Assembly (NCBI GenBank): GCA_002270565.1
Contig: NQMI01000013.1
Location: forward strand, 62,001-126,000
DNA length: 64,000 nucleotides
DNA from: Stenocarpella maydis
Taxonomy: Eukaryota > Ascomycota > Sordariomycetes > Diaporthales > Diaporthaceae
Reading direction: 5' to 3'
The position numbers and the translations under genes were made by a program. Of the stretch, positions 1-64,000 are shown piece by piece; within the stretch, counting starts at the first letter, position 1, and every line of letters begins with the position of its first letter. The notes under the pieces are model-generated. The model was not told the DNA's origin, searched no databases, and saw only the letters and a list, made by a program, of their open reading frames with translations.

Positions 1-3000
1 ATCGGTACGTCACTGTGTCCTGCTTGCATGATCGGCTGGAGACCTCTCCAAATGAGCCATATTGTGTCGTTCGAGCAATGCCGAAGACGTCTGTCTGCTT
101 CACGAGACGGCTGTACCTGTCCAGGGAATTGACCTGGGTGAGGCCGTCCGAGTACGTGGTCTTCGCAAGCGTCCCGTCCAAGGTCGTCTCGTACTTGATG
201 ACTTCGGCACCGTCCTTGACCTGGGTAAGACGGCCATCTGGGTTATAGGTGAGCTCCGTGGCGCTGGGGGGGTGCGTAGGATACGCCGTCTTGACGAACT
301 GCCCCACGGCATCGCAGGTGGTGATCACTTCTGACTTGTCAAAACGCACAGTCTTGCTGAGCCAGCCGTTGGCGTCATAGTAGTTCTTCTCTTCCTGGCC
401 AAGCTGGTTGCGAGTCACGGCGACTCGGTTGTTGCTGTCATATATGCTGACAGGGCCTTTGACTTGAAATGCCCTGCCGTCGGCATACCTCGTGTCCTTG
501 AGCCAGGTATATGTATTGCCAAAGACATCATAGGTGAATTGGCGCTTGACCGAATCCTGACCCCCGCTGGTGGAACCCGTCATGGTGCGTGACTTGATGG
601 TGGACTGAGGACCGTACTCAATATCTGTCTTTTCAAGCGCGACTTCATTCCCGGAAGTCTTGGGCCGCTGAATCAGAACCGTGCTGATCGGTCTCTTATT
701 GCCATCGTAGGCAGTATTGGTCTCGAGGAGGTATGTCGTCAGCTCATCACTAGAGTCTGGATAGGTGACGACTTGGGTCTCATCGGAGCGTCCATTGAGT
801 TGAGTAAGCGAGCGGACCTCGCCGTTCAGCTTTTTGGTGATTCTGACGTTGACGTCGTCATATTCTGAGCTCAGGACGTTGTTTCTCGCATCGGTTACCG
901 TCAGTGTGCGGGACAAGGCGTCGTAGGTGTGTTTTGTCACAAGACCCAGGTTATCCGTCGACTCACGGACTCGTGAGAGGAAGTCGTAAGTCTGGCGCAT
1001 CAACAGCCTGTTGGCGTCTGACGAGGTGGACTGCGTCGGATCCCCGTTGTCGAGGATCTCGGATTCACGGCCCAGGACGTCGTACTTCGTAAGCTTGACG
1101 TAGCCCATGGGCGACTTCACGCTCTCCGAGCCGCCGTTTGGCCCGACCGTGTAAGTGTTTGTGGTGACGTGACCCAGGGCGTCAGTGTGCTTGACCAGCC
1201 TGCAGATGTTGTCGTACTCGAACGTCTCGGTCTGCCCCAGGGGCAAGGCCTTGCTCGTCATGGGTCCTGCGTACTTGCGCATGTCGTATTTGATGACGGT
1301 GGCATTTCTGTCAGCATCGTACGATGTCTGAGTGAGTGTGCCGTTGCCAAACGAGTACGAGATCCTGTTCGTCACCGTGCTAACGCTTCCGTCAGGCACT
1401 GGCGCGTCCGGGGCCCAGGCAAGGGTATCAACGATGGCCCTGCCCTGGGTGTCATACTCATACGAGTGCTTGGTCCATGGCTTGAGCGGCTGGCCAGCAC
1501 CGGGGAGGAAGAAGGCCGTCGTGGAAGCCACAGCCTTTCCGTCATCGGTTGGTATGTTGACTGTCTGGTCCTCGGACTTCGTGATCTCATCTCTATGGAC
1601 AGACATGGCCACAAGCTGAATGTTGCAAGAGGTTGTGACATATTGATTCGTCGTTGTCGTCTGCTTGACGTAGCCCCTTCCAGGGACGTCCAGCTCCGTG
1701 GTGGTCTCCGTCACGTTGCCATACTCATTGTATTCAGCACTAGAACGTGTGAGGGCATGCCAGCTTGGTTCTCCCGCAGGGTTTGTGTTGTTGAAGACTT
1801 CCGTAATCTTTGGATAATTGTACGCGGTGGTTCTCGCTTGCTCGTCGATCGGAATGTCATATTCATAGGTAGTCTGATAGGCTTCCACGAACTCGCCTTG
1901 ACTGTTGAGATCATACTTGATCTGTCGAACAGGGAGGTGGTAGTTGTTGAAATACGTGGTGGTCCTGGAAGCCCCCCTGTCGTCCTCGCCGTCAAGGTAT
2001 CTGGTTTTGGTGACGTCGTACCTTCTCAACATTAGCAAACAGGTTATCAACAGTGGGACTCATTTTGTCCTTACGTATAGGACAACGCCTTCCCATCTCC
2101 ATCCATCAGGGTGTCGGTAGCTCCGGCCATTTTCAGGCCAATGGCTGCACCGGTATAGGTGTTGCCGCCGGTAAACCCTCCCAGATCGTAAGACGTGTGG
2201 CTGTACATGCTGTCATTGGAGTCAAATTGGTAATGGTCATTGACCTTAGGCATGTATTGGCTGGACTCGTTCGCGTCCAAGTATTCAGCCGTGCCCCAGT
2301 CGTATCTTGATGAAAGACCAGTTGGGTATGTGATTGTCGATAGGACCTTCCAGCTGTCGTTGCCGACGAAGGGCACATAATCGAAGAGCGTGGTAAGATT
2401 CGCAGGGTCCTGGATGCTAAGGATACCATCCTCTGAGAAGGCGACTGTCGTGTATGTTCCGTCTGGGAGAGTGATTCTCCACTCTTGGGCATCCTGGTAC
2501 TCGAACTTGATTTGCTGTCCCCACGAGTCTTGGACGTAGTCCAGGAGCACCATCTGTTCACCAACGCCGGCATCCGATCCTTGTAGATAACTGTAGTAGA
2601 TGAAATTGCCATAGATGTCCGAGTTCTGCAAGGGCTTCCCATCTACATCGAAGTATATCTTGGACCCGTCAACCTGGTTGAGCTGATAGCCGTACTGACC
2701 AGGGAGTCCCGATGGTAGGTCCTGGGGAGGTACAACCTGTTCGAATTTGATGCCATGGTTGTTCAAGTACTTCAGGCCAGAGGCATAGCCAGTCGCATCT
2801 GACCATTCGTAATCGATGGCATAGGTACGTCCGTTCGCAGTAAGGCTCTTGCCGTTCAGGACATAGGGAAGATCGAGACTCCAATTGGGTGGCAGGCCAA
2901 AGGTCCCTGATGTGCCGAAGTTGTAACTTGCATTCAGACTCAAGTCAATGCTGGTCCTGACGCCACGAAGCTGTACTAGCTGTGCCTTGTAATTCAATGA

Positions 3001-3087
3001 TCCTGTGTTAGGATTCACGGATTCGTTTTCCTGAGGCACAATGTGGCTGAAGGCCTGTGAGCCCTGGTATTGCCCTGCGTTATCCAT
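1..3087 (-). CDS. RHS/YD-repeat protein, partial (runs off left edge)
   Basis: Two exons are visible: 3087-2075 and 2021 to the window edge, joined by a 53-bp intron (2074-2022, GTAAGG donor, GCTAATG branch-like site, AAG acceptor). The phase closes exactly, giving about 1011 visible residues with no stop in the parts I checked. The product contains many YD-type repeats, for example LTYNPDGRLTQV, KNYYDANGWLSKT, FEYDNICRLVKHTDALG and HTYDALSRTLTVTDA, typical of RHS proteins. These are large beta-cocoon proteins, bacterial in origin, that often enclose or deliver a C-terminal toxic domain. The C-terminus, where an RHS core and any cargo would lie, is outside the window. No signal peptide or membrane segment is seen at the N-terminus. 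Fungal RHS genes are generally thought to be acquired horizontally; the intron shows this copy is a eukaryotic gene model. Whether it is a toxin cannot be judged here. Confidence 0.85.
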
Positions 3088-3246
3088 GATGTTTTGGTGA
3101 TGCCAGTGATGGATGAGGCCTTGGAAAGCTGGGGATCAGACGTGACAGAAAGTCAAGCTTTAGAAGAAGACTGAGGACAGGAGTTTGATGGCGAGCCGAC
3201 GGTCGACTTGGAGCGAAGTTGCTTTGTTTTATCATGAGAACCTTCA

Positions 3247-3387
3247 CAGCTAAAAGGCCCACGAGAAGCCCTCTGCCGCATCGCAGCCCAAAGCCTTTGC
3301 GGTGTTACAGCCCATGATAAACCTCTGCCGTATCTGAGCCCATGAGAAGCCTCTGCTGTATCGCAGCCCAAAGCCTCTGCCGCATCT
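3247..3387 (+). repeat. Minisatellite array, about five 24-37 bp units
   Basis: Degenerate tandem units of the form CAGCCCAYGARAAGCCTCTG followed by YGTATC. Some units lack a few internal bases. The array lies in the 5' flank of the RHS gene. The same unit occurs in reverse orientation at 6229-6345. Confidence 0.8.
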
Positions 3388-4424
3388 CAGCTGGAATGTG
3401 TCAGTGTCCATGCTAGTGTCTTAGTCTTGGTATACTGTGTGATAACTTTGTGGTGTGTCTGAAAGGCCCGTGGCTGGCCTCAATGTGACCCTTCTCGCCG
3501 AGTCATACCGCCGGGTAGATAGTGGTTGGGCAGGAGTAGTAATGGACAGGGATATGTTTTCTCTTTCCATTCACACGCAGCAGATAGTTCGTCTCTCCGG
3601 TTGCTTGACTCTTTTCACGTGTGCGTAATACTGCATGCCAGCTCTCGAAATTGGGGTACTGAAGGGGACAAGATCAGAAATCAAAGCCAGCTGGAAAGGC
3701 CCAGCTGGCTCGGATTAAAGCCGACTTCAATAGCGCCAGCCAGGACGCCACTTCGAGTCAGAGGTCTCTGCCGTTTCACAACTCACAAGAATTCCCTAAC
3801 AGGTCACGTCCGTCAAGGTGCTTTACGCAATACTACCTCGGTATCAAAGGCAGCCACAAGACAGCCAGCCACATGCATAATTGATAGCCGCCGGAGTTCA
3901 TGTTGTGCCACTTTTCTGAGACCTGTCTTTGGTTGACAGTTGAAAGGATCAACATCTCATTCCAGGTTTAGCCAAGCCCCTTACTAATCTGGCTGGTGTG
4001 GGCAGCTGAAGAAATCAGAACTAGTTATGAACTCGGCTGAAGTACTTGGAGTAGCTGAGGCAGCCTTGGAGTAATTTTTGGCCAGACAGGCCCTGTTGAA
4101 ATAATCAGCAATAGAATGGAGACATAGCATGTCTGAATCACGGCCTAGAGGTGGGGCGACACCCTAAATAGGTATAATACTTAATACTTGGTAAACAAGC
4201 TAGGCTAATTTCAACATGCTACCAGTATCGCTTGACATGCCATGTTAGCCCCCTTATTTATGTCGGAATCTCATTGTATTATAAGAGCCTCTTCCAGGAG
4301 AACTTAAGGGAACCAAGCTCACCACTTCAGACTCCGGGCTTTATCGACCTCTCCATCTCCCAGAGCCTTTCCGCTGTGGAATTCCGTGACCTTCACTCAA
4401 TTTACTTCTTACTCACTTTGCAAA
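3388..4424. other. Intergenic, no supported gene
   Basis: Short open frames only, with no recognisable domain or clean splice structure. It probably holds the promoter of the small secreted protein gene that follows. Confidence 0.6.
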
Positions 4425-5142
4425 ATGCGGGCTGGAATTGATCGCTTTGCCATTGTCGTTGCCGCCCTCGCAGGCTTCGGAGCCGCGGAGAAAGGGGGTT
4501 AGTTCGATGCCCTCTTGGACCCTTGAAACTGCTGAGATCACTGACGCCTCTGTACAGCTGCTACTGTTTACGGATGTGTCTGGCACAACAGCAAGCCCGT
4601 CAAAAGCTACGTTGTTGACTGGTACCCCGGAAGCTCAAGCGACAAGTGCATGCGGCTTACTGGTTCCGCTTCATCCATGACTGTCACGAATCAGGGGCTG
4701 ACCTGCCAAACCGTGGGCAAGGTTGCCGTCGACTCCAGCTGGACATGCTACGTCCGCGAAAGCTGGTGGGGGATGTCATACACGTCCACCGTCGCCTACT
4801 CAGGCTCGACCAACAGCCGGTGGACTACAGGGCCAGCCAACTCGGACATCACACTCCATGATCAGAGTCCTGGCACCAGCGTCTGCGCCAGCGAGTCGCA
4901 TTGTACGGGTACTTTCGTCGAGTGGGACAACGATACAAGTGCTAGTCTTCGCGTGAGTAAACCTTCTTTGATGTCGGCCTCAAGTTGCCTCTGCCCGGCT
5001 AATCCATATTCCACAGATTGTATTTCAACCGGGCAAGGTTGGAGATCCTGGCAAGGAAAAGCCTTCCCGTGCTGAGGTGGATATGGTGGAAGATGAAGGA
5101 GGGCTCAAGATGGTTGTGCAGGGAGCGGAGTTCGAGATCTAG
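4425..5142 (+). CDS. Small secreted cysteine-containing protein, unknown function
   Basis: This gene is broken into short frames by two introns, so simple frame scanning misses it. Exons are 4425-4497, 4558-4952 and 5017-5142; introns are 60 bp (GTTAGT...TACAG) and 64 bp (GTGAGT, CTAAT branch, CACAG). Phases close and give 197 residues. The N-terminus (MRAGIDRFAIVVAALAGFG) is a plausible signal peptide cut near GAAEKG. The mature part has six cysteines (in GCVW, KCMR, LTCQ, WTCYV, SVCAS, HCTG), many Ser/Thr/Trp residues, and an acidic C-terminal tail. I recognise no family. Size, secretion and cysteine content fit an effector-like or defence-type small secreted protein, but that is inference. 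The first donor is GTTAGT rather than GTAAGT, so the first junction is the least certain part of the model. Confidence 0.7.
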
Positions 5143-5371
5143 CCTGTGTGGCCCAGTATCGATGAGTGATATGGACACTGACGAAGGTGCAAGGATTGTT
5201 TCAGGACAAGCTGAGTAACAGAATAGGAGTGTCCGCTGTTTTCTCGTTCTTTTTTCCCCAAATTGGTTAGATTAGTTATTGCTTGAAGAATGTTAAGCTC
5301 GTACAAATACCAAGTGGGAAGCCCCTGTGGGGGCCCTGGGAGCTATTCGTCTAATTACTATGACTTAAATA

Positions 5372-5435
5372 GGCGTGGAGGGTGTTTGCCGGAGGAGCGA
5401 GCCGAGCGAGTGACGAAGGCAACCCCCTCCACGCC
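5372..5435. repeat. Imperfect hairpin (about 18-bp arms)
   Basis: The left arm GGCGTGGAGGG plus TGTTTGCC pairs with the right arm GGCAAC plus CCCCTCCACGCC, with a few mismatches, around a loop of about 27 bp rich in GAGCGAG-type repeats. It could be a terminal hairpin of a mobile element or a simple palindrome. Confidence 0.6.
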
Positions 5436-5450
5436 AGGTACATCCGCGTA

Positions 5451-5612
5451 CCTAGAGGAAGGACCTTTGCATGCCAGACGAAGGGCTCCCGCGAGGGCCC
5501 TTTAAGCGCCCAGAGGAAGGCCCTTCACAAACCTAGAGGAAGGCCCCTCCGCGTCCCAGACGGAGGGCTTCCGCGAGGGCCCTTTGCGTGCCCAGAGGGA
5601 GGGCCCACATCC
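5451..5612. repeat. 81-bp tandem duplication
   Basis: Two copies, 5451-5531 and 5532-5612, each starting CCTAGAGGAAGG and each containing CGCGAGGGCCCTTT near the middle. Within each copy a related CCCAGAGG half-unit recurs, so the block is an internally repetitive GC-rich array. Confidence 0.7.
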
Positions 5613-6228
5613 AGGGGGTTTTTCTTAGCATTTACACCAACCAATCAGCATGTAAATATTATGTGGACTATGATTGGTAGAGTTTTGTGAACCATCTTGG
5701 CGTGTGGTGTGTGTTGTGTCAAGATCCCGTTCATAGACTATTCTGGACGAATAGCACAAGCCTGAATTCTTCAAGGCATATGCAGATGCACAGTTCTCCA
5801 CACTTGTCAGAACAACTGCCACCGGTACAACTGTATCACATGAACCAACAGAGTTAGCAATGGTAGACTCCACAGTGAGCCAGCCGGCTTCCTAGAGTGC
5901 AGAGTTTAGGGTTCGACCCCGGGTCCGCCGCGCTCGTCTCAAACACCTTGCTTGCTGACAACAGGGGCCTTGGAGGATCAACGCTATACTGGCTGGGCAT
6001 AGGCTCGTCGGCGAGCCCGGCGGAGGGGATCTTCATGTCAGGGCCCAGTCAATATAGCGGCCCGCCAGGGTATTTGGCCGAAGCCATCACTTCTGAATCT
6101 GTTGGGTTCTCCCAGTGTGGTACAGCTGTACTAGCGGCACATCTAGTTATTCTGAGACTACCACAGTGTCTACGTGGCACTAATGGCAGGTGAGGTAGGG
6201 TCACAGCTGAAGACCTATCTCTGGTAGA

Positions 6229-6345
6229 GACACGGCACAGGCTTTCCGTGGGCTGGAATATAATAGATGCTTTTCATGAGCTGAACCTCTGAATACGGCA
6301 GAGGCTTGTCATGAGCTGAAAACAGCAGAGGCTTTTCGTGGGCTG
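6229..6345 (-). repeat. Minisatellite array, inverted copy of the 3247-3387 family
   Basis: Read on the minus strand it has about four units such as CAGCCCACGAAAAGCCTCTG, followed by CTGT, and CAGCTCATGACAAGCCTCTG, followed by CCGTATT. These match the family at 3247-3387. The two arrays therefore face each other across about 2.8 kb. Confidence 0.8.
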
Positions 6346-6405
6346 ATGGGTTCAATGGTCTCAACTGTCCCTTCTCTGATGTGTCTCGCCATTGGTCTGT
6401 TTACT

Positions 6406-6415
6406 TACCTAGGTA
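6406..6415. other. TACCTAGGTA palindrome, copy 1
   Basis: Perfect 10-bp palindrome in intergenic DNA; one of four identical copies in the window (see also 18034, 25018, 29827). Confidence 0.7.
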
Positions 6416-6884
6416 TTTTACGAATTTAGCGTCTTGTTGCCTTGTGGAGATGCGCGTGGTCACATTACTGTATCAGGGCGGTGGCTTACCTGAAAACTCC
6501 CAATCCGGCGTCTCAGGCAGGTAAAATGCCATCTAGCTCAATCTGGTGATTACTGTCAACCCACTTCATGCAGATACATGAGGCAGTGATCTGCATTCTT
6601 AGCCTTCAGCTGATCGAAGGCATTCAATATGTCCGTGCGGTGTAACAATTGTCAGCGATGCCTCACAATTGTGACAGAGCTACAACGAAGTATTAAAAAA
6701 ATAATTAAAAAAAAGACTTGTACTGAAGATGACCTAAAGACATCTAGGCCAAGATTTTCAGAATGACATTCTGACCAAAGGCATAATTGCGGATTCAAGA
6801 TCTACGACTTTCTTTGATCCGTTTCAACCCAGACAGACCGCTATACACTTCCCTTCATTCTCATTCTCATACTTTGCAATCAAC

Positions 6885-8724
6885 ATGGCTTCTTACGATG
6901 CAGAACCTGCTGGTGGCGAAGGAGACCTCAATGACTTCTCCTGCTATATTACCATCAACAATCTTTCAGATCAAGATTTTCTTCTCAGCGACTATGGGAT
7001 CAACGACGGATATGGCGTGTGGCCTGATGGCATGCCTCTGAACACAATCTATGCTCATACAGATCCGCAGATACAACTCAAGGACCCGAAGAGTAGGTGC
7101 ACTGCACAGCGAGTCTCATAAAATAAATCCGCTGACTCGGCACTATAGTCGTCGGCGGCTCAGATGGCTGGGTAGAGTATGAGGTTCCGATTGGAGACTC
7201 ATCTCCGACGTTCAGACTGGAGTTCGCTGATCCGGAATCGCCTTGGTCCAAGAATTACCTGAAGGCAACGAGTACTAACGACGACGTAATTCACCTTACC
7301 GTAAAGCCATATAAAACCTCAGGTCACCCTTTCTATGGTATAACACCCCAGTACATGTTCCTTGAGTAATATGCTTACATAGTGCAGGGCAAGTCGATGT
7401 CAAAGTGACAGTGCCGAAGAGCACTAGCATGGGGTATCGACGTCCTCTTCTGACCGGCACCCATAAGAACATCGCCAACATCAAATACCCCCCGGCGAAA
7501 GACTCCTTCCAGGCCAAGTATGATATCGGATTTAAGAGTGATTTACCAATCGCCAACAAGCAGCCCGTGCATGAGACCATCGTCATCGCTGCCTTTATTC
7601 AGTCCAAGAAGCCATTTCCGAAAGGCCTCACCTATCACAACCTCGACGACAGACAATGGGAATATTTTCGCGGCCTTGTGTGGAATGATGACCCATCGTG
7701 CTACCTGTTCGATGATTACACCCAAAAGAACCACAAGTTCAGTACCGGCATTAAATGGTACAACGATTTCGAAAGCGGACCTCCCTCATGCATGATTCGA
7801 CGCTCTCACTTCGGTGACCTCCAGTTCCTCCACGCCATGGGCGCCAACGGCGGCGAAGAGCCAGCAGAGACTCAGAGGAAGCTGCTCAAGTGGATCGAAG
7901 TCATGTACAAGCTCGCCTGCGGGAACCAGGGAGTGTCTGATACGGACCAACTGAGACAGACCTTGGGGGAGTGGTTCAACGCCGACACCACGCCCACAGA
8001 CCAAGAAACCATGCGTGGTCTCATCTTGGCTAGCACGCCCAGTTATAATCAGACAAACATCCAATGGCGAGCCCTCGGCGTCTGCCTGCACATCATCTCG
8101 GACTCCTATGCGGTCGGACATACCCAGCGCCGGCTCAGGAACCCCGACTCCTACCAGGGCCGTAACAGCAAGGGCTACATGGTCTTCAAGCCCGGCACGT
8201 GGGGCGACTGGGGCGCCGTCATCAACTTCCACTGCTATGACGGACAGAACAAGGATAGGCACTCGCACTATGACGGCCTCGAAGGTGTGTCGCTGCCCGT
8301 GCCCAAGGACCTGGGCTCATTCAACCCCATCATCGGGGCCCGGAATGCCATTGAAGATTGCAAGGAGCTCATCAACTTCTGGGCGGATGCGGTGAGGTGG
8401 GAGGACGGCGTCGAGACGTTCCTGAAGACCAAGGTCTTTGCTATCGACAAGGACGCAGGCCCCTCGAACAGCCAGGTCGACGAGGCCGGGCCGGTATCGT
8501 TGTCTTGTCGCTCCTCTGCTGGCGGGGACATGGACTCGTCGTACCGGGCCGGGCTCCGGCGCAAGCTGGCCAGCCTGGAGACTGGTGCATCTGCCGGAGG
8601 CACGAGTGTTTTGGCCAACATGTGTCACCGCCCTGTGTGGAGGGCCATCCTGTTCACCTTTTCTATACTGTCTCTTGCTGTCATTTTCACCTTTGTTGGT
8701 ATTCACGTTCATGGGCTTATGTAA
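6885..8724 (+). CDS. Predicted zinc phospholipase C/P1-nuclease-like protein with C-terminal membrane anchor
   Basis: Exons are 6885-7092, 7149-7337 and 7388-8724, with introns of 56 and 50 bp, giving 577 residues in frame. There is no signal peptide. Residues about 15-140 look like a beta-sandwich of unknown family. The central part has LHIISDSYAVGHTQRR (about 365-380) and HCYDGQNKDRHSHYDG (about 412-428). The spacing of His, Asp and His resembles the metal ligands of the zinc-dependent phospholipase C/S1-P1 nuclease fold. A hydrophobic segment (about 551-574) ends the protein just before HVHGLM, so the bulk would be held at a membrane. A GPI signal or tail anchor are both possible. The second donor (GTATAA) has an alternative GTCACC upstream that would shorten the protein by six residues. 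The enzyme assignment rests on motif likeness only. Confidence 0.6.
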
Positions 8725-9745
8725 CAAGTTGGGTTCATCTTCTCCAATGCAGTTACAAGTGTGTATGTCCTTAAAGTTGTTAGCAGGCTCTATCTCCCCT
8801 TTCCTCCTCGACATCGTATTGTGCCGGAGTGCTTATGCCGCCTGTTCGCCGTGACTTCAGCGATAGCCAAGTAGACGAAATTCCCCGTCCGAGGACTGCA
8901 TTATAAAGATTTTGAAGTGATCTGGCAAATCTCACCCTAATCCGGGGCAGTCATATCAATGCAATCCTCGAATGCCTGCCCTCTGCCCCGCGCTGCTTGG
9001 GGTGCAAGCCTGGGCTCGTCCCAATCCACGGGACTTCCATCTCCAATATGATCCTTGTCTCACTCAAGACTTTTGGAGGAATGTCAAAATTCCATACTTA
9101 ATCTCATACGCTGTTGACAGCTCGGATGGGTCATGAGCAAAAGTTCCAGATACTGGTGTTGTATTCTCTTCTTTGATTGGGTTGCCGGCGGCGAGTATGA
9201 CACCAGGGTCACGCCTGGACTTCAATATAGAGCCCAGCTATACCGAACTGCAATCCTGCCCACTTGCCTTCTTGGATTCGAGCTACCAGGACTATTTAGA
9301 CTTTAGGGTGAAAGAAAATCGAACTGGATATGGTCTCAACTGCCAGAACAGATGAGAGAGGCGAGACGGTATATTACCACGCACTATTCTCCGCATGCTT
9401 TCGCCATCGAGACGCATATCCATACCTCCCAGGCATAATAAGTACTAATGAATTCTTTTTTAACATTTCTAAATCTCTCATTAAGACATTCCCAACCATT
9501 GTCGTGCCTCATCGGCGCCATGTACGGACAACGCTGTACGCCATCAATTCGATCCGCTGGCCTGTGAAGCCACGGCTAACGGGGACAAGAGAGGAAAGGT
9601 GGAAAGACTGATTTATAGGCAGTCTAAACACAAATTAAACTGATATATCACGGCGGTTAAGAATATACAAGCCAGTGTTGACGGGAAACCCGAGCAGAAT
9701 AGCAACCATATTAAGCCTACCACACCACTAAGCGATACCCCTTCC
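8725..9745. other. Intergenic between convergent genes
   Basis: It lies between the 3' ends of two convergent genes. I see no coding signal or repeat here; it presumably holds both terminators. Confidence 0.6.
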
Positions 9746-12700
9746 TCATATGAAAGCCGGTGAGCCGTCCGACTCCCCCTTCACCACAGACTCTCCAGAC
9801 CGCGGCAAGCTCTTGCGCCTGATCTCACCCGCCGCCGCCGCCGCCGCCGCCGCCCCACCGCCAGAAAAGAAGCCGGCCCGCGCGGCCCCGGCGGCCCACT
9901 CGTGGGCGTCGCCATCTCGCTGGCCGTGTCGTAGCCGCCCTGGTCGCACCCGAGGCCGGGGACGGGATGACGGGGCTCTCGATGCGCAGCTGCCCTCGAC
10001 GGGGCTCCGGGCTGACCTGGTGCACGACCCAGTTCCTCGAGTCCCTGACGCTGCTGAAGGTCTGCACCGTCTGGGCGTCCTGGCCGTGACGGGCCGGTCC
10101 GTGTTGCTGGACGACGAGGCGCCCGACGAGAGCCGCGCCTGCGTCGTGGCCCACGACGTCGCCGCCGCCGGCGCCGCCGGCCTCGCCGACGCCCTCGAGG
10201 GGTGGTGGCGGAACGGGGACCCGCTGACGAGGCCCTCGTAGTCGGCGATCCCGAGGCCCATGTAGGACCCCCGCGGGGACGTGGCGCCGGAGGGGGCGTG
10301 GGGCGGCGTCGTGTCGGCACGCGCGCCGGAGCGGCGGCGGCGGACCACCGTCCCTGGCTCGCTGCGGCTCATCCTCCTGCCGCCGCCGTGGCTGCCGCTG
10401 CTGCCGCTGCTGCCGAGGGTCCCGTTCATCCTCGACTGCCTCCTCCTGTGGCTCTCGCTGTTGAGCGCGACCGGCGCTGTGTTGGTGTTGTGTGGTTGGT
10501 TGTGGGTGTATGCTCTCACCTTACACGTGTCCCCGCCGAAATGATTATACCTGGCAAAGTCCCCGCTGGGCGTTGTGTGTTGTGGTGTGTGTGGTGTGCT
10601 GGTGTGTGACGGTGGTGGTGTGTTTGGTCCTTGCATTGAGGTTTCGCTGCACGGCGGCGCTGGCCAGGCTCGCGCGCTTGGCGAGGCGGTGGCCTTGCCG
10701 GCGAACCTGCGCGTGACCTGAGGTGTCGCGAGGAGAAGCTGAGAAGACCTGCGCTTGCGTGCCGGAGGGCGGGGTGCTCCCGCATCCTCGGCTCGCCCGC
10801 CGGCGCCGCGCCCGGCCCGTCTTCTCGACGATGAGCTCCGAGTCGCTGCGGCCGGCCGGCGTGGCGTCCCGGCTCATCCAGATGTCGCTGGGCACCCTGG
10901 CTGGGTTCCTCGGCGGGGGGCCGCGGTCCACCGGGGTGGAGGGGAAGGGGTAGTACTGGCCGCTGTTCCGGGGGGCCCTCCTCGCCGCGGACCCGCCATA
11001 TGTCGCATCCGGCGACTGGGGGAGTGGGCTGCGCCGCCCCGCCTCCAGGGAGGGGATGCTGACCTCTAACTCGCTGCGGAAGGAGTTCTGGCGGCTCTGG
11101 CGCAGGGTGATGGAGGGCGGGTGGTCCGGCATGCTGAACCCGCGGCCGGCGTCCTCGTCGGGGGAGTCGTCCGCGGTCCCGGTGTTTCCTCGCTTCAGGC
11201 GGGGGATGGGGAAGTTGCGGAGGGGCGCCATCAGGTCGCGATATTTGCTCGGTAGCGCATCCTGGGTGGGCGCGTCGTGGACAATAATTGGCAGGGCGGG
11301 AGCCGGTGCTTCGGGGACAGGGGAGCCGGTGTACTCGGACCGGAGATTGCTGGGCTTCCGCGGCTTGGACTTCTCGGCCGGCGGGCTCGTGATGCCGACA
11401 GATTGGTGTCCGCCCAGGTCGAACCGCGGGGACTCGGGGTCGTAGCCGAGGGTGTGTACGTAGCTGGCGGGCTCCGGGCCGCAGCTGTCTTTCCCCTCGA
11501 GCGGAGAGCGAGAGAGACGTCTCTGGCGTCGGCGGTACCAGCAGAAGCAGAAGCATATACCAAAGAGAAGTCCCACTATTACGGGGACAAGCACTGCGAT
11601 CAGGACCACGTTTGGCTTCGTGTTATTTGCCGATGCGTGTCCAGGCGTGGCGGCGCTGGACGATGTGGCGGCTGATGAGGCGGAGGCCGTTGAGGATGCT
11701 GGGTTTGTCTCCCTACTGGAAGCTGGTGTCGTCTCCAAGGTAGACGTTACCTGGATGGTTAGCCTCCGTGACTGCGCCGTCTCGTCCCTCTTCAGAAGGT
11801 CCTTTGCCCTGGCGCTGAAGACAACTTCAATGACTGAGCTCGGTGCTGATATTGGCACGTCTCCTGTCAATACCAGATCTGATGCGTCGAATTGGATCCA
11901 TGGTGTTGGCGGCTGGATGTCTGTTGTGATCTCGGACCCAGAAGGGTCGGTCAGGAACGGCTTCAGGTCAAAGTCCAGGCGATCGCCCGTCTCGAGGTCG
12001 ATGGTCGGGAAGATGCCGTGGAAAACACCACCAATATCCGCCGCAACTTGGACATCAAACGTGATGTTGAGCCTGTCTAAAAATTCGTCCTCGAGGGTGA
12101 CAGAGAATGAAGATGAGTGCGCAGTGTCAGGGGGCGTGCCAGCGATAGCCCACGAGGCAGGGTCGAAAACAAGCCACGACGGCATGTTCTCGGCTGTGAC
12201 CCTGAGAACATTGCTAACGGTGGCTACGGGCTGGCCATCAATCTGGACGCTCCCAAGCAGCCCGGTATAAGAGATAGGCACCCCAACGGTAGCATTGAGG
12301 GTGATCCTCGGCTGGGTTGCCGTCAGGGCGTGGCTGCCGACGACGATGGAGAAGGAGACCGAGGAGGCAGAAAACCCCGCGACATCCGACGCGATGAGCT
12401 TGATGGAGAAGGTTTGTGGCGGCTCTATCAGAGAGGCAAAAGGTGGCGTGGTCCCGGAAAACGCCAAGGTGCCTTGGTTAAAGGCGACCCACGCCGGCAG
12501 GGGGCTGCTGTCGCTGGTGACGGCGTAGTAGTAGAGGCTCCGATTCTTTGTGTCGATGAAGGTGTCCGGCGCAAAAGAGAAGACAAAGCTCCTCTCTGGG
12601 TACAACAGGATGGACGAGGGCTCGGAGTAGGCGCCGAACTTCTGTATCTGGTCGGAGAGGGGCACCTGGACGGCGGGCCCAGGGCTTCGGGAGACCACCA

Positions 12701-13064
12701 GAGTCGCAGAGACAGGCGTCGAGCCGATGGAGTCTGTTGCCACGAGAGTTATGGGAACCCCGACCACGGTGCCCGGCGCAATATTGGCATCGTGAGGGGT
12801 CCCATACAGCGTCCGGCTCTGGCTGTCGATGGATAGCCAGGAGGGCGGGTCCTCGAGGGTGTAAACAAGCGGCGACCCGGAGGACGAGGTGAAGGTCTCG
12901 GACGAGAAGACATATTCGAACGGCTGTGATATCCTCGCAACCGGCGGGACCTGGGAGTTGATGGGGAACGAGACGGTGGGCGCGGCGCTGACGCGGATGG
13001 CGGCGAGTGAGGCGATAAGGAGGAGCGACCTCCTGCCGGGTGGATGCATTGTCTGAAGTGTCAC
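9746..13064 (-). CDS. AXL2: Axl2/Bud10-like cadherin-repeat plasma-membrane polarity protein; C-terminal tail frame-disrupted
   Basis: Axl2 is a type I plasma-membrane glycoprotein that marks growth sites and recruits septin and polarity factors. The long frame starts at 13064; the ATG at 13049 gives a cleaner signal peptide (MHPPGRRSLLLIASLAAIRV). Several cadherin-like (CADG) domains follow, with recurrent PSWL, LYGTP and AGTP motifs, then a Ser/Thr-rich stalk and one transmembrane segment (about 480-502, VLVPVIVGLLFGICF then RRRQRR). The cytoplasmic tail is Pro/Ser-rich. The first frame ends at 10545, but coding character continues to 9746. It goes from about 10500 in a second frame (SYMGLGIADYEGLVSGS), then returns to the first (TFSSVRDSRNWVVHQ), then a third (GGYDTASEMATPTSGP), then the second again (RKSLPRSGESVVKG). 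GC at third positions follows each switch. Each step fits one missing base, so assembly errors in GC-rich DNA are likely. An intron near 10500-10620 is also possible. Confidence 0.85.
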
Positions 13065-14581
13065 AGCGGTTCTAGGCTGTTGGGCGCCGAGTTCATGAGG
13101 TCACAGACAGCACGACGGCGCGGAGACAGGACAGACGGGATTGCCAGCAAGGACGGGGGAAAAGCCATGGAAGAGAAGGATGGCACAAGACCATGGCCTA
13201 CCAGAAGACATGATGGGAGACATGGCCAAAGACATGTCGAGGCCAAGCAGGCTCATCCCTTGAGGCTCTTGAGGGCTGGCGTCCTGGGCAGGGCACGACG
13301 AGACCCAACCCCCTGGGGGCATCTTTGACATCCGCCCGTCGGCTGGGATGGACCGGTGGGCGGGCAGAGGAAGAGAAGGGCATACACGGTCAGGCCAGGA
13401 GGTCGGGACTAGAAGGCTGTAGTTGAGAGTCAACATTCCAGCGGACGGTTGACTACGTCTAAGCTGGGTAGGATGAGGGAGGATCCGAGGGGCAAAGACA
13501 CGGAGAAAGGGAGGGCATTGATTCATCAGCACAGCGCTGCTCCCTCGGAAACTGCCCAGGTATGGGCTTGGAGAATTAATTCATCTTTTTTGTGAGTCTC
13601 AGTAATTATATATTGGGTCTGGGGAATAATGAAGATAAATTTGCCATGTTGAGAGTATGTGAATTGTCTTGAGCGGCCGTCGACGATGTTGGAGATGTGC
13701 GGGTTGGCGTTGGGACAAAAGGGGGAAGGGTTGGGGGAGGGTAAGGGTTAGCATATACATGTGAGGCGACACAAAAGAGAAAGAAAAAGGAATAAGAAAA
13801 AGAAAAAGGAATAAGAAAAAGAAAAAGGAATAAGAAAAAAAAAGAAAAGAAAAGAAAAGAAAAGGTAGATAAAGATGACAGCAGTCACCAATGCTTGAAA
13901 AGACCGTCCGGCACTGCTGCTGTTCTCGTGTGCATTTGGATGGCTTGGTCCCAACCAACCAACCATTGGCAATAGGCGATTCGTGATGGCGCCAACGACA
14001 TCGGCGCGGCGTCATGGAGCACCGCCCTGGCGCCAAAGAGCAAAGGAGAAGAAAAGGAAAGCAAAGCCAGCAAACAACAGCCAACTTGCCACCGCACAAG
14101 GGCTCCTGGCAAGTGTCTCCACCCCGCCCGCCCTCGGCCGTTTACTGTGTATTATTAATCGCGGCCGTATCGCCATATTGTTGTGTATTGTTGTGGTGGT
14201 TGTTGTTGCTGTGCATCGTGGGCATGTAATCGTGGCGTGTCGCACAGCTCGCTCGACCCAGCTCGGGTCAAGTCGTCGTCGTCAAGCCCGCCCAGGCCCC
14301 CCGTTTTGAGCTTATCGCCAGCCACGGTATCGGCGTCGGCATCACTATCTATCGCCTCCTAGCCTTCCTCACCGCCCTGCAGCTGCCCTCATCCTGCCGT
14401 GTACTGTCCACAACTTCCTTCGACACAGCCCTCTTCGTTGTGTGTCTCGTCTCTCACCACCCACCTCAAGTTCTCAAATCTCACCTCTCACCTCCTACGC
14501 CTTAACACCCCACTCTCTCTGATCTCGCCATCTCGGGCCTCCTACCACCAAGCCAGCCGGAGAACTTGCAGCACCACCACG
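13065..14581. promoter_or_regulatory. Divergent intergenic region of AXL2 and EFM6
   Basis: 1.5 kb between two divergent start codons. No gene is seen. It holds an A-rich minisatellite (13773-13866) and C/T-rich stretches just before the Efm6 start, which are usual in fungal 5' leaders. Confidence 0.6.
13773..13866. repeat. A-rich minisatellite
   Basis: About three copies of a 19-bp unit (AAAAAGAAAAAGGAATAAG), then a run of AAAAG repeats. Confidence 0.8.
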
Positions 14582-15863
14582 ATGAGGCTCTCCCGTTCGT
14601 CCTCGCCAGAGCTGGACCCATCCGCCCTTGGCGTCGACTTTGCGCCCCTCCCGGAATACAAGCCCGCAGGCGACACGACCCTGGACTTTGGCGGCCTGTT
14701 GCAGACGCCCCTGAAAGTGCACGAAGACCTGGCCTCAGGATGTGGCGGCCAGACATGGCCGGCGGGGGTGGTGCTGGCCAGGCATATGCTGCGATACCAC
14801 CGGGACGAGCTCCGAGATGCTCGCATGTGAGTCTCGCTGCACCCTGCACCCTGCCTTGCCCTGCCTTGCCCTGCCTTGCCCTGCCTTGCCTTGCCTTGCC
14901 TTGCCTTGCCTTGCCTTGGCCCTGCCATGTGTGTCCCCCCACACTCCCAGCCCAGCCAGCCCAGCCCTGCCCCGTCCTACCTCATCATCCTCCAATCCAC
15001 TGGCCTGCGTGGCCCCATCTATGCTGTACGTCGGGCGGTGCGTGCCATGCCGTCGCGCATTGGCCGTGTTGTGCAGGGTGGTGGCCCGGGTGTCACGTGT
15101 GGGTAGGTGATGGTGGTGGGCGAGGGAGGCACAGCTGGCAACAAGAGACAAAGGACGACAGGGAGAGAGTCAGAGACAGACAGAGAGAGGAGGGCTGACA
15201 TGGGAACTGGTGCTACCAGATTGGAGATCGGAGCCGGTGGAGGTCTCGTTGGCTTGGCGGTAGCAAAGGGGTGCACCCTCAGCCAGCCTCTCCACATTAC
15301 CGACCAGTCGGAGATGCTGAGCCTGATGGGCCACAACGTCGTCCTCAATAACGCCAGCGGCCGTGTCAAGCCCATGGTCCTAAACTGGTGCGTGCACGCC
15401 TGCCCAATCCCTCGGACATGCGAGGCCATCTGTCTATCGGCTACGCTGGCCGCATGCAGTGTCACCTCCTCGTGCCCTACCGTGTCCTCGTGCCCGGCTC
15501 CTCAAGTCGTCAGGTCACGCGTGGCTAACCCTCACGGCAACTCTCCCAAACAGGGGCGAGCCATTGCCCTCGGAGACGATAGACTTCAAGCCCGACGTCG
15601 TCCTGGCTGCCGACTGTGTCTACTACGAGCCCGCCTTCCCGCTCCTCCTGCAGACCCTAAAGGACCTCCTGGCGCTTTGTCCCTCCGCCACGGTCTACTT
15701 CTGTTTCATGAAGAGACGGCGCGCCGACATGCAGTTTCTGAAGAAGGCCAAAAGGTCATTTGTCGTGACGGAGGTCCCTGATGAGGACCGCCCCGTGTTC
15801 AGCAGGCAGGGCCTCTTCCTGTACACGTTTACCAGCAAAAACAAACCAGCAACATCGTCTTGA
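14582..15863 (+). CDS. EFM6: EFM6-type protein lysine methyltransferase (eEF1A)
   Basis: Exons are 14582-14826, 15220-15387 and 15554-15863, giving 240 residues in frame; yeast Efm6 has a similar length. Efm6 is a cytosolic seven-beta-strand methyltransferase that methylates a lysine of translation elongation factor eEF1A using S-adenosylmethionine. The match is seen in three blocks: DFGGLLQTPLKVHEDLASGC followed by GGQTWPAG (about 35-62), the SAM-binding motif I LEIGAGGGLVGLAVAKG (about 83-99), and NWGEPLP...DVVLAADCVYYEPAFPLL (about 137-168). A final block, KRRRADMQFLKKAKRSF, also matches. Intron 1 is long for this window (393 bp) and holds a CCTTG microsatellite; intron 2 is 166 bp. Confidence 0.9.
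14851..14918. repeat. CCTTG/CCCTG microsatellite inside EFM6 intron 1
   Basis: More than ten consecutive 5-bp units, first alternating CCCTG and CCTTG and then pure CCTTG. Confidence 0.85.
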
Positions 15864-18033
15864 GTCCCAACTGGCACCGCCGATATTGTGCTGCTCCGGA
15901 CCAACCGTGCACCCAGCGAGTGACCTCTTGCGCCAGCTTGATAGTTATTGATACCCACGTAGACGAGGGGCCACTGCCCCGGGGGTACGGCTGCCAGCTT
16001 CCTGCGCGTGCAAAGAACCGCAACAAGACTGGGCTGACCATCTGCTATTGCTGCATCCCGGTTGGCCGCGCTGCCAGGTGAGGCCGAAGATAACCCCGCA
16101 GGCGACCAAGGAACTTGCAGATTTTTCAGAACTGCGCGAATTTTGAAGCCCTTCGGTCACGATGAGAGAACACCTGCCGCGGGGTGATCGCCTCGCCAAT
16201 AGTGTACGAGCTTTTGCCCACCGTAAGATGCCCATGCTGCCTCGGATGCATCCCCGACGATCTTGCTGCGGGACGATGGATTCTGCTGTGCAACTTTCTG
16301 TCCCGCCTTGCCTGGGCGCTGGCTGTCCGGGTGGCGTTCAACCATGTACGGAGTATAGAGCGTGCATATGCAAGAGGTAATAGAAATCAGAGTTTGGAGG
16401 CCCTAGAAAATCGCCTCCCCCTCCATCCTCGGCATCATCCATCCATCCATCCCACCGCGGGCGCCTGCGGCAGTTTCCAATGCAGCCGAAACCACTGCGT
16501 GCCATTCAGACGCCGTCTTGCCAGCATTGCCAATCCCAAGCGCCAACGGGAATGGTCTCCTCTGTGACGGCATATGCAGTGCGCAAGGAGGTCCAGGACC
16601 CAACCAAGGTTTGCGCCAAAGCACGAAATCAACGCAAGATGCCCAATGAGACGGCGCCACCCACGGGCCGAGGGCCATTAACGTGCCAGGGGTACACAGA
16701 TGGGGCCACCAACCTCGAACCGCCTGGATCCCCAGCGCCTGCGGCAAACCTTGGGAGTTGGAACCCTCCCTCCTCCCTCACACTGTGCGACGTGCGCAGT
16801 AAAACTCCATGGGTAAACACCATAAAAGCAGTGCACTACGACGACTTGCGCAACATCGTCAAGCCGCCTCCATGACGCAGAGATGCTGGTGTGCTCCGAG
16901 TCCATCAGGGCCGAGACCTCCGCAGCGTCTCCACGCTTGCTGCGTGCAGCAGGCCTGGGGCGAGCCAGGGCACGGCAAAGTCCCGCAAAAAGAAAAAGAA
17001 AAGAAAAGAGATCTCTCGTTATCCCAACCCTGATTCCAACCTTGCTGGTCAAGAAGGGGCGGCCGGCGCGTGGATCCGGGATCAGGGACCCAGGCCAGCG
17101 ACGATCCCTCCCCCAGTTGGGGAGCCACAGCATTGCTGGCCGGGCTTGCTCTCTATTATGCAATGCCATATTCCGGCCTGCTGTTCGAGACTGGCTGCTC
17201 CAAGGAACAAGCGTACGGGGTCGGAGAAAAAGCATCACGCAAGGCCAAGGCCAGCTGGCGGGGAATTGGCTATGGCTCACGGCAAAGACTATACTGCTAC
17301 CGGATGGCCTGACAGCCACCACCAAAGCCACGGCCAGAACCACAAAGGGCTGCGGGGCCGCAGCTGATGAGAAGGACCAGCCTGTCCGAGCTTGTTGCTG
17401 TTGTGATTCGATTCGGTTCCCCGGTCTCACCAGTCGCCCGCCGGCCCCCCCCCCCTGCAGCCACCACACCCACATGTGCTAACGCACGCCCACTTTTGGG
17501 GTTGGACGTAAAGAATACGACCTCTTGGGTTACGTGTGCCTGAACATCGGCAGGGGTCTTGACCCTGTGCCTTGCAGCTGGAAGGATGACCCGGGCTGGT
17601 CTCTTGGTGTGCCCAGAAGCCAACGTCGCGACGCCAGTGGTCAGTTTGATTCCTGACAGAAATCCTCGCCCCGGCATTACCCCTTGTCGGGAGTCCGCCA
17701 AACCTAGTGGTTTTTTTTTTTTTTTTTTTTTTGGTTGGCCCTCCCCCCTGAATGGTGAGTAACGAGCCGTTCTGCCATTCGGGTATTCTGGTGTTGTGGT
17801 GCGCCGACCGTGCGTTCATCTGTTTTTCCCTCTGTGTTGTTTCAAGCCTGTCCAGTTGCTGCCGCCGCGGGACGACGGGATAATTCTGGGCCACTCATGA
17901 TGACAACGAAGAAGACAACGTCAAGGCCTCCCGCACGGGTCTAAGCCCGTCTTTGATTGCTGGGTATTGCTGTGGGGCACGCTTGCCATGTGGAAAGGCC
18001 AGGCATTCCTTTTCCCTGCCTCGGTACCTACAC

Positions 18034-18043
18034 TACCTAGGTA
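18034..18043. other. TACCTAGGTA palindrome, copy 2
   Basis: Perfect palindrome about 690 bp upstream of the expansin-like start codon. Confidence 0.7.
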
Positions 18044-18565
18044 CTTACACTAGCACATTCAACGTTCTGTTCCTGTTCCTGTTCCTGTTCTGGGTCATGT
18101 TGTGGGCCCTCCTAGCCGTCTTCCCTTTTTCGTGTTGTTTTTGTTCCCCTCTCGTAGCCGACGCCCCCGGTCTGCCGTTTCTTCCGGGGCCAACAGCTGG
18201 TTTATTAGTGTACACTACTACGTATGTACACTACGCCTCAGCCCCGAAGGTGGACATGGCCAGAAGGCCTAGGTTGGCTTACTAGTCAGCCACATATCAT
18301 TTCATAGATATATCCCACCCCCCAATCGCTCCCTCCCGGCACAGTCCTCCTTCTGGCTCTTCCCTCACCACGCTCACAAGACGCCTGTTTGCTGCCCACT
18401 TGCTCAAGAGGCCTTGTCCTTTGTTCATTCCTTCATTCCACCGAGCAGTGCTCACGTTCAGTTTTTGACGAGAAACACACATTCTCATCATCCACGGTCC
18501 TACCAACCACACTTTGGCAAAAAAAGAAAGCGCAAGACATTTCCAACCAGTGGCTTGACAACCAG

Positions 18566-18572
18566 TATATAA
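18566..18572 (+). promoter_or_regulatory. TATA-like element
   Basis: TATATAA, 159 bp before the ATG of the expansin-like gene, with a CT/CA-rich leader between. Position and sequence fit a fungal core promoter, but this is unproven. Confidence 0.4.
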
Positions 18573-18730
18573 CACGGCATTCGAGACAAAGACCAACTAA
18601 GCCACACTCAAAACGACAACATCCCGGTGTAGCCAGCCTGCCCACTCTTCGCTTCACCCGTCTATACCCACCTTCACTCGCAAGGGACGCCTAGACCGTA
18701 TCCAACGCCGTTGGCTCAGAATCGTTCACC

Positions 18731-19687
18731 ATGAAGTCAGCGACAGCATCCCTCATCATCACCGCCCTGGCCTCGACGGCCATCGCCCAGCCTCATGGCG
18801 GCCACCACCAGCACCAGCACCAGCACCCGGCCCGCGCCGCCCACCAGCACCACGACAAGCGCGAGCTGTTCACCGAGTGGGAGGTCGTCTGGGTTACCGA
18901 GACGGTGACCGAGCTCATCGACGGCACCGCCACGCAGTGGATCACCCCGACCAGGAGCGCCCCGCCCACCACCCTGGCGACCGTCACGTCGTCGGCCGAC
19001 GGCGGCCAGTTCTTCGAGAGCTCATCGGCTGCTCGCGCGTTCAGCGCACCACCCCAGGTCATCGCCCCGCCGCCGGCCGCAGAGACGCCCAAGTCGCCCC
19101 CGGAGGCGGCCGTGCCACCGCCTCCCCCGGCCCCCACCACCAGCAGCGGCTCGACGTCCGCCTACGTCGCTCCCCAGCCCACTGCTGCGCCCGTGGAGGC
19201 GCCCGCGCCCGCCCCGGTGGCACCCAAGGTTGAGACCCCCCCGGCTGCGCCCTCCGTCCAGGCCGCGGCTGCTCCCTCGGCTGCTGCCCCCGCGCCGGCC
19301 CCCGCGGCGTCAAGCCCCAGCACCGGCTCCGCCGTCGACACGAACTCCAACGTCGCCGCCGTGCTGGGACCCGGCTACCAGTCCGGCGACCTGACCTACT
19401 ACACCGTCGGCCTGGGCGCCTGCGGCGAGGACGACAGCGGCAAGGACATGACCGAGAACATCGTCGCCATGTCGTCGGCGGAGATGGGCTCGCAGTCCAA
19501 CGGCAACCCCATGTGCGGCAAGACCATCAAGGTCTACAACAAGGCAAACGGCAAGAGCACCACCGGCGTCATCCACGACAAGTGCCCCGGTTGCGCCAAG
19601 GGCAGCATCGACGTCTCGGAGAAGATGTTTGAGGAGCTCGCCAGCCTGGCCGACGGCCGCATCGACATCTCGTGGAACTGGGCCTAA
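18731..19687 (+). CDS. Secreted expansin-like / Asp f 7-type double-psi beta-barrel protein
   Basis: Intronless, 318 residues. It has a signal peptide (MKSATASLIITALASTAIAQ), a His/Gln-rich propeptide ending in a likely Kex2 site (HHDKR before ELF), and a long Pro/Ala/Ser-rich linker (about 90-210). The C-terminal domain (about 222-318) starts GDLTYYTVGLGACGEDDSGK and includes the four cysteines in GACG, PMCG, DKCPGC. It ends ADGRIDISWNWA, as in RlpA-like double-psi beta-barrels of the Asp f 7 and cerato-expansin-like fungal proteins. It would act in the cell wall or medium, probably binding polysaccharide rather than hydrolysing it. The start follows a long leader with a TATA-like element. 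Confidence 0.9.
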   Translation: MKSATASLIITALASTAIAQPHGGHHQHQHQHPARAAHQHHDKRELFTEWEVVWVTETVTELIDGTATQWITPTRSAPPTTLATVTSSADGGQFFESSSAARAFSAPPQVIAPPPAAETPKSPPEAAVPPPPPAPTTSSGSTSAYVAPQPTAAPVEAPAPAPVAPKVETPPAAPSVQAAAAPSAAAPAPAPAASSPSTGSAVDTNSNVAAVLGPGYQSGDLTYYTVGLGACGEDDSGKDMTENIVAMSSAEMGSQSNGNPMCGKTIKVYNKANGKSTTGVIHDKCPGCAKGSIDVSEKMFEELASLADGRIDISWNWA

Positions 19688-20899
19688 AGGGCGTTTGCTG
19701 CTAGTCTCCAGTTCTGATCATGACCCCTCCCGGCCTCAACCAATCCCCAGTCTCGGGGGTATGGGGGGAGGTTTGACGAATTTCCTTTTTCCAAACTCAT
19801 CACGAGGCATTTGGCATGATATCCAAGGGGTTTTTTCCTCCCCAGCACCACCCCCATTTTCTAGGGCTCGGGAAAAAACCAACAAGTCTATATTCTTGAG
19901 GGCGTCAATGGGGAGGGGGAGGGCGGTTCTGTGTGTTATCACAAACCAGATACACACCTTGTTTTCGTTTCGGCCGCGTCTTCCACCTTCATTCCCTTCT
20001 TGATAAGCAGAGGCAATCCTGGTTTCGCTCCTTACGACAAAGATACCCCAGGGACTCTCTGCTCAATCACATATGAGCCCCGCATCCTTTTTTCACAACT
20101 TTCGGACTTCTTGGAGACGATTGGGGAAACTGGAAAAAAGAAAGAAAAACCCTGGAAATCTGACAGGCAGGGCTTGCATAGACCTTAACTTCTAGTGTAT
20201 ATACCTTAGGGATTTTATTTAAAAACAAATTCTACCTGGACTGGGACCAAAAAGCCCGGCCTTGATCAAACCGTCCCAAGATCACCTCGGCTTGTTTTTT
20301 AAACCCTCCGTTGTTGATGTAGTGTATGTGCCGTTGTGGGGGTGGGTCCCTGATGATGTTGCGTTGTGGAGTTTCTGAAGGGATCGCCGACCCCCATCGC
20401 TTGTTGGGCTCGGCTGGCCCTTTTTTTCTGTGGGTTCTGGAGTGTGATCGCTTCTTGGAACGACTCCATTTTTCACACTACTGGACGTGAGTGAGTGGTG
20501 CGCCTTGTCGGCTTTCGAGATGTTGATTTAACTAGTGTACCTAGGCACGTAGTCTATATGATGGGGCAATCCGACGATCTCGAACAGTGCACACACGCTC
20601 GCACTCGCCGTTCCTCAGCGCCCGCGTTGGCCATGGCCAGGTCCGGGCCAAATGCAAAAGTGTCACGAATCAGGGGCTCGCTGGGCCCACTATTCTTACG
20701 CTCATTGGGGTATATAAACGAGCACTTCTCGCTCAATAGCAGTAGTGCTAGAAAACCAGTCAAGTTGCTCTATTCGATACGCCGCGCTCGGAATCGTGAC
20801 AAAAAGGTTTGTTCAAGCTCCTGGTTCGGACTGTTGATGCACGATTTGATGGTTTCGATACGTCAAAAGGGACGGCCATCAGACGGTGGTATTAGCTGG
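19688..20899. other. Intergenic between convergent genes
   Basis: No supported gene. It contains the 3' flank of the expansin-like gene and that of the protease-kinase gene. A TATATAAA near 20710 on the plus strand has no gene behind it. Confidence 0.55.
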
Positions 20900-23800
20900 C
20901 TAATAAGCGATGGATTCCCGCCCGCTGGACTTTGGGTGTAATGCGGTCTTTTTCTGTTGGGGAATGAACTGCCTCATACGGGTTAATATCTTGTCCCTCC
21001 TACCCGCCGTTCCTGTTGAGTCCTTCCCGTGCAGTCTTGACGGCGCCTCCAAGGCGATATTACCTTCGGTCTGTCGTTCCCGCTGAGTGCGGACTTCGTT
21101 AATGGCCCTGAATTGCTCAATCAATGCCCTCTCGGCCTCCAGCAGTTGGATTCCTGACATGGAACTGAAATCTGACGTGTCAGGGCCGACGACCTTGCTG
21201 GCGCTCGGATTAGAGGTCTTCGACCCCTGGTGAAGCGCATATTTCAATCCGACCCTACGGCGGGTGTTTCTGTGCCAGGTTCCCTGCACCTGACCAGCGG
21301 CATCTGTCTGCCTCACGACCTCCTCGATCTCTTCTTCAATCCTTTCCAATGGGAGAATCTGAATCGCTGCTGTTGAGTTTGAACCTAGCGTCTCTCGCCA
21401 GCGAGCAGACTGGAAAACGACTTCTGGACCCTCGGAATTCCGACCGCCAGGGTCTGCTGGCCGCACATTGGGGCCAGAGCTCGATTCCTGGACAAGCTGA
21501 CTCCTTGACTGTGTGGCGGATATTCGAGGAATTGACCGTAAATGTTCGATCAGAGACTGTAGTGTACTCAGAACTTCGACAGATCTGGCACGGCCCCTCC
21601 CTACCACAAGCATCTCCTCCGAGACGAGATCGAGGAAGCCGTTCAGAGTCGAACAGACCTGTGGATGCGAATCCAAGTCGTACCGAAGAGAGCGAATGCA
21701 CTAATGGGTGTCAGCTTCAATCATTTCCATCTGGTCTGTCCCTAATTCGATTGAATTTTACCAACCTCTGTAACAGACGTTTTTACGACAGCCTGAGGCT
21801 CCGTAACACCGATCAACATCTGGAAAAATTCGCCCATGTCCTTGCCGTCGTGGGTATCCTTCTGGCGAGCCGCTCTGAAGTCGTCCACACCTTGCGCTCC
21901 ACGCAGCAGCCAAGCTATGAATTCGAGGTATACGCAACCCAATGACCAGACATCGAAGGATCTGGACACGGGTTTTCCGTAGTCGGTCTCGAGCTCAGGG
22001 GCGCTATATCTTATCGTCACGCCCGGCTGTGATGTTACGCTTTGCCTTGTCACACGCTCCTGTGTCCCGTCATTGTGGAATCTGGTCTCCCCAAAGTCAC
22101 TGATCTTTAGAACACCCATCCTGTCTTGGCCAGTCTGTTCCGGAGATTCGTCACGATACCATAGAATATTTTGGGGTTTGATGTCGCCGTGCCTCCCGTA
22201 TACCTCCTCCGACAGCTTAGATGTTCCATGAATAATGCTCAGACCTTCAGCGAGCCCTGCGCATTGTTCCAAGAACCAGAGTACCAGAGCCGTTGTCACA
22301 GACGGCCGAGGCATGGCTCTGACCCACAAATCAGCGAGATTCCCGTCAGCCCATGGGAAGACGAGGAAGTGTGAGTCCCGCCATCGGTATGACGCAAGCA
22401 CGGTGTTCAAATGTGCGTGGCGTGGAAGCTTCATCAGTGCCGATATCTCCGCGTGGAATGTCTCTTCCACCAACGAACGAAGTTCTTTGACCGCGAATTC
22501 CCCTGCACTCTAACCCTCAATTGTCAGTTTAAGTGTTTGATTCCGAACAGCCGTGACTTACGGATGCCTGAGAGAAGTCGAAATGCGCAGGATGTATTTG
22601 TACACGCCTGATCGTCGACCCGCCTGTCTCCGTCACTCTGTCACAAGTCAACCAAGGTAGGACAACCTTCCGGTGGAGACGATAGAAGAGCGAGTTGCCT
22701 TTGTTGTCCAGGCTGAATCGTGGAGCCAGCAACCCCCATTGCATTGTGTCAAAATTAGCAATTTTGAGTCTGTTCAAGCGATTGAATGAGTTCAGTCGTA
22801 GATTAGACATCGTGTCTGATGATGCATTCATGCCCCTGCGGTAGAGATCCCCACCATCTGTGACAAGAGGCAGGTCATCATCAGTAAGGCCTTCGGTACA
22901 CATGTCCTCCAGAATTTCACAGCCATCGATAAGTATGAGGACGGCAAACAGCCTGCGAGCAGATCGGAGAACATAATTTACCAGAAATGGTAAAGGGTGT
23001 TGCCTGAGATCAAGTGAGCGTCCCACGTAATCAGAAACCGAGGAGGCATCGAATAGTGATTCCAGGGCATTTTGTGGTAGGAAGCGACGGTCATTGCCTT
23101 CACCGGCCGACAGGACCATGGATTTGAGTAACCGGTCCTGAAAGCTGACCTCAGCCTGTAAAGGCTCCAAGGCAGGGACGGCTCTTTCAGTCGGAATCTT
23201 TCGAGGGTCAGCAGGAGTGATCAGTTCGATCAAGTGAGACATTAGATCTACCTCCGGCCATTGCCCAATGCTACAGATTCAGTCAACTCCGTAAGCTTTT
23301 GCCGAATGATAGTGCATTTATATGCTTAGACTCTTGGGGAACATCACCCACGTTGCTTCGATATCGCTGAAAAGCTTCTGAGCAGATATCATATACACTA
23401 TGGGTCCCAAGTCGTTGCTGGCAACGACCATGCCACATAGCTTATTGCCAACAAGTACCCAACATCCGGAAGTAACATGAGCTATTTGGATTATTAGCAG
23501 GATAGTCCGTTCTCATATTCGTAGAATAACTTACGCAAGGTCTCATTGTTCTTCAGTCGGATTATCCTCGTAGTGAACTGCCTGCCTCGTATGAATATAA
23601 CTGGAGCTTTTCTTAGCAAAGTTGCCGAAAGGATACGATCCGGCTCGATAATGACACTCAGCTCTTGGTCCGTCTCGGCCATCGAAAGCAGTTCATCATC
23701 CATCACTAGCCCGGTAATACTTTGAGCTCCGGAAGCAGCCGAGAAGGAATTCTGGAGGCTGAATGGCATATCGAGTAGAGTGAAATCCGCATCCCCAGTC

Positions 23801-24911
23801 GCGTTTTCGATATTCCCAATGGATACGCTGGACGGATGCTGAGGTGTAAGGCTCCAGACATTGCCCAGCCAGTTGATGGCGTGAAAGCCCGTAATAGGTG
23901 TCCAAATGGTATTGGAAAAATCCCTCTCATGCGCTTCCCTACTAGTTTTAACAGTTGTGTCGCTCTTCCCTGGTCTTTTAGTAGCTGCAGAAAGGTCAAT
24001 AAGGCAGTTACTGTGGAGTCTTGTGGCTGGCTTCATTGAGACAGCTGACCTTTGTTCTGGACTCTGCGTTTGTGGCCGTTCACTGTCTTCCTTGATGTGG
24101 CTGCCAACACGTAGTCAGAGAGGCCATGTGCCACGGTAACGGCAACTAGCTTCTTCGACCCTTTTTGATCCAGGATTTCGACCATACCACCAATCCTGCA
24201 GACTCGAACAAGTTGCCGGTGTCCATACTGCTCAAGCACAATACCGCACAGCAAACCGCAGCAAGATGGTCTGGATCGACTATTTTCCCGAGGTCTTCCC
24301 ACACTCAGGAAGAACCTGTAGCCCTGAGTGGGTAAATCAAATCCCCGTTCCAGGATTAGCCCCTCCGGCACATGGACCTCATCGGCCGTTCTCCAAGAGA
24401 GATTGCTCAGCCCAACTTCTATCTTAGACCCGAGACCTAGGTTCTCCGGTATAGTCGACGGTATTTCGTCAAGGATCTTTCTTGCATCCTTCACGACGTC
24501 GAACCTGCACGCCACCCACCCTCTCGGCTGCAGCCTGACCGCCAGGGGCTGGCGCCTTGCTGCCTGCCCAAAGAGACGGATGTCTGTGATTACAGTCCTG
24601 AGGCTCAACTCTTCCTTGTAGTCGAGGTCGTTTCTTTCTATGTATTTCTGGATAGCTCCCTCTATCTGCAGCAAGTGTGGAGTCTGGAGCTGCTGCACCA
24701 GAGAATTCGTCTTGGTGAGAAGACGTTGTTCATGATTGCATCCTCGGGGTGGTGGCCGGTATATTGTGATTTCGTCCTTGGCTATGAAGAACCTCTTCAT
24801 TCCGTAGAGTGTCTCCCGGTGCCGCCGTCCACGTACCTCTTCAACGAGTGCCCCCTCCACGGCGTTGGTCAGCTGGATCGGGATGCCGTCCGAACACGAG
24901 GCGATAGCCAT
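20900..24911 (-). CDS. Trypsin-like serine protease - protein kinase fusion protein
   Basis: I rebuilt six exons: 24911-24050, 23984-23535, 23481-23352, 23270-22562, 22509-21766 and 21700-20900. Introns are 65, 53, 81, 52 and 65 bp, and the total of 3696 nt closes in frame to 1231 residues. The N-terminal 200 residues are unassigned. A trypsin-like domain follows with a full apparent triad: His262 in TVAHGL, Asp354 in GDADFTLLD, and Ser442 in TSGCWVLVGNKLCGMVVAS. The kinase domain has Lys725 (FAVKEL), HGDIKPQNIL (Asp826; HGD replaces HRD), DFG (Asp855) and APELE. A C-terminal region of about 260 residues has the motif SLRYDLDSHPQ...FLDLVSEEML. The crucial link is the 81-bp intron with a GTGGGT donor. 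If it is not spliced, the protease would end at a TAA near 23320 and the kinase would be a separate gene starting at 23242. The last donor (GTTGGT) is weak. The protein is probably intracellular, since no signal peptide is present. Confidence 0.75.
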
Positions 24912-25294
24912 GCTGATTGGTGGACAAAATGGTACCAGGTTGAAAGAGATAGAAACAGGGGACAGTGCTTTGTTGATGAAAATTGAACTGGGAGCCTATT
25001 TGCTTGCAAGACATACCTACCTAGGTAGATACCCCGCAGAGGACATAGTTCAGAGTATCAGACACGTCATCTGAGCAACGTTGCCGCCTAGACTATTGAG
25101 CGCCATCTTGCCTCCCCCTGCAACACTCACCTTTCAGCTGCATCATGCTGCGTTGCTGACATGCATAGTGTGAGGCGTTATAGGTTTCCAGCCGGGTATT
25201 TGACCAGTTCTGTGTGTCTGGGGCTTTCCTGCCCCGTGGTGTCTCTTGATTTCACGTTATTCCTGCGCCATCACTCTTCTCGTACGTGCTAAAG
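24912..25294. promoter_or_regulatory. 383-bp bidirectional promoter
   Basis: Separates the start codons of the protease-kinase gene and the membrane-anchored gene. It contains a TACCTAGGTA palindrome at 25018. Shared sequence suggests possible co-regulation. Confidence 0.5.
25018..25027. other. TACCTAGGTA palindrome, copy 3
   Basis: Lies inside the bidirectional promoter at 24912-25294, within a longer near-palindrome (TACCTACCTAGGTAGATA). Confidence 0.7.
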
Positions 25295-26500
25295 ATGGCG
25301 CTAAACGATCCACGGCAGGCGAGAATTCAGAAGATATGGCCAGACATACCAGAAGCGCACGTTCACAAAGAAGACTATCGCCATTGGCTATCATACCTTG
25401 ATCTTCTGTCTTCAGAGATTATTCGACGGTCTACAGATGCAAATATGCAATTCAGATGCGCCATTGAAAATCCGGATACGATACTCAATATCGTGGGGGA
25501 ACTTCGAGCTCTTCGCGTGCGGCGGTGGGGGGCGCACCCGACAAGGGACGGTGTGGAACAAATGACAAGGGCAGAGATCATTGCAAAGATCCAGGCGGAG
25601 AATCTGCAAGGAATGGGTGGGCATACTGAAGATGCGATTATGAACGCTGTCTTCCTTGCAATCAGTCTTTGGACAACCATCGAAATCGGTGCCTACAACA
25701 AAAGTGGACTATTAATAAGTAAGAAGGTCAATTTATGGGCCGAGAACACAACACTGGCCCAATTTTTAAGTACGACATTCCCAAAAATACCAGCACCATC
25801 ATCTTTCAACACTCAGGCTATAATTCTCAACCCGAAACTAACTATGGAATATCTCTGTACCTTCCATTCGTTCGACTGGGTGTTCACACATGACCTCTCC
25901 GAGCATTTACATATCAGATGGGCGGGCTCTGAGAACAACAACAGACCAATCCTCATGATATATATGCACAAGGTCTTCCTGCGAAATGAGATATCCGAGC
26001 ACCTGAACGGCCATCGACGCTCGATGCTTCCTATAGACCTGGTTGAAGAAGCCCTGGATACGCTCAACCTGCTCTTCCCGTACAATGACCGCCGCACGCG
26101 CGGCCTGCTCCGCTCCAAGAATCAAGAGGCTGAGTTTTGTGACCTCGCCTGGTGTGGCCGTGGCCGATCGCTTGATCTGCGGCGTTATTCCTACTGGGGG
26201 GAGCGCATCATGCAATTGTCGGAGATTAGCAAGGGGGAGCTACTCGGGTTCTCGCAGCTGAGGCCTGACCGTGATGGGCGCAACTTGATGCAGGCGATGA
26301 ATTTCTGGACAGCGATGTGGGTGGCCGCTTTGACGATTGCCAGTGCCATAATTGGGGGGCTCTCGGTTGTGTATGCAAAGTGGTCGTATGATGTGTCGCG
26401 GGCAGGATATGAGCTGGCGTTGGCGCAGGCTTGTGCAGTGCCAGACGCTGAAGCTCAACTGCCTCGTTTCTGCCGTGGAGGCGGACCTGCGGCTGGTTAA
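25295..26500 (+). CDS. Conserved fungal protein with C-terminal transmembrane segment, unknown function
   Basis: Single exon, 401 residues from the ATG at 25295. The N-terminal 340 residues are soluble, mixed alpha/beta, and have no domain I can name. A hydrophobic segment near residues 345-370 (FWTAMWVAALTIASAIIGGL) is preceded by GFSQLRPDRDGRN and followed by a short Tyr/Ala-rich tail. I recall this C-terminal layout from uncharacterised proteins in Fusarium-like and related fungi, but know of no assigned function. It is divergent from the protease-kinase gene, and a DUF7580-type relic follows on the same strand. This context suggests an accessory, possibly self/non-self-related gene. The extreme C-terminus (after QACAVPDAE) is Gly/Pro-rich, and an unseen 3' intron cannot be excluded. 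Confidence 0.7.
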   Translation: MALNDPRQARIQKIWPDIPEAHVHKEDYRHWLSYLDLLSSEIIRRSTDANMQFRCAIENPDTILNIVGELRALRVRRWGAHPTRDGVEQMTRAEIIAKIQAENLQGMGGHTEDAIMNAVFLAISLWTTIEIGAYNKSGLLISKKVNLWAENTTLAQFLSTTFPKIPAPSSFNTQAIILNPKLTMEYLCTFHSFDWVFTHDLSEHLHIRWAGSENNNRPILMIYMHKVFLRNEISEHLNGHRRSMLPIDLVEEALDTLNLLFPYNDRRTRGLLRSKNQEAEFCDLAWCGRGRSLDLRRYSYWGERIMQLSEISKGELLGFSQLRPDRDGRNLMQAMNFWTAMWVAALTIASAIIGGLSVVYAKWSYDVSRAGYELALAQACAVPDAEAQLPRFCRGGGPAAG

Positions 26501-26619
26501 AATCATCATGGCATATATGAGTAGGGAGCTCATAAGTTGTGTGCTTCGGCGACCTCTGTTATATCTGTGAGCTCATCCTATGGAAAACCTAAATCAGAAA
26601 CTGCTAAACTAATATAATA

Positions 26620-27393
26620 ATGATATTCACAGCTAATTCTACTCGGCCGGCTAGCGTCACAGCGATGTTGGAGTGCGATCCGCAGCCAGTGACGAATTTG
26701 TGCCTGCTCACCTCGCGACAGAATCCGGGAATAGACGGCTGCGAATTCGTCACCAATGTCCAGGACAAGTTCAATGTATACACACAGCTGTATGGATCCG
26801 GTTCCCACGCCATAAAGCCGCGCCACGTGCTTGAAGGCAGAGACCAAACGCTGCCTCCATGCGGCTATCCAGAGAAGCTGTGACTCGCACTGGCCCTCTC
26901 TGCGAGCGTGTTGCACCTCTACAGCAAGCCATGGCTGGCGAGTATCGCTACGCTTGACGACGTCCTTTTCCTCCGCGAAGACGTCTCGTAGGCCCTGATG
27001 TAGTCTCCTTACCGGCCATTTGTCATAAAGGCCATACTTGAAATTCTGAATTCCCGTCCAGCAGCTGTCTCCGGCGCAACACGGCCCATGGATCTGACAC
27101 TGCTGTCGCTAGGAACGCTCCTGATCTACATCACCATCGGGCGGCCTATCGAGGCGGTCAACATGGTCGGCGACACGGACATTGAAACGGTGCTCGGCAA
27201 GCAGCCGGCCGCCAACCAGCTCACCGGTCCTGTCTTGCAGATCGGTGGCATGAACTACGACGCTGCGGTGCGGTGGTGTCTTAGGAGTATCCTCGGCGTG
27301 GCGAGCTTGGAGGACGGTGGATTCTGCAAGAGCTTCCACGAGGCGGTCGTCTCTAGGCTCGAGACTGATGCCAAGAGGGCGCTTGGTGAGTAG
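26620..27393 (+). pseudogene. DUF7580-family pseudogene (three in-frame stops)
   Basis: One frame carries family-like blocks in the right order, interrupted by stops. First comes LALALSASVLHLYSKPWL and DDVLFLRED, then SPYRPFVIKAILE. A C-terminal block follows: MDLTLLSLGTLLIYITIGRP, then AVRWCLRSILGV and FHEAVVSRLE. Stops are a TGA at 26881 and two TAG near 26989 and 27001. Both TAG codons would be CAG before a C-to-T change at CpA, the pattern made by repeat-induced point mutation; the TGA would come from CGA. DUF7580 is a fungal family of unknown function named from memory. An intron covering the stops cannot fully be excluded, but homology reads through them. Confidence 0.65.
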
Positions 27394-27996
27394 CGGCACA
27401 CATGAGACAGATATATGCCAAGCAATTCCGAGATATGGGGAATGCAGCGACAAGGATGAACAGTAGTTATGATAGCGGTGGTCTATTGAATACTAAAAGC
27501 AGAGTTATAAAATTACATAAACTGTATAACTATACACATACATATACAAAAAGACTTCAAATATACATACACAGAACGCATGTATGCGATTCCCGGAGTT
27601 ACTGCATCGCAAAAGACTCAGAACAGAGTCCTTCGAGGCTAGTGATAACTCGGTACAAAGCTGAGATGCAAAATTATACGTCATGACCCAACAGAATTTT
27701 CTTGAGCACCTTGCCGTTTGTGATGATCGATGCAGCGGCCCATGGGGCAAACAGAGGTATTTGAGGCTGGCGAGGGGTGATGAGGTGGTATAGAAACAAA
27801 ATGCAGGAGGCGTACCGCTAATGGAATGCAAGAGACCGACCATTGCCGGCGAATTGACGTGGATGTGGTTACACAAGGGGGGAGGGGTATAAGAATATGG
27901 AAGGGTGTTCCCCACCTCCGAAGACGATGCATTCGCGTCTGTCACATCAAGAATTCTCGGTCTGGTCTGATTTTACCGTTCAAGTGCATACAAATC
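27394..27996. other. Intergenic, AT-rich in part
   Basis: Contains an AT-rich section (27480-27570) and the likely promoter of the SET gene. No other feature is seen. Confidence 0.55.
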
Positions 27997-29470
27997 ATGA
28001 GCATCGACGCTGGCTTTGACATGGTTCCTCGCCTCTCACGAGGAGTCGAGGACACCCAGGATTGGGAACGCTTCATCAATACGATCAAGGAGCGTTACAA
28101 GGATGACGCTCAGGTCGAGATGACTCCCAACTACATCGAGTTCAAAGCAGGCGAGCACCCTTGTCTGCCTTACCAAGGCCACAAGTTCCTCCGATTCAGC
28201 TCCAAGATTACAGGTCAAACTGCAACAGAGTCTGGCGTGGGGGGCTACATCGAGGCCGTTGCGGCCGCTGCAAAGGATCACTTTGGTTCTCGGACCCGGT
28301 ATTGGAATGAATGTTTCGACGAGATTGGCCACTACGACTGGCCAGAGGTCTACGAGTCCATCAGGTCCTACGATGAGGTCTTTAGATTAATTCCCAGTCT
28401 CCAGATACACCCGCGATGTCTGACCTGTTGATTCGCAGCCGGCCGATAGCGGTATCACCACTAGCATCACTCCCTCGGTCGATGGCACCGAGCCGGACCG
28501 AGGCGCGGGGGTTTATGAGATGCTATTCGAGGTCAAGCAGATTTCCGGAAAAGGCAAAGGGCTGGTGGCCCGTCGTGACATCGCCGCTGGCACTCGCATC
28601 GTCTGCGAGAAACCGCTCCTCACGGTCCATCCCATGCCAGGTGAGGCGTTGGAGCTCGTCTTGGCTGAGAAACTCCATGCCCTGACCAGGGCTGAGCAAC
28701 GTCAATACTTGTCCCTCCACAATAACTTCCCCGGAAAGCCTCCCCTGGGCAGCATTCTCAAGACGAACTGTCTTCCCTGCGGGCCGGACTCACCCATCGG
28801 CGGCGTGTATCCCACCATCTGCCTTATCAACCACAGCTGCCTCCCAAACTCCCACAACAATTGGAATGACGCAGCCAGGCACGAGACAATCCACGCAATC
28901 CGGCCGATAAAAGCCGGAGAGGAGATCACGATCGCTTATGACCACGGAGGGACATCCGCCGAGCGACGGGCGTTCCTAAAGGGTGCCTTCGGCTTCGACT
29001 GCAGATGCAGCAACTGCACGCTGACAGGCTCCGAGGCCCGAGACAGCGACGCCCGCCGCGCCCGGATCCGGCGCCTCGACGACGCCATCGGAGATCCCTA
29101 CCGCATGGCGGCCAGGCCGGAGGAGAGCCTCTGGGACTGCCACTCGCTCCTGCAGACCCTGAGGGAGGAGTTCCGGGGCCACGCCGGGGCCCACGCCTGC
29201 AGGCTGTACTACGACGCCTTCCAGATATGCATCAGCCACGGGGACCGGGCGCGGGCGGGTGCGCTTGCGGGGAGGGCATACCAGGCCAGGGTCCTCTGCA
29301 ATGGCGAGGACAGCCCTGAGACCGGGAGGACGAAGGCGCTCTCGGAACGGCCGGACGAGCACATGAGCTGCGGCTTGCTGTCTGGGAAGTGGAACTCGAC
29401 GAGGAACATGGTCCCCAAGGGCCTTGATGAGGCACAGTTTGAGGCGTGGTTGTTTAGAGTGCAGCGCTAA
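27997..29470 (+). CDS. SET-domain protein (putative lysine methyltransferase)
   Basis: Exons 27997-28377 and 28439-29470 are joined by a 61-bp intron, giving 470 residues in frame. The N-terminal 127 residues (FINTIKERYKDDAQ, FLRFSSKITG, HYDWPEVYESIRSYDE) match nothing I know. A short linker precedes a SET domain starting FEVKQISGKGKGLVARRDI (about 160). It has the key motifs NHSCLPNS (AdoMet pocket) and EEITIAYD, and a post-SET zinc cluster FDCRCSNC. The C-terminal region is a helical tail. Similar fungal SET proteins are widespread and mostly uncharacterised; substrate is unknown. The donor GTCTTT is atypical while the acceptor TTCGCAG and branch CTGAC are good, so the fusion of the N-terminal part is less certain than the SET domain itself. 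An alternative start is the ATG at 28021. Confidence 0.8.
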
Positions 29471-29841
29471 GACTGTTTGAGCGCAACGCGAGAAGGATTC
29501 ACCGAAACCAGTCGTCTTGATATGTGTGGTCACTGAATACTCCGGTGCTTGGGGCGGCAGGGTCGACGTCAGAGAGTAACTTCGTGACATAGGCCTGATA
29601 TGCCCAGCAAGTATAGTTGGCCCCCATGGATAGAAGATGAGTAACTCTGGAGGCTCGATGTGTCAAAGTTTCTTGTCAAGAGTTTGGAGACCGGCTTCCA
29701 CCTAAATTTGCGTGTAGCATTCTTAAGGAAGAATTTGAAGTTGTTGTTCTAGCAGCCTTACGACCAGGAAAACTTAGAATCAAGCGCGCTCTACCAAAAA
29801 CAGGGCATGGCGGAGCCAATTTCCCTTACCTAGGTAGACGA
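29471..29841. other. Intergenic
   Basis: 3' flank of the SET gene up to the transposon end; contains one TACCTAGGTA palindrome (29827) immediately next to the transposon. Confidence 0.55.
29827..29836. other. TACCTAGGTA palindrome, copy 4
   Basis: Perfect palindrome 6 bp from the left end of the transposon. Confidence 0.7.
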
Positions 29842-29896
29842 TACCATACCCGGCCACCATTTCGGCCACCCCACGATCTCGGCCAGCAAAACCGCT
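29842..29896 (+). repeat. Left terminal inverted repeat of the pogo element
   Basis: Pairs with 31984-32038. It keeps GGCCACC and GGCCAGC where the right copy has GGCTACC and GGCTACT. Confidence 0.8.
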
Positions 29897-30138
29897 CAAT
29901 TCCCACACAATCGCCATATGTTCACTTACACATTTCTCAACAACCACTAAGGTTATCTAGAAGCCGTCTGCATAAGTAAATAGAGAATTGATTCCTCATG
30001 ATCCTCATGTGTTATATTAGTAATTTGGTGGGCTTCACCGCCCATTTCTGCCAAGTGCCAATTAACCCCAAATGCCAAATCAGAAAGAATGTTCTTATTA
30101 CCCATCAAGCCAGTCAATCCACCCAGATCGCCGCCACA

Positions 30139-31879
30139 ATGCCTCCAAAGTCCTATATAGAGGACAACATACTAAATGCCGTTCATAACATACAAGAGAA
30201 CGATCTGGGAAGGAATAAAGCTGCAAAGAAACATAGTATGCCATCATCTACAGTCAGTAATCGCTTATCTGGCAAGCATTCTTCAAAGCAAGATCTAGAG
30301 GCCATACCCACGAATGCTCTACTATTAGATAGGCAAGAAACGCGCCTAGTGAGATGGATTTTGCGCCAAGAGAAGCTAGGGTTTGCGCCTAGTCAGGCGA
30401 CTATTCAAGGCATCATTGGCAACATCTCCAATTCAAAGGTTGGCAGTCACTGGGTAAATCGCCTGATTCAGCAGCATCCAGAGATTCAAAGCAAGGTTGG
30501 GCGCAGGCAAGAAGCTGCCCGTTTCCACGAGTTTACCCCTCGGGCAGTCAACTAGTATTTCGACATCCGAGAGGCTGAATATATATAGGTGAAGCCGAGC
30601 CTCACAGTCAATATCGATAAAGCCGGCTTAATAGCAGGTTTCAATAGGCAAATCAGAGCCAATTAAGCTGTATTCAAGCACAGTAACTAATAATATATAG
30701 GCCTTGATTCTCTGGTGGTTAGAACTTCTAAAACAAAGAAGGCAATGCTCAAATCTGACCAGTCAAGGTAGTGGTCTACTATAATTGAGAGTATCACAGC
30801 CACCGGTGAAGCCCTTAACCCAGGCATCATTTTCAAAGGTAAAGACCTACAGCAGCAGTGGTTTATCAACGAATTCCACAAGACAGTGCCTAGTTAGCGA
30901 TGGATCACATCCCAGAATGGGTGGACGAACAATCAAATAGGCATAGCGTGGCTTGAGCAGGTATTTCTGCCACAGATAAATACCCGCCGTAAAGACAAGT
31001 CAGAGGCAATTCTCCTCATACTAGATAGCCATTTCAGCCATACCTCTATAGGTTTTAAGTGATGATATTTAGATTTAAGGATATTTAACACTAGCTAGTA
31101 CGCAGGACAAGTTCATAACTATATGCTTTAAGAACAACATCTTCTACTACTATTTACCAGCGCATTATTCCCATGGGCTTCAACCACTTAATAACGGCGT
31201 TTTTAATACTCTTAAGGCATACTATCATAACTCTCTTTCAACATAGCAATTACTCACAGACTCAGCGCCCGTAGATAAGATTAACTTCATCAAATGTCTT
31301 GCTAAGGCCCATACCCGAGCAATAACACTAAAGACTATCAAATCAGCATTTAGAACCACTGGGAATTGGCCAATTAGCCGTATCAAGGCATTATCACACC
31401 CAGAAATCCAACTGGATAAGGAGAAACGCTGTGCCAAGTCCTCTAAGCCTAAAGATGAAGATCCCATCAAGTCAGGCCATAATATCATAAACCTCACTGG
31501 TCCAAACCCCTCGGCTGGAGATCATCATAAATTTCAACGAATTGGCTTTGCATTTAACGAGAAGGAAGCAGAATTGAAGATCGCAAACCAGTGGATACGT
31601 AAGCTTGAGGCTCAAGTTAAGCGTTTAACTACAAAGAAGCACAGGGCTGTCCCCAACCCAAACAAGAAGTTTATACAAATGGGCGAGATACTAGGCGAAA
31701 GGAAGGAGGTTGAAGATGCCCTCAATAAAAGGAATCAACCAGAGGAGTAAGTTAAAGCCGAAATTAAGGTTTCTATGGGCGAAGAGTCTGTGGATGATAA
31801 GGAAGAAGATGAGCCACCGCCGGATGTGCGGACACGTTCCGGGCGTGCATCCAAAGTACCTTCACGATATACCGATTAA
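30139..31879 (+). pseudogene. Pogo/Fot1-type transposase, inactivated by many stops
   Basis: From MPPKSYIEDN the N-terminus has the helix-turn-helix pair of this class (LGRNKAAKKHSMPSSTVSNR; then GFAPSQATIQGI, GSHWVNRLIQQHPEI). After the first TAG at 30553 the frame continues with DDE-region blocks: GIIFKGKDLQQQWF, NGWTNNQIGIAWLEQVFLPQ, ILLILDSHFSHTS, FYYYLPAHYSHGLQPLN, and a basic coiled tail ending SGRASKVPSRYTD. Stops are mainly TAG/TAA, as expected from C-to-T at CpA. No active protein can be made from this copy. Confidence 0.85.
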
Positions 31880-31983
31880 AAAGCTAGTTTCTAAGCTTCA
31901 AAACCATATTCGCATTATTTTGATATCACCAGAATTAATTCGGTAAGAACCTCACTAAGTTGCAGTGTTTTGTATAGTGCATA

Positions 31984-32038
31984 GCAAATTTTAGTAGCCA
32001 AAATAGTAGGGTAGCCGAAATGGTAGCCAGGTATGGTA
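31984..32038 (-). repeat. Right terminal inverted repeat of the pogo element
   Basis: Reverse complement of the left end with mostly C-to-T differences; see the element entry. Confidence 0.8.
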
Positions 32039-34271
32039 GTATTTGTTAACATAGTTTATCACAAAGTCTTCAAATGTTCATCATGTCACCCACTGCGTAG
32101 CACGGAAGTTTGGAGACACGGGCATACTATGACTATTGTATGTAAAGCCGCAATTGAATGACGCTCCCAATATATCTTCACTACCGCTAGTAGTGATCTG
32201 CGGTAGGTGGAAATACGAGGTTCTGTTTAATCTATGTGTTTTTTATTATTAGCTGCCTTGCCCGAAGCTGAAGTCAGTATTTAAACCTTTCTGCCTCGGG
32301 GCATATGTACTGAATCCAACCTGCCAGTCCAATTTTTTTGTTCAGAGCAAGGTATTGAGCTGCTACAAGGGGAGGGGATCGCCATGTCTGGCTGACTTAT
32401 GGCTTTCCTATTTGGATCTGCCACTATAGCTCAATTGAGCATGACTAAACCATCCTGGCGGTTTCTGCGTGTCATGGATGTTTGTTTTGCCCGGCCGTGA
32501 AAAAAGATTAGGACGATTAGACCCACCGTGCGCGCCGTGCAGACGAACCTTGGAAGGTTTGACATAAAATGCGGCATTATAGCTGCCTAGGTAAGCAGGC
32601 CATCGGCTTCCACGCCGAGATCTGCCTTGAAAACAACGGTTGGAAGGAGCCCAGCAGACTTGTACATGGCATGCACATTGACGATGGCAGGGGTTTAGCA
32701 CGGTTGTGGATAGCACGTTCAGATATGTTGAGGAATCCCGGAGTCAGCAACCCGGTTTTGAGGTGTATCAGAAGCAAAGATGATGTCTCGTCTTGTGCCT
32801 GGCTGCATACTTTCTGTGGCACAAAACACCTTAGCATCTCTTTTGGGGACAATCATGGAGGACGGGAAAGGGCTGATAGGGCGGAGTTGCTCGTCCGTCC
32901 GCATGGCGTATTCAAACCACTCGAGCACAGACCGAGCCCAAAGGCAAGAAACATGCCACAAAAATCCCTGATGTGACGGACAGGATCTTGTGTGTAGTGT
33001 ACTCCGTAGTTGTGGGACAGGCAGAGTTGTTGGCATATCCGCGCTATGGGCATATGCACGAAAGGTGTCCTGGGCACGTTGATGCAGCATCTGATGTTGA
33101 GGGGCGCATAATTGCATATGGCAAGGCCTGGTGCTCTTCGGCCCGCATGTCTTTCCTTTTCGTCTTTCCTTTTCGTCCCGGCGATGCATGCGCCGGCTAA
33201 CAATGGTTCCGCCGGTGCACAGCCTTGCGACGGCTATGGTCGATATGACAGCAGCAAGACGGGACGGAAATCAAAAGGCTCGCCTCGCCTGATCAACAAG
33301 CGGCTGCGTCATCCTTCAGGCCTGCAGACAACGGCGCGTAGATCTCAGCTATGCGCCATAGTGCAGTCTGTAGACGTGGACATGTGAAGTCTGTCGTTGC
33401 AGGGAAACGGCATTGCTAGTGTACTATAGTGGGCCGGGGAGTTTTGACTGCCGGTGCTGCCCATGCCGTGCATTGTGCATCTGCAGACGTCGACGCTGCG
33501 CTGGGGTCCCGGGGAGGAGGGTTTCCAGGACAGGGTGGGCGGACGGATGCTTGGTTGGATGGGAGCCATCATGTTGACGATGGATTCTTAGCCCCTTTGC
33601 TTTGACCATACTGCGTTGAGAAAGCGAGAGGGTAAAAAAAAAAAAAAAAANNNNNNNNNNNNNNNNNGTTTAGCTCTGAGTCTAACTTTCAAGTGACTGC
33701 CGAGCATCCAAGTTCGGACGACGGTGTTTCGGTTGCGACTGCGACGCTGTGGAGAGTGACTGACTGACAGCAGTCCTCCCCACACCAAGTCCGCGTCAGC
33801 CCCATCCAAACTTTGCCTTGGTGGTCTGCTCTGCCTACACTACTTCGTGCTGCTGCTGCTGCTCCCACATCCATCCACCCACCCACGACATTGCCCTCTC
33901 CATCCCGGACACAAGGGCTAATTAGTCTTGTTATTATTATATTATTATATTATTACTATTACTGCTATTTCTATTACTCTTTCAATTATTGCTGTTGCTG
34001 TGGCGTTCTTACTATTATTGTGCTGAACATAGGACGGGTCGCTCCATGCCCCAACCACCTTCCGACGGACAGAGGTCCCTCCTGCCACCCTCCCCACAGG
34101 ACCGACGACCAAGTCCGGGCCAGAGATCCAACAGTCCAACAGCCCAAAGGTCCAAACGTCCAGAGGTCCAGAGGCCCAGAGCCGACTGAGTCTTGGTTTC
34201 GGGGACACGGGTTTCACAGCTAAGCAGGGCGACTCGCTCGGGTTGCACTGCGCCCCTTGGTGACAGGTCGG
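32039..34271. other. Intergenic with assembly gap
   Basis: No supported gene. Short frames near 32.5-33.2 kb show no domain. It includes a poly-A run directly before an N gap, and an ATT-rich microsatellite at about 33925-33990. Confidence 0.55.
33651..33667. other. Assembly gap, 17 N
   Basis: Seventeen N follow a run of 17 A (33634-33650), so contigs were joined at a homopolymer. Distances across this point are not reliable. Confidence 0.99.
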
Positions 34272-34694
34272 ATGTCTGCTCCTGCTGCTTCGCCTTCTTC
34301 TGCCGGTGCCTCAGACGCGGCAATCCACGTCGCCATTGCAGACGAGATCGAGGTTGCCGCTGCCGCCGCCGACGACGACTACCCGGCCGACGACACTGTC
34401 AACAGGACCCCTGAGCCCCATGCCCAGCCTGACGGACCTGCAGCCGAGCACGAGGGCGAGGGCGAGGACAAGGACAAGGACAAGGAGCACCAGCACCACC
34501 AGCACCACCATCTTGAGCCTCATGAGACGCCGGAGCCAGATCCTGATCCGCAGGGGCAGCATGATGGGCACAACGCTGAGGATAGCGCCCACCATGCCTC
34601 CGCCCACGACGAGGCATTGAACCGACATGGTTCGGGCTCTGGCCAGGAAAATGATGGACTCAAGGGCCATGGTACGTTGCATTCATTTCACTAG
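34272..34694 (+). CDS. Acidic/His-rich hypothetical protein or orphan first exon
   Basis: From the ATG at 34272 the frame gives 140 residues (MSAPAASPSSAGASDAAIHV...), very rich in Asp, Glu, His, Pro and Ala, with EGEGEDKDKDKEHQHHQHHH in the middle. The start resembles the disordered N-termini of fungal LaeA-like methyltransferases, but no methyltransferase exon follows in the next 1.2 kb. A possible donor is GTACGT at about 34671, which would truncate the frame. It may be a stranded exon, a pseudogene piece, or a small disordered protein. It lies close to the assembly gap. Confidence 0.35.
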   Translation: MSAPAASPSSAGASDAAIHVAIADEIEVAAAAADDDYPADDTVNRTPEPHAQPDGPAAEHEGEGEDKDKDKEHQHHQHHHLEPHETPEPDPDPQGQHDGHNAEDSAHHASAHDEALNRHGSGSGQENDGLKGHGTLHSFH

Positions 34695-35869
34695 CCTTTT
34701 CATGTGAGTCCAGGTCTGCGCAATCGGACGACACGAGCACCTTCTGTTTCTGTGTGCGCGTCTCTATACGCTCGCTCGCCCCCTCGCTCCCCTTCTCGCC
34801 GTCTCCCCCGTCTCGCGTGTTTCGAGACCGCGAGGCTGGGTCGTCGCGCCCGTGCTAGAGCTTGCCAGGCCCGGCCCATGTCCATGCCCATGCCACGCCT
34901 TGCCTTGGACGCGATCCCACCACAAGCCATGGATCCCACGCGTCCGTCGCTCTTCTCCCCTGGCCCGGCAGCCTGTCCCTTGGGTCTCATCCTATCACGA
35001 ACTTGGCCTGCCAGACATCCCACCGAGAGCACTGCAGACTCTCACAAGGATTTCGTCCCCAATGGCGCAACCACAACATCATGCCCTGTCAACCTAAAAT
35101 AATAGGCCCGTTGGCTCTGCGAACCATGCTTTTGGGCTCCCATATGGGCTCCCATATCAGCTTCAACGGCCGGATGATCAACTGCCGTGATTGATCGGTC
35201 CACATTGGATGGACGGCGAGCACCACCGACGCCACCAGAGTCTCTTCCTGCACCTATGACCACCGTCTGCTCACTGCCCTGCGCCGACCGCCGCCCGCTT
35301 CACTCCAGGGGACATGAGCCATTGCTGTGCCAGCGGCCCAGGTCGATCGCCGGATGCCTGCGGGCCCTGCCGCCGACCGGCATTGTTACTCTTGCCCACA
35401 CGGCTCTCCCAACCCACCTTAGATGGGACCCTCTGAGTTCTTGGCACGAACTCTCATGGGCATTGCACACTGGCAGCCCGCCGCTCTTGTCCGCGTCCCA
35501 TGGTCCCATGGCCGCTGATTTCCTCTTTACCGCTTTCTCCATGCGACTGCAGCTCCCGAGTTTGCCTCGCCCCCCCCCCCCTCGTCAAAGGTTTCACAGC
35601 GACCCACAACCAGGGAAGACAAAGTAACGCCGTTATGGGCACGGTGAAGGTGCTTGCTGCCGTCTGATGTTCCCAACGCTGCATCATCTTGACTTGTATT
35701 TGTGTTTGCCTGGCCTGTGCTATGCTGCTGTGTGAGCTCTCCTGTCTGGCCTGTCCGTCTGTTTCTGTTGCAGGAGACCCCCGCCTGCCCTCGTGTGCTG
35801 CTTCCTGTTTATATACCTTGGTATCTTGCATGTGTGCCCGTCCTCGAGATCACTTGTTTAACACCAGCT
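34695..35869. other. Intergenic, C-rich leader region
   Basis: Contains C/T-rich tracts and a run of C at about 35570-35580; no supported gene. It is the likely promoter of the SDR gene. Confidence 0.5.
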
Positions 35870-37156
35870 ATGGCAGAACGAAAAGGCTCCGAGGCCGGCT
35901 CGTCGAGGCATGGCCATTCAGTCCCGCCCGCCTCCTTCCGTAAGTCTTATTTCACGCCCTATACCACCGATTGTGTGCTGACATTAACTTCCAGCAACAC
36001 ATAATTCACCCAGAACGTGGGTTCTTACACAGGCTTTATCACCACTCGCCATCAGGCTCATCAGGTTGCTGCTGACGCATGGGGACTACGTCGTGGCCTG
36101 CCTCCCACCGCACGAGATAGAGCACGAGGACCGGAGTGCCGAGTTCAGGGAGCTCATCACCGAGTGCAAGAGCAACCGTCGGGACCGAGAGGGCTGGAAA
36201 GACCGAATACGAGGCATCCGCTGTGATGGCCGCTCCATGGGGCAGTGTAGCGCGGCCATCGCCGAGGCCGTCCAGGTGTTTGGCCGAGTGGATATCTTGC
36301 TGTGCTGCAAGTTTGAATGTGTGTATCATCCTGCCAGGGCGGGTCTTGACGTGACGGAAAACGACTGCGCGCTGACCGTGACTTGACCGTGGCAGCTGTT
36401 GTTGGCACGGTCGAAGAGCTCTCGACAACAAGAGCAACGCAAACACTCGTGAGGGACCAGTTCGAGACCATTTTTTTCTCTCAGGTCAATTTCATCAAGG
36501 CTGCCCTACCCCAGCTCCGGGCCCAACACACTGGGCACATTGTCATTCTTACCAGCATCGGCGGTCACATCGGTACCCCTGGCATGGCCACACATACGGC
36601 GGCGACCTGGGCGTTGGAAGGCTTCTGTGACTCCCTGGCTTATGAAATCGCCCCTTTTAACATCAAGGTGACGATCGTGCAGCCAAACAAGGAGATACAG
36701 TGCCTGAGCAACAAGATCATCCTGGCACCGCAGCTGCCGTGGTATGACAGCGAGATCAACCCGGCACCATCCATACGCGACATGATGACCAACGTGCTCA
36801 ACACGGACCCAGAGACCGCAGTTAAGCCCTCAGACACAGAAATCCTGCACCGTTACCCAAAGCTGCCCGCCTCGGCCACGGAGAAGCTCGTCTTGGAGAC
36901 GGTGCACGCACTGACGGCCATCGGAGGCCACGAGAACCCGCCGGCAAGGCACATAGTGAGCTTTGAGGGAGCTTCTGCCGTGAAGGAAAAGCTCAAGACA
37001 GTGACAGAAGAGCTGGAGGACTTTGTTGAGGCAAGCGTGGCAGTCGATATCTTTGAGAGCCAGCTCAAGGTCGAGGCCACGGAGGGGAGAGCCCATGAGG
37101 CACCCATGCGGCCTGAAGGCGAGGGAGGGGAGGGCTTTGACTTCATGTCAACCTGA
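35870..37156 (+). CDS. Short-chain dehydrogenase/reductase-like protein, probable pseudoenzyme
   Basis: Exons 35870-35939, 35995-36318 and 36396-37156 give 384 residues in frame; introns are 55 and 77 bp with good sites. The fold is an SDR: beta1 (RTWVLTQALSPLAIRLIRLL), a DxxxR-like segment, the VDILLCC strand, then HIVILTSIGGHIGTPGM, then WALEGFCDSLAYEIAPFNIK. Key residues are absent. The glycine-rich NAD(P) motif TGxxxGxG reads TQALSPLAI, and the catalytic YxxxK reads as HTAAT. The C-terminal 180 residues (PKLPASATEKLVLETVHAL, GGHENPPARHIV, KLKTVTEELEDFVEAS) are conserved in a fungal SDR-derived family as I remember it, so the whole family may be non-catalytic. No signal peptide. Confidence 0.8.
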
Positions 37157-37985
37157 TCTGCGTGGTTGAATATATATATATATACTGCATAAACTGGTCT
37201 TGTACCCCAGATGGTACAGGAGATGGGTGATTTTCCCCGTGTGCCATAGGCGTGTTCACGTCTCTTTTGGATTGTGTTCCTGAGGAATTGGCCTCCCGAG
37301 CCAGAACAGCGCATTGTTGGCAGTGGTCGATGCTGATCTAGTCACCCTAATCCAGCGATTTACCAACAAGAGTACGATATAGAGTTCCGGGCCGCGCTGG
37401 TGTGTTTATCCCCTTGACCAGTGTTCGTGGGGTGACTAGATGACGGTTATGGAGCTGAAACGGAGTGTTGCTGTGAAGTGGGACGTTCGCATTTTGTAGA
37501 CTGCACACACGCAGCTTCAATGTCGTGCGGTACAACGGTCAAGGCCCAAAGACGCTTGGGCCAGTTCTTGGCTTTGGGCCTGCTGTTGTCTTCTTAGGCC
37601 AGGTAATCTGAGTGCACAGTGTACCTTCGGTAGGGCACCTGTATCAGTAGCGCCACCGCACATGACAACTTCATTGAGTTGCGACGCCGTTGCCCTCGCA
37701 TTGCCACCAAGTCACCAACATATACCTACTCCTCTCTCTCCCTCTCCTTGACCAAGGGCCCCACCAAGAGGCCCGCGCTCTCGAGCCCATCATAGTGCAG
37801 ATCCCTCGGTTCTCCTATCCCGCCTGCAGTGAATCAGAAGGAAACAACACATACACACACACACACACCAACCACCCTCCCCCCCGCGCAGTCCGATAGC
37901 CTGCCGACATGCGCGCCAGGCCAGACGCGACACCAACGACTGCTCCCAGATAGAGCTCCGCGGACGAAGGAATGCTTTCAGAACC
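37157..37985. promoter_or_regulatory. Intergenic, promoter of TRS120
   Basis: Includes a short (TA)n run at about 37171-37184 in the SDR 3' flank, and CT- and CA-rich tracts (37730-37875) before TRS120. No gene is seen. Confidence 0.55.
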
Positions 37986-40900
37986 ATGAGCGCAGACTCA
38001 CTGCTGCCCATCGCCCCTGCGAGGGTCAAGGCACTAACCATCCCTCTTGGCCGCATCAAGGCGGCTCGCTTCGCCTCCTTCCTCGAGAGGCTCCACGCCG
38101 AACATGTCGTCCACCTCCGCGATGTCAGCGCCGACAAGCGCCCAAACAGAAGTAGGATGCGGCGCGGCAGCCCCTGAACCCGCCGTACTCACGAGCTCAC
38201 GCTGACCCCTGCCGCCCACGCAGACATGTTCTCCCCTCTCGCCTTCCCTGACGGCGCCGTCTTCTACGAGCTGGCCCCCCACGTGCCGCCCCCGTCGCAC
38301 AGCGCATTGCTACCCTTCGATCTCTACAGGGAACCGCTCGTGGTGCTGGCCATCGCTGATGGCGCCGAGCTCGAAAATGCGGCCTTCAACAGGAGGCAAT
38401 CCGGTGCGACGACAACAATCGCCGAGAGGAACATGATGTCGTTACGACAAGGCCTACAAGACCTGAGGGACACCTATCCAAAGGCCGTGGTCCATCACGT
38501 TCTGCTGTTCGACTACATACACCCCGATGAACATTCCTTGACCCTCCCAGAGGGCATAATTCAGATACCGCCTCCTGCGCAGTCCAAAAGAACCACCATG
38601 CGGACCGTCATGTGCGACATAACGTCTCTGTTGCTGGGAGAGATGACCTCTCTGGCCAGGTCATTCGAGGCCTTGTCATATATCGAATCACCTGGGCAGG
38701 CGGCCAATGCCGCAAACGGCGTGGACCCTGCAATCGTGGAAAAGAGACGCAACTCTCAGTTTGCGCTGCCCCTAGGGCGTTCAGCCTCGGCCAGCGGCGC
38801 CCTCGACCGCAACCAGGCCCGCATGTCAATGCCGGTACCGTTCAAGGCGCCTCCAATAGGCTCATCCTCGGCCAGCTCAACCCCTGGCCGACCATCCACC
38901 CCCGTCAAGTCTAGTGGGTTGTCCAACCCGCCGATAACATTCGATGACATGCCTGCTGCACAGGATCCCGGGAGCCCAGAGGCCAAGGCACCTGGCAACG
39001 CTCAGTCGAATCGAAGCGCAAGCCAGGACAGGATATCTGTGCATGGCTTCGGGTCCGGAGGTGTGAACGAGCGTTGGCGCAACAAGGGCAGGGCCCGGGT
39101 CACAATCATCATGGCCTCGATGTACCTGCAGGCCGGCCGATGGACCGACTCACTCAAGGAAGCTGTCGACGGTGCCACCGTGTCCAAGTCGATTAACGAT
39201 CATCTTTGGCACGGTAAAGCCCTCGAGATCATTGTCGTAAGCATGATCCTGCTCAGTTTCGCTGGGGTCGAATTCCAAGTCCCGCAAATCTGCATAACCC
39301 CGCCGGAGAAGGGGGGTTCAAATGGTGTACACGAGGAGAACGTGGATCCTAATCAGCCAAAGTACCTTCGCCAGTTCCAGACGAACCTGCCCGACTTGCT
39401 GGACAGAATACTTGCTCTCTACTCTAGGATATCAGCAGAGCACCTGCCTGCGCTCCCCATGTCTGAGGCCATTATCAGGTTCTGCAGGATATTGGCGGCG
39501 CTGCACGTCGCGGACGGCAAGCTTGGCGGCCAGTCTCTGGACATGATGATCTTTGGGACCGTCCCTGACAGGCCCCTCACAACTTCTCCGAGACTGACCG
39601 TCACCCCGCCCCGGACGCTCATCGTAAACATATTAATGCGAGCGTTTCCGGGGCCTGGGTCTGAGTTGTTGACCACGCCAGATCGTGCCATGATCTTGAG
39701 CGGCATCGCGTCTGTTTTGGGTCTACTTGGGTACCAGAGAAAGAAGGCCATGGTGATACGGGAATTAATATCGGTGGTCATAGGAGGGCTGGTTGATGCA
39801 CGCACTCGTGGAGCCGCCGAGATGGGCATTCATCCGGCGGCAGGGCTTGTGTCTCTGAACCACCTGAACGGCCAGTCCAAAGGTGGCGTGCTCCAGCTCG
39901 CAGAGAGTGACATCGAATCAGGCATTGATTCGTTCCTGCAGTTGATCATGAGAACATATGGCGCAGTGGCATTCGATATACCTGGTGGTCCGGGCACCTC
40001 CTCAGATGAGGAGATGGCCAACCCGGATTCCGACGCAGCGTGCCTGAGACGGATACAAAAACAGGGTGCGGCTCGCCTGTACGGCATGCGGCCGCTCAAG
40101 CTTAACATCCTGAGGGCTTGCATCAACTTTTCCGAGGCGTTGCCCGACTTTGCGGGCGTCTTGAAATTCTCCAGCGATCTCATGCGGACAGCGGGCAGCG
40201 GTATCGCTCCTGGCCCTCGCCAAGAAGATGCGGCGCCTCGAATATCACCCGAGGAGCAAGTACGGCTCGTGACCAACATTTCCAAGACTCACAGTCTGAC
40301 GGAAAGGATAGGGTTGGGTCACATGGAAGCAGAATACTGGGATGAGTTCCTCCTCAGAGGCGTCAAACTCGACCCCATGCCAATCAGTCGCACGCCTATA
40401 GAGCACGCAAAGACTGAGCTGCCTGGCTTTTCCACGACCAGGACGTCTCAGGATGTCAACCCTTTCATACACAACCCGTTCCAGAAGCTACCCGACAAGG
40501 TTGCCATGGTCAGCAATCTGATCGCTGGAGAGCCGGCAACATTCAAACTTACATTACAAAACCCATATGACACTGAGATAGACATTGCGAGCGCCCGCCT
40601 GGCCACTGAGGGCGTCGAGTTCGAGTCCAACGTGGAAAGGGCCATGATTGGGGCTTACCGAACGCAGTCGATGCGGATCACTGGCACGCCCAAAGGCTCC
40701 GGCTCCCTGCGCATCACGGGCGCAATAATACGCGTACGGGGTTGCAGAGAGAGAAGATTTCCTATATTCTCCGAGTCTTGGTCCCCAGAGACCGAGGTCA
40801 AGGTCAAGGCCGTAGGGCTCGAGGCGCTCGACCACCACATGTCCCTGCCGGTGCCATCTTATCCTCTTCCAAAGCCGCATCAGATGGAACTGAATGTCAT

Positions 40901-42401
40901 TACACGACAACCTGTCGTGGTTGTCAAGTCGACAACACTGCCTCAGTCCTCGGTCATGATCCTGGAGGGGGAGCGACAGACGTTCTCGGTGACGCTGCAC
41001 AATCTCTCAAGCACACCGGCAGACTTCCTTCTTTTCTCCTTCCAAGATTCAACGCAAGGGCCGCTTCAAGCGGCACTAAGCAAGCGCGATGCGACACCCG
41101 CAGAACTTTACGAATACGAGCTCATCTTGGCCAAGAAGCAGGCCCTTCGGCTTTCAAAGGCGGTCGGCAAGAGATATATCGCACCTGGAGACACCGCGAC
41201 ATTCGAGTTTGAAATACTCGGCAAGCCAGGCCTGACAAATGCAGTCGTTCAAATCGATTATGCCCACTTCGGGGTGCCGCCGGAAGAAGTAGAGCAGAAA
41301 TTCTTCACACGCCAGGTATCACTTAACATGACCGTCACTGTCAATGCCAGCGTCGAGATCGCCCGGATGGACGTTCTTCCTCTCCACGGGAGCATACCAC
41401 AGCCATTATGGGCAAGGACAAGCAACAGTAGCGGGCAGAGCCATGTGCTCACCTCGGACAAGTACTGTCTGCTGCTGCTTGATCTGCGCAATGCCTGGCC
41501 CAGCAACATGATCGCACACCTTGAGGTCGAAGACGGCAGTATCATCGAGGAACACATCCTCCCCGGAAACACGAGCCGCGTGATCGTGCCAGTGAAGAGG
41601 ATATATCTCGAGGACCCACACGCATCAGTACCGGCACTTGACCCATCGCGGCAGCGCCAGTTTGTGGTCAGCACAAGCCACATCTCCCCAGACGTCGAAC
41701 GAGCCAACCGCGAGGCCTTTTGGTACCGGGAGAAGATCCTCGATACCATCAAGGGCACATGGAAGACAACCAGTAGACCTACCCGCACCGGTACGATCGA
41801 GCTTCGCAGCATGCGCCTCACACCGCGGATGATCGAGGCAGTAAAGGTGGACGAGATCGGCATTGAGGTGTCGGTAGAAGATCCCTCGTCCTCGACGACA
41901 CTTGCGTCGGACGCGACCAGGACCAAGGCCCAGCGCATCTCCAGGAACACGGTGTGCATCGACGAATTTGTCCAGATCCGGGTGCACATCACCAACCGCA
42001 CCGAGGTGCCCATATACCCCACTCTCCGGCTCATGCCGGCACTGTGCCACAGGCCGCTGAACGTCGCGCTAGACTACACGCGCAAGTTCGGCTGGAACGG
42101 CACGCTGCAGCAGTTCCTCCCCGTGCTCCAGGGCAAGCAGAGCACGGACGTGGTCGTGGGCATGACGGCGCTGTGCCGGGGCGAGTTCGAGATCACGGCC
42201 AGCGTGGAGGAGACGCAGATCTGGAGGCCCACCACCGACGAGGAGAGGCGGCGCGAATCCGCACGTGGGAGCCGCCTCGGCGCCGACGGGCGGCCTAGGT
42301 CGGCCACGCAGGAGCTCCATGACCTGGTCCTTGGGGCGCGCGAGAGGAGGATCTGGCACTCCAGGCAGCCATGCCACGTCGTCGTCAGGGACCCGGAGTA
42401 G
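37986..42401 (+). CDS. TRS120: Trs120/HypA, TRAPP II complex subunit
   Basis: Exon 1 (37986-38151) is joined by a 72-bp intron to exon 2 (38224-42401), giving 1447 residues. Trs120 (TRAPPC9; HypA in Aspergillus) is a TRAPP II subunit that activates Rab GTPases at the late Golgi and is needed for hyphal growth and secretion. The N-terminus (LPIAPARVKALTIPLGRIKA; then MFSPLAFPDGAVFYELAPHV) and the following block LPFDLYREPLVVLAIADG are typical. A Ser/Pro-rich insert (about 215-310) separates the N-terminal alpha-solenoid from the C-terminal beta-rich half, which has repeated immunoglobulin-like segments (GEPATFKLTLQNPYDTEIDI; GERQTFSVTLHNLSSTPADF; VQIRVHITNRTEVPIYP). The start is the ATG 55 codons before the intron; the continuous reading frame and length support the full gene. 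Confidence 0.92.
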
Positions 42402-44922
42402 GAACACGGGCCCGGGCCGGACGGCGGCGACGGTGGTGGTGATCGCGAAGGGCCTGCAGGGGATAGTACGGAGGTCGAGATCGCTATACGTCTGGATTAT
42501 GCTGCCAAACAGGATGGGGACTGGGGTTTTGTATAAGCTGGGGAAGTTTAATCTACTTCTCAATGCATTGATAGATGGAGATTACCTACGTAGTGCCGAA
42601 AACAGATATGAACTATGCAACGAATCACATGTTGAGTGCTTGATCCCTAGTATCGAGAGTCGGAGGTCTTGCACAGCCTACATATGTAAAGCAGTTCTAA
42701 AGTCTGATTTTCTCCCTGTCCCTCCCCCCTCCCCCCAACCACCTTTCATGCCATTCACCTCTAGCGTTTCCCTGGGTCTGGCATGAAACTAGACACTTGG
42801 CAAAGTGGCTAGACTTTGATCTTGCTTTCCTTCACGCCAAGTCCAAATGCTAGCAACTCTACTAAATCACCTATTCAGGGACACAGGAGGTTCATAGCCC
42901 TAATTATCATACAAGTTTCCTGGGCTGTGATATGAATTAGTGAAAGTTAACACCAATCTGGGAACCTGAAAATTCAACTTGATGGTGTCCAACACGGAGG
43001 CCCACATGGGACGTTGATCTCTTTGCATTCCGTAGGGCCTGGGCAAACTGACTTCTCTGGATCAGTCTGAAAACTAATGACTACACATCATAGCGCACTA
43101 TTGAGCATCCCACGTTGGTCTGGAGTTATGAATACATCTGAGGCAAGCAAGACAGGGCTGCTGCCAAAAGCTGTAAACGTCGGTATCTGGGGGGCGTACT
43201 TGGATTTATCTGCAGAGCAGGCTGACAATCAGGAAAAGCTAATGCCCGAACTGCCGCAGCCCTAAGGTCCGCCCACTTCGTGTTCCATCTACTAATGGCC
43301 TCCGGCCATAATGTGCAAAGGACCGATGCAGCCATGTATTTCCTTGCTCTAATTTACCTGCCCTCGGGGCTTACGTAACGGAACAAGCTGGCTTCTGCTG
43401 CCCTGTCATTTGAGGCCACCAGTCATTCCACGTAAAGTGTCGGAGACTCGTTACAATGAGGACCATCCGAGTACAAACAAATCGAGTCTCGTGAGAGGGT
43501 CTTTCAGCTTCCAAGTGCAAGACTGGCCTTGATAGAGCAGGCTGTGAGAGGCTTCCCATACGGCCATGAGCTGCCCAATAGCCCACCAAGGCTGTGTGAG
43601 CGGAAATATCTAATCCCCGCGGCTGACCTGCGCAAGGAGAATACAAACTTCATGGAAAACAAATCCTCTTTTCACAATCAAATCCTTACTGGTAGCAAAT
43701 TACGGAACTCAACACACAAATCTAGACACCCAATCACCATCTGTGTGACGTTCGAGCTTGCAAGGTTGCGCACCATTGACAAAGAACACGCAGGTCCCAA
43801 CAAAACGGGAGGTAGCCGGAACGGTAAACACACTGTCAAGGCTAAGGTCTCTGTGGAAACGAGTCCGAGGTTGTTCTCAACTCTCTGTTGTTGGTCAGAG
43901 GTGGCATCTCCCCGACCTTTACTGCGTCTTCCCACCTGGGAAGCTACCTGACTAATGACTGCATAGATGAGCCCAGGGGTCTTCTCCTTCTACGACCTAT
44001 GGTTGAACCTGTCCCGAACGATAACACCATACCTTGTCTGCGGTGCTATCAGTTCCGTCGCAAAGAGCGCGGGTATACCCTAGGATATCCACTCAATCAG
44101 GAACGCGTAAATTTCATTCGCCGTTTCTGAGAAGACAAGTTCTTCGGCAGTGTTCAAACTTATGAGGTCATGGGCGCTGCCCAGTCAAGGACGCGTTATG
44201 CCTAGTAATCGGGTCCTCTCCTCGTGAAGATGACACCTACTAGTAGTTATGGAAAGGTAACAGTCTTGGAGGCTGACCTTTTGCCCTTCAGATTAGACAT
44301 ACCAAAGGGGAAGCAGTGCTGAGTCTGTGATGGACTGTAACATCAGCAGCTGCCAGGGGTCATATAGCTCCAGGCCTGTACCAACCTGGCTCACCTCCAA
44401 GGCTGCCTATATAAAAAAACTCTATTTGTCAGCTTTCAGAAAACACACCAAGGAGGAGCGGCGGGAGGTGATATCCATACTGTCAGCAAGTCTAGCCCAG
44501 TAGTGCGATGGCTGGCTTTACATCAACGACTCTACTGCCTTTGATAAGACCTTACTTATTGGCACAAATATTCGAACCAATGCACACTATTTAAAATTCA
44601 GCATTCACGTTACTATATTGTAGAGAGAGAAGGTCGAATACAGTCTCCGAAATATCTCCCTGCTGTTACGGCGCTGCTCAACAAGCTCAGCCACTGAATT
44701 TGCTACAAAACGAACAACAACCAATCCAACCAACCTTGCTGCTACAACGATCGATCGTTTGTGCCTGACCAAAACCGGTACTGATAACACTCCTGACATC
44801 GGGAAGGATCTGGATAGGGCTGAAGCACATGTCTGGTGGTAAGACTCTGCATGATACCAAAGTTGATTTGTTATTTTGGGTGTTTTAACCCAAAGAGCCA
44901 GAAAACGCAATCAAGTTGTCAA
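42402..44922. other. Intergenic with possible decayed gene relic
   Basis: No intact gene between the convergent TRS120 and DUF2264 genes. Around 43970-44280 one plus frame reads GVFSFYDLWLNLSRTITPYL, then stretches such as ISFAVSEKTSSSAVFKLMRSW, broken by TAG, TAA and TGA. It looks like a decayed coding sequence of unknown identity. Confidence 0.4.
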
Positions 44923-47194
44923 CTAGTTGCCAATCTCAGCCTTCAACCAGCCGGGGATGGCGGGTGGGTTGTTCCATCCATCCAAGTATGTTTCTCTGGG
45001 CACCGTCTTGCCAGATGGTCTGGCATAGATGGCCGAGATGAACCACACCGAGCTCCCAGCCTTGATTGTGTGCTGCAGCGTCGGTATGACAGTGCGGCTC
45101 TCGACCAAGTTCGAGTTGGGGTCTGCGTTCACCAGAGTCGCCATGCGGCCCACCCCCTCGCCCTCCAGTGCCCTGATGCCGACCGCGCCCTTGGACACGG
45201 CAAACGCGCCGTCCGCCCCGCTCGACCAGGCCTCGGGCGTGTTCACGTCGTAGTTACCGATGACCTTTGGCCGCGTGCCCTCGAGCTTCTCAGCGTCGTA
45301 CAGGTCCAGGAACCGGCCGTCGGGCGTGCGCTCGTTGCAGATCGCGAACGAGCCGTCCGCTGTCATCACCTCGCGCCCGGCCTCGATCTTGTGCACGCGG
45401 AGGTGCCAGTTTGGCGTGTCATCCTCGGACGGGACGAGGTACGTTTTGATCTTGACGTCTGGGAAGGGCCGCCACACGGATACGAGCACCGGCTTCCCGT
45501 CCCGGTCTTCTATGCCTGCGTACTCGGAGATTCGCCTGGTCTTCCAGTACTCGCCGCCATCGTCTGAGAGGCCGAGCTGGGATGACAGTGAGTATTGCTC
45601 CAGCGTGAAGAGGCCCGGCGGCGCAGAATAGCCGTAGGAACTGCTGTAGGCAAAACAGCCATACTTCGCATGCGTACCCTTCATGGGGTACCCGCACGCT
45701 TGTCCTGATGACAAGAGCATACAGTGGCCGCCCAGATTCCTGTAAAGGTCAGTCCAGGCTCGGACCTCAGAGGGAAATGTCAAACTCACGTCATGATGTG
45801 ACCCGGATGTCTCAGGGGCTTGGGAGTTCTTGGAATCACGTCCCATTGGGATTCCTCCTTGGACGTCCAGAATGGATGGGTTTCTGGAACGGCAAGGCAG
45901 ATAAACGCCAGGCATGCCCAGTACTGTGAGTTGCTGTCAAAAGACGCTCCTCGAAAGTTTTCGGATCAGCCTTGTCTTACCGGACTTCCGGGGCTGTTGT
46001 AGTTCTCGGCCATGTACATGTTAGGGTATGAGTACCCTATGGTCAAGGTGCCAGATGAGCTCCAGATGTTGGGCTGTGTCTGCCACCACCGGAGGTGACG
46101 CAGCACGATGCCCTTGATCATACCCCACGTCAGGGGCTTGGGTAGCTGCACGTCCGCGTATGCCAGTGCGCCCCAGAAGGAACACATGGCGAATCGGTAC
46201 CCAACGCTTCGGCCGAATGGAATCGCCCTGCCCTCCTCGTCAAAGTAGTGGGCCAGGTCGAGAGCGGCGGCCTGGGCGCGCTTCTTGAACTCTGCCGCTC
46301 TTTGCGGCTCGTCATCCCCGGCAAGCTTCGCGTACAGCAGCTGGAGGAAATGGATGGCGAAGCTGGAAGAGTAGTAGTCCATTTCTGGAGCCTCGTGTCA
46401 GAAAGTAGTACGAGAGGCCGGGGCAGTCACCTACGGTGGATGTGCTCGGGTCCATCATTCGACCAGCCGTCACCGCGGTAGAAGGTGTTCAGGTGCTCGA
46501 TGTCGCTATCCAGTCGCTTCTGGGAGAACTGTCCTCCGTTCTTCTTGAGACCGAGGTTGGCGAATACTCTGAACCACAGCCAATTCGTATTCGGCATGCT
46601 GGAACACGATTGATTAGTTAGGTTCGGCCACGGCCAAGGTGAGCCTGGGCTTTACTCTTTTTCATTGATTGAGTTGCCAAGCCAATTCTCAACGTTCGCC
46701 TTCTCCTTTGACGACAAAGATGCCCAGATCTCGGGAGCAACAGCCAAGGCAAAACCTCCAAAGTCAACGTAAGAATCCGTGCCATTCGCCTCCAGGTGGA
46801 TTTTAGGGGCTCACTTACCTAGAGGGCACATCTCAACCATGCGTTGGTCATTGTCTCGAGGATAACCCCAGTATTCTGGGTTCTCAGGGTCCGTCCCGGC
46901 CTTGATGCCATCGGTCCACCAGGTTTTGCCCTTGTAGTCCCCTTGACCAGCCAACAAGCACGCCAGTCCCCATAGCGGACGGCAAATCCCCTCGACTTCG
47001 GATGCCGTCTGGTCGAACCGCACAGCAGTAGCACCCGGCACCCTGACTCGAGCCTTGTTGGGTGAGAAGAAGGGCTCCAATGGATCGAGCAAGGCACGGA
47101 GGAGCTCCTGCACCGATGCGCGGTCCACGATGTTGACCTCCGAGAAAGGGTGCGCCTGGTTATAGCCGATCACCAGACCCGTCTTGGTGACCAT
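44923..47194 (-). CDS. DUF2264 family protein (alpha/alpha-barrel, possible glycoside hydrolase)
   Basis: Six exons: 47194-46819, 46755-46656, 46598-46435, 46384-45981, 45923-45790 and 45739-44923. The five introns are 49-63 bp with GTAAGT, GTAAAG, GTAGGT, GTAAGA and GTGAGT donors, and the total of 1995 nt gives 664 residues. The N-terminus has the family signature [20 protein letters not shown] and [14 protein letters not shown], then [31 protein letters not shown] and [18 protein letters not shown]. This first half forms a toroid of paired helices; the C-terminal half is a beta domain. No signal peptide, so it is probably cytosolic. The family is largely uncharacterised; some bacterial members are described, as I recall, as glucuronidases, so a role in sugar or uronate breakdown is possible. 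A purine-rich tract lies just upstream. Confidence 0.88.
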
Positions 47195-49768
47195 TTCGAA
47201 GCTGTACTTCGGCTCAATCGCCGTGACAGGTAGAATGGTAGGGTGGGAATGCTCAGAGAGTTATTTTCTTTTTTAGAGAGAGAGAGGGAGAGGGGGAGGT
47301 AGAGGGAGAGAGGGAGGGGGAGAGAGAGAGGGAGAGAGGGCGTTGTTTACCGCGCTGGTGAGTGGTAATGTGTAGCTAAAGAGCGGCTATCAACAACTTA
47401 TGATCTGCACATTGCCGCAGTGCCCCTCGCGTCACATTCTCCCGACAGGGGTTGATACACAGCAGACAGTTACAGTCGTCCTAGATGCATTTGGGGTTGA
47501 GGGGTTGCTTCATGTCACTCTCGGGGAGTAACAGTGGGGTCCCAAGGTCCAAACTTGTCATCTGCATCACCCGTGGCGGCTAAATACAAACTCGCCGCAA
47601 TTATCCCCATCAAGAGGTGACCTTGAACCACACTTGTTACTTCACCCGCGGATCGCTGCCTTGCAGATACAGCTTATTCAGTACCGAAGTCACATGCCAG
47701 TTCCCGCATAGTCACCATCCATAACTAGCTCTCGTCATGTCAATTTTGGCTCTGCAGACGTCTAGAGGCTTGACGACTGGGTTAGTTCACCTCCACGTGC
47801 GGAGAGGCGCCACAGGACAGCCACGGCGTTGATATACTAGGGTTTTGAGCAATACCAGGAGCATGCAAAATTAAGAAGCCCCGAACTGAATTTCAGGTCG
47901 CCGTTGCATACCATCCCAGAACATTCAGGACTTGGCGCCACCAATTTCGGCCAACAGCAGAAGCGAGGCTCATCCTGACATAATCGTAGGCTTCAGCATT
48001 CCAACGTCAGATTGTTGAAAGGCAAGTCAATATTGTGGCGTGCACGCAAGAGTGCGCCCCCGCCTGGCTCGATCCACTAACCATATTACTCCATGCGTTC
48101 CAACCAAATCTCCTAGTAACCGAGGTCAATCAACGGCCGCCAGCTTGGAATTTCGAGACTGATTGCACAGCACCTCCTCCATTCCAACTTGGTTTACTCG
48201 ACGTAATCGCTCTTTGAGCTATATATACCTGCACACTCTTGTTGAACACCGTGGCCATAACTCCTCAGAACGCGGACAACTCGCGCGGGTGAAACGCGAA
48301 GAGAGTTCTCGAAATATGCTACTGCCACGACCTTAACGTCTCCCTGTGGCAATTTCAATTGAAGAGAAGCGTGTTATGCTGGTGGTTGAGTCTTACTATT
48401 CTCGCTTGTTTAAAGATCCGAACAGAGAGGTTGATGTAGTTGTTTGACATAAATCGGCCCAAGTAAATGCTGCGAAAGAAAACACGAATTGCCAGAGGCA
48501 GAGCGCAGAGGGGAAGCTGCTGTCAGATAGGGGCCGAGCTGTTATGACAGAGGCCACTGGCTGGTACCGAAAGAGGCATCTTGAGCTGGTCAAGCTGGTT
48601 TCATTTCCAATCCGATCACAACCCCCCCCCCCCTTCTTTTTTTTTAAAAAAAAAGAAAAAAATAAAGCTCAAAGACCTAGCGTTAGATAATCAAGACAAT
48701 ACTGGTAACAAGTTTCAAAACACAATAGCGATGATGCATTTTGAGTGTTTCCACACTTTACTCCACGTCGGATACTTCACATGATTGACTCTGGGGAGAC
48801 GCGGGACTCGTGGAGAGGACCATGCAGAAAGGGGAAAGGAAGAATTACAATTGGTTCCATTCCGGTGCAAGTTTATTTCCGCCGTGAGTGCCAGGTGGCT
48901 GAGACCCATCAGGCCAGGCCTGGGCAGTACAGCGTGATGGGGGCGTCATGCAGAATGTTGGTTGGCAGGCGTCTCCACCAGCGAAGGTACATGGATTTGG
49001 AATGCATAGCAAGGTGGAATTCAGTTGATTATGAAACTTTCATGGGCAGGAGAGTGCGTTGAAAGCGAGTTTGTCGCTTGGAGGGAGGACTGGTGACTGG
49101 GGCCGACTTACGCTCGCAGGGCCCCCTCTCCCTACAGAGTGCCCCCCTTCATCTTTCCTCCTCAGGCCCTAACCCTGAAGTAGCTCCGGCTGATGCCTCC
49201 CCAAAGCTGGCCTGCTCGCTGGAACCGTCACAACCTCATCAGCCATCGACATGCATCATCAAACTGGTTCAACCGACGGCCACCCCTTGGATATGGTAAT
49301 ATCAGCATGGATATTACCTGGCGACACTAGAGACACCAGTTGACCAGGTATTCCCAGCAACGTCATTAACGAACCTGCCCGCCTGGCATCACCAGACAGA
49401 ATCTTTATCAGCCACCGATAGGTGGAATCAGCAAACAAACCATTTCGGACCGTACCACGGGATATCAGGAACACGTGCTTGCTTCTGCTTTTCATTCAAT
49501 CAAGCCCACGGAAGTCTGACTACGACGGTACTTTCACGGCAACAGGCTGTCAGATCATGGATGAAAGGAGGATGCGCGGCCGGTTGTATCAGCGGCGCGC
49601 GGATCCTGTTGATTCATGACATCAAATTTTTACACAAAGCAACCCCTTCCTCAAAAAGAAGCAACATGTATGCAGAAACACTCCCAATCTAGACCGGCCC
49701 GTCTGCTCCTCCTCCGGAAAACATTATTACCCATTAAACAACAAGCATTAGTGTATATCGGCCGCCCA
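47195..49768. other. Intergenic, no supported gene
   Basis: 2.6 kb. Contains a GA-rich tract (47271-47341), and homopolymer C, T and A runs near 48622-48662. No domain-bearing frame was found on either strand. Confidence 0.55.
47271..47341 (+). repeat. GA-rich purine tract
   Basis: About 70 nt, almost entirely AGAGAGGGAG-type repeats, upstream of the minus-strand DUF2264 gene. On that gene's coding strand it is a CT-rich promoter tract. Confidence 0.85.
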
Positions 49769-50846
49769 TCACAGAGCAGCTACAAAAGAAAGCAAGAAGC
49801 CCAGCACGCCACCCATGGTTATTGCGATAAAGGCAGGGCGAGCACCCGAAACCTGCACCGGGCCCGGCGAGTCTGCTGGCGGGGCAGCAGGGGAGCTTGA
49901 TCCATCTGGAGATCAGGGGCGCTGTCAGCTCTATTTCTCTGAAGGAAGCAATGAATGACTTACCGTGAGCCGGAGGCGACACGTTCGCATCCCCGTTGTC
50001 AGCCGGGGCCGGAGCCGAGCCAGGTGCTTTTGCGTCTGCCCCGGCAGGCGCCCCGGCAGGGCTCGAGCCAGCTCCGGGCTGGGCGGCAGGCTGGGCGGCA
50101 GGCTGGGCGGCAGGCTGGGCGGCGGGCTTAGGGCCAGCCCCAGCTGGGCTGGAGCCAGCTCCGGGCTGAGCAGCAGGCTGAGCGGCGGGCTCAGGGCCGG
50201 GCTTAGGGCCGGGTTCAGCTCCGGGTTGGGCACCAGGATAAGAGGCTCCGGGGCCGGTGCCGGGTCCAGGCTTTCCGGCTCCGGCATCGGTGTCAGGACC
50301 AACGGCATATGCCGGGACACCTACAGGGGCACCTGTGGGCTCCGAAATGCCATGGATGTACGGGCAACCATCGGCCGGGTAGGTGAGAGTGGCAACGACG
50401 GGCTTCTCACCGCACTCATTGCAAGTCTTCACATCGACGGCAAAACCGAACGGCACCTTGGGAGGGGCGGTCACGGTTGGCTTCGCGGACATGCCGGCGT
50501 AGACCTCGGTGACGACATACTCTTGCTTGGTGAGACCAGTGGGGCAGAAGACGTCGTAAGTGGTGGTGTAGACGTTTGTGTGGGCACACGAGTCACAGCC
50601 GCAGCTGTCACACTTGGGTGCCTGCACGTTCACCTGGATGGGGCCTCCATCTTTGCCCTTTGCTGCAACAGGGGTAGGGCAGGCAACATCGCAGGTCGGC
50701 TTGACCGGGACCCCGGTGTTTGGGAAGCACGCCGTGACAGTCGCAGTGCGGACCTCGAGGGGACAATACTCCTGCGCCGCAGCGCCGAGAGGGGCCAGCA
50801 TGGCCGCCGCCATGAGGGCGGAAAGTGAACGGGCGTTAGAGCTCAT
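49769..50846 (-). CDS. GPI-anchored, Pro/Ala/Gly-rich cell wall protein
   Basis: Exons 50846-49964 and 49905-49769 (58-bp intron, GTAAGT...CTCCAG) give 339 residues. It has a signal peptide (SLSALMAAAMLAPLGAAAQE) and a Cys-rich N-terminal domain with twelve cysteines between about 28 and 165 (TACFPN, CDVACP, CDSCGCDSC, TCNEC, GCPY). A long low-complexity stalk of repeated AAQPAAQPGAGSSPAG-type units follows. The spliced C-terminus is SSSPAAPPADSPG, then a hydrophobic tail ITMGGVLGFLLSFVAAL, which fits a GPI-anchor signal. Without splicing the frame would instead run into a Cys-rich, unlikely tail. Function is unknown; it probably sits in the wall. It is divergent from the collagen-like gene at 51705. 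Confidence 0.8.
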
Positions 50847-51704
50847 CGTCGCCAGTCTGGATATCGTATCGCTTCCGGGAAGGGGGGGGGGACGAGCGAA
50901 AGAATGGATGGGGAGTCAAGACGAGGGTTCGATGACCCAAGGGGGGTGGTGCCTTAAAAAGAGTGTGGACAGAAGCGAGTGTCGAGGATTGTCGAAGAGG
51001 TAGTCTGCTTGCGTCTCTGCTGGACTTGGATGCATTCGGGAGTAACGAGTTAAATAGAAAGGTAAGGCCGGCGTGGTTGGTTTGACCAGTGTCCACGCCG
51101 TGTTATTGTGTTGACGACGCGTCGGAACAAGTATGGCTTACATTCTAACCGGGCTATAGGGATCGGCTGGTATGGCATATCAACGTTTCCGTCCTCAGAT
51201 ATGGAGACTGGTGACGGGGCAATATGAGCAGCATTCCTAGCCCAGTCTGCTGGAATTAGCGCTGTGGCTTCACCGCGGGCGTCGTGGGTGTCGTGGGCGT
51301 TGTCTCAAGGGCCGGCTGAAGCCGGGACATGGCGCTGCGTTTTTGGGCTGAGTCAACCGTTGCAGCTGCACCCGAATCACCATGGAGACTGCTGCGCTTC
51401 GCCTCCAAAGCCGAGGCCATCAGTATATTCCTGTGCTGATCAAATTACATGGCATTGCCACTGCTGCTCTCTACAGCCCGTCTGTGGATGGGAAAGGTTG
51501 GAACACGCAATGTGATTCCCATTCCTGCCCACTACAAGGATGAGAGGGCGTCCCAATGCTGTGGGGCGCGGAGCCGTGTCCAACTCGCACAGCATATATA
51601 TGCTGTGGCCATCTGTCTTCGGCTCTCGTTGGATGCTGCCCACATCGCCACGACCTTCTTCTGCCCCATATCGTTCCCCTACCTTTGCACACAGAAAGAA
51701 GAAG
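50847..51704. promoter_or_regulatory. Divergent promoter region of two secreted-protein genes
   Basis: 858 bp between divergent start codons. No gene is seen. Short homopolymer runs (G at 50884) occur close to the GPI-protein start. Confidence 0.5.
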
Positions 51705-53231
51705 ATGGCACCAACACTCCGCTCGGGGCTCGCTCTTGGGCTGCTGGCCCTCACATCCCCTCTCACGGCTGAATCCGTTCGGAACCACAAAGACTTCGCT
51801 GCGGTTGACAGTCGCAACCTGGCCGCCGCCAACGACCTGGCTTTGTATGGTGGGGCCACGTCGGTGTGCTTCACCTTTACGACAGAGTACCTCGCCGCTC
51901 CACTTATAACTCCGGTCCCTTACGGCCCATACCACCCACACGGGCCCCAGGAGCCCGCGGGTCAGCCTGGCGCATCTGGCGAACATGGCCAGCCTGGAGA
52001 ACATGGCCAGCCTGGAGAACATGGTCAACCTGGAGAACATGGCGAGCCTGGCAAACCTGGCGCACCTGGCCAGCCTGGAGAACATGGCGAGCCTGGCCAG
52101 CCTGGCCCGTCGGGCTCTCCTGGCGCGGCTGGTTCGCCTGGCGCTCCTGGCCAGCCTGGCCCGTCTGGTCCGGCTGGCCCGTCTGGTCCGGCTGGCCCAT
52201 CCGGCCCTGCTGGCCCATCCGGCCCTCCGGGTTCCCCTGCTGCCGCAACACCGACTCCAATTCCTGGAGCGGGCCCAATCGTGGTCACAGTGACTGTGGT
52301 TCAGGGGGACCCGTTCCGCATCAGCATTGCCACCTTCTTCAGCGCCACAGGTGACCAGGTCATGACCTTCACGACGGACCCACCCTCGAGTTGGGTCCTC
52401 TATGACCCAGTCACTCGAGCCTTCTACGGTACCGTGCCAATCGACCAGCCTCTGGGTATCGTTAATATCTTTGTGCGAGCAATAAACTCGGGTACCGGTG
52501 CGACTTACAACTTTGTCATCCAAATCAACGTTGTGGCCAGGCCATCGAGCACATCATCGATCACAGCATCGAGCACAGCATCGTTCACAAACACCAGCAC
52601 ACCAACGAGCACCACTCCTCTCACAACTTCCTCGGCCTCTCCCTCGCCTCTTCCCCAGGAGTCGTTATTTGTCGGCAGCCCCTTCGCAATCAACCTGGTG
52701 AATTACTTGCCGAATCCCGCGGATACTGTGGACACGATCGGCACGACCCCCAACACCCCTTTCCTTAATGCCGCTTTGAACACCGTGACCAGACAACTCG
52801 TTGGTGTTGTGCCGCTAGATTACCCCTACCCGGCCACCATCCTGGTAACCATAACCGGCACTACTCAGGCACCAGCCAAAGTCAAGGCCAGGCAGGCCAA
52901 TGTGGGCGTCACATTCACTATCCAGATCTACATAATTATCCTTGGCCCTGTTACCCCTACTTCTACAACCAGCAGCGTTGTGAGCACTACTACCACATCC
53001 ACCAGCAGCACGCTTCTTCCTACTATTCCTACTATTCCTACCAGCAGCACGCTTCTTCCTACTATTCCTACCAGCAGCACGCTTCTTCCTACTATTCCTA
53101 CCAGCAGCAGTTCAATACCCTCATCGACTGAGACGACCAGTGAAACATCCTCCTCGACTGGGACGCGCACTACGACCAGTACAACATCCTCATCGGCCAC
53201 TACGACCACTTCGACCACTACGAGCTCGTAG
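51705..53231 (+). CDS. Secreted collagen-like protein with cadherin-like domain and Ser/Thr-rich tail
   Basis: Single exon, 508 residues from the ATG at 51705. It has a signal peptide ([20 protein letters not shown], cut near TAES). A Gly-X-Y collagen-like region of about 30 triplets (residues about 83-180) starts with [13 protein letters not shown] units and moves to [13 protein letters not shown]. Next is a domain like the Axl2/CADG fold ([37 protein letters not shown]), a Ser/Thr linker, and a second such domain ([20 protein letters not shown]). The end is a Ser/Thr-rich tail with three [10 protein letters not shown] units, probably O-glycosylated. No GPI signal is apparent. Fungal collagen-like surface proteins are known, such as Metarhizium Mcl1, which masks the cell surface, but domain order differs and no orthology is claimed. 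Confidence 0.85.
51952..52245 (+). repeat. Collagen-type (Gly-X-Y) coding repeat
   Basis: Nine-base-period repeats such as GAACATGGCCAGCCTGGA, followed by CCGTCTGGTCCGGCTGGC-type repeats; encodes the Gly-X-Y domain of the gene around it. Confidence 0.85.
53001..53099 (+). repeat. 30-bp coding minisatellite
   Basis: Three units of ACCAGCAGCACGCTTCTTCC plus TACTATTCCT; the first has a 9-bp extension. Encodes [10 protein letters not shown] repeats. Confidence 0.9.
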
Positions 53232-54156
53232 AGACTGGGACGTGTTGAGGGGAATAGTGTATGTGCACTTGACAATGGTCATGAGAGCTACTGCACACCG
53301 GGCTTCATGAGTGTAATTTATGGGCTTCGGAAACATTCTTGTGTGTGTGTGGGTTTGTATTTTTGCTGCGCTTTGGGCTATGTGTGACCGACATGAGGGT
53401 CATGGCTAGTACGATTAATGTTCAGAGTTGCTCTTGGAAGCAAAGCCTATAAAGGAATGCACTGTATTCTTGTAGCTCTATTTACATTTCTGGGTTCAGA
53501 TAAGACTTTCCCTTCAACAGTTCTTTGTCTTTTCAAGCTTCAATATCATCCTGCTGTTATGAGGTATTATTGGTGATTAATGAGCAACTTTACGTTTCAC
53601 AGGGATAAAGATTGTAATCCATTGATGTTGATACATGGTGCCGATTAGAGCAACATGATGTTTACAATTACAGCGGATAATTTGTCCGACAGGATGCGCA
53701 TCCAACATCATCGCTGCCCTATAAGACAACTAAGCATCCATTACAAGCTACTTCAGGATAATTCCGTGCTACCCCAACACCAATCTCACACAATCCAGAT
53801 GTCCCATGACGATTCCGCAAAGCCTGAAAACAACCATGTGCTTGGCCAGGACACCATGACATCCCATCCCACAAGAACACCGAAGAGGAATGGAGTAGCA
53901 GGCCTCTAGCATGGGTAAACATTATATGGATATATATATAACTATAGATATATACATCTGCTACATACGTATACGTAGGCAGGCAGATATGGACAGCCGC
54001 AGCCGCAGCCTTACTGAATCCTTCCTTTCAGCGTTGCTACGCATCAACCTAGTCTCGGTAGCCTGGAAACGAAAGCAACTCATACAACTGGGCGGTCCTG
54101 AGCACATGCGCCCGTCGGCATGATAACGGCAGGGGCCTTCTCATGTCGGCAACTCC
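53232..54156. other. Intergenic between convergent genes
   Basis: 3' flanks of the collagen-like gene and the formin. AT-rich around 53928-53985; no gene supported. Confidence 0.55.
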
Positions 54157-57100
54157 TCATGTCGGCACCTCATCCTCTGGCTTCGGCGTCGGTACGTCTC
54201 CCTCTTGCTCAGCCACGGCTGCGGGCTCGTCACTGGGCGCTGTGCTTCCAGCCGCGTCCTTGTCCTGTACCCCCTGTGCGGACTCGCCCTCCGCGGCATT
54301 GCTTTCGCCCTCGCCCTCCGCCCCGCCGTTCGCCTGCTTAGAGGGTGGCTGCGAGCTGCTCGCCTTCTCCCTCCTCCGCCTCCTCGAGTTCCTCTCGTCC
54401 TGGGCCGTCTTCCGCCTGGCCTGCCGCAGCATCTCCCTTCTGTCATCGTCGCCCTCGCCCTCGTCACCATCTCGCATACCCTGCAGTAACATGGCCGCCC
54501 GCTGCGCGACATCGTCCTCTCCTTCCTGTGGCGAGGTGACCGAGGTAGGAGAGAGCACATTGCCCCCGACACTGCCGGTTCCTGTCGTTTCGTCCGTGAC
54601 GTGGCTATCGACACTCTTGGCGCTCAACAGGCCCGTGTCCAGCTCAGGAATCTCGTTGATCTCCGGGATCTTCTGTCCCGAGGCAACGCGCACCTGGTGC
54701 CTGTCCTTGAGCCTTGCCCGCCTCCTGCGGTCCCTCTGGTCTCGGGTCTGCGGCGCCGCTGCCCGCAGCTTCTCGAGAAGACTGTCCATGGCTCCGGCAC
54801 TGCTAGGGCTGACTGGTCCGCCTTCTGCGAGGCGGTCTGGACGGATATTGAGTGCTGCGTTCTTGCGGCGCATCGACTCCTCGTTGCGGCGTCTTTGCTC
54901 CTCGAAGGCGACGTTCTTGTCTCGTGACTTCTTCCACTCCGAGATGAAGAGGGCCAGCTTCGCGAAGAAGTCCCGCCTGGCATTTTCATCTGACGGGTCT
55001 TCGCCGTAGAACGCCATGATCTCGTCGTAAGTTCGCGACATCTCCTCCAGGTACAGCTGCATCTGCTCGGCCTTGCGTCTAGCTTCCTTCATGCAACGCT
55101 GTACAACCTGGGAAACGCGGTCTTGTGGGTGAAATTTCTTGGGGTCGGACAAGTTGCCGCTGTCGAGTGACATTTGTACATTTCGAACATTGTCAATGTA
55201 CTTCCTTGCATCGGCTTGCAGCTGTTCGATGTTGATCTTCTGTGCCGTCATGACGCCTTGGATGTCGTTTACGAAGGTATCCCACTCGGGGTACTGCTGC
55301 CGGACGATACGCTCCACAAGATCCGCAAGTGTTGACTGGTTCTTGTCGTCCTTGACCATGGCGAGACGGGAAAGTGAGCTGAGCTTAAATCCGCGAGCCT
55401 GCTTGTTTGCATCGTTCATGTAATTGCCGATATCGAGAATCAGACCAAGCACATTCATCAACGAGACCGAGTCCCTGAGGGATTCGGACACTTCAACGAC
55501 TTGGCGCATCTTCTCGGTGATCTCGTCATAATCGGCTTCGTAGCTCCTCGTCAAGGCCAGAGCTCGCATCCTGCTCTTCCAATAGTAGTGAAGCTCGAAC
55601 GCGGTCTGCAAGTAGATCTGATCTTGCCTCGTAAGTTCAGCCGGATCTTGCTCACGAGCAACTGACATGGCGTCTGGTCCCGTCCAGTCTTTGCTGTAAG
55701 GCGCCATGACCTTGGCAGTATTCTCTGGAATGTTGCACAGGTCATCCTTCTGTAGGAAGTCCATGACGACGGGGTTGTCCAGAACGGCGGTGTCACAGTG
55801 AATAATCATCTGCACGACCTTCTCAACAGAGTACTGAGAGAACTTGGACAGAGCGATTTCTAGCGATTTGTGAGTCTTCTATTCCAGTCACACCAGACCT
55901 GCGCAAAGGGAACTTACCGAATGCTTTCCGCAGATCATTCGAGATGAGCTGCTTCTTATCATCCTTCTTGCCAGCGCCCCCGCCAATCCGCTTAGCTTCC
56001 TTGGCCATGAAAAGTTTTTCGACTTCGTCCAAGATACCCTTCTTGCTGAGCTCCATATACTTCTCCTCTCTCTCTTCTGCAGTGGGAGCGTGAGCAGCCC
56101 AGTGAGTAGAAGAGGCCTCGTCGACCTTGTCCCAATGGAGAGCCTTGAGCTTCTTTTTTGGTCGTACGACGGGAAGACCAACACCGTTTGAAATTGGAAG
56201 CCCAGGCGATTGAGGCAGGTAGTGACCGTGAGGACCAGTACCAGGCATTGGTGGAGGAGGCGGGGCGCCAGGCATCCGGCCAGGCATTCCGGGGGGGGGT
56301 GGTGGCGGTGGTGGCGGTGGCCCACCGCCAGCAGTTCCTGGCATCGGTGGAGGTGGTGGCGGCGGTGGGGGGCCAACGCCGGGAATCTGACCTGGCATCG
56401 GCGGCGGCGGAGGAGGTGGTGGTGGCGGGGGGCCCACACCTGGGATTTGGCCTGGCATCGGCGGCGGCGGGGGCGGCGGCGGCGGCGGCGGCGAAGGTCC
56501 ATTTGCTCCGGTGATCTGGATCTTTGGCGTATCTTCGCTGGGCGTGATCGGCGATTGGGTCTCGAGACTGGGGTGGGACGGGCCTGTTGTCGCATCTTGT
56601 TCACCCTCGGAGTCGCTGCCGTCGTATTTCTGGACAGTGCCCTTGATCTCACCCAACAGGCCACTAGCCTGCTTGGGATCCATGCGTGGCCGGCGCAGTT
56701 CGACGAGCACGGGTTTCTCGTAGATGACATCCTCCTCCTCGCCCTCCTCGTCACCAGAGCCACCTTGGGACTCGCGCCGACGGTTCAGTCTAGTGTTGCG
56801 GTTCACGCTTCCTAGAACACTGTAAGTGAAGTGATTGGCGTCGGTTGGTACACCAAGGCTAGCTTCTGGCAGGCCGTAGCCCTCCATCTCCTCGCGCAAT
56901 GCCCGCAGGCGGTCTGATGGCCCTGCGTCCTCACCCCATTTCCTGCCTTCAAGCTTGTACTGGGTCTTTTGTCGCTCGATCTGCATGGCCAGACGGTCCA
57001 TGAGCTTCTCACGGTCCAAAATACCTTGCATACGGGCCGGGTCCTCGGTTCCGTTGGTGCCACCCTTAGCAGCGTTTGATGCTGCTACGTCCTGGGCATC

Positions 57101-59491
57101 CCGGAGCATGAGGTAGAGCTCGCGAGTCTCGAGCTCATACCGTTGGGCTTCCTTTGCCCGCAGGTTTTGAATGTTTTCGAGCTCGGATTTCAGGGTATCG
57201 GCTTGCCTCCTCTGCGCCTCAATGAACCTGGCCTGCTCATCCAGTTGCTTCTGGAGCTTCGCGACAAGCCCATCAGCGCCCAGCTCCAGCTGCGCCTTCA
57301 TCTCGTCCCTCTCGGCCATGGCGGCCTCGGCTACTTGCCGGGCCTCGAGGGCCTCGTCAAGGGCTTGACGAGCCTCGGAATCCGTGTGAAGCTTGTCCAA
57401 GAGACTCTGCACGGTGAAGTTCAGGCTCTGCTTGAGGTCCATATCCGGCAGCCGCCGGTCCATGGCGACATAGCTGAGCATCGAATCAACGAGCTGGAAC
57501 ATCCTCAGCCTCTCCTCGCCGTCGCCATCTTTTATGAGGAGCAGATGCTGGAGTGCCGAGATGAAGTAGTCTTGCGTCTTGGTGCCCTGAAGTCTCGACT
57601 GGATGGCATCCGCGATCTGGACGGGGTCGTTGAGGTCCTTAACCTCACCTTCGATGCTGTCCTTGATGCTGCTGTTTTCTCTCTCGAGCATGTCCTCGTA
57701 GTCGATGGCCTCATTGTTGCGGTACCGCTCGATCTGCTTGTCGATGAGATCGTACTGGAAGGCCTCCATCTTGGTGAGGATACGCTTGATGCCACAGGCC
57801 CCGAATTGGGCCCGGATGTGCATCCTCAGCTGCAGGTCGTTCTCTGGGGCGTCGATGATCATGTTGATGAGGATGAGTGTTGCGACGGCGTATTCCATTA
57901 GCAGATTCTCCATGCCGATGCCACCGCTTCGAACCTCTTCGCTCGCACCGACGAGACTGCCCATCTTGCCTCGGCCGTCGACGGTGACCTCGACCAGTCG
58001 CATCCAGGCGTCGAATCGCCCATTCTCGTTCTGCTGGTTCTTGACGACATCCATGGCCTGGATGACCTTTACATGGCCGTCGCCATCCCCCCAGTGGCAC
58101 AGAAAGGTCAAGACTTCGCTGACGAGCTTGCGCGTACTCAACCGGGGCGATATAAGGGATGTTGCCAAGGCCACGATAACTTGCTGATGCGCCAATGCGT
58201 CGTCGGCGCCGAACTTGTTGTTCATCAGTGCCTTTAAACATTTAACAATATCATACTCGCGGTCAAGGTTCTTGGTATCGTTCTTGGTCTCGGGTGCCGC
58301 TGGCCCAACAGCCTGTTTGCGATTGAGCTTCATAAGAACGTTTGTGAGGGCGACTTGTCCTTGACACTCGATAAAGCGCTTGACCCAACCTATCTGCTGT
58401 GTTCTCAGGTTGACCTCTAAACTTCCCAGCCCCTTGGTGTCGAGGCTGTTGTCCATGACCTTCCTAACGTACCATTCAGGGCTGCCCTCCTCGGCAGCAG
58501 AGGCGGCGACATCAAAGGTTTGGTATTGGCCCGGTTTCGCGGTGGTTCGTCTCTTCTGTTCACCTTGCCACTCGGTGAGCCTATCCTGGTAAATAAGTGT
58601 CCATTTCTTCGCGGAAGGGTATGCGAGCATCTGCCGCTGGGCCTGTTCCGGGAGGTTGTGCCAACCACGTTTCTGCATCAGCTGGAGGAACATGTCGTCG
58701 ATCAGGCGGTCCTCGGGCTTGGGGAAGTAGAAAGCATCGCCGGGACTCGTAGGTGAAAGGCCTCCTGGAAACTTGGTCAGGCGATGGGAATCCCGATTGG
58801 AAAGGTTCGATGCGTAGCTACTCTGGGAAGATGCACTGGGCAGTGCTGTTCTGGATGAGCGACCGGACATGTGCGTGTATTCTTGGGAGCCTCCGTTACC
58901 TGAGAATATACTAGATTGGTCTGTCGAAGTCCTGCCCGCAGAGGTTGCATAGGAGATGTACTTGGAGCCATGGGATCCCGCCGGGTGGGAACTGTCCCGG
59001 GCCGGCCCCCATTGCTGGTACTGCGTCTGGCGGCCGGTTGATGCCATTGTGATGTTGGATGCCCTCCCGGGAGGGGGCCGGGGGCCAGAGAGGTGAGTGC
59101 CTGCATGGGCCTGGAGAGAGCTGGGGTCGAAACTGGGATACTGGTGGAAGTCGGCAGTGACCTTGTTCAACTGGTGCGGGAGCGGATCTCTCCGGACGGG
59201 AATCTGGTCGGGCTTGGGTAGATATTCGACGGGCACGGGGGAGCGGCGGCCATTGGCGGTACTGTCGTAAGGTATCGTCGAGAAGACGCCTGCCATCTCG
59301 TTGATGCCGCCTCCCTCGGCCGAGTTGGGGCGGTCGAGGGATATGACGGACGAGTCCCTGTTATGGCGCGAGGAGCGCGAGCCGGTGGAACTGCCTGTGT
59401 CTTGCTGCTGGGCCGCGGCGAGGTTCCGTGCTTCGTCACTTGTGGCTCGCTTGTCGGCCTTGTGCTTCCCCCTAGAAAATAACGAGGCCAT
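54157..59491 (-). CDS. sepA: Formin (SepA/Bni1 type)
   Basis: Two exons, 59491-55918 and 55859-54157, with a 58-bp intron give 1758 residues. Formins nucleate and elongate unbranched actin filaments at hyphal tips and septa, under Rho GTPase control. Domain order: disordered N-terminus; GTPase-binding/FH3 domain (about 260-700, starting DRLIDDMFLQLMQKRGW); coiled coil (about 740-880); FH1 (about 995-1082) with proline runs of 5-11 broken by MPGQIPGVG spacers, which bind profilin-actin; FH2 (about 1110-1480) beginning KKLKALHWDKVDE. After the splice it continues EIALSKFSQYSVEKVVQMII. A DAD-like autoinhibitory motif (MDSLLEKL, then RRRRARLK) lies near residue 1547, followed by an acidic low-complexity tail. 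This architecture makes it the diaphanous-related polarity formin of filamentous fungi. Confidence 0.95.
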
Positions 59492-61683
59492 GATGCGGGT
59501 CGCACGAAGGCGAGCCTCGTGGCGGCAGTCGTGGCCAGGTGCTCGGTCCTTTGCGGTGTGTTGGGTGTGGCGATGGGGATGCGTATCAAAGGGCAGACGG
59601 GTCGAGGAGTTTGGTGGGTGGTTGGAGGGAGGCGAGGGTGACGACCTCGGGTCGCAAACTGTCTGGAAGGGCTCTGCGGGCCGGGAGGGACAGGGATGCG
59701 AGTGTCGTCGCTACCGGCGTGTATCTCTGTGTGTCAGTCTCAGGGCTCGAGGCCGATCGCATTGTACCCGTGGGATGGAACTGGATGGGTGTCCCGGTGT
59801 GCTGTGATGCGCGGGAGGGTACTGGCAAGGAGAAACTGCAGGCGCATAATCAGGCTTGTTTTAGCATGCACCGCAAACCCGGAAAGCCAACAGACTATGT
59901 GCCCAGCATCATCCGTACTTGAGACGGACGAGGTGGAGCGGCGGGAGGGTATGGTGGGAGGAGAGAGAGACACTTTGATGCACGACGCAGCCGGGAATCT
60001 TGAACGAAGCCTCGGACGGGGGTTTGGTTTACGTTTCGAGAGATGATGGGCCTGGTTCGGGTTCAGTTCAAGGGTGCAGCGGGTGCTGGGTGGCAGCTAG
60101 GTGGTGCGTGCATGGTGCGTGCGTGCTCGACCGGCTTTTGCTGGTCCTCCCGAGCCCCTGCGTCGGTTGCGGAACAAGGGACAGACGAGCCAGGCCAGGT
60201 CTGGAACCTACCTGTGCCTGCGTGTGCCTTCGTGTGCCTGCGTGTGCCTCCGTGTGCCTGCGTGTGCCTGGGCTGGCTCTGGCTTTTGGAACTGGCAAGA
60301 CTGGAGCCCGCAGAAGCCCAACCAGACAGACCGTCTAATCGACTTGTTAATTTCCCAAATTGGAGGCCCACCAGGGCAAATACGACCCGTTATTTGTCTA
60401 GCACCACCCATCAGCGACACAGCGAGCTCTGATATGGTAGGCTTCTTCAAAGATCGACACCCATCTTTGCCCATGGTGCGCGCCGCGTACATACGTCTTA
60501 CCAGGTACCGCCAGTGCAATGCCCTATTTGATCTCTCTCTGCCCGGCTGATCCTTGGACACACACCCTACTTTGTATCTTCCCTGCCCACACAGCAGGCA
60601 GCATCGATGCTCAGAACACACGACAGATGGGATGACCAGAACGTTGGCCGTCGAGTCAGCTGGACTCGGAGATGACCTCGCACGCCGGCATGGCTTTCAT
60701 TTCCATCTCCCCATTCTGTCGAGGCTCGAATCCAAACCCCCCGTTCTCATCTCCGTTTCTGTTTGCAGCCAACTACATTTATAGCCCGGGCATAGTATAA
60801 TAGTAACCATAGGTAGGTAGACTGCCGGGTCATGAGCTGCGTGCCTATATTATAATCGCCTACATAACCAACATACCGCAGGGCATGCGCACATTCTACC
60901 CCGAAATGCAACCCTTCCGAGTTGGCTGGTATGGTCCCTGAAACCAATGTTGTTTCAACCAACATCATCAGATGCCGCCATGCTCTTATTCACCTGATAT
61001 CCTCTCGAGTGCGGAGTTAACCGCCTGAGCTCCACACAGACGTTGGGCCGTTCAGTCGACGTGGAGCACACACCACACAGCCCAGCTCCTTCCTGCATGA
61101 TGTAACAATTCCCGTAGCCCTGGAGCTGGAGATGGAGACAGAAATTAGTATGGAGATGAGCATTGACCCTAAGCTAGGGTGGTAGTCTACCAGACAATTT
61201 GGCGGTAAGTGGAGATGTCGTTACATTAGGAAGCAAAACTTTAGGGTTAGGAATAGCTTGTCCTGCTGTCAACTGATGATGCTACACTAGTCCTGGGAGA
61301 AACTGGGGGGGGGGAGGGGATCACCCTAACCCTTTCCCGCCTGGACGCTCGCTCCACGGAGTACGGAGTCCCGGGAAGACCTAGGGTAGAAACAAGACGC
61401 TTGTTGCTGTGCTGGCTGACGACGATCATCTCCGGACTAGCAATCACCTCCCACGGTGCCCAGTGACTCCTGGATCCATCACCGGGCAGGCTCGTTCCAA
61501 TCCGATCGGAACTTGTCATAGAATCCTGTGAGAACCCCATATAGTCTTGTCCCGAGTGCCGCCTGCTCCTTCTCGACCGGCCACCTGCAACGTCATCGTC
61601 TTCTCGTCCGTTCCGACCGAATCGCTAGCCATTCTAGCACATCACTAGGGCGCGCGACGCATGTTACTCTAACCAGCTCAGCA
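59492..61683. promoter_or_regulatory. Divergent region of formin and small membrane protein
   Basis: 2.2 kb without a supported gene. Contains a 10-bp minisatellite (60211-60270). Some TTAGGG/CCCTAA-like words near 61163, 61242 and 61322 are too short to be telomeric arrays. Confidence 0.55.
60211..60270. repeat. 10-bp minisatellite, six units
   Basis: Six near-identical CGTGTGCCTG units in tandem upstream of the formin gene. Confidence 0.9.
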
Positions 61684-62311
61684 TGGGCTCTACAGTATCC
61701 ACGGCAAAGGCAAGCCCCCTATTACTTCTCTCACTATCCCTTCTCCCGTTGATACCCCTGTCTGCACCCAGGCCCACGGCTAACCGCAACTGACTGTGCG
61801 GCCGACAGACCCTCATCGTCCCGGCGATAATAGCCCTCATAGTCTTTCTCCTCGCGACATACATTATATACCCTCTATGGCAGCGCACCCGCAATAGCCG
61901 GTATGGGGCGTACCTCCCGCTCGAGACAATCTCGAACGGCACTCAGACCGTCCGGGCCAGGGTGCAGAGCCAGATTGCGCGGTGGCTTGTGCCCTCCACC
62001 TGGCGGGAGAGGTTGCAAGACCGACTGGTCGTCGCCGGGGGTCCAGGATCCGACAACGGGTACAACTCGGACGAGGGTGAGGAGCTTGACGAGGTACCCG
62101 AGGACGAGGACGTCAGGCAACGCCTGGAGAGGGAGGCCCGGATGAGCCGGACCAGTGGTAGGCCGGATCTGGAGCGGAGGTTAAGCCGGGAGTAAGTCTT
62201 CGGTATGCTGCGAGGTCGACTGCCGCCGTCAGCTGCTAACGGCCCAACAGCTTGGAGGAAGGCTTCCGGGATGACAGCGACGAGGAGGCAGACCAAGCGA
62301 CAAGGCCATGA
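61684..62311 (+). CDS. Small single-pass membrane protein with GC-AG first intron
   Basis: Exons 61684-61710, 61809-62191 and 62251-62311 give 156 residues in frame. Intron 1 (98 bp) begins GCAAGC and ends GCTAAC...CGACAG, a GC-AG intron; intron 2 (59 bp) is ordinary (GTAAGT, GCTAAC, ACAG). The protein starts MGSTVSTAK, then a transmembrane segment TLIVPAIIALIVFLLATYII. A basic stop-transfer follows (WQRTRNSRYG), then PLETISNGTQTVRARVQSQI, and an acidic tail (NSDEGEELDEVPEDEDVRQR ... SRDLEEGFRDDSDEE). It would have its N-terminus outside or luminal and an acidic cytoplasmic tail. I recall similar small uncharacterised proteins in Sordariomycetes, but no function. Confidence 0.75.
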
Positions 62312-63924
62312 TAGTGCAGCGGCAGGGTCACCATCTGAAAGCGCTAAATTACAACGATACCCATCTAATACAAATCACACGCTGATAAATACAATGCGAA
62401 TCTCAATTCGGGACGGTGCATGTCCAATCACCGTCACAGCAGAGGTCTGAAGGCTTGTGACACGTCCAGGGAGTCACGATGGATGACTGTGCTCCAGCCC
62501 AGCGGCTGGAATGTCCGTCTTTGGGGCCGTATTCAGTTATGAAGGTGTGCAAAAACGTAGCAAAAACCTCGGTTGGGCAACCGTCTCCATCTCTTCAGTG
62601 GTTCGTACACAGCCCTGGTGTATGTGAGACCAGGCTGCAGGTACGAGGGGCGGTGGCATCAAAGGCAGAAAGCAAGCGGCTGCGGGGCAACAGTAGTGTA
62701 TGTTGGCGCGGGCCGTCGGCATGAGACCAACAGTTGCGCGCACAAGCGCGGGCAAGGCACAATTGAAATATAACTCGTGCCGGCTTCCCTCCAAAATGGG
62801 ACCGCCGGCAATGATATTGTGAGACAGGACACCCGTTGGCCACTGAGTGAGGTGAGAAACGCTGAGCCTGGCTCTGGATACTTTATGTACAGCGCATATG
62901 CAGTAAGAGGACCCCTGCCCTGGTCATTGTCACTTACAACGCAAGGGCAGTCCACTTTTTTGCATATAAATAAGCGGGCAGTTTGTTTAGCCCGTTCAGC
63001 CTTGTGCCCACCCCCGCCACCTTTTGACAGAATAATGCGACATAGTGCACATGGACATCTGCAGCTCGGCTTGACCTGACTTGAGCGACATGGCCAAGGG
63101 TTATCCAAACCTACTGAGGCTGGTTGGGCAGGTTCCCCGCCAGGTAGGCAGTCACTGAAGACGGGGATATTCTTTCAGCTCGTCCGAGAAATGCCTGGGT
63201 AATGGGAGAAACAGGACAAGGCAGCCCGCACGGTTTGGCGACCAAGAGGCGGATTGTCCCCCTTATGGGCGCACTGCAAGCGCCAACAGCACCCTACACG
63301 ATTTCGCCAGACGTACACGGCGTCTGAGGCGGATTTCCTGGTCCAAGTCAGACACACAAGACTTGCCACCTTTGCCGGCTCATATTTTCAGCCCATCATC
63401 TACACTGCTATCATCCCGTCCCCGAGCCGACCACGGTCCCCTCCGACCTACATGACCTGCTGCACATGGACTAGAACAGTCTACATAGTCCGCCCTGATA
63501 GTGTAACATACGAAAGCAACGAACCCACGCACGAACCCTCGTCCTCAGCCGCTAGACACTAGACCAGCTCAAGCCAAAGTCCCAGCCATCCCACCCGACC
63601 TTTCCCTCGCTGCCTGCCAACTCACTTTCTGCGCGCTAAATATCCACCTCGTTGCCTGCGACTCTGCCTTGGTTATCTCTCCCCGGACCCGCGCACTTCT
63701 CCACCCACCAACACACCCAACCCTCCTCTAGGCTCTACACTACCTAGACGAAGCTGGCCCGTGACCCCCATGCAGGCACGTCTCCGTCGGGGTGACTGGT
63801 GCATCACTCGACGATAACTAGTCATCCGCACAGGCTTGCTTGTGCGCCTTTTCCTCCCGTCTCTCGCAATCCGTGCCTTTTTGCCCCGAGTCTTGTCGCT
63901 TCTTCCCTCTCAACAGCCGCATCC
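62312..63924. other. Intergenic, upstream of a possible right-edge gene
   Basis: No supported gene. From about 63560 the plus strand is C/T/A-rich, like fungal promoters and leaders. Confidence 0.5.
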
Positions 63925-64000
63925 ATGTTGGGCTGGCTGCAGCTGCCCTTTCCTCGGACCAACACCGCCACCTACAACTCGCCCTCGCCCTCGCCCTTCT
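63925..64000 (+). CDS. Possible 5' end of a gene running off the right edge
   Basis: An ATG at 63925 after a C-rich leader opens a frame to the window end (MLGWLQLPFPRTNTATYN, then Ser-Pro repeats). Only 25 residues are visible, so the product is unknown and the start is tentative. Confidence 0.35.
   Translation, partial: MLGWLQLPFPRTNTATYNSPSPSPF

What the first reader, a model, noticed from the sequence alone, without database searches (positions are those of the whole stretch)
20900..24911. One protein joining a trypsin-like protease and a protein kinase
Seen: six exons close in frame to 1231 residues, with an apparent His262/Asp354/Ser442 triad and a kinase domain with Lys725, Asp826 and Asp855 intact. 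Known: fungal accessory genes often fuse protease or kinase modules in self/non-self recognition proteins. Inference: protease and kinase activities in one intracellular chain suggest a signalling switch. I know no described example of this exact architecture.
Basis: partly seen in the sequence, partly recalled or inferred. Interest (0 to 1): 0.85.

Follow-up and report, generated by a model that had tools for sequence, protein, structure and literature searches.

The report
Fungal signalling protease fused to kinase
A filamentous fungus carries one protein that joins a protein-cutting signalling enzyme to a protein kinase; a known fungal stress protein, SltB, pairs similar parts in the opposite order, so this is a new arrangement of a known kind of switch rather than something without precedent.

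The parts
24050..24911 (-). exon 1: residues 1-287, N-terminal extension and first part of the protease region with H262
   Evidence: 59% identity to P0001
23535..23984 (-). exon 2: residues to 437, D354
23352..23481 (-). exon 3: S442 (VTSGCW) and the end of the protease domain
   Evidence: hhalign to the protease family
23271..23351 (-). disputed 81-bp intron 3 (GTGGGT...TAG)
   Evidence: ungapped P0001 alignment across the junction
22562..23270 (-). exon 4: poorly conserved linker (12 of 45 identical at residues 481-525), helical region about 526-690, start of the kinase
   Evidence: 'helical' from the low-confidence P0001 model
21766..22509 (-). exon 5: kinase core K725, E738, HGD D826, DFG D855, APE E889
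   Evidence: Pfam PF00069 2.9e-16 at 718-915
20900..21700 (-). exon 6: end of the kinase and C-terminal tail, stop

Best explanation
One intracellular fungal signalling protein: an SltB-type chymotrypsin-fold protease followed by a helical region and an active-looking Ser/Thr kinase from an uncharacterised fungal kinase family. Shown: a single conserved reading frame through both halves, kinase motifs, and membership of the second protease half in a fungal protease family that includes an SltB-like protein. Inferred: it works as SltB does, by autoproteolysis. The protease cuts its own chain, most likely in the poorly conserved linker (about residues 481-525), and so frees or activates the kinase; the kinase may in turn phosphorylate the N-terminal region to switch the protease on.
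For: Single chain: P0001 covers both halves. Protease family: hhalign P 2.3e-6 with 8 family rows and 1.5e-7 with 9; 24.1 bits against a best of 3.3 in 2000 shuffles, hhalign 54.2 against a best of 25.7 in 100 column shuffles. S442 aligns with the GDSG/GDCG nucleophile and D354 with the LDYAL aspartate. Fold of the family: with the P0009 model, 47 of the 50 Foldseek rows shown and 50 of the 50 VIA rows shown are PA-clan proteases. SltB link: L040+L072 encode a 1216-residue chain laid out like SltB, with a GDSGAW protease. SltB autoproteolysis followed by SltA processing: PMC11011638 and PMC5541321, passages. Kinase.
Against: No transcript, cleavage or activity data. The half of the protease region holding H262 and the N-terminal extension is not significantly similar to the family on its own (15.0 against shuffles up to 21.8). 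V440 replaces the oxyanion-hole glycine (P0001 keeps G), so the window copy may be impaired. The P0001 model is poor (pLDDT 43.8) and the 50 rows shown of its Foldseek list hold no protease. Blocks around the triad are no better conserved than the rest of the domain (p 0.21). The annotated P0001 lacks the kinase segment with D826. No Pfam or PDB sequence match for the protease. The kinase-like part of the SltB-like L040 has no Pfam kinase match and only 3.8 bits to my kinase profile.
Confidence: 0.5

Rival explanations
1. One fused protein in which the protease part is a degenerate, non-cutting module (pseudoprotease) that binds a partner or substrate, and only the kinase works.
For: V440 in place of the oxyanion glycine; a relative in the same genome (L022) has lost His and Asp; triad blocks not extra conserved.
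Against: H, D and S are all kept in both the window and P0001, and P0001 keeps the glycine.
Confidence: 0.27
2. An active protease with the kinase part acting as a regulatory or scaffold domain (prodomain), as suggested for the SltB pseudokinase; the true output is cleavage of a transcription factor.
For: SltB precedent (PMC11011638); a family member carries a Zn2Cys6 domain in the same chain (P0009).
Against: Unlike what is reported for SltB, the kinase motifs (here FAVK, HGD and DFG) are intact.
Confidence: 0.15
3. Two adjacent genes, a protease ending at TAA 23320 and a kinase starting at 23242; the fusion is a splicing misprediction, also in D. amygdali.
For: Both annotations are predictions; the linker after the junction is poorly conserved (12 of 45); related kinases in this genome show no protease in the flanks held.
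Against: Ungapped conservation across the junction, including codons upstream of ATG 23242; canonical GT-AG ends; a second protease-kinase protein exists (P0004).
Confidence: 0.08

Closest known systems
SltB of Aspergillus nidulans (PMC4557415, PMC11011638)
   Same: One long chain with a kinase-fold part and a chymotrypsin-like serine protease; protease of the same fungal family, through the SltB-like L040 of this genome.
   Different: Order reversed (pseudokinase first, protease last); SltB is reported to lack VAIK, HRD and DFG, whereas here FAVK, HGD and DFG are present; the window protein has no HeLo match, L040 has one.
Ssy5, MEROPS S64 / PF08192 (yeast amino-acid sensor protease)
   Same: Fungal chymotrypsin-like signalling protease; its pathway also needs a casein kinase (title in the reference list of PMC4557415).
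   Different: No kinase in the chain (recalled); PF08192 does not match here.
P0001, 'protein kinase' of Diaporthe amygdali (NCBI)
   Same: Same domain order, 56% identity.
   Different: Annotated sequence lacks about 100 residues of kinase including HGD, probably a gene-model gap.
P0004, unnamed JGI metagenome protein
   Same: Trypsin-like module, then the kinase with its preceding region, in the same order.
   Different: Nucleophile Cys (GDCG); its kinase groups elsewhere.
Fungal gasdermin-controlling proteases (PMC12881547, passages)
   Same: Fungal proteases reported to be fused at times to kinase-like domains.
   Different: The protease types named in the passages are S8 and CHAT; Pfam found neither here.

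Membership tests
PA-clan (chymotrypsin-fold) proteases | chymotrypsin-type barrel fold, family level | tested here: met
PA-clan (chymotrypsin-fold) proteases | fold shown for the window protein or its orthologue | tested here: inconclusive
   P0001 model pLDDT 43.8; protease region mostly under 50; no protease among the 50 rows shown.
PA-clan (chymotrypsin-fold) proteases | His-Asp-Ser/Cys in order | tested here: met
   H262, D354, S442; D and S aligned to the family by hhalign; the His half is not significant alone.
PA-clan (chymotrypsin-fold) proteases | glycine two residues before the nucleophile (oxyanion hole; recalled rule) | tested here: not met
   V440 in the window; G in P0001. Of 11 members compared, 9 have G; the window and L022 have V.
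Eukaryotic-type protein kinase | Pkinase profile over the curated cut-off with K, E, D (loop), D (DFG) | tested here: met
   60.1 bits against 31.7; K725, E738, D826, D855.
SltB | N-terminal pseudokinase followed by C-terminal protease | tested here: not met
   Order reversed and kinase motifs intact.
SltB | protease of the SltB type | tested here: met
   hhalign with L040 alone P 8.9e-5, with the family 1.5e-7. That L040 is SltB rests on layout: no SltB sequence was held, and its kinase-like part has no Pfam match.
SltB | autoproteolysis and SltA processing | not testable with these tools
   needs experiment
Peptidase S64 (Ssy5) | match to PF08192 | tested here: not met
   no match for the window protein up to E 10; best in the whole genome 8 bits, elsewhere.
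Fungal NLR | NACHT or NB-ARC domain | tested here: not met
   only kinase profiles match up to E 10.

The most novel reading that the evidence does not exclude
A hitherto undescribed fungal class of intracellular chymotrypsin-fold signalling proteases, with Ser or Cys as nucleophile, is repeatedly joined to the very partners that the yeast Ssy5 route keeps as separate proteins (kinase, F-box protein, zinc-finger factor). The window protein is its self-contained protease-kinase switch, in which self-cleavage releases an active kinase.
Probability: 0.25. Interest if true: 0.75.

Novelty: new variant of a known kind. Interest (0 to 1): 0.52.

Why it matters
Two covalent-signal enzymes in one chain offer a switch that can be tested directly: does the protease free the kinase, or does the kinase arm the protease? 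The link to SltB gives an otherwise unannotated region a working model and suggests that the SltB-type protease is a shuffled module. The SltB paper reported no genes similar only to the SltB protease part (PMC4557415, section 17). Here the module is found with a kinase, an F-box, a Zn2Cys6 domain and with no Pfam domain.

Tried and rejected
Separate-gene reading: disfavoured by conservation across intron 3. Self/non-self NLR reading: no NLR domain. Homology of the N-terminal extension to the family's own N-terminal domain looked likely by eye but failed the test. Extra conservation around the triad: not seen. Ssy5/S64 profile: no match. PDB sequence searches with the window's N-terminal 502 residues, with A4, with A2 and with a typed L040 piece: 0 matches each. 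PADLOC and NCBIfam scans of five relatives (P0001, P0004, P0009, P0011, P0013; not the window protein): matches only in the kinase parts of P0001 and P0004, best MAD6 (PADLOC E 3e-26 for P0004), all far under the NCBIfam cut-offs; none for the other three. The protein search of the window's N-terminal half found P0001 alone among 7986 candidates scored. A true second copy at C67: identical over 10,762 bases and forking at a repeat, so more likely an assembly overlap. Gasdermin neighbours: not tested with a profile of their own; eight window ORFs were scanned with Pfam.

Full report
What is there. On the minus strand, 24911-20900, six exons close in frame to 1231 residues. The window lies in an unnamed fungal assembly of 53.5 Mb in 312 contigs, at C34:62001-126000. 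The best relative is from Diaporthe amygdali, order Diaporthales; that the window's fungus is of that order is inference.

One gene or two. P0001 (1182 residues) aligns with the chain at 56% identity. By region the identical/aligned counts are: 1-199, 111/196; 200-492, 178/286; 526-690, 96/165; 691-985, 112/192; 986-1231, 114/235. The alignment runs without a gap across the intron-3 junction and includes residues coded upstream of the would-be separate start at 23242. If the intron is kept the protein stops at 491 residues. Both gene models are predictions; no transcript was available. P0001 as annotated lacks about 100 residues of kinase including HGD, probably a gene-model gap.

Kinase. Pkinase E 2.9e-16 over 718-915. 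K725, E738, D826 (HGD), D855 (DFG) and E889 are present. A region before it, helical in the low-confidence P0001 model, is shared with P0002-P0008 and with own-genome kinases. The window's kinase half has many relatives in its own genome: 39 matches, six of them the window and its C67 copy. A six-frame search of the 71 loci then held, with the protease-family profile, placed only L022, L028 and L040 above the inclusion line; the first two were in the profile itself, so L040 alone was new. That search cannot exclude protease parts beside the other kinases: flanks were 1.5 kb, nine of the 39 matches had no locus of their own, and the window's own exons scored only 9.7 bits.

Protease. No Pfam or PDB sequence match. 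P0004, found through its kinase, has a trypsin-like N-terminal half by eye. A search with that half, 7992 candidates scored, gave five more proteins: P0009 with a Zn2Cys6 domain, P0011-P0013 with an F-box, P0010 with no Pfam domain. The own genome holds three more members: L022, L028, L040. The window's protease region joins this family: hhalign P 2.3e-6 and 1.5e-7 once L040 is added; 24.1 bits against a best of 3.3 in 2000 shuffles. The half with H262 is not significant alone, although it reads VTVAH where most of the family reads LTVAH or LTVGH. Among 11 members compared, the nucleophile is Ser in 4 (window, P0001, L028, L040) and Cys in 7; His and Asp are kept in 10, L022 having lost both. 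V440 stands where 9 of the 11 have the oxyanion glycine; the other exception is L022.

The known relative. Extending L040 with L072 gave an open frame of 1250 residues, 1216 from the first Met, with a C-terminal GDSGAW protease. Its N-terminus has a HeLo match (PF14479, 1.8e-5) and no Pfam kinase match. A degenerate kinase-like stretch is seen by eye, with HGN for the catalytic loop and FDL for DFG, and by 3.8 bits to my kinase profile. This is the layout published for SltB of A. nidulans: pseudokinase then chymotrypsin-like protease, 1272 residues, Pezizomycotina only (PMC4557415; abstract, sections 15 and 17, and passages read). I call L040 SltB-like by layout; no SltB sequence was held. SltB cuts itself, releasing the pseudokinase part, then processes SltA (PMC11011638 and PMC5541321, passages).

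Two fusions. In a 21-row kinase tree the window and P0001 sit with own-genome C271 (92/91), and P0004 with P0003 and C14b (90/81); neither group reaches the tool's star. Holding window, P0001 and P0004 as one clade is rejected at p-AU 0.024. The test was run after the tree was seen, and long branches are present. So the module probably, not certainly, met kinases twice.

How it may work. By analogy with SltB, self-cleavage in the weakly conserved linker (12 of 45 identical at 481-525) would free the kinase. Equally, the kinase could arm the protease: the Ssy5 route in yeast is reported to need casein kinase I (title in the reference list of PMC4557415). That Ssy5 activation also uses the F-box protein Grr1, and that its target Stp1 is a zinc-finger factor, are recalled. 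If so, the family's fusions to kinase, F-box and Zn2Cys6 domains echo that route. All of this is inference.

Novelty. Paper searches (open-licence PMC papers only) led to SltB and to one review sentence on fungal protease domains fused to kinase-like domains (PMC12881547), and to no example with protease first and an intact kinase. Three fungal NLR papers searched for these terms name S8, CHAT or kinase domains and, apart from one reference title, no trypsin (PMC12258605, PMC4986451, PMC9815663). A fungal immunity review (PMC10197012, passages) and a fungal kinome paper (PMC2838846) gave no such fusion in the passages seen. New variant of a known kind.

Noticed in passing
window 19315-32038 and G000:C67:1-12724 (L017, L018): The start of contig C67 repeats the window: 19315-30076 identical, then 82 differences between 30077 and 32029, all transitions, inside a repeat with 27 matches in the genome (itself included). 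Probably an assembly overlap that forks at a transposon touched by RIP; a recent duplication is not excluded.
   Followed up: partly
P0004, P0009-P0013; L022: Seven of the 11 family members compared have Cys (DCG or VCG) where trypsins have Ser. Chymotrypsin-fold cysteine proteases are, as I recall, known mainly from viruses.
   Followed up: partly
L040 with L072 (G000:C111, about 1000550-1004300, minus): SltB-like protein whose N-terminus matches the HeLo domain (PF14479, 1.8e-5): HeLo, a kinase-like stretch and a protease, a layout reminiscent of cell-death proteins.
   Followed up: partly
L022:580-2547: Family member that has lost His and Asp, followed by DUF7896 (PF25438) and an end with weak matches to coiled-coil families.
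   Followed up: no
window 25295-26497 (+): Divergently transcribed neighbour of 401 residues with a hydrophobic stretch near its C-terminus (by eye) and no Pfam match up to E 1; may share a promoter region with the fusion gene.
   Followed up: no
window 2071-3135 (-): Open frame of 354 residues that reads like an RHS-repeat protein by eye; no Pfam match up to E 1.
   Followed up: no
G000:C12:487000-488193: Own-genome match to the F-box half of P0013 (39% identity) with no protease match listed beside it: the F-box part may exist apart from the protease here.
   Followed up: no
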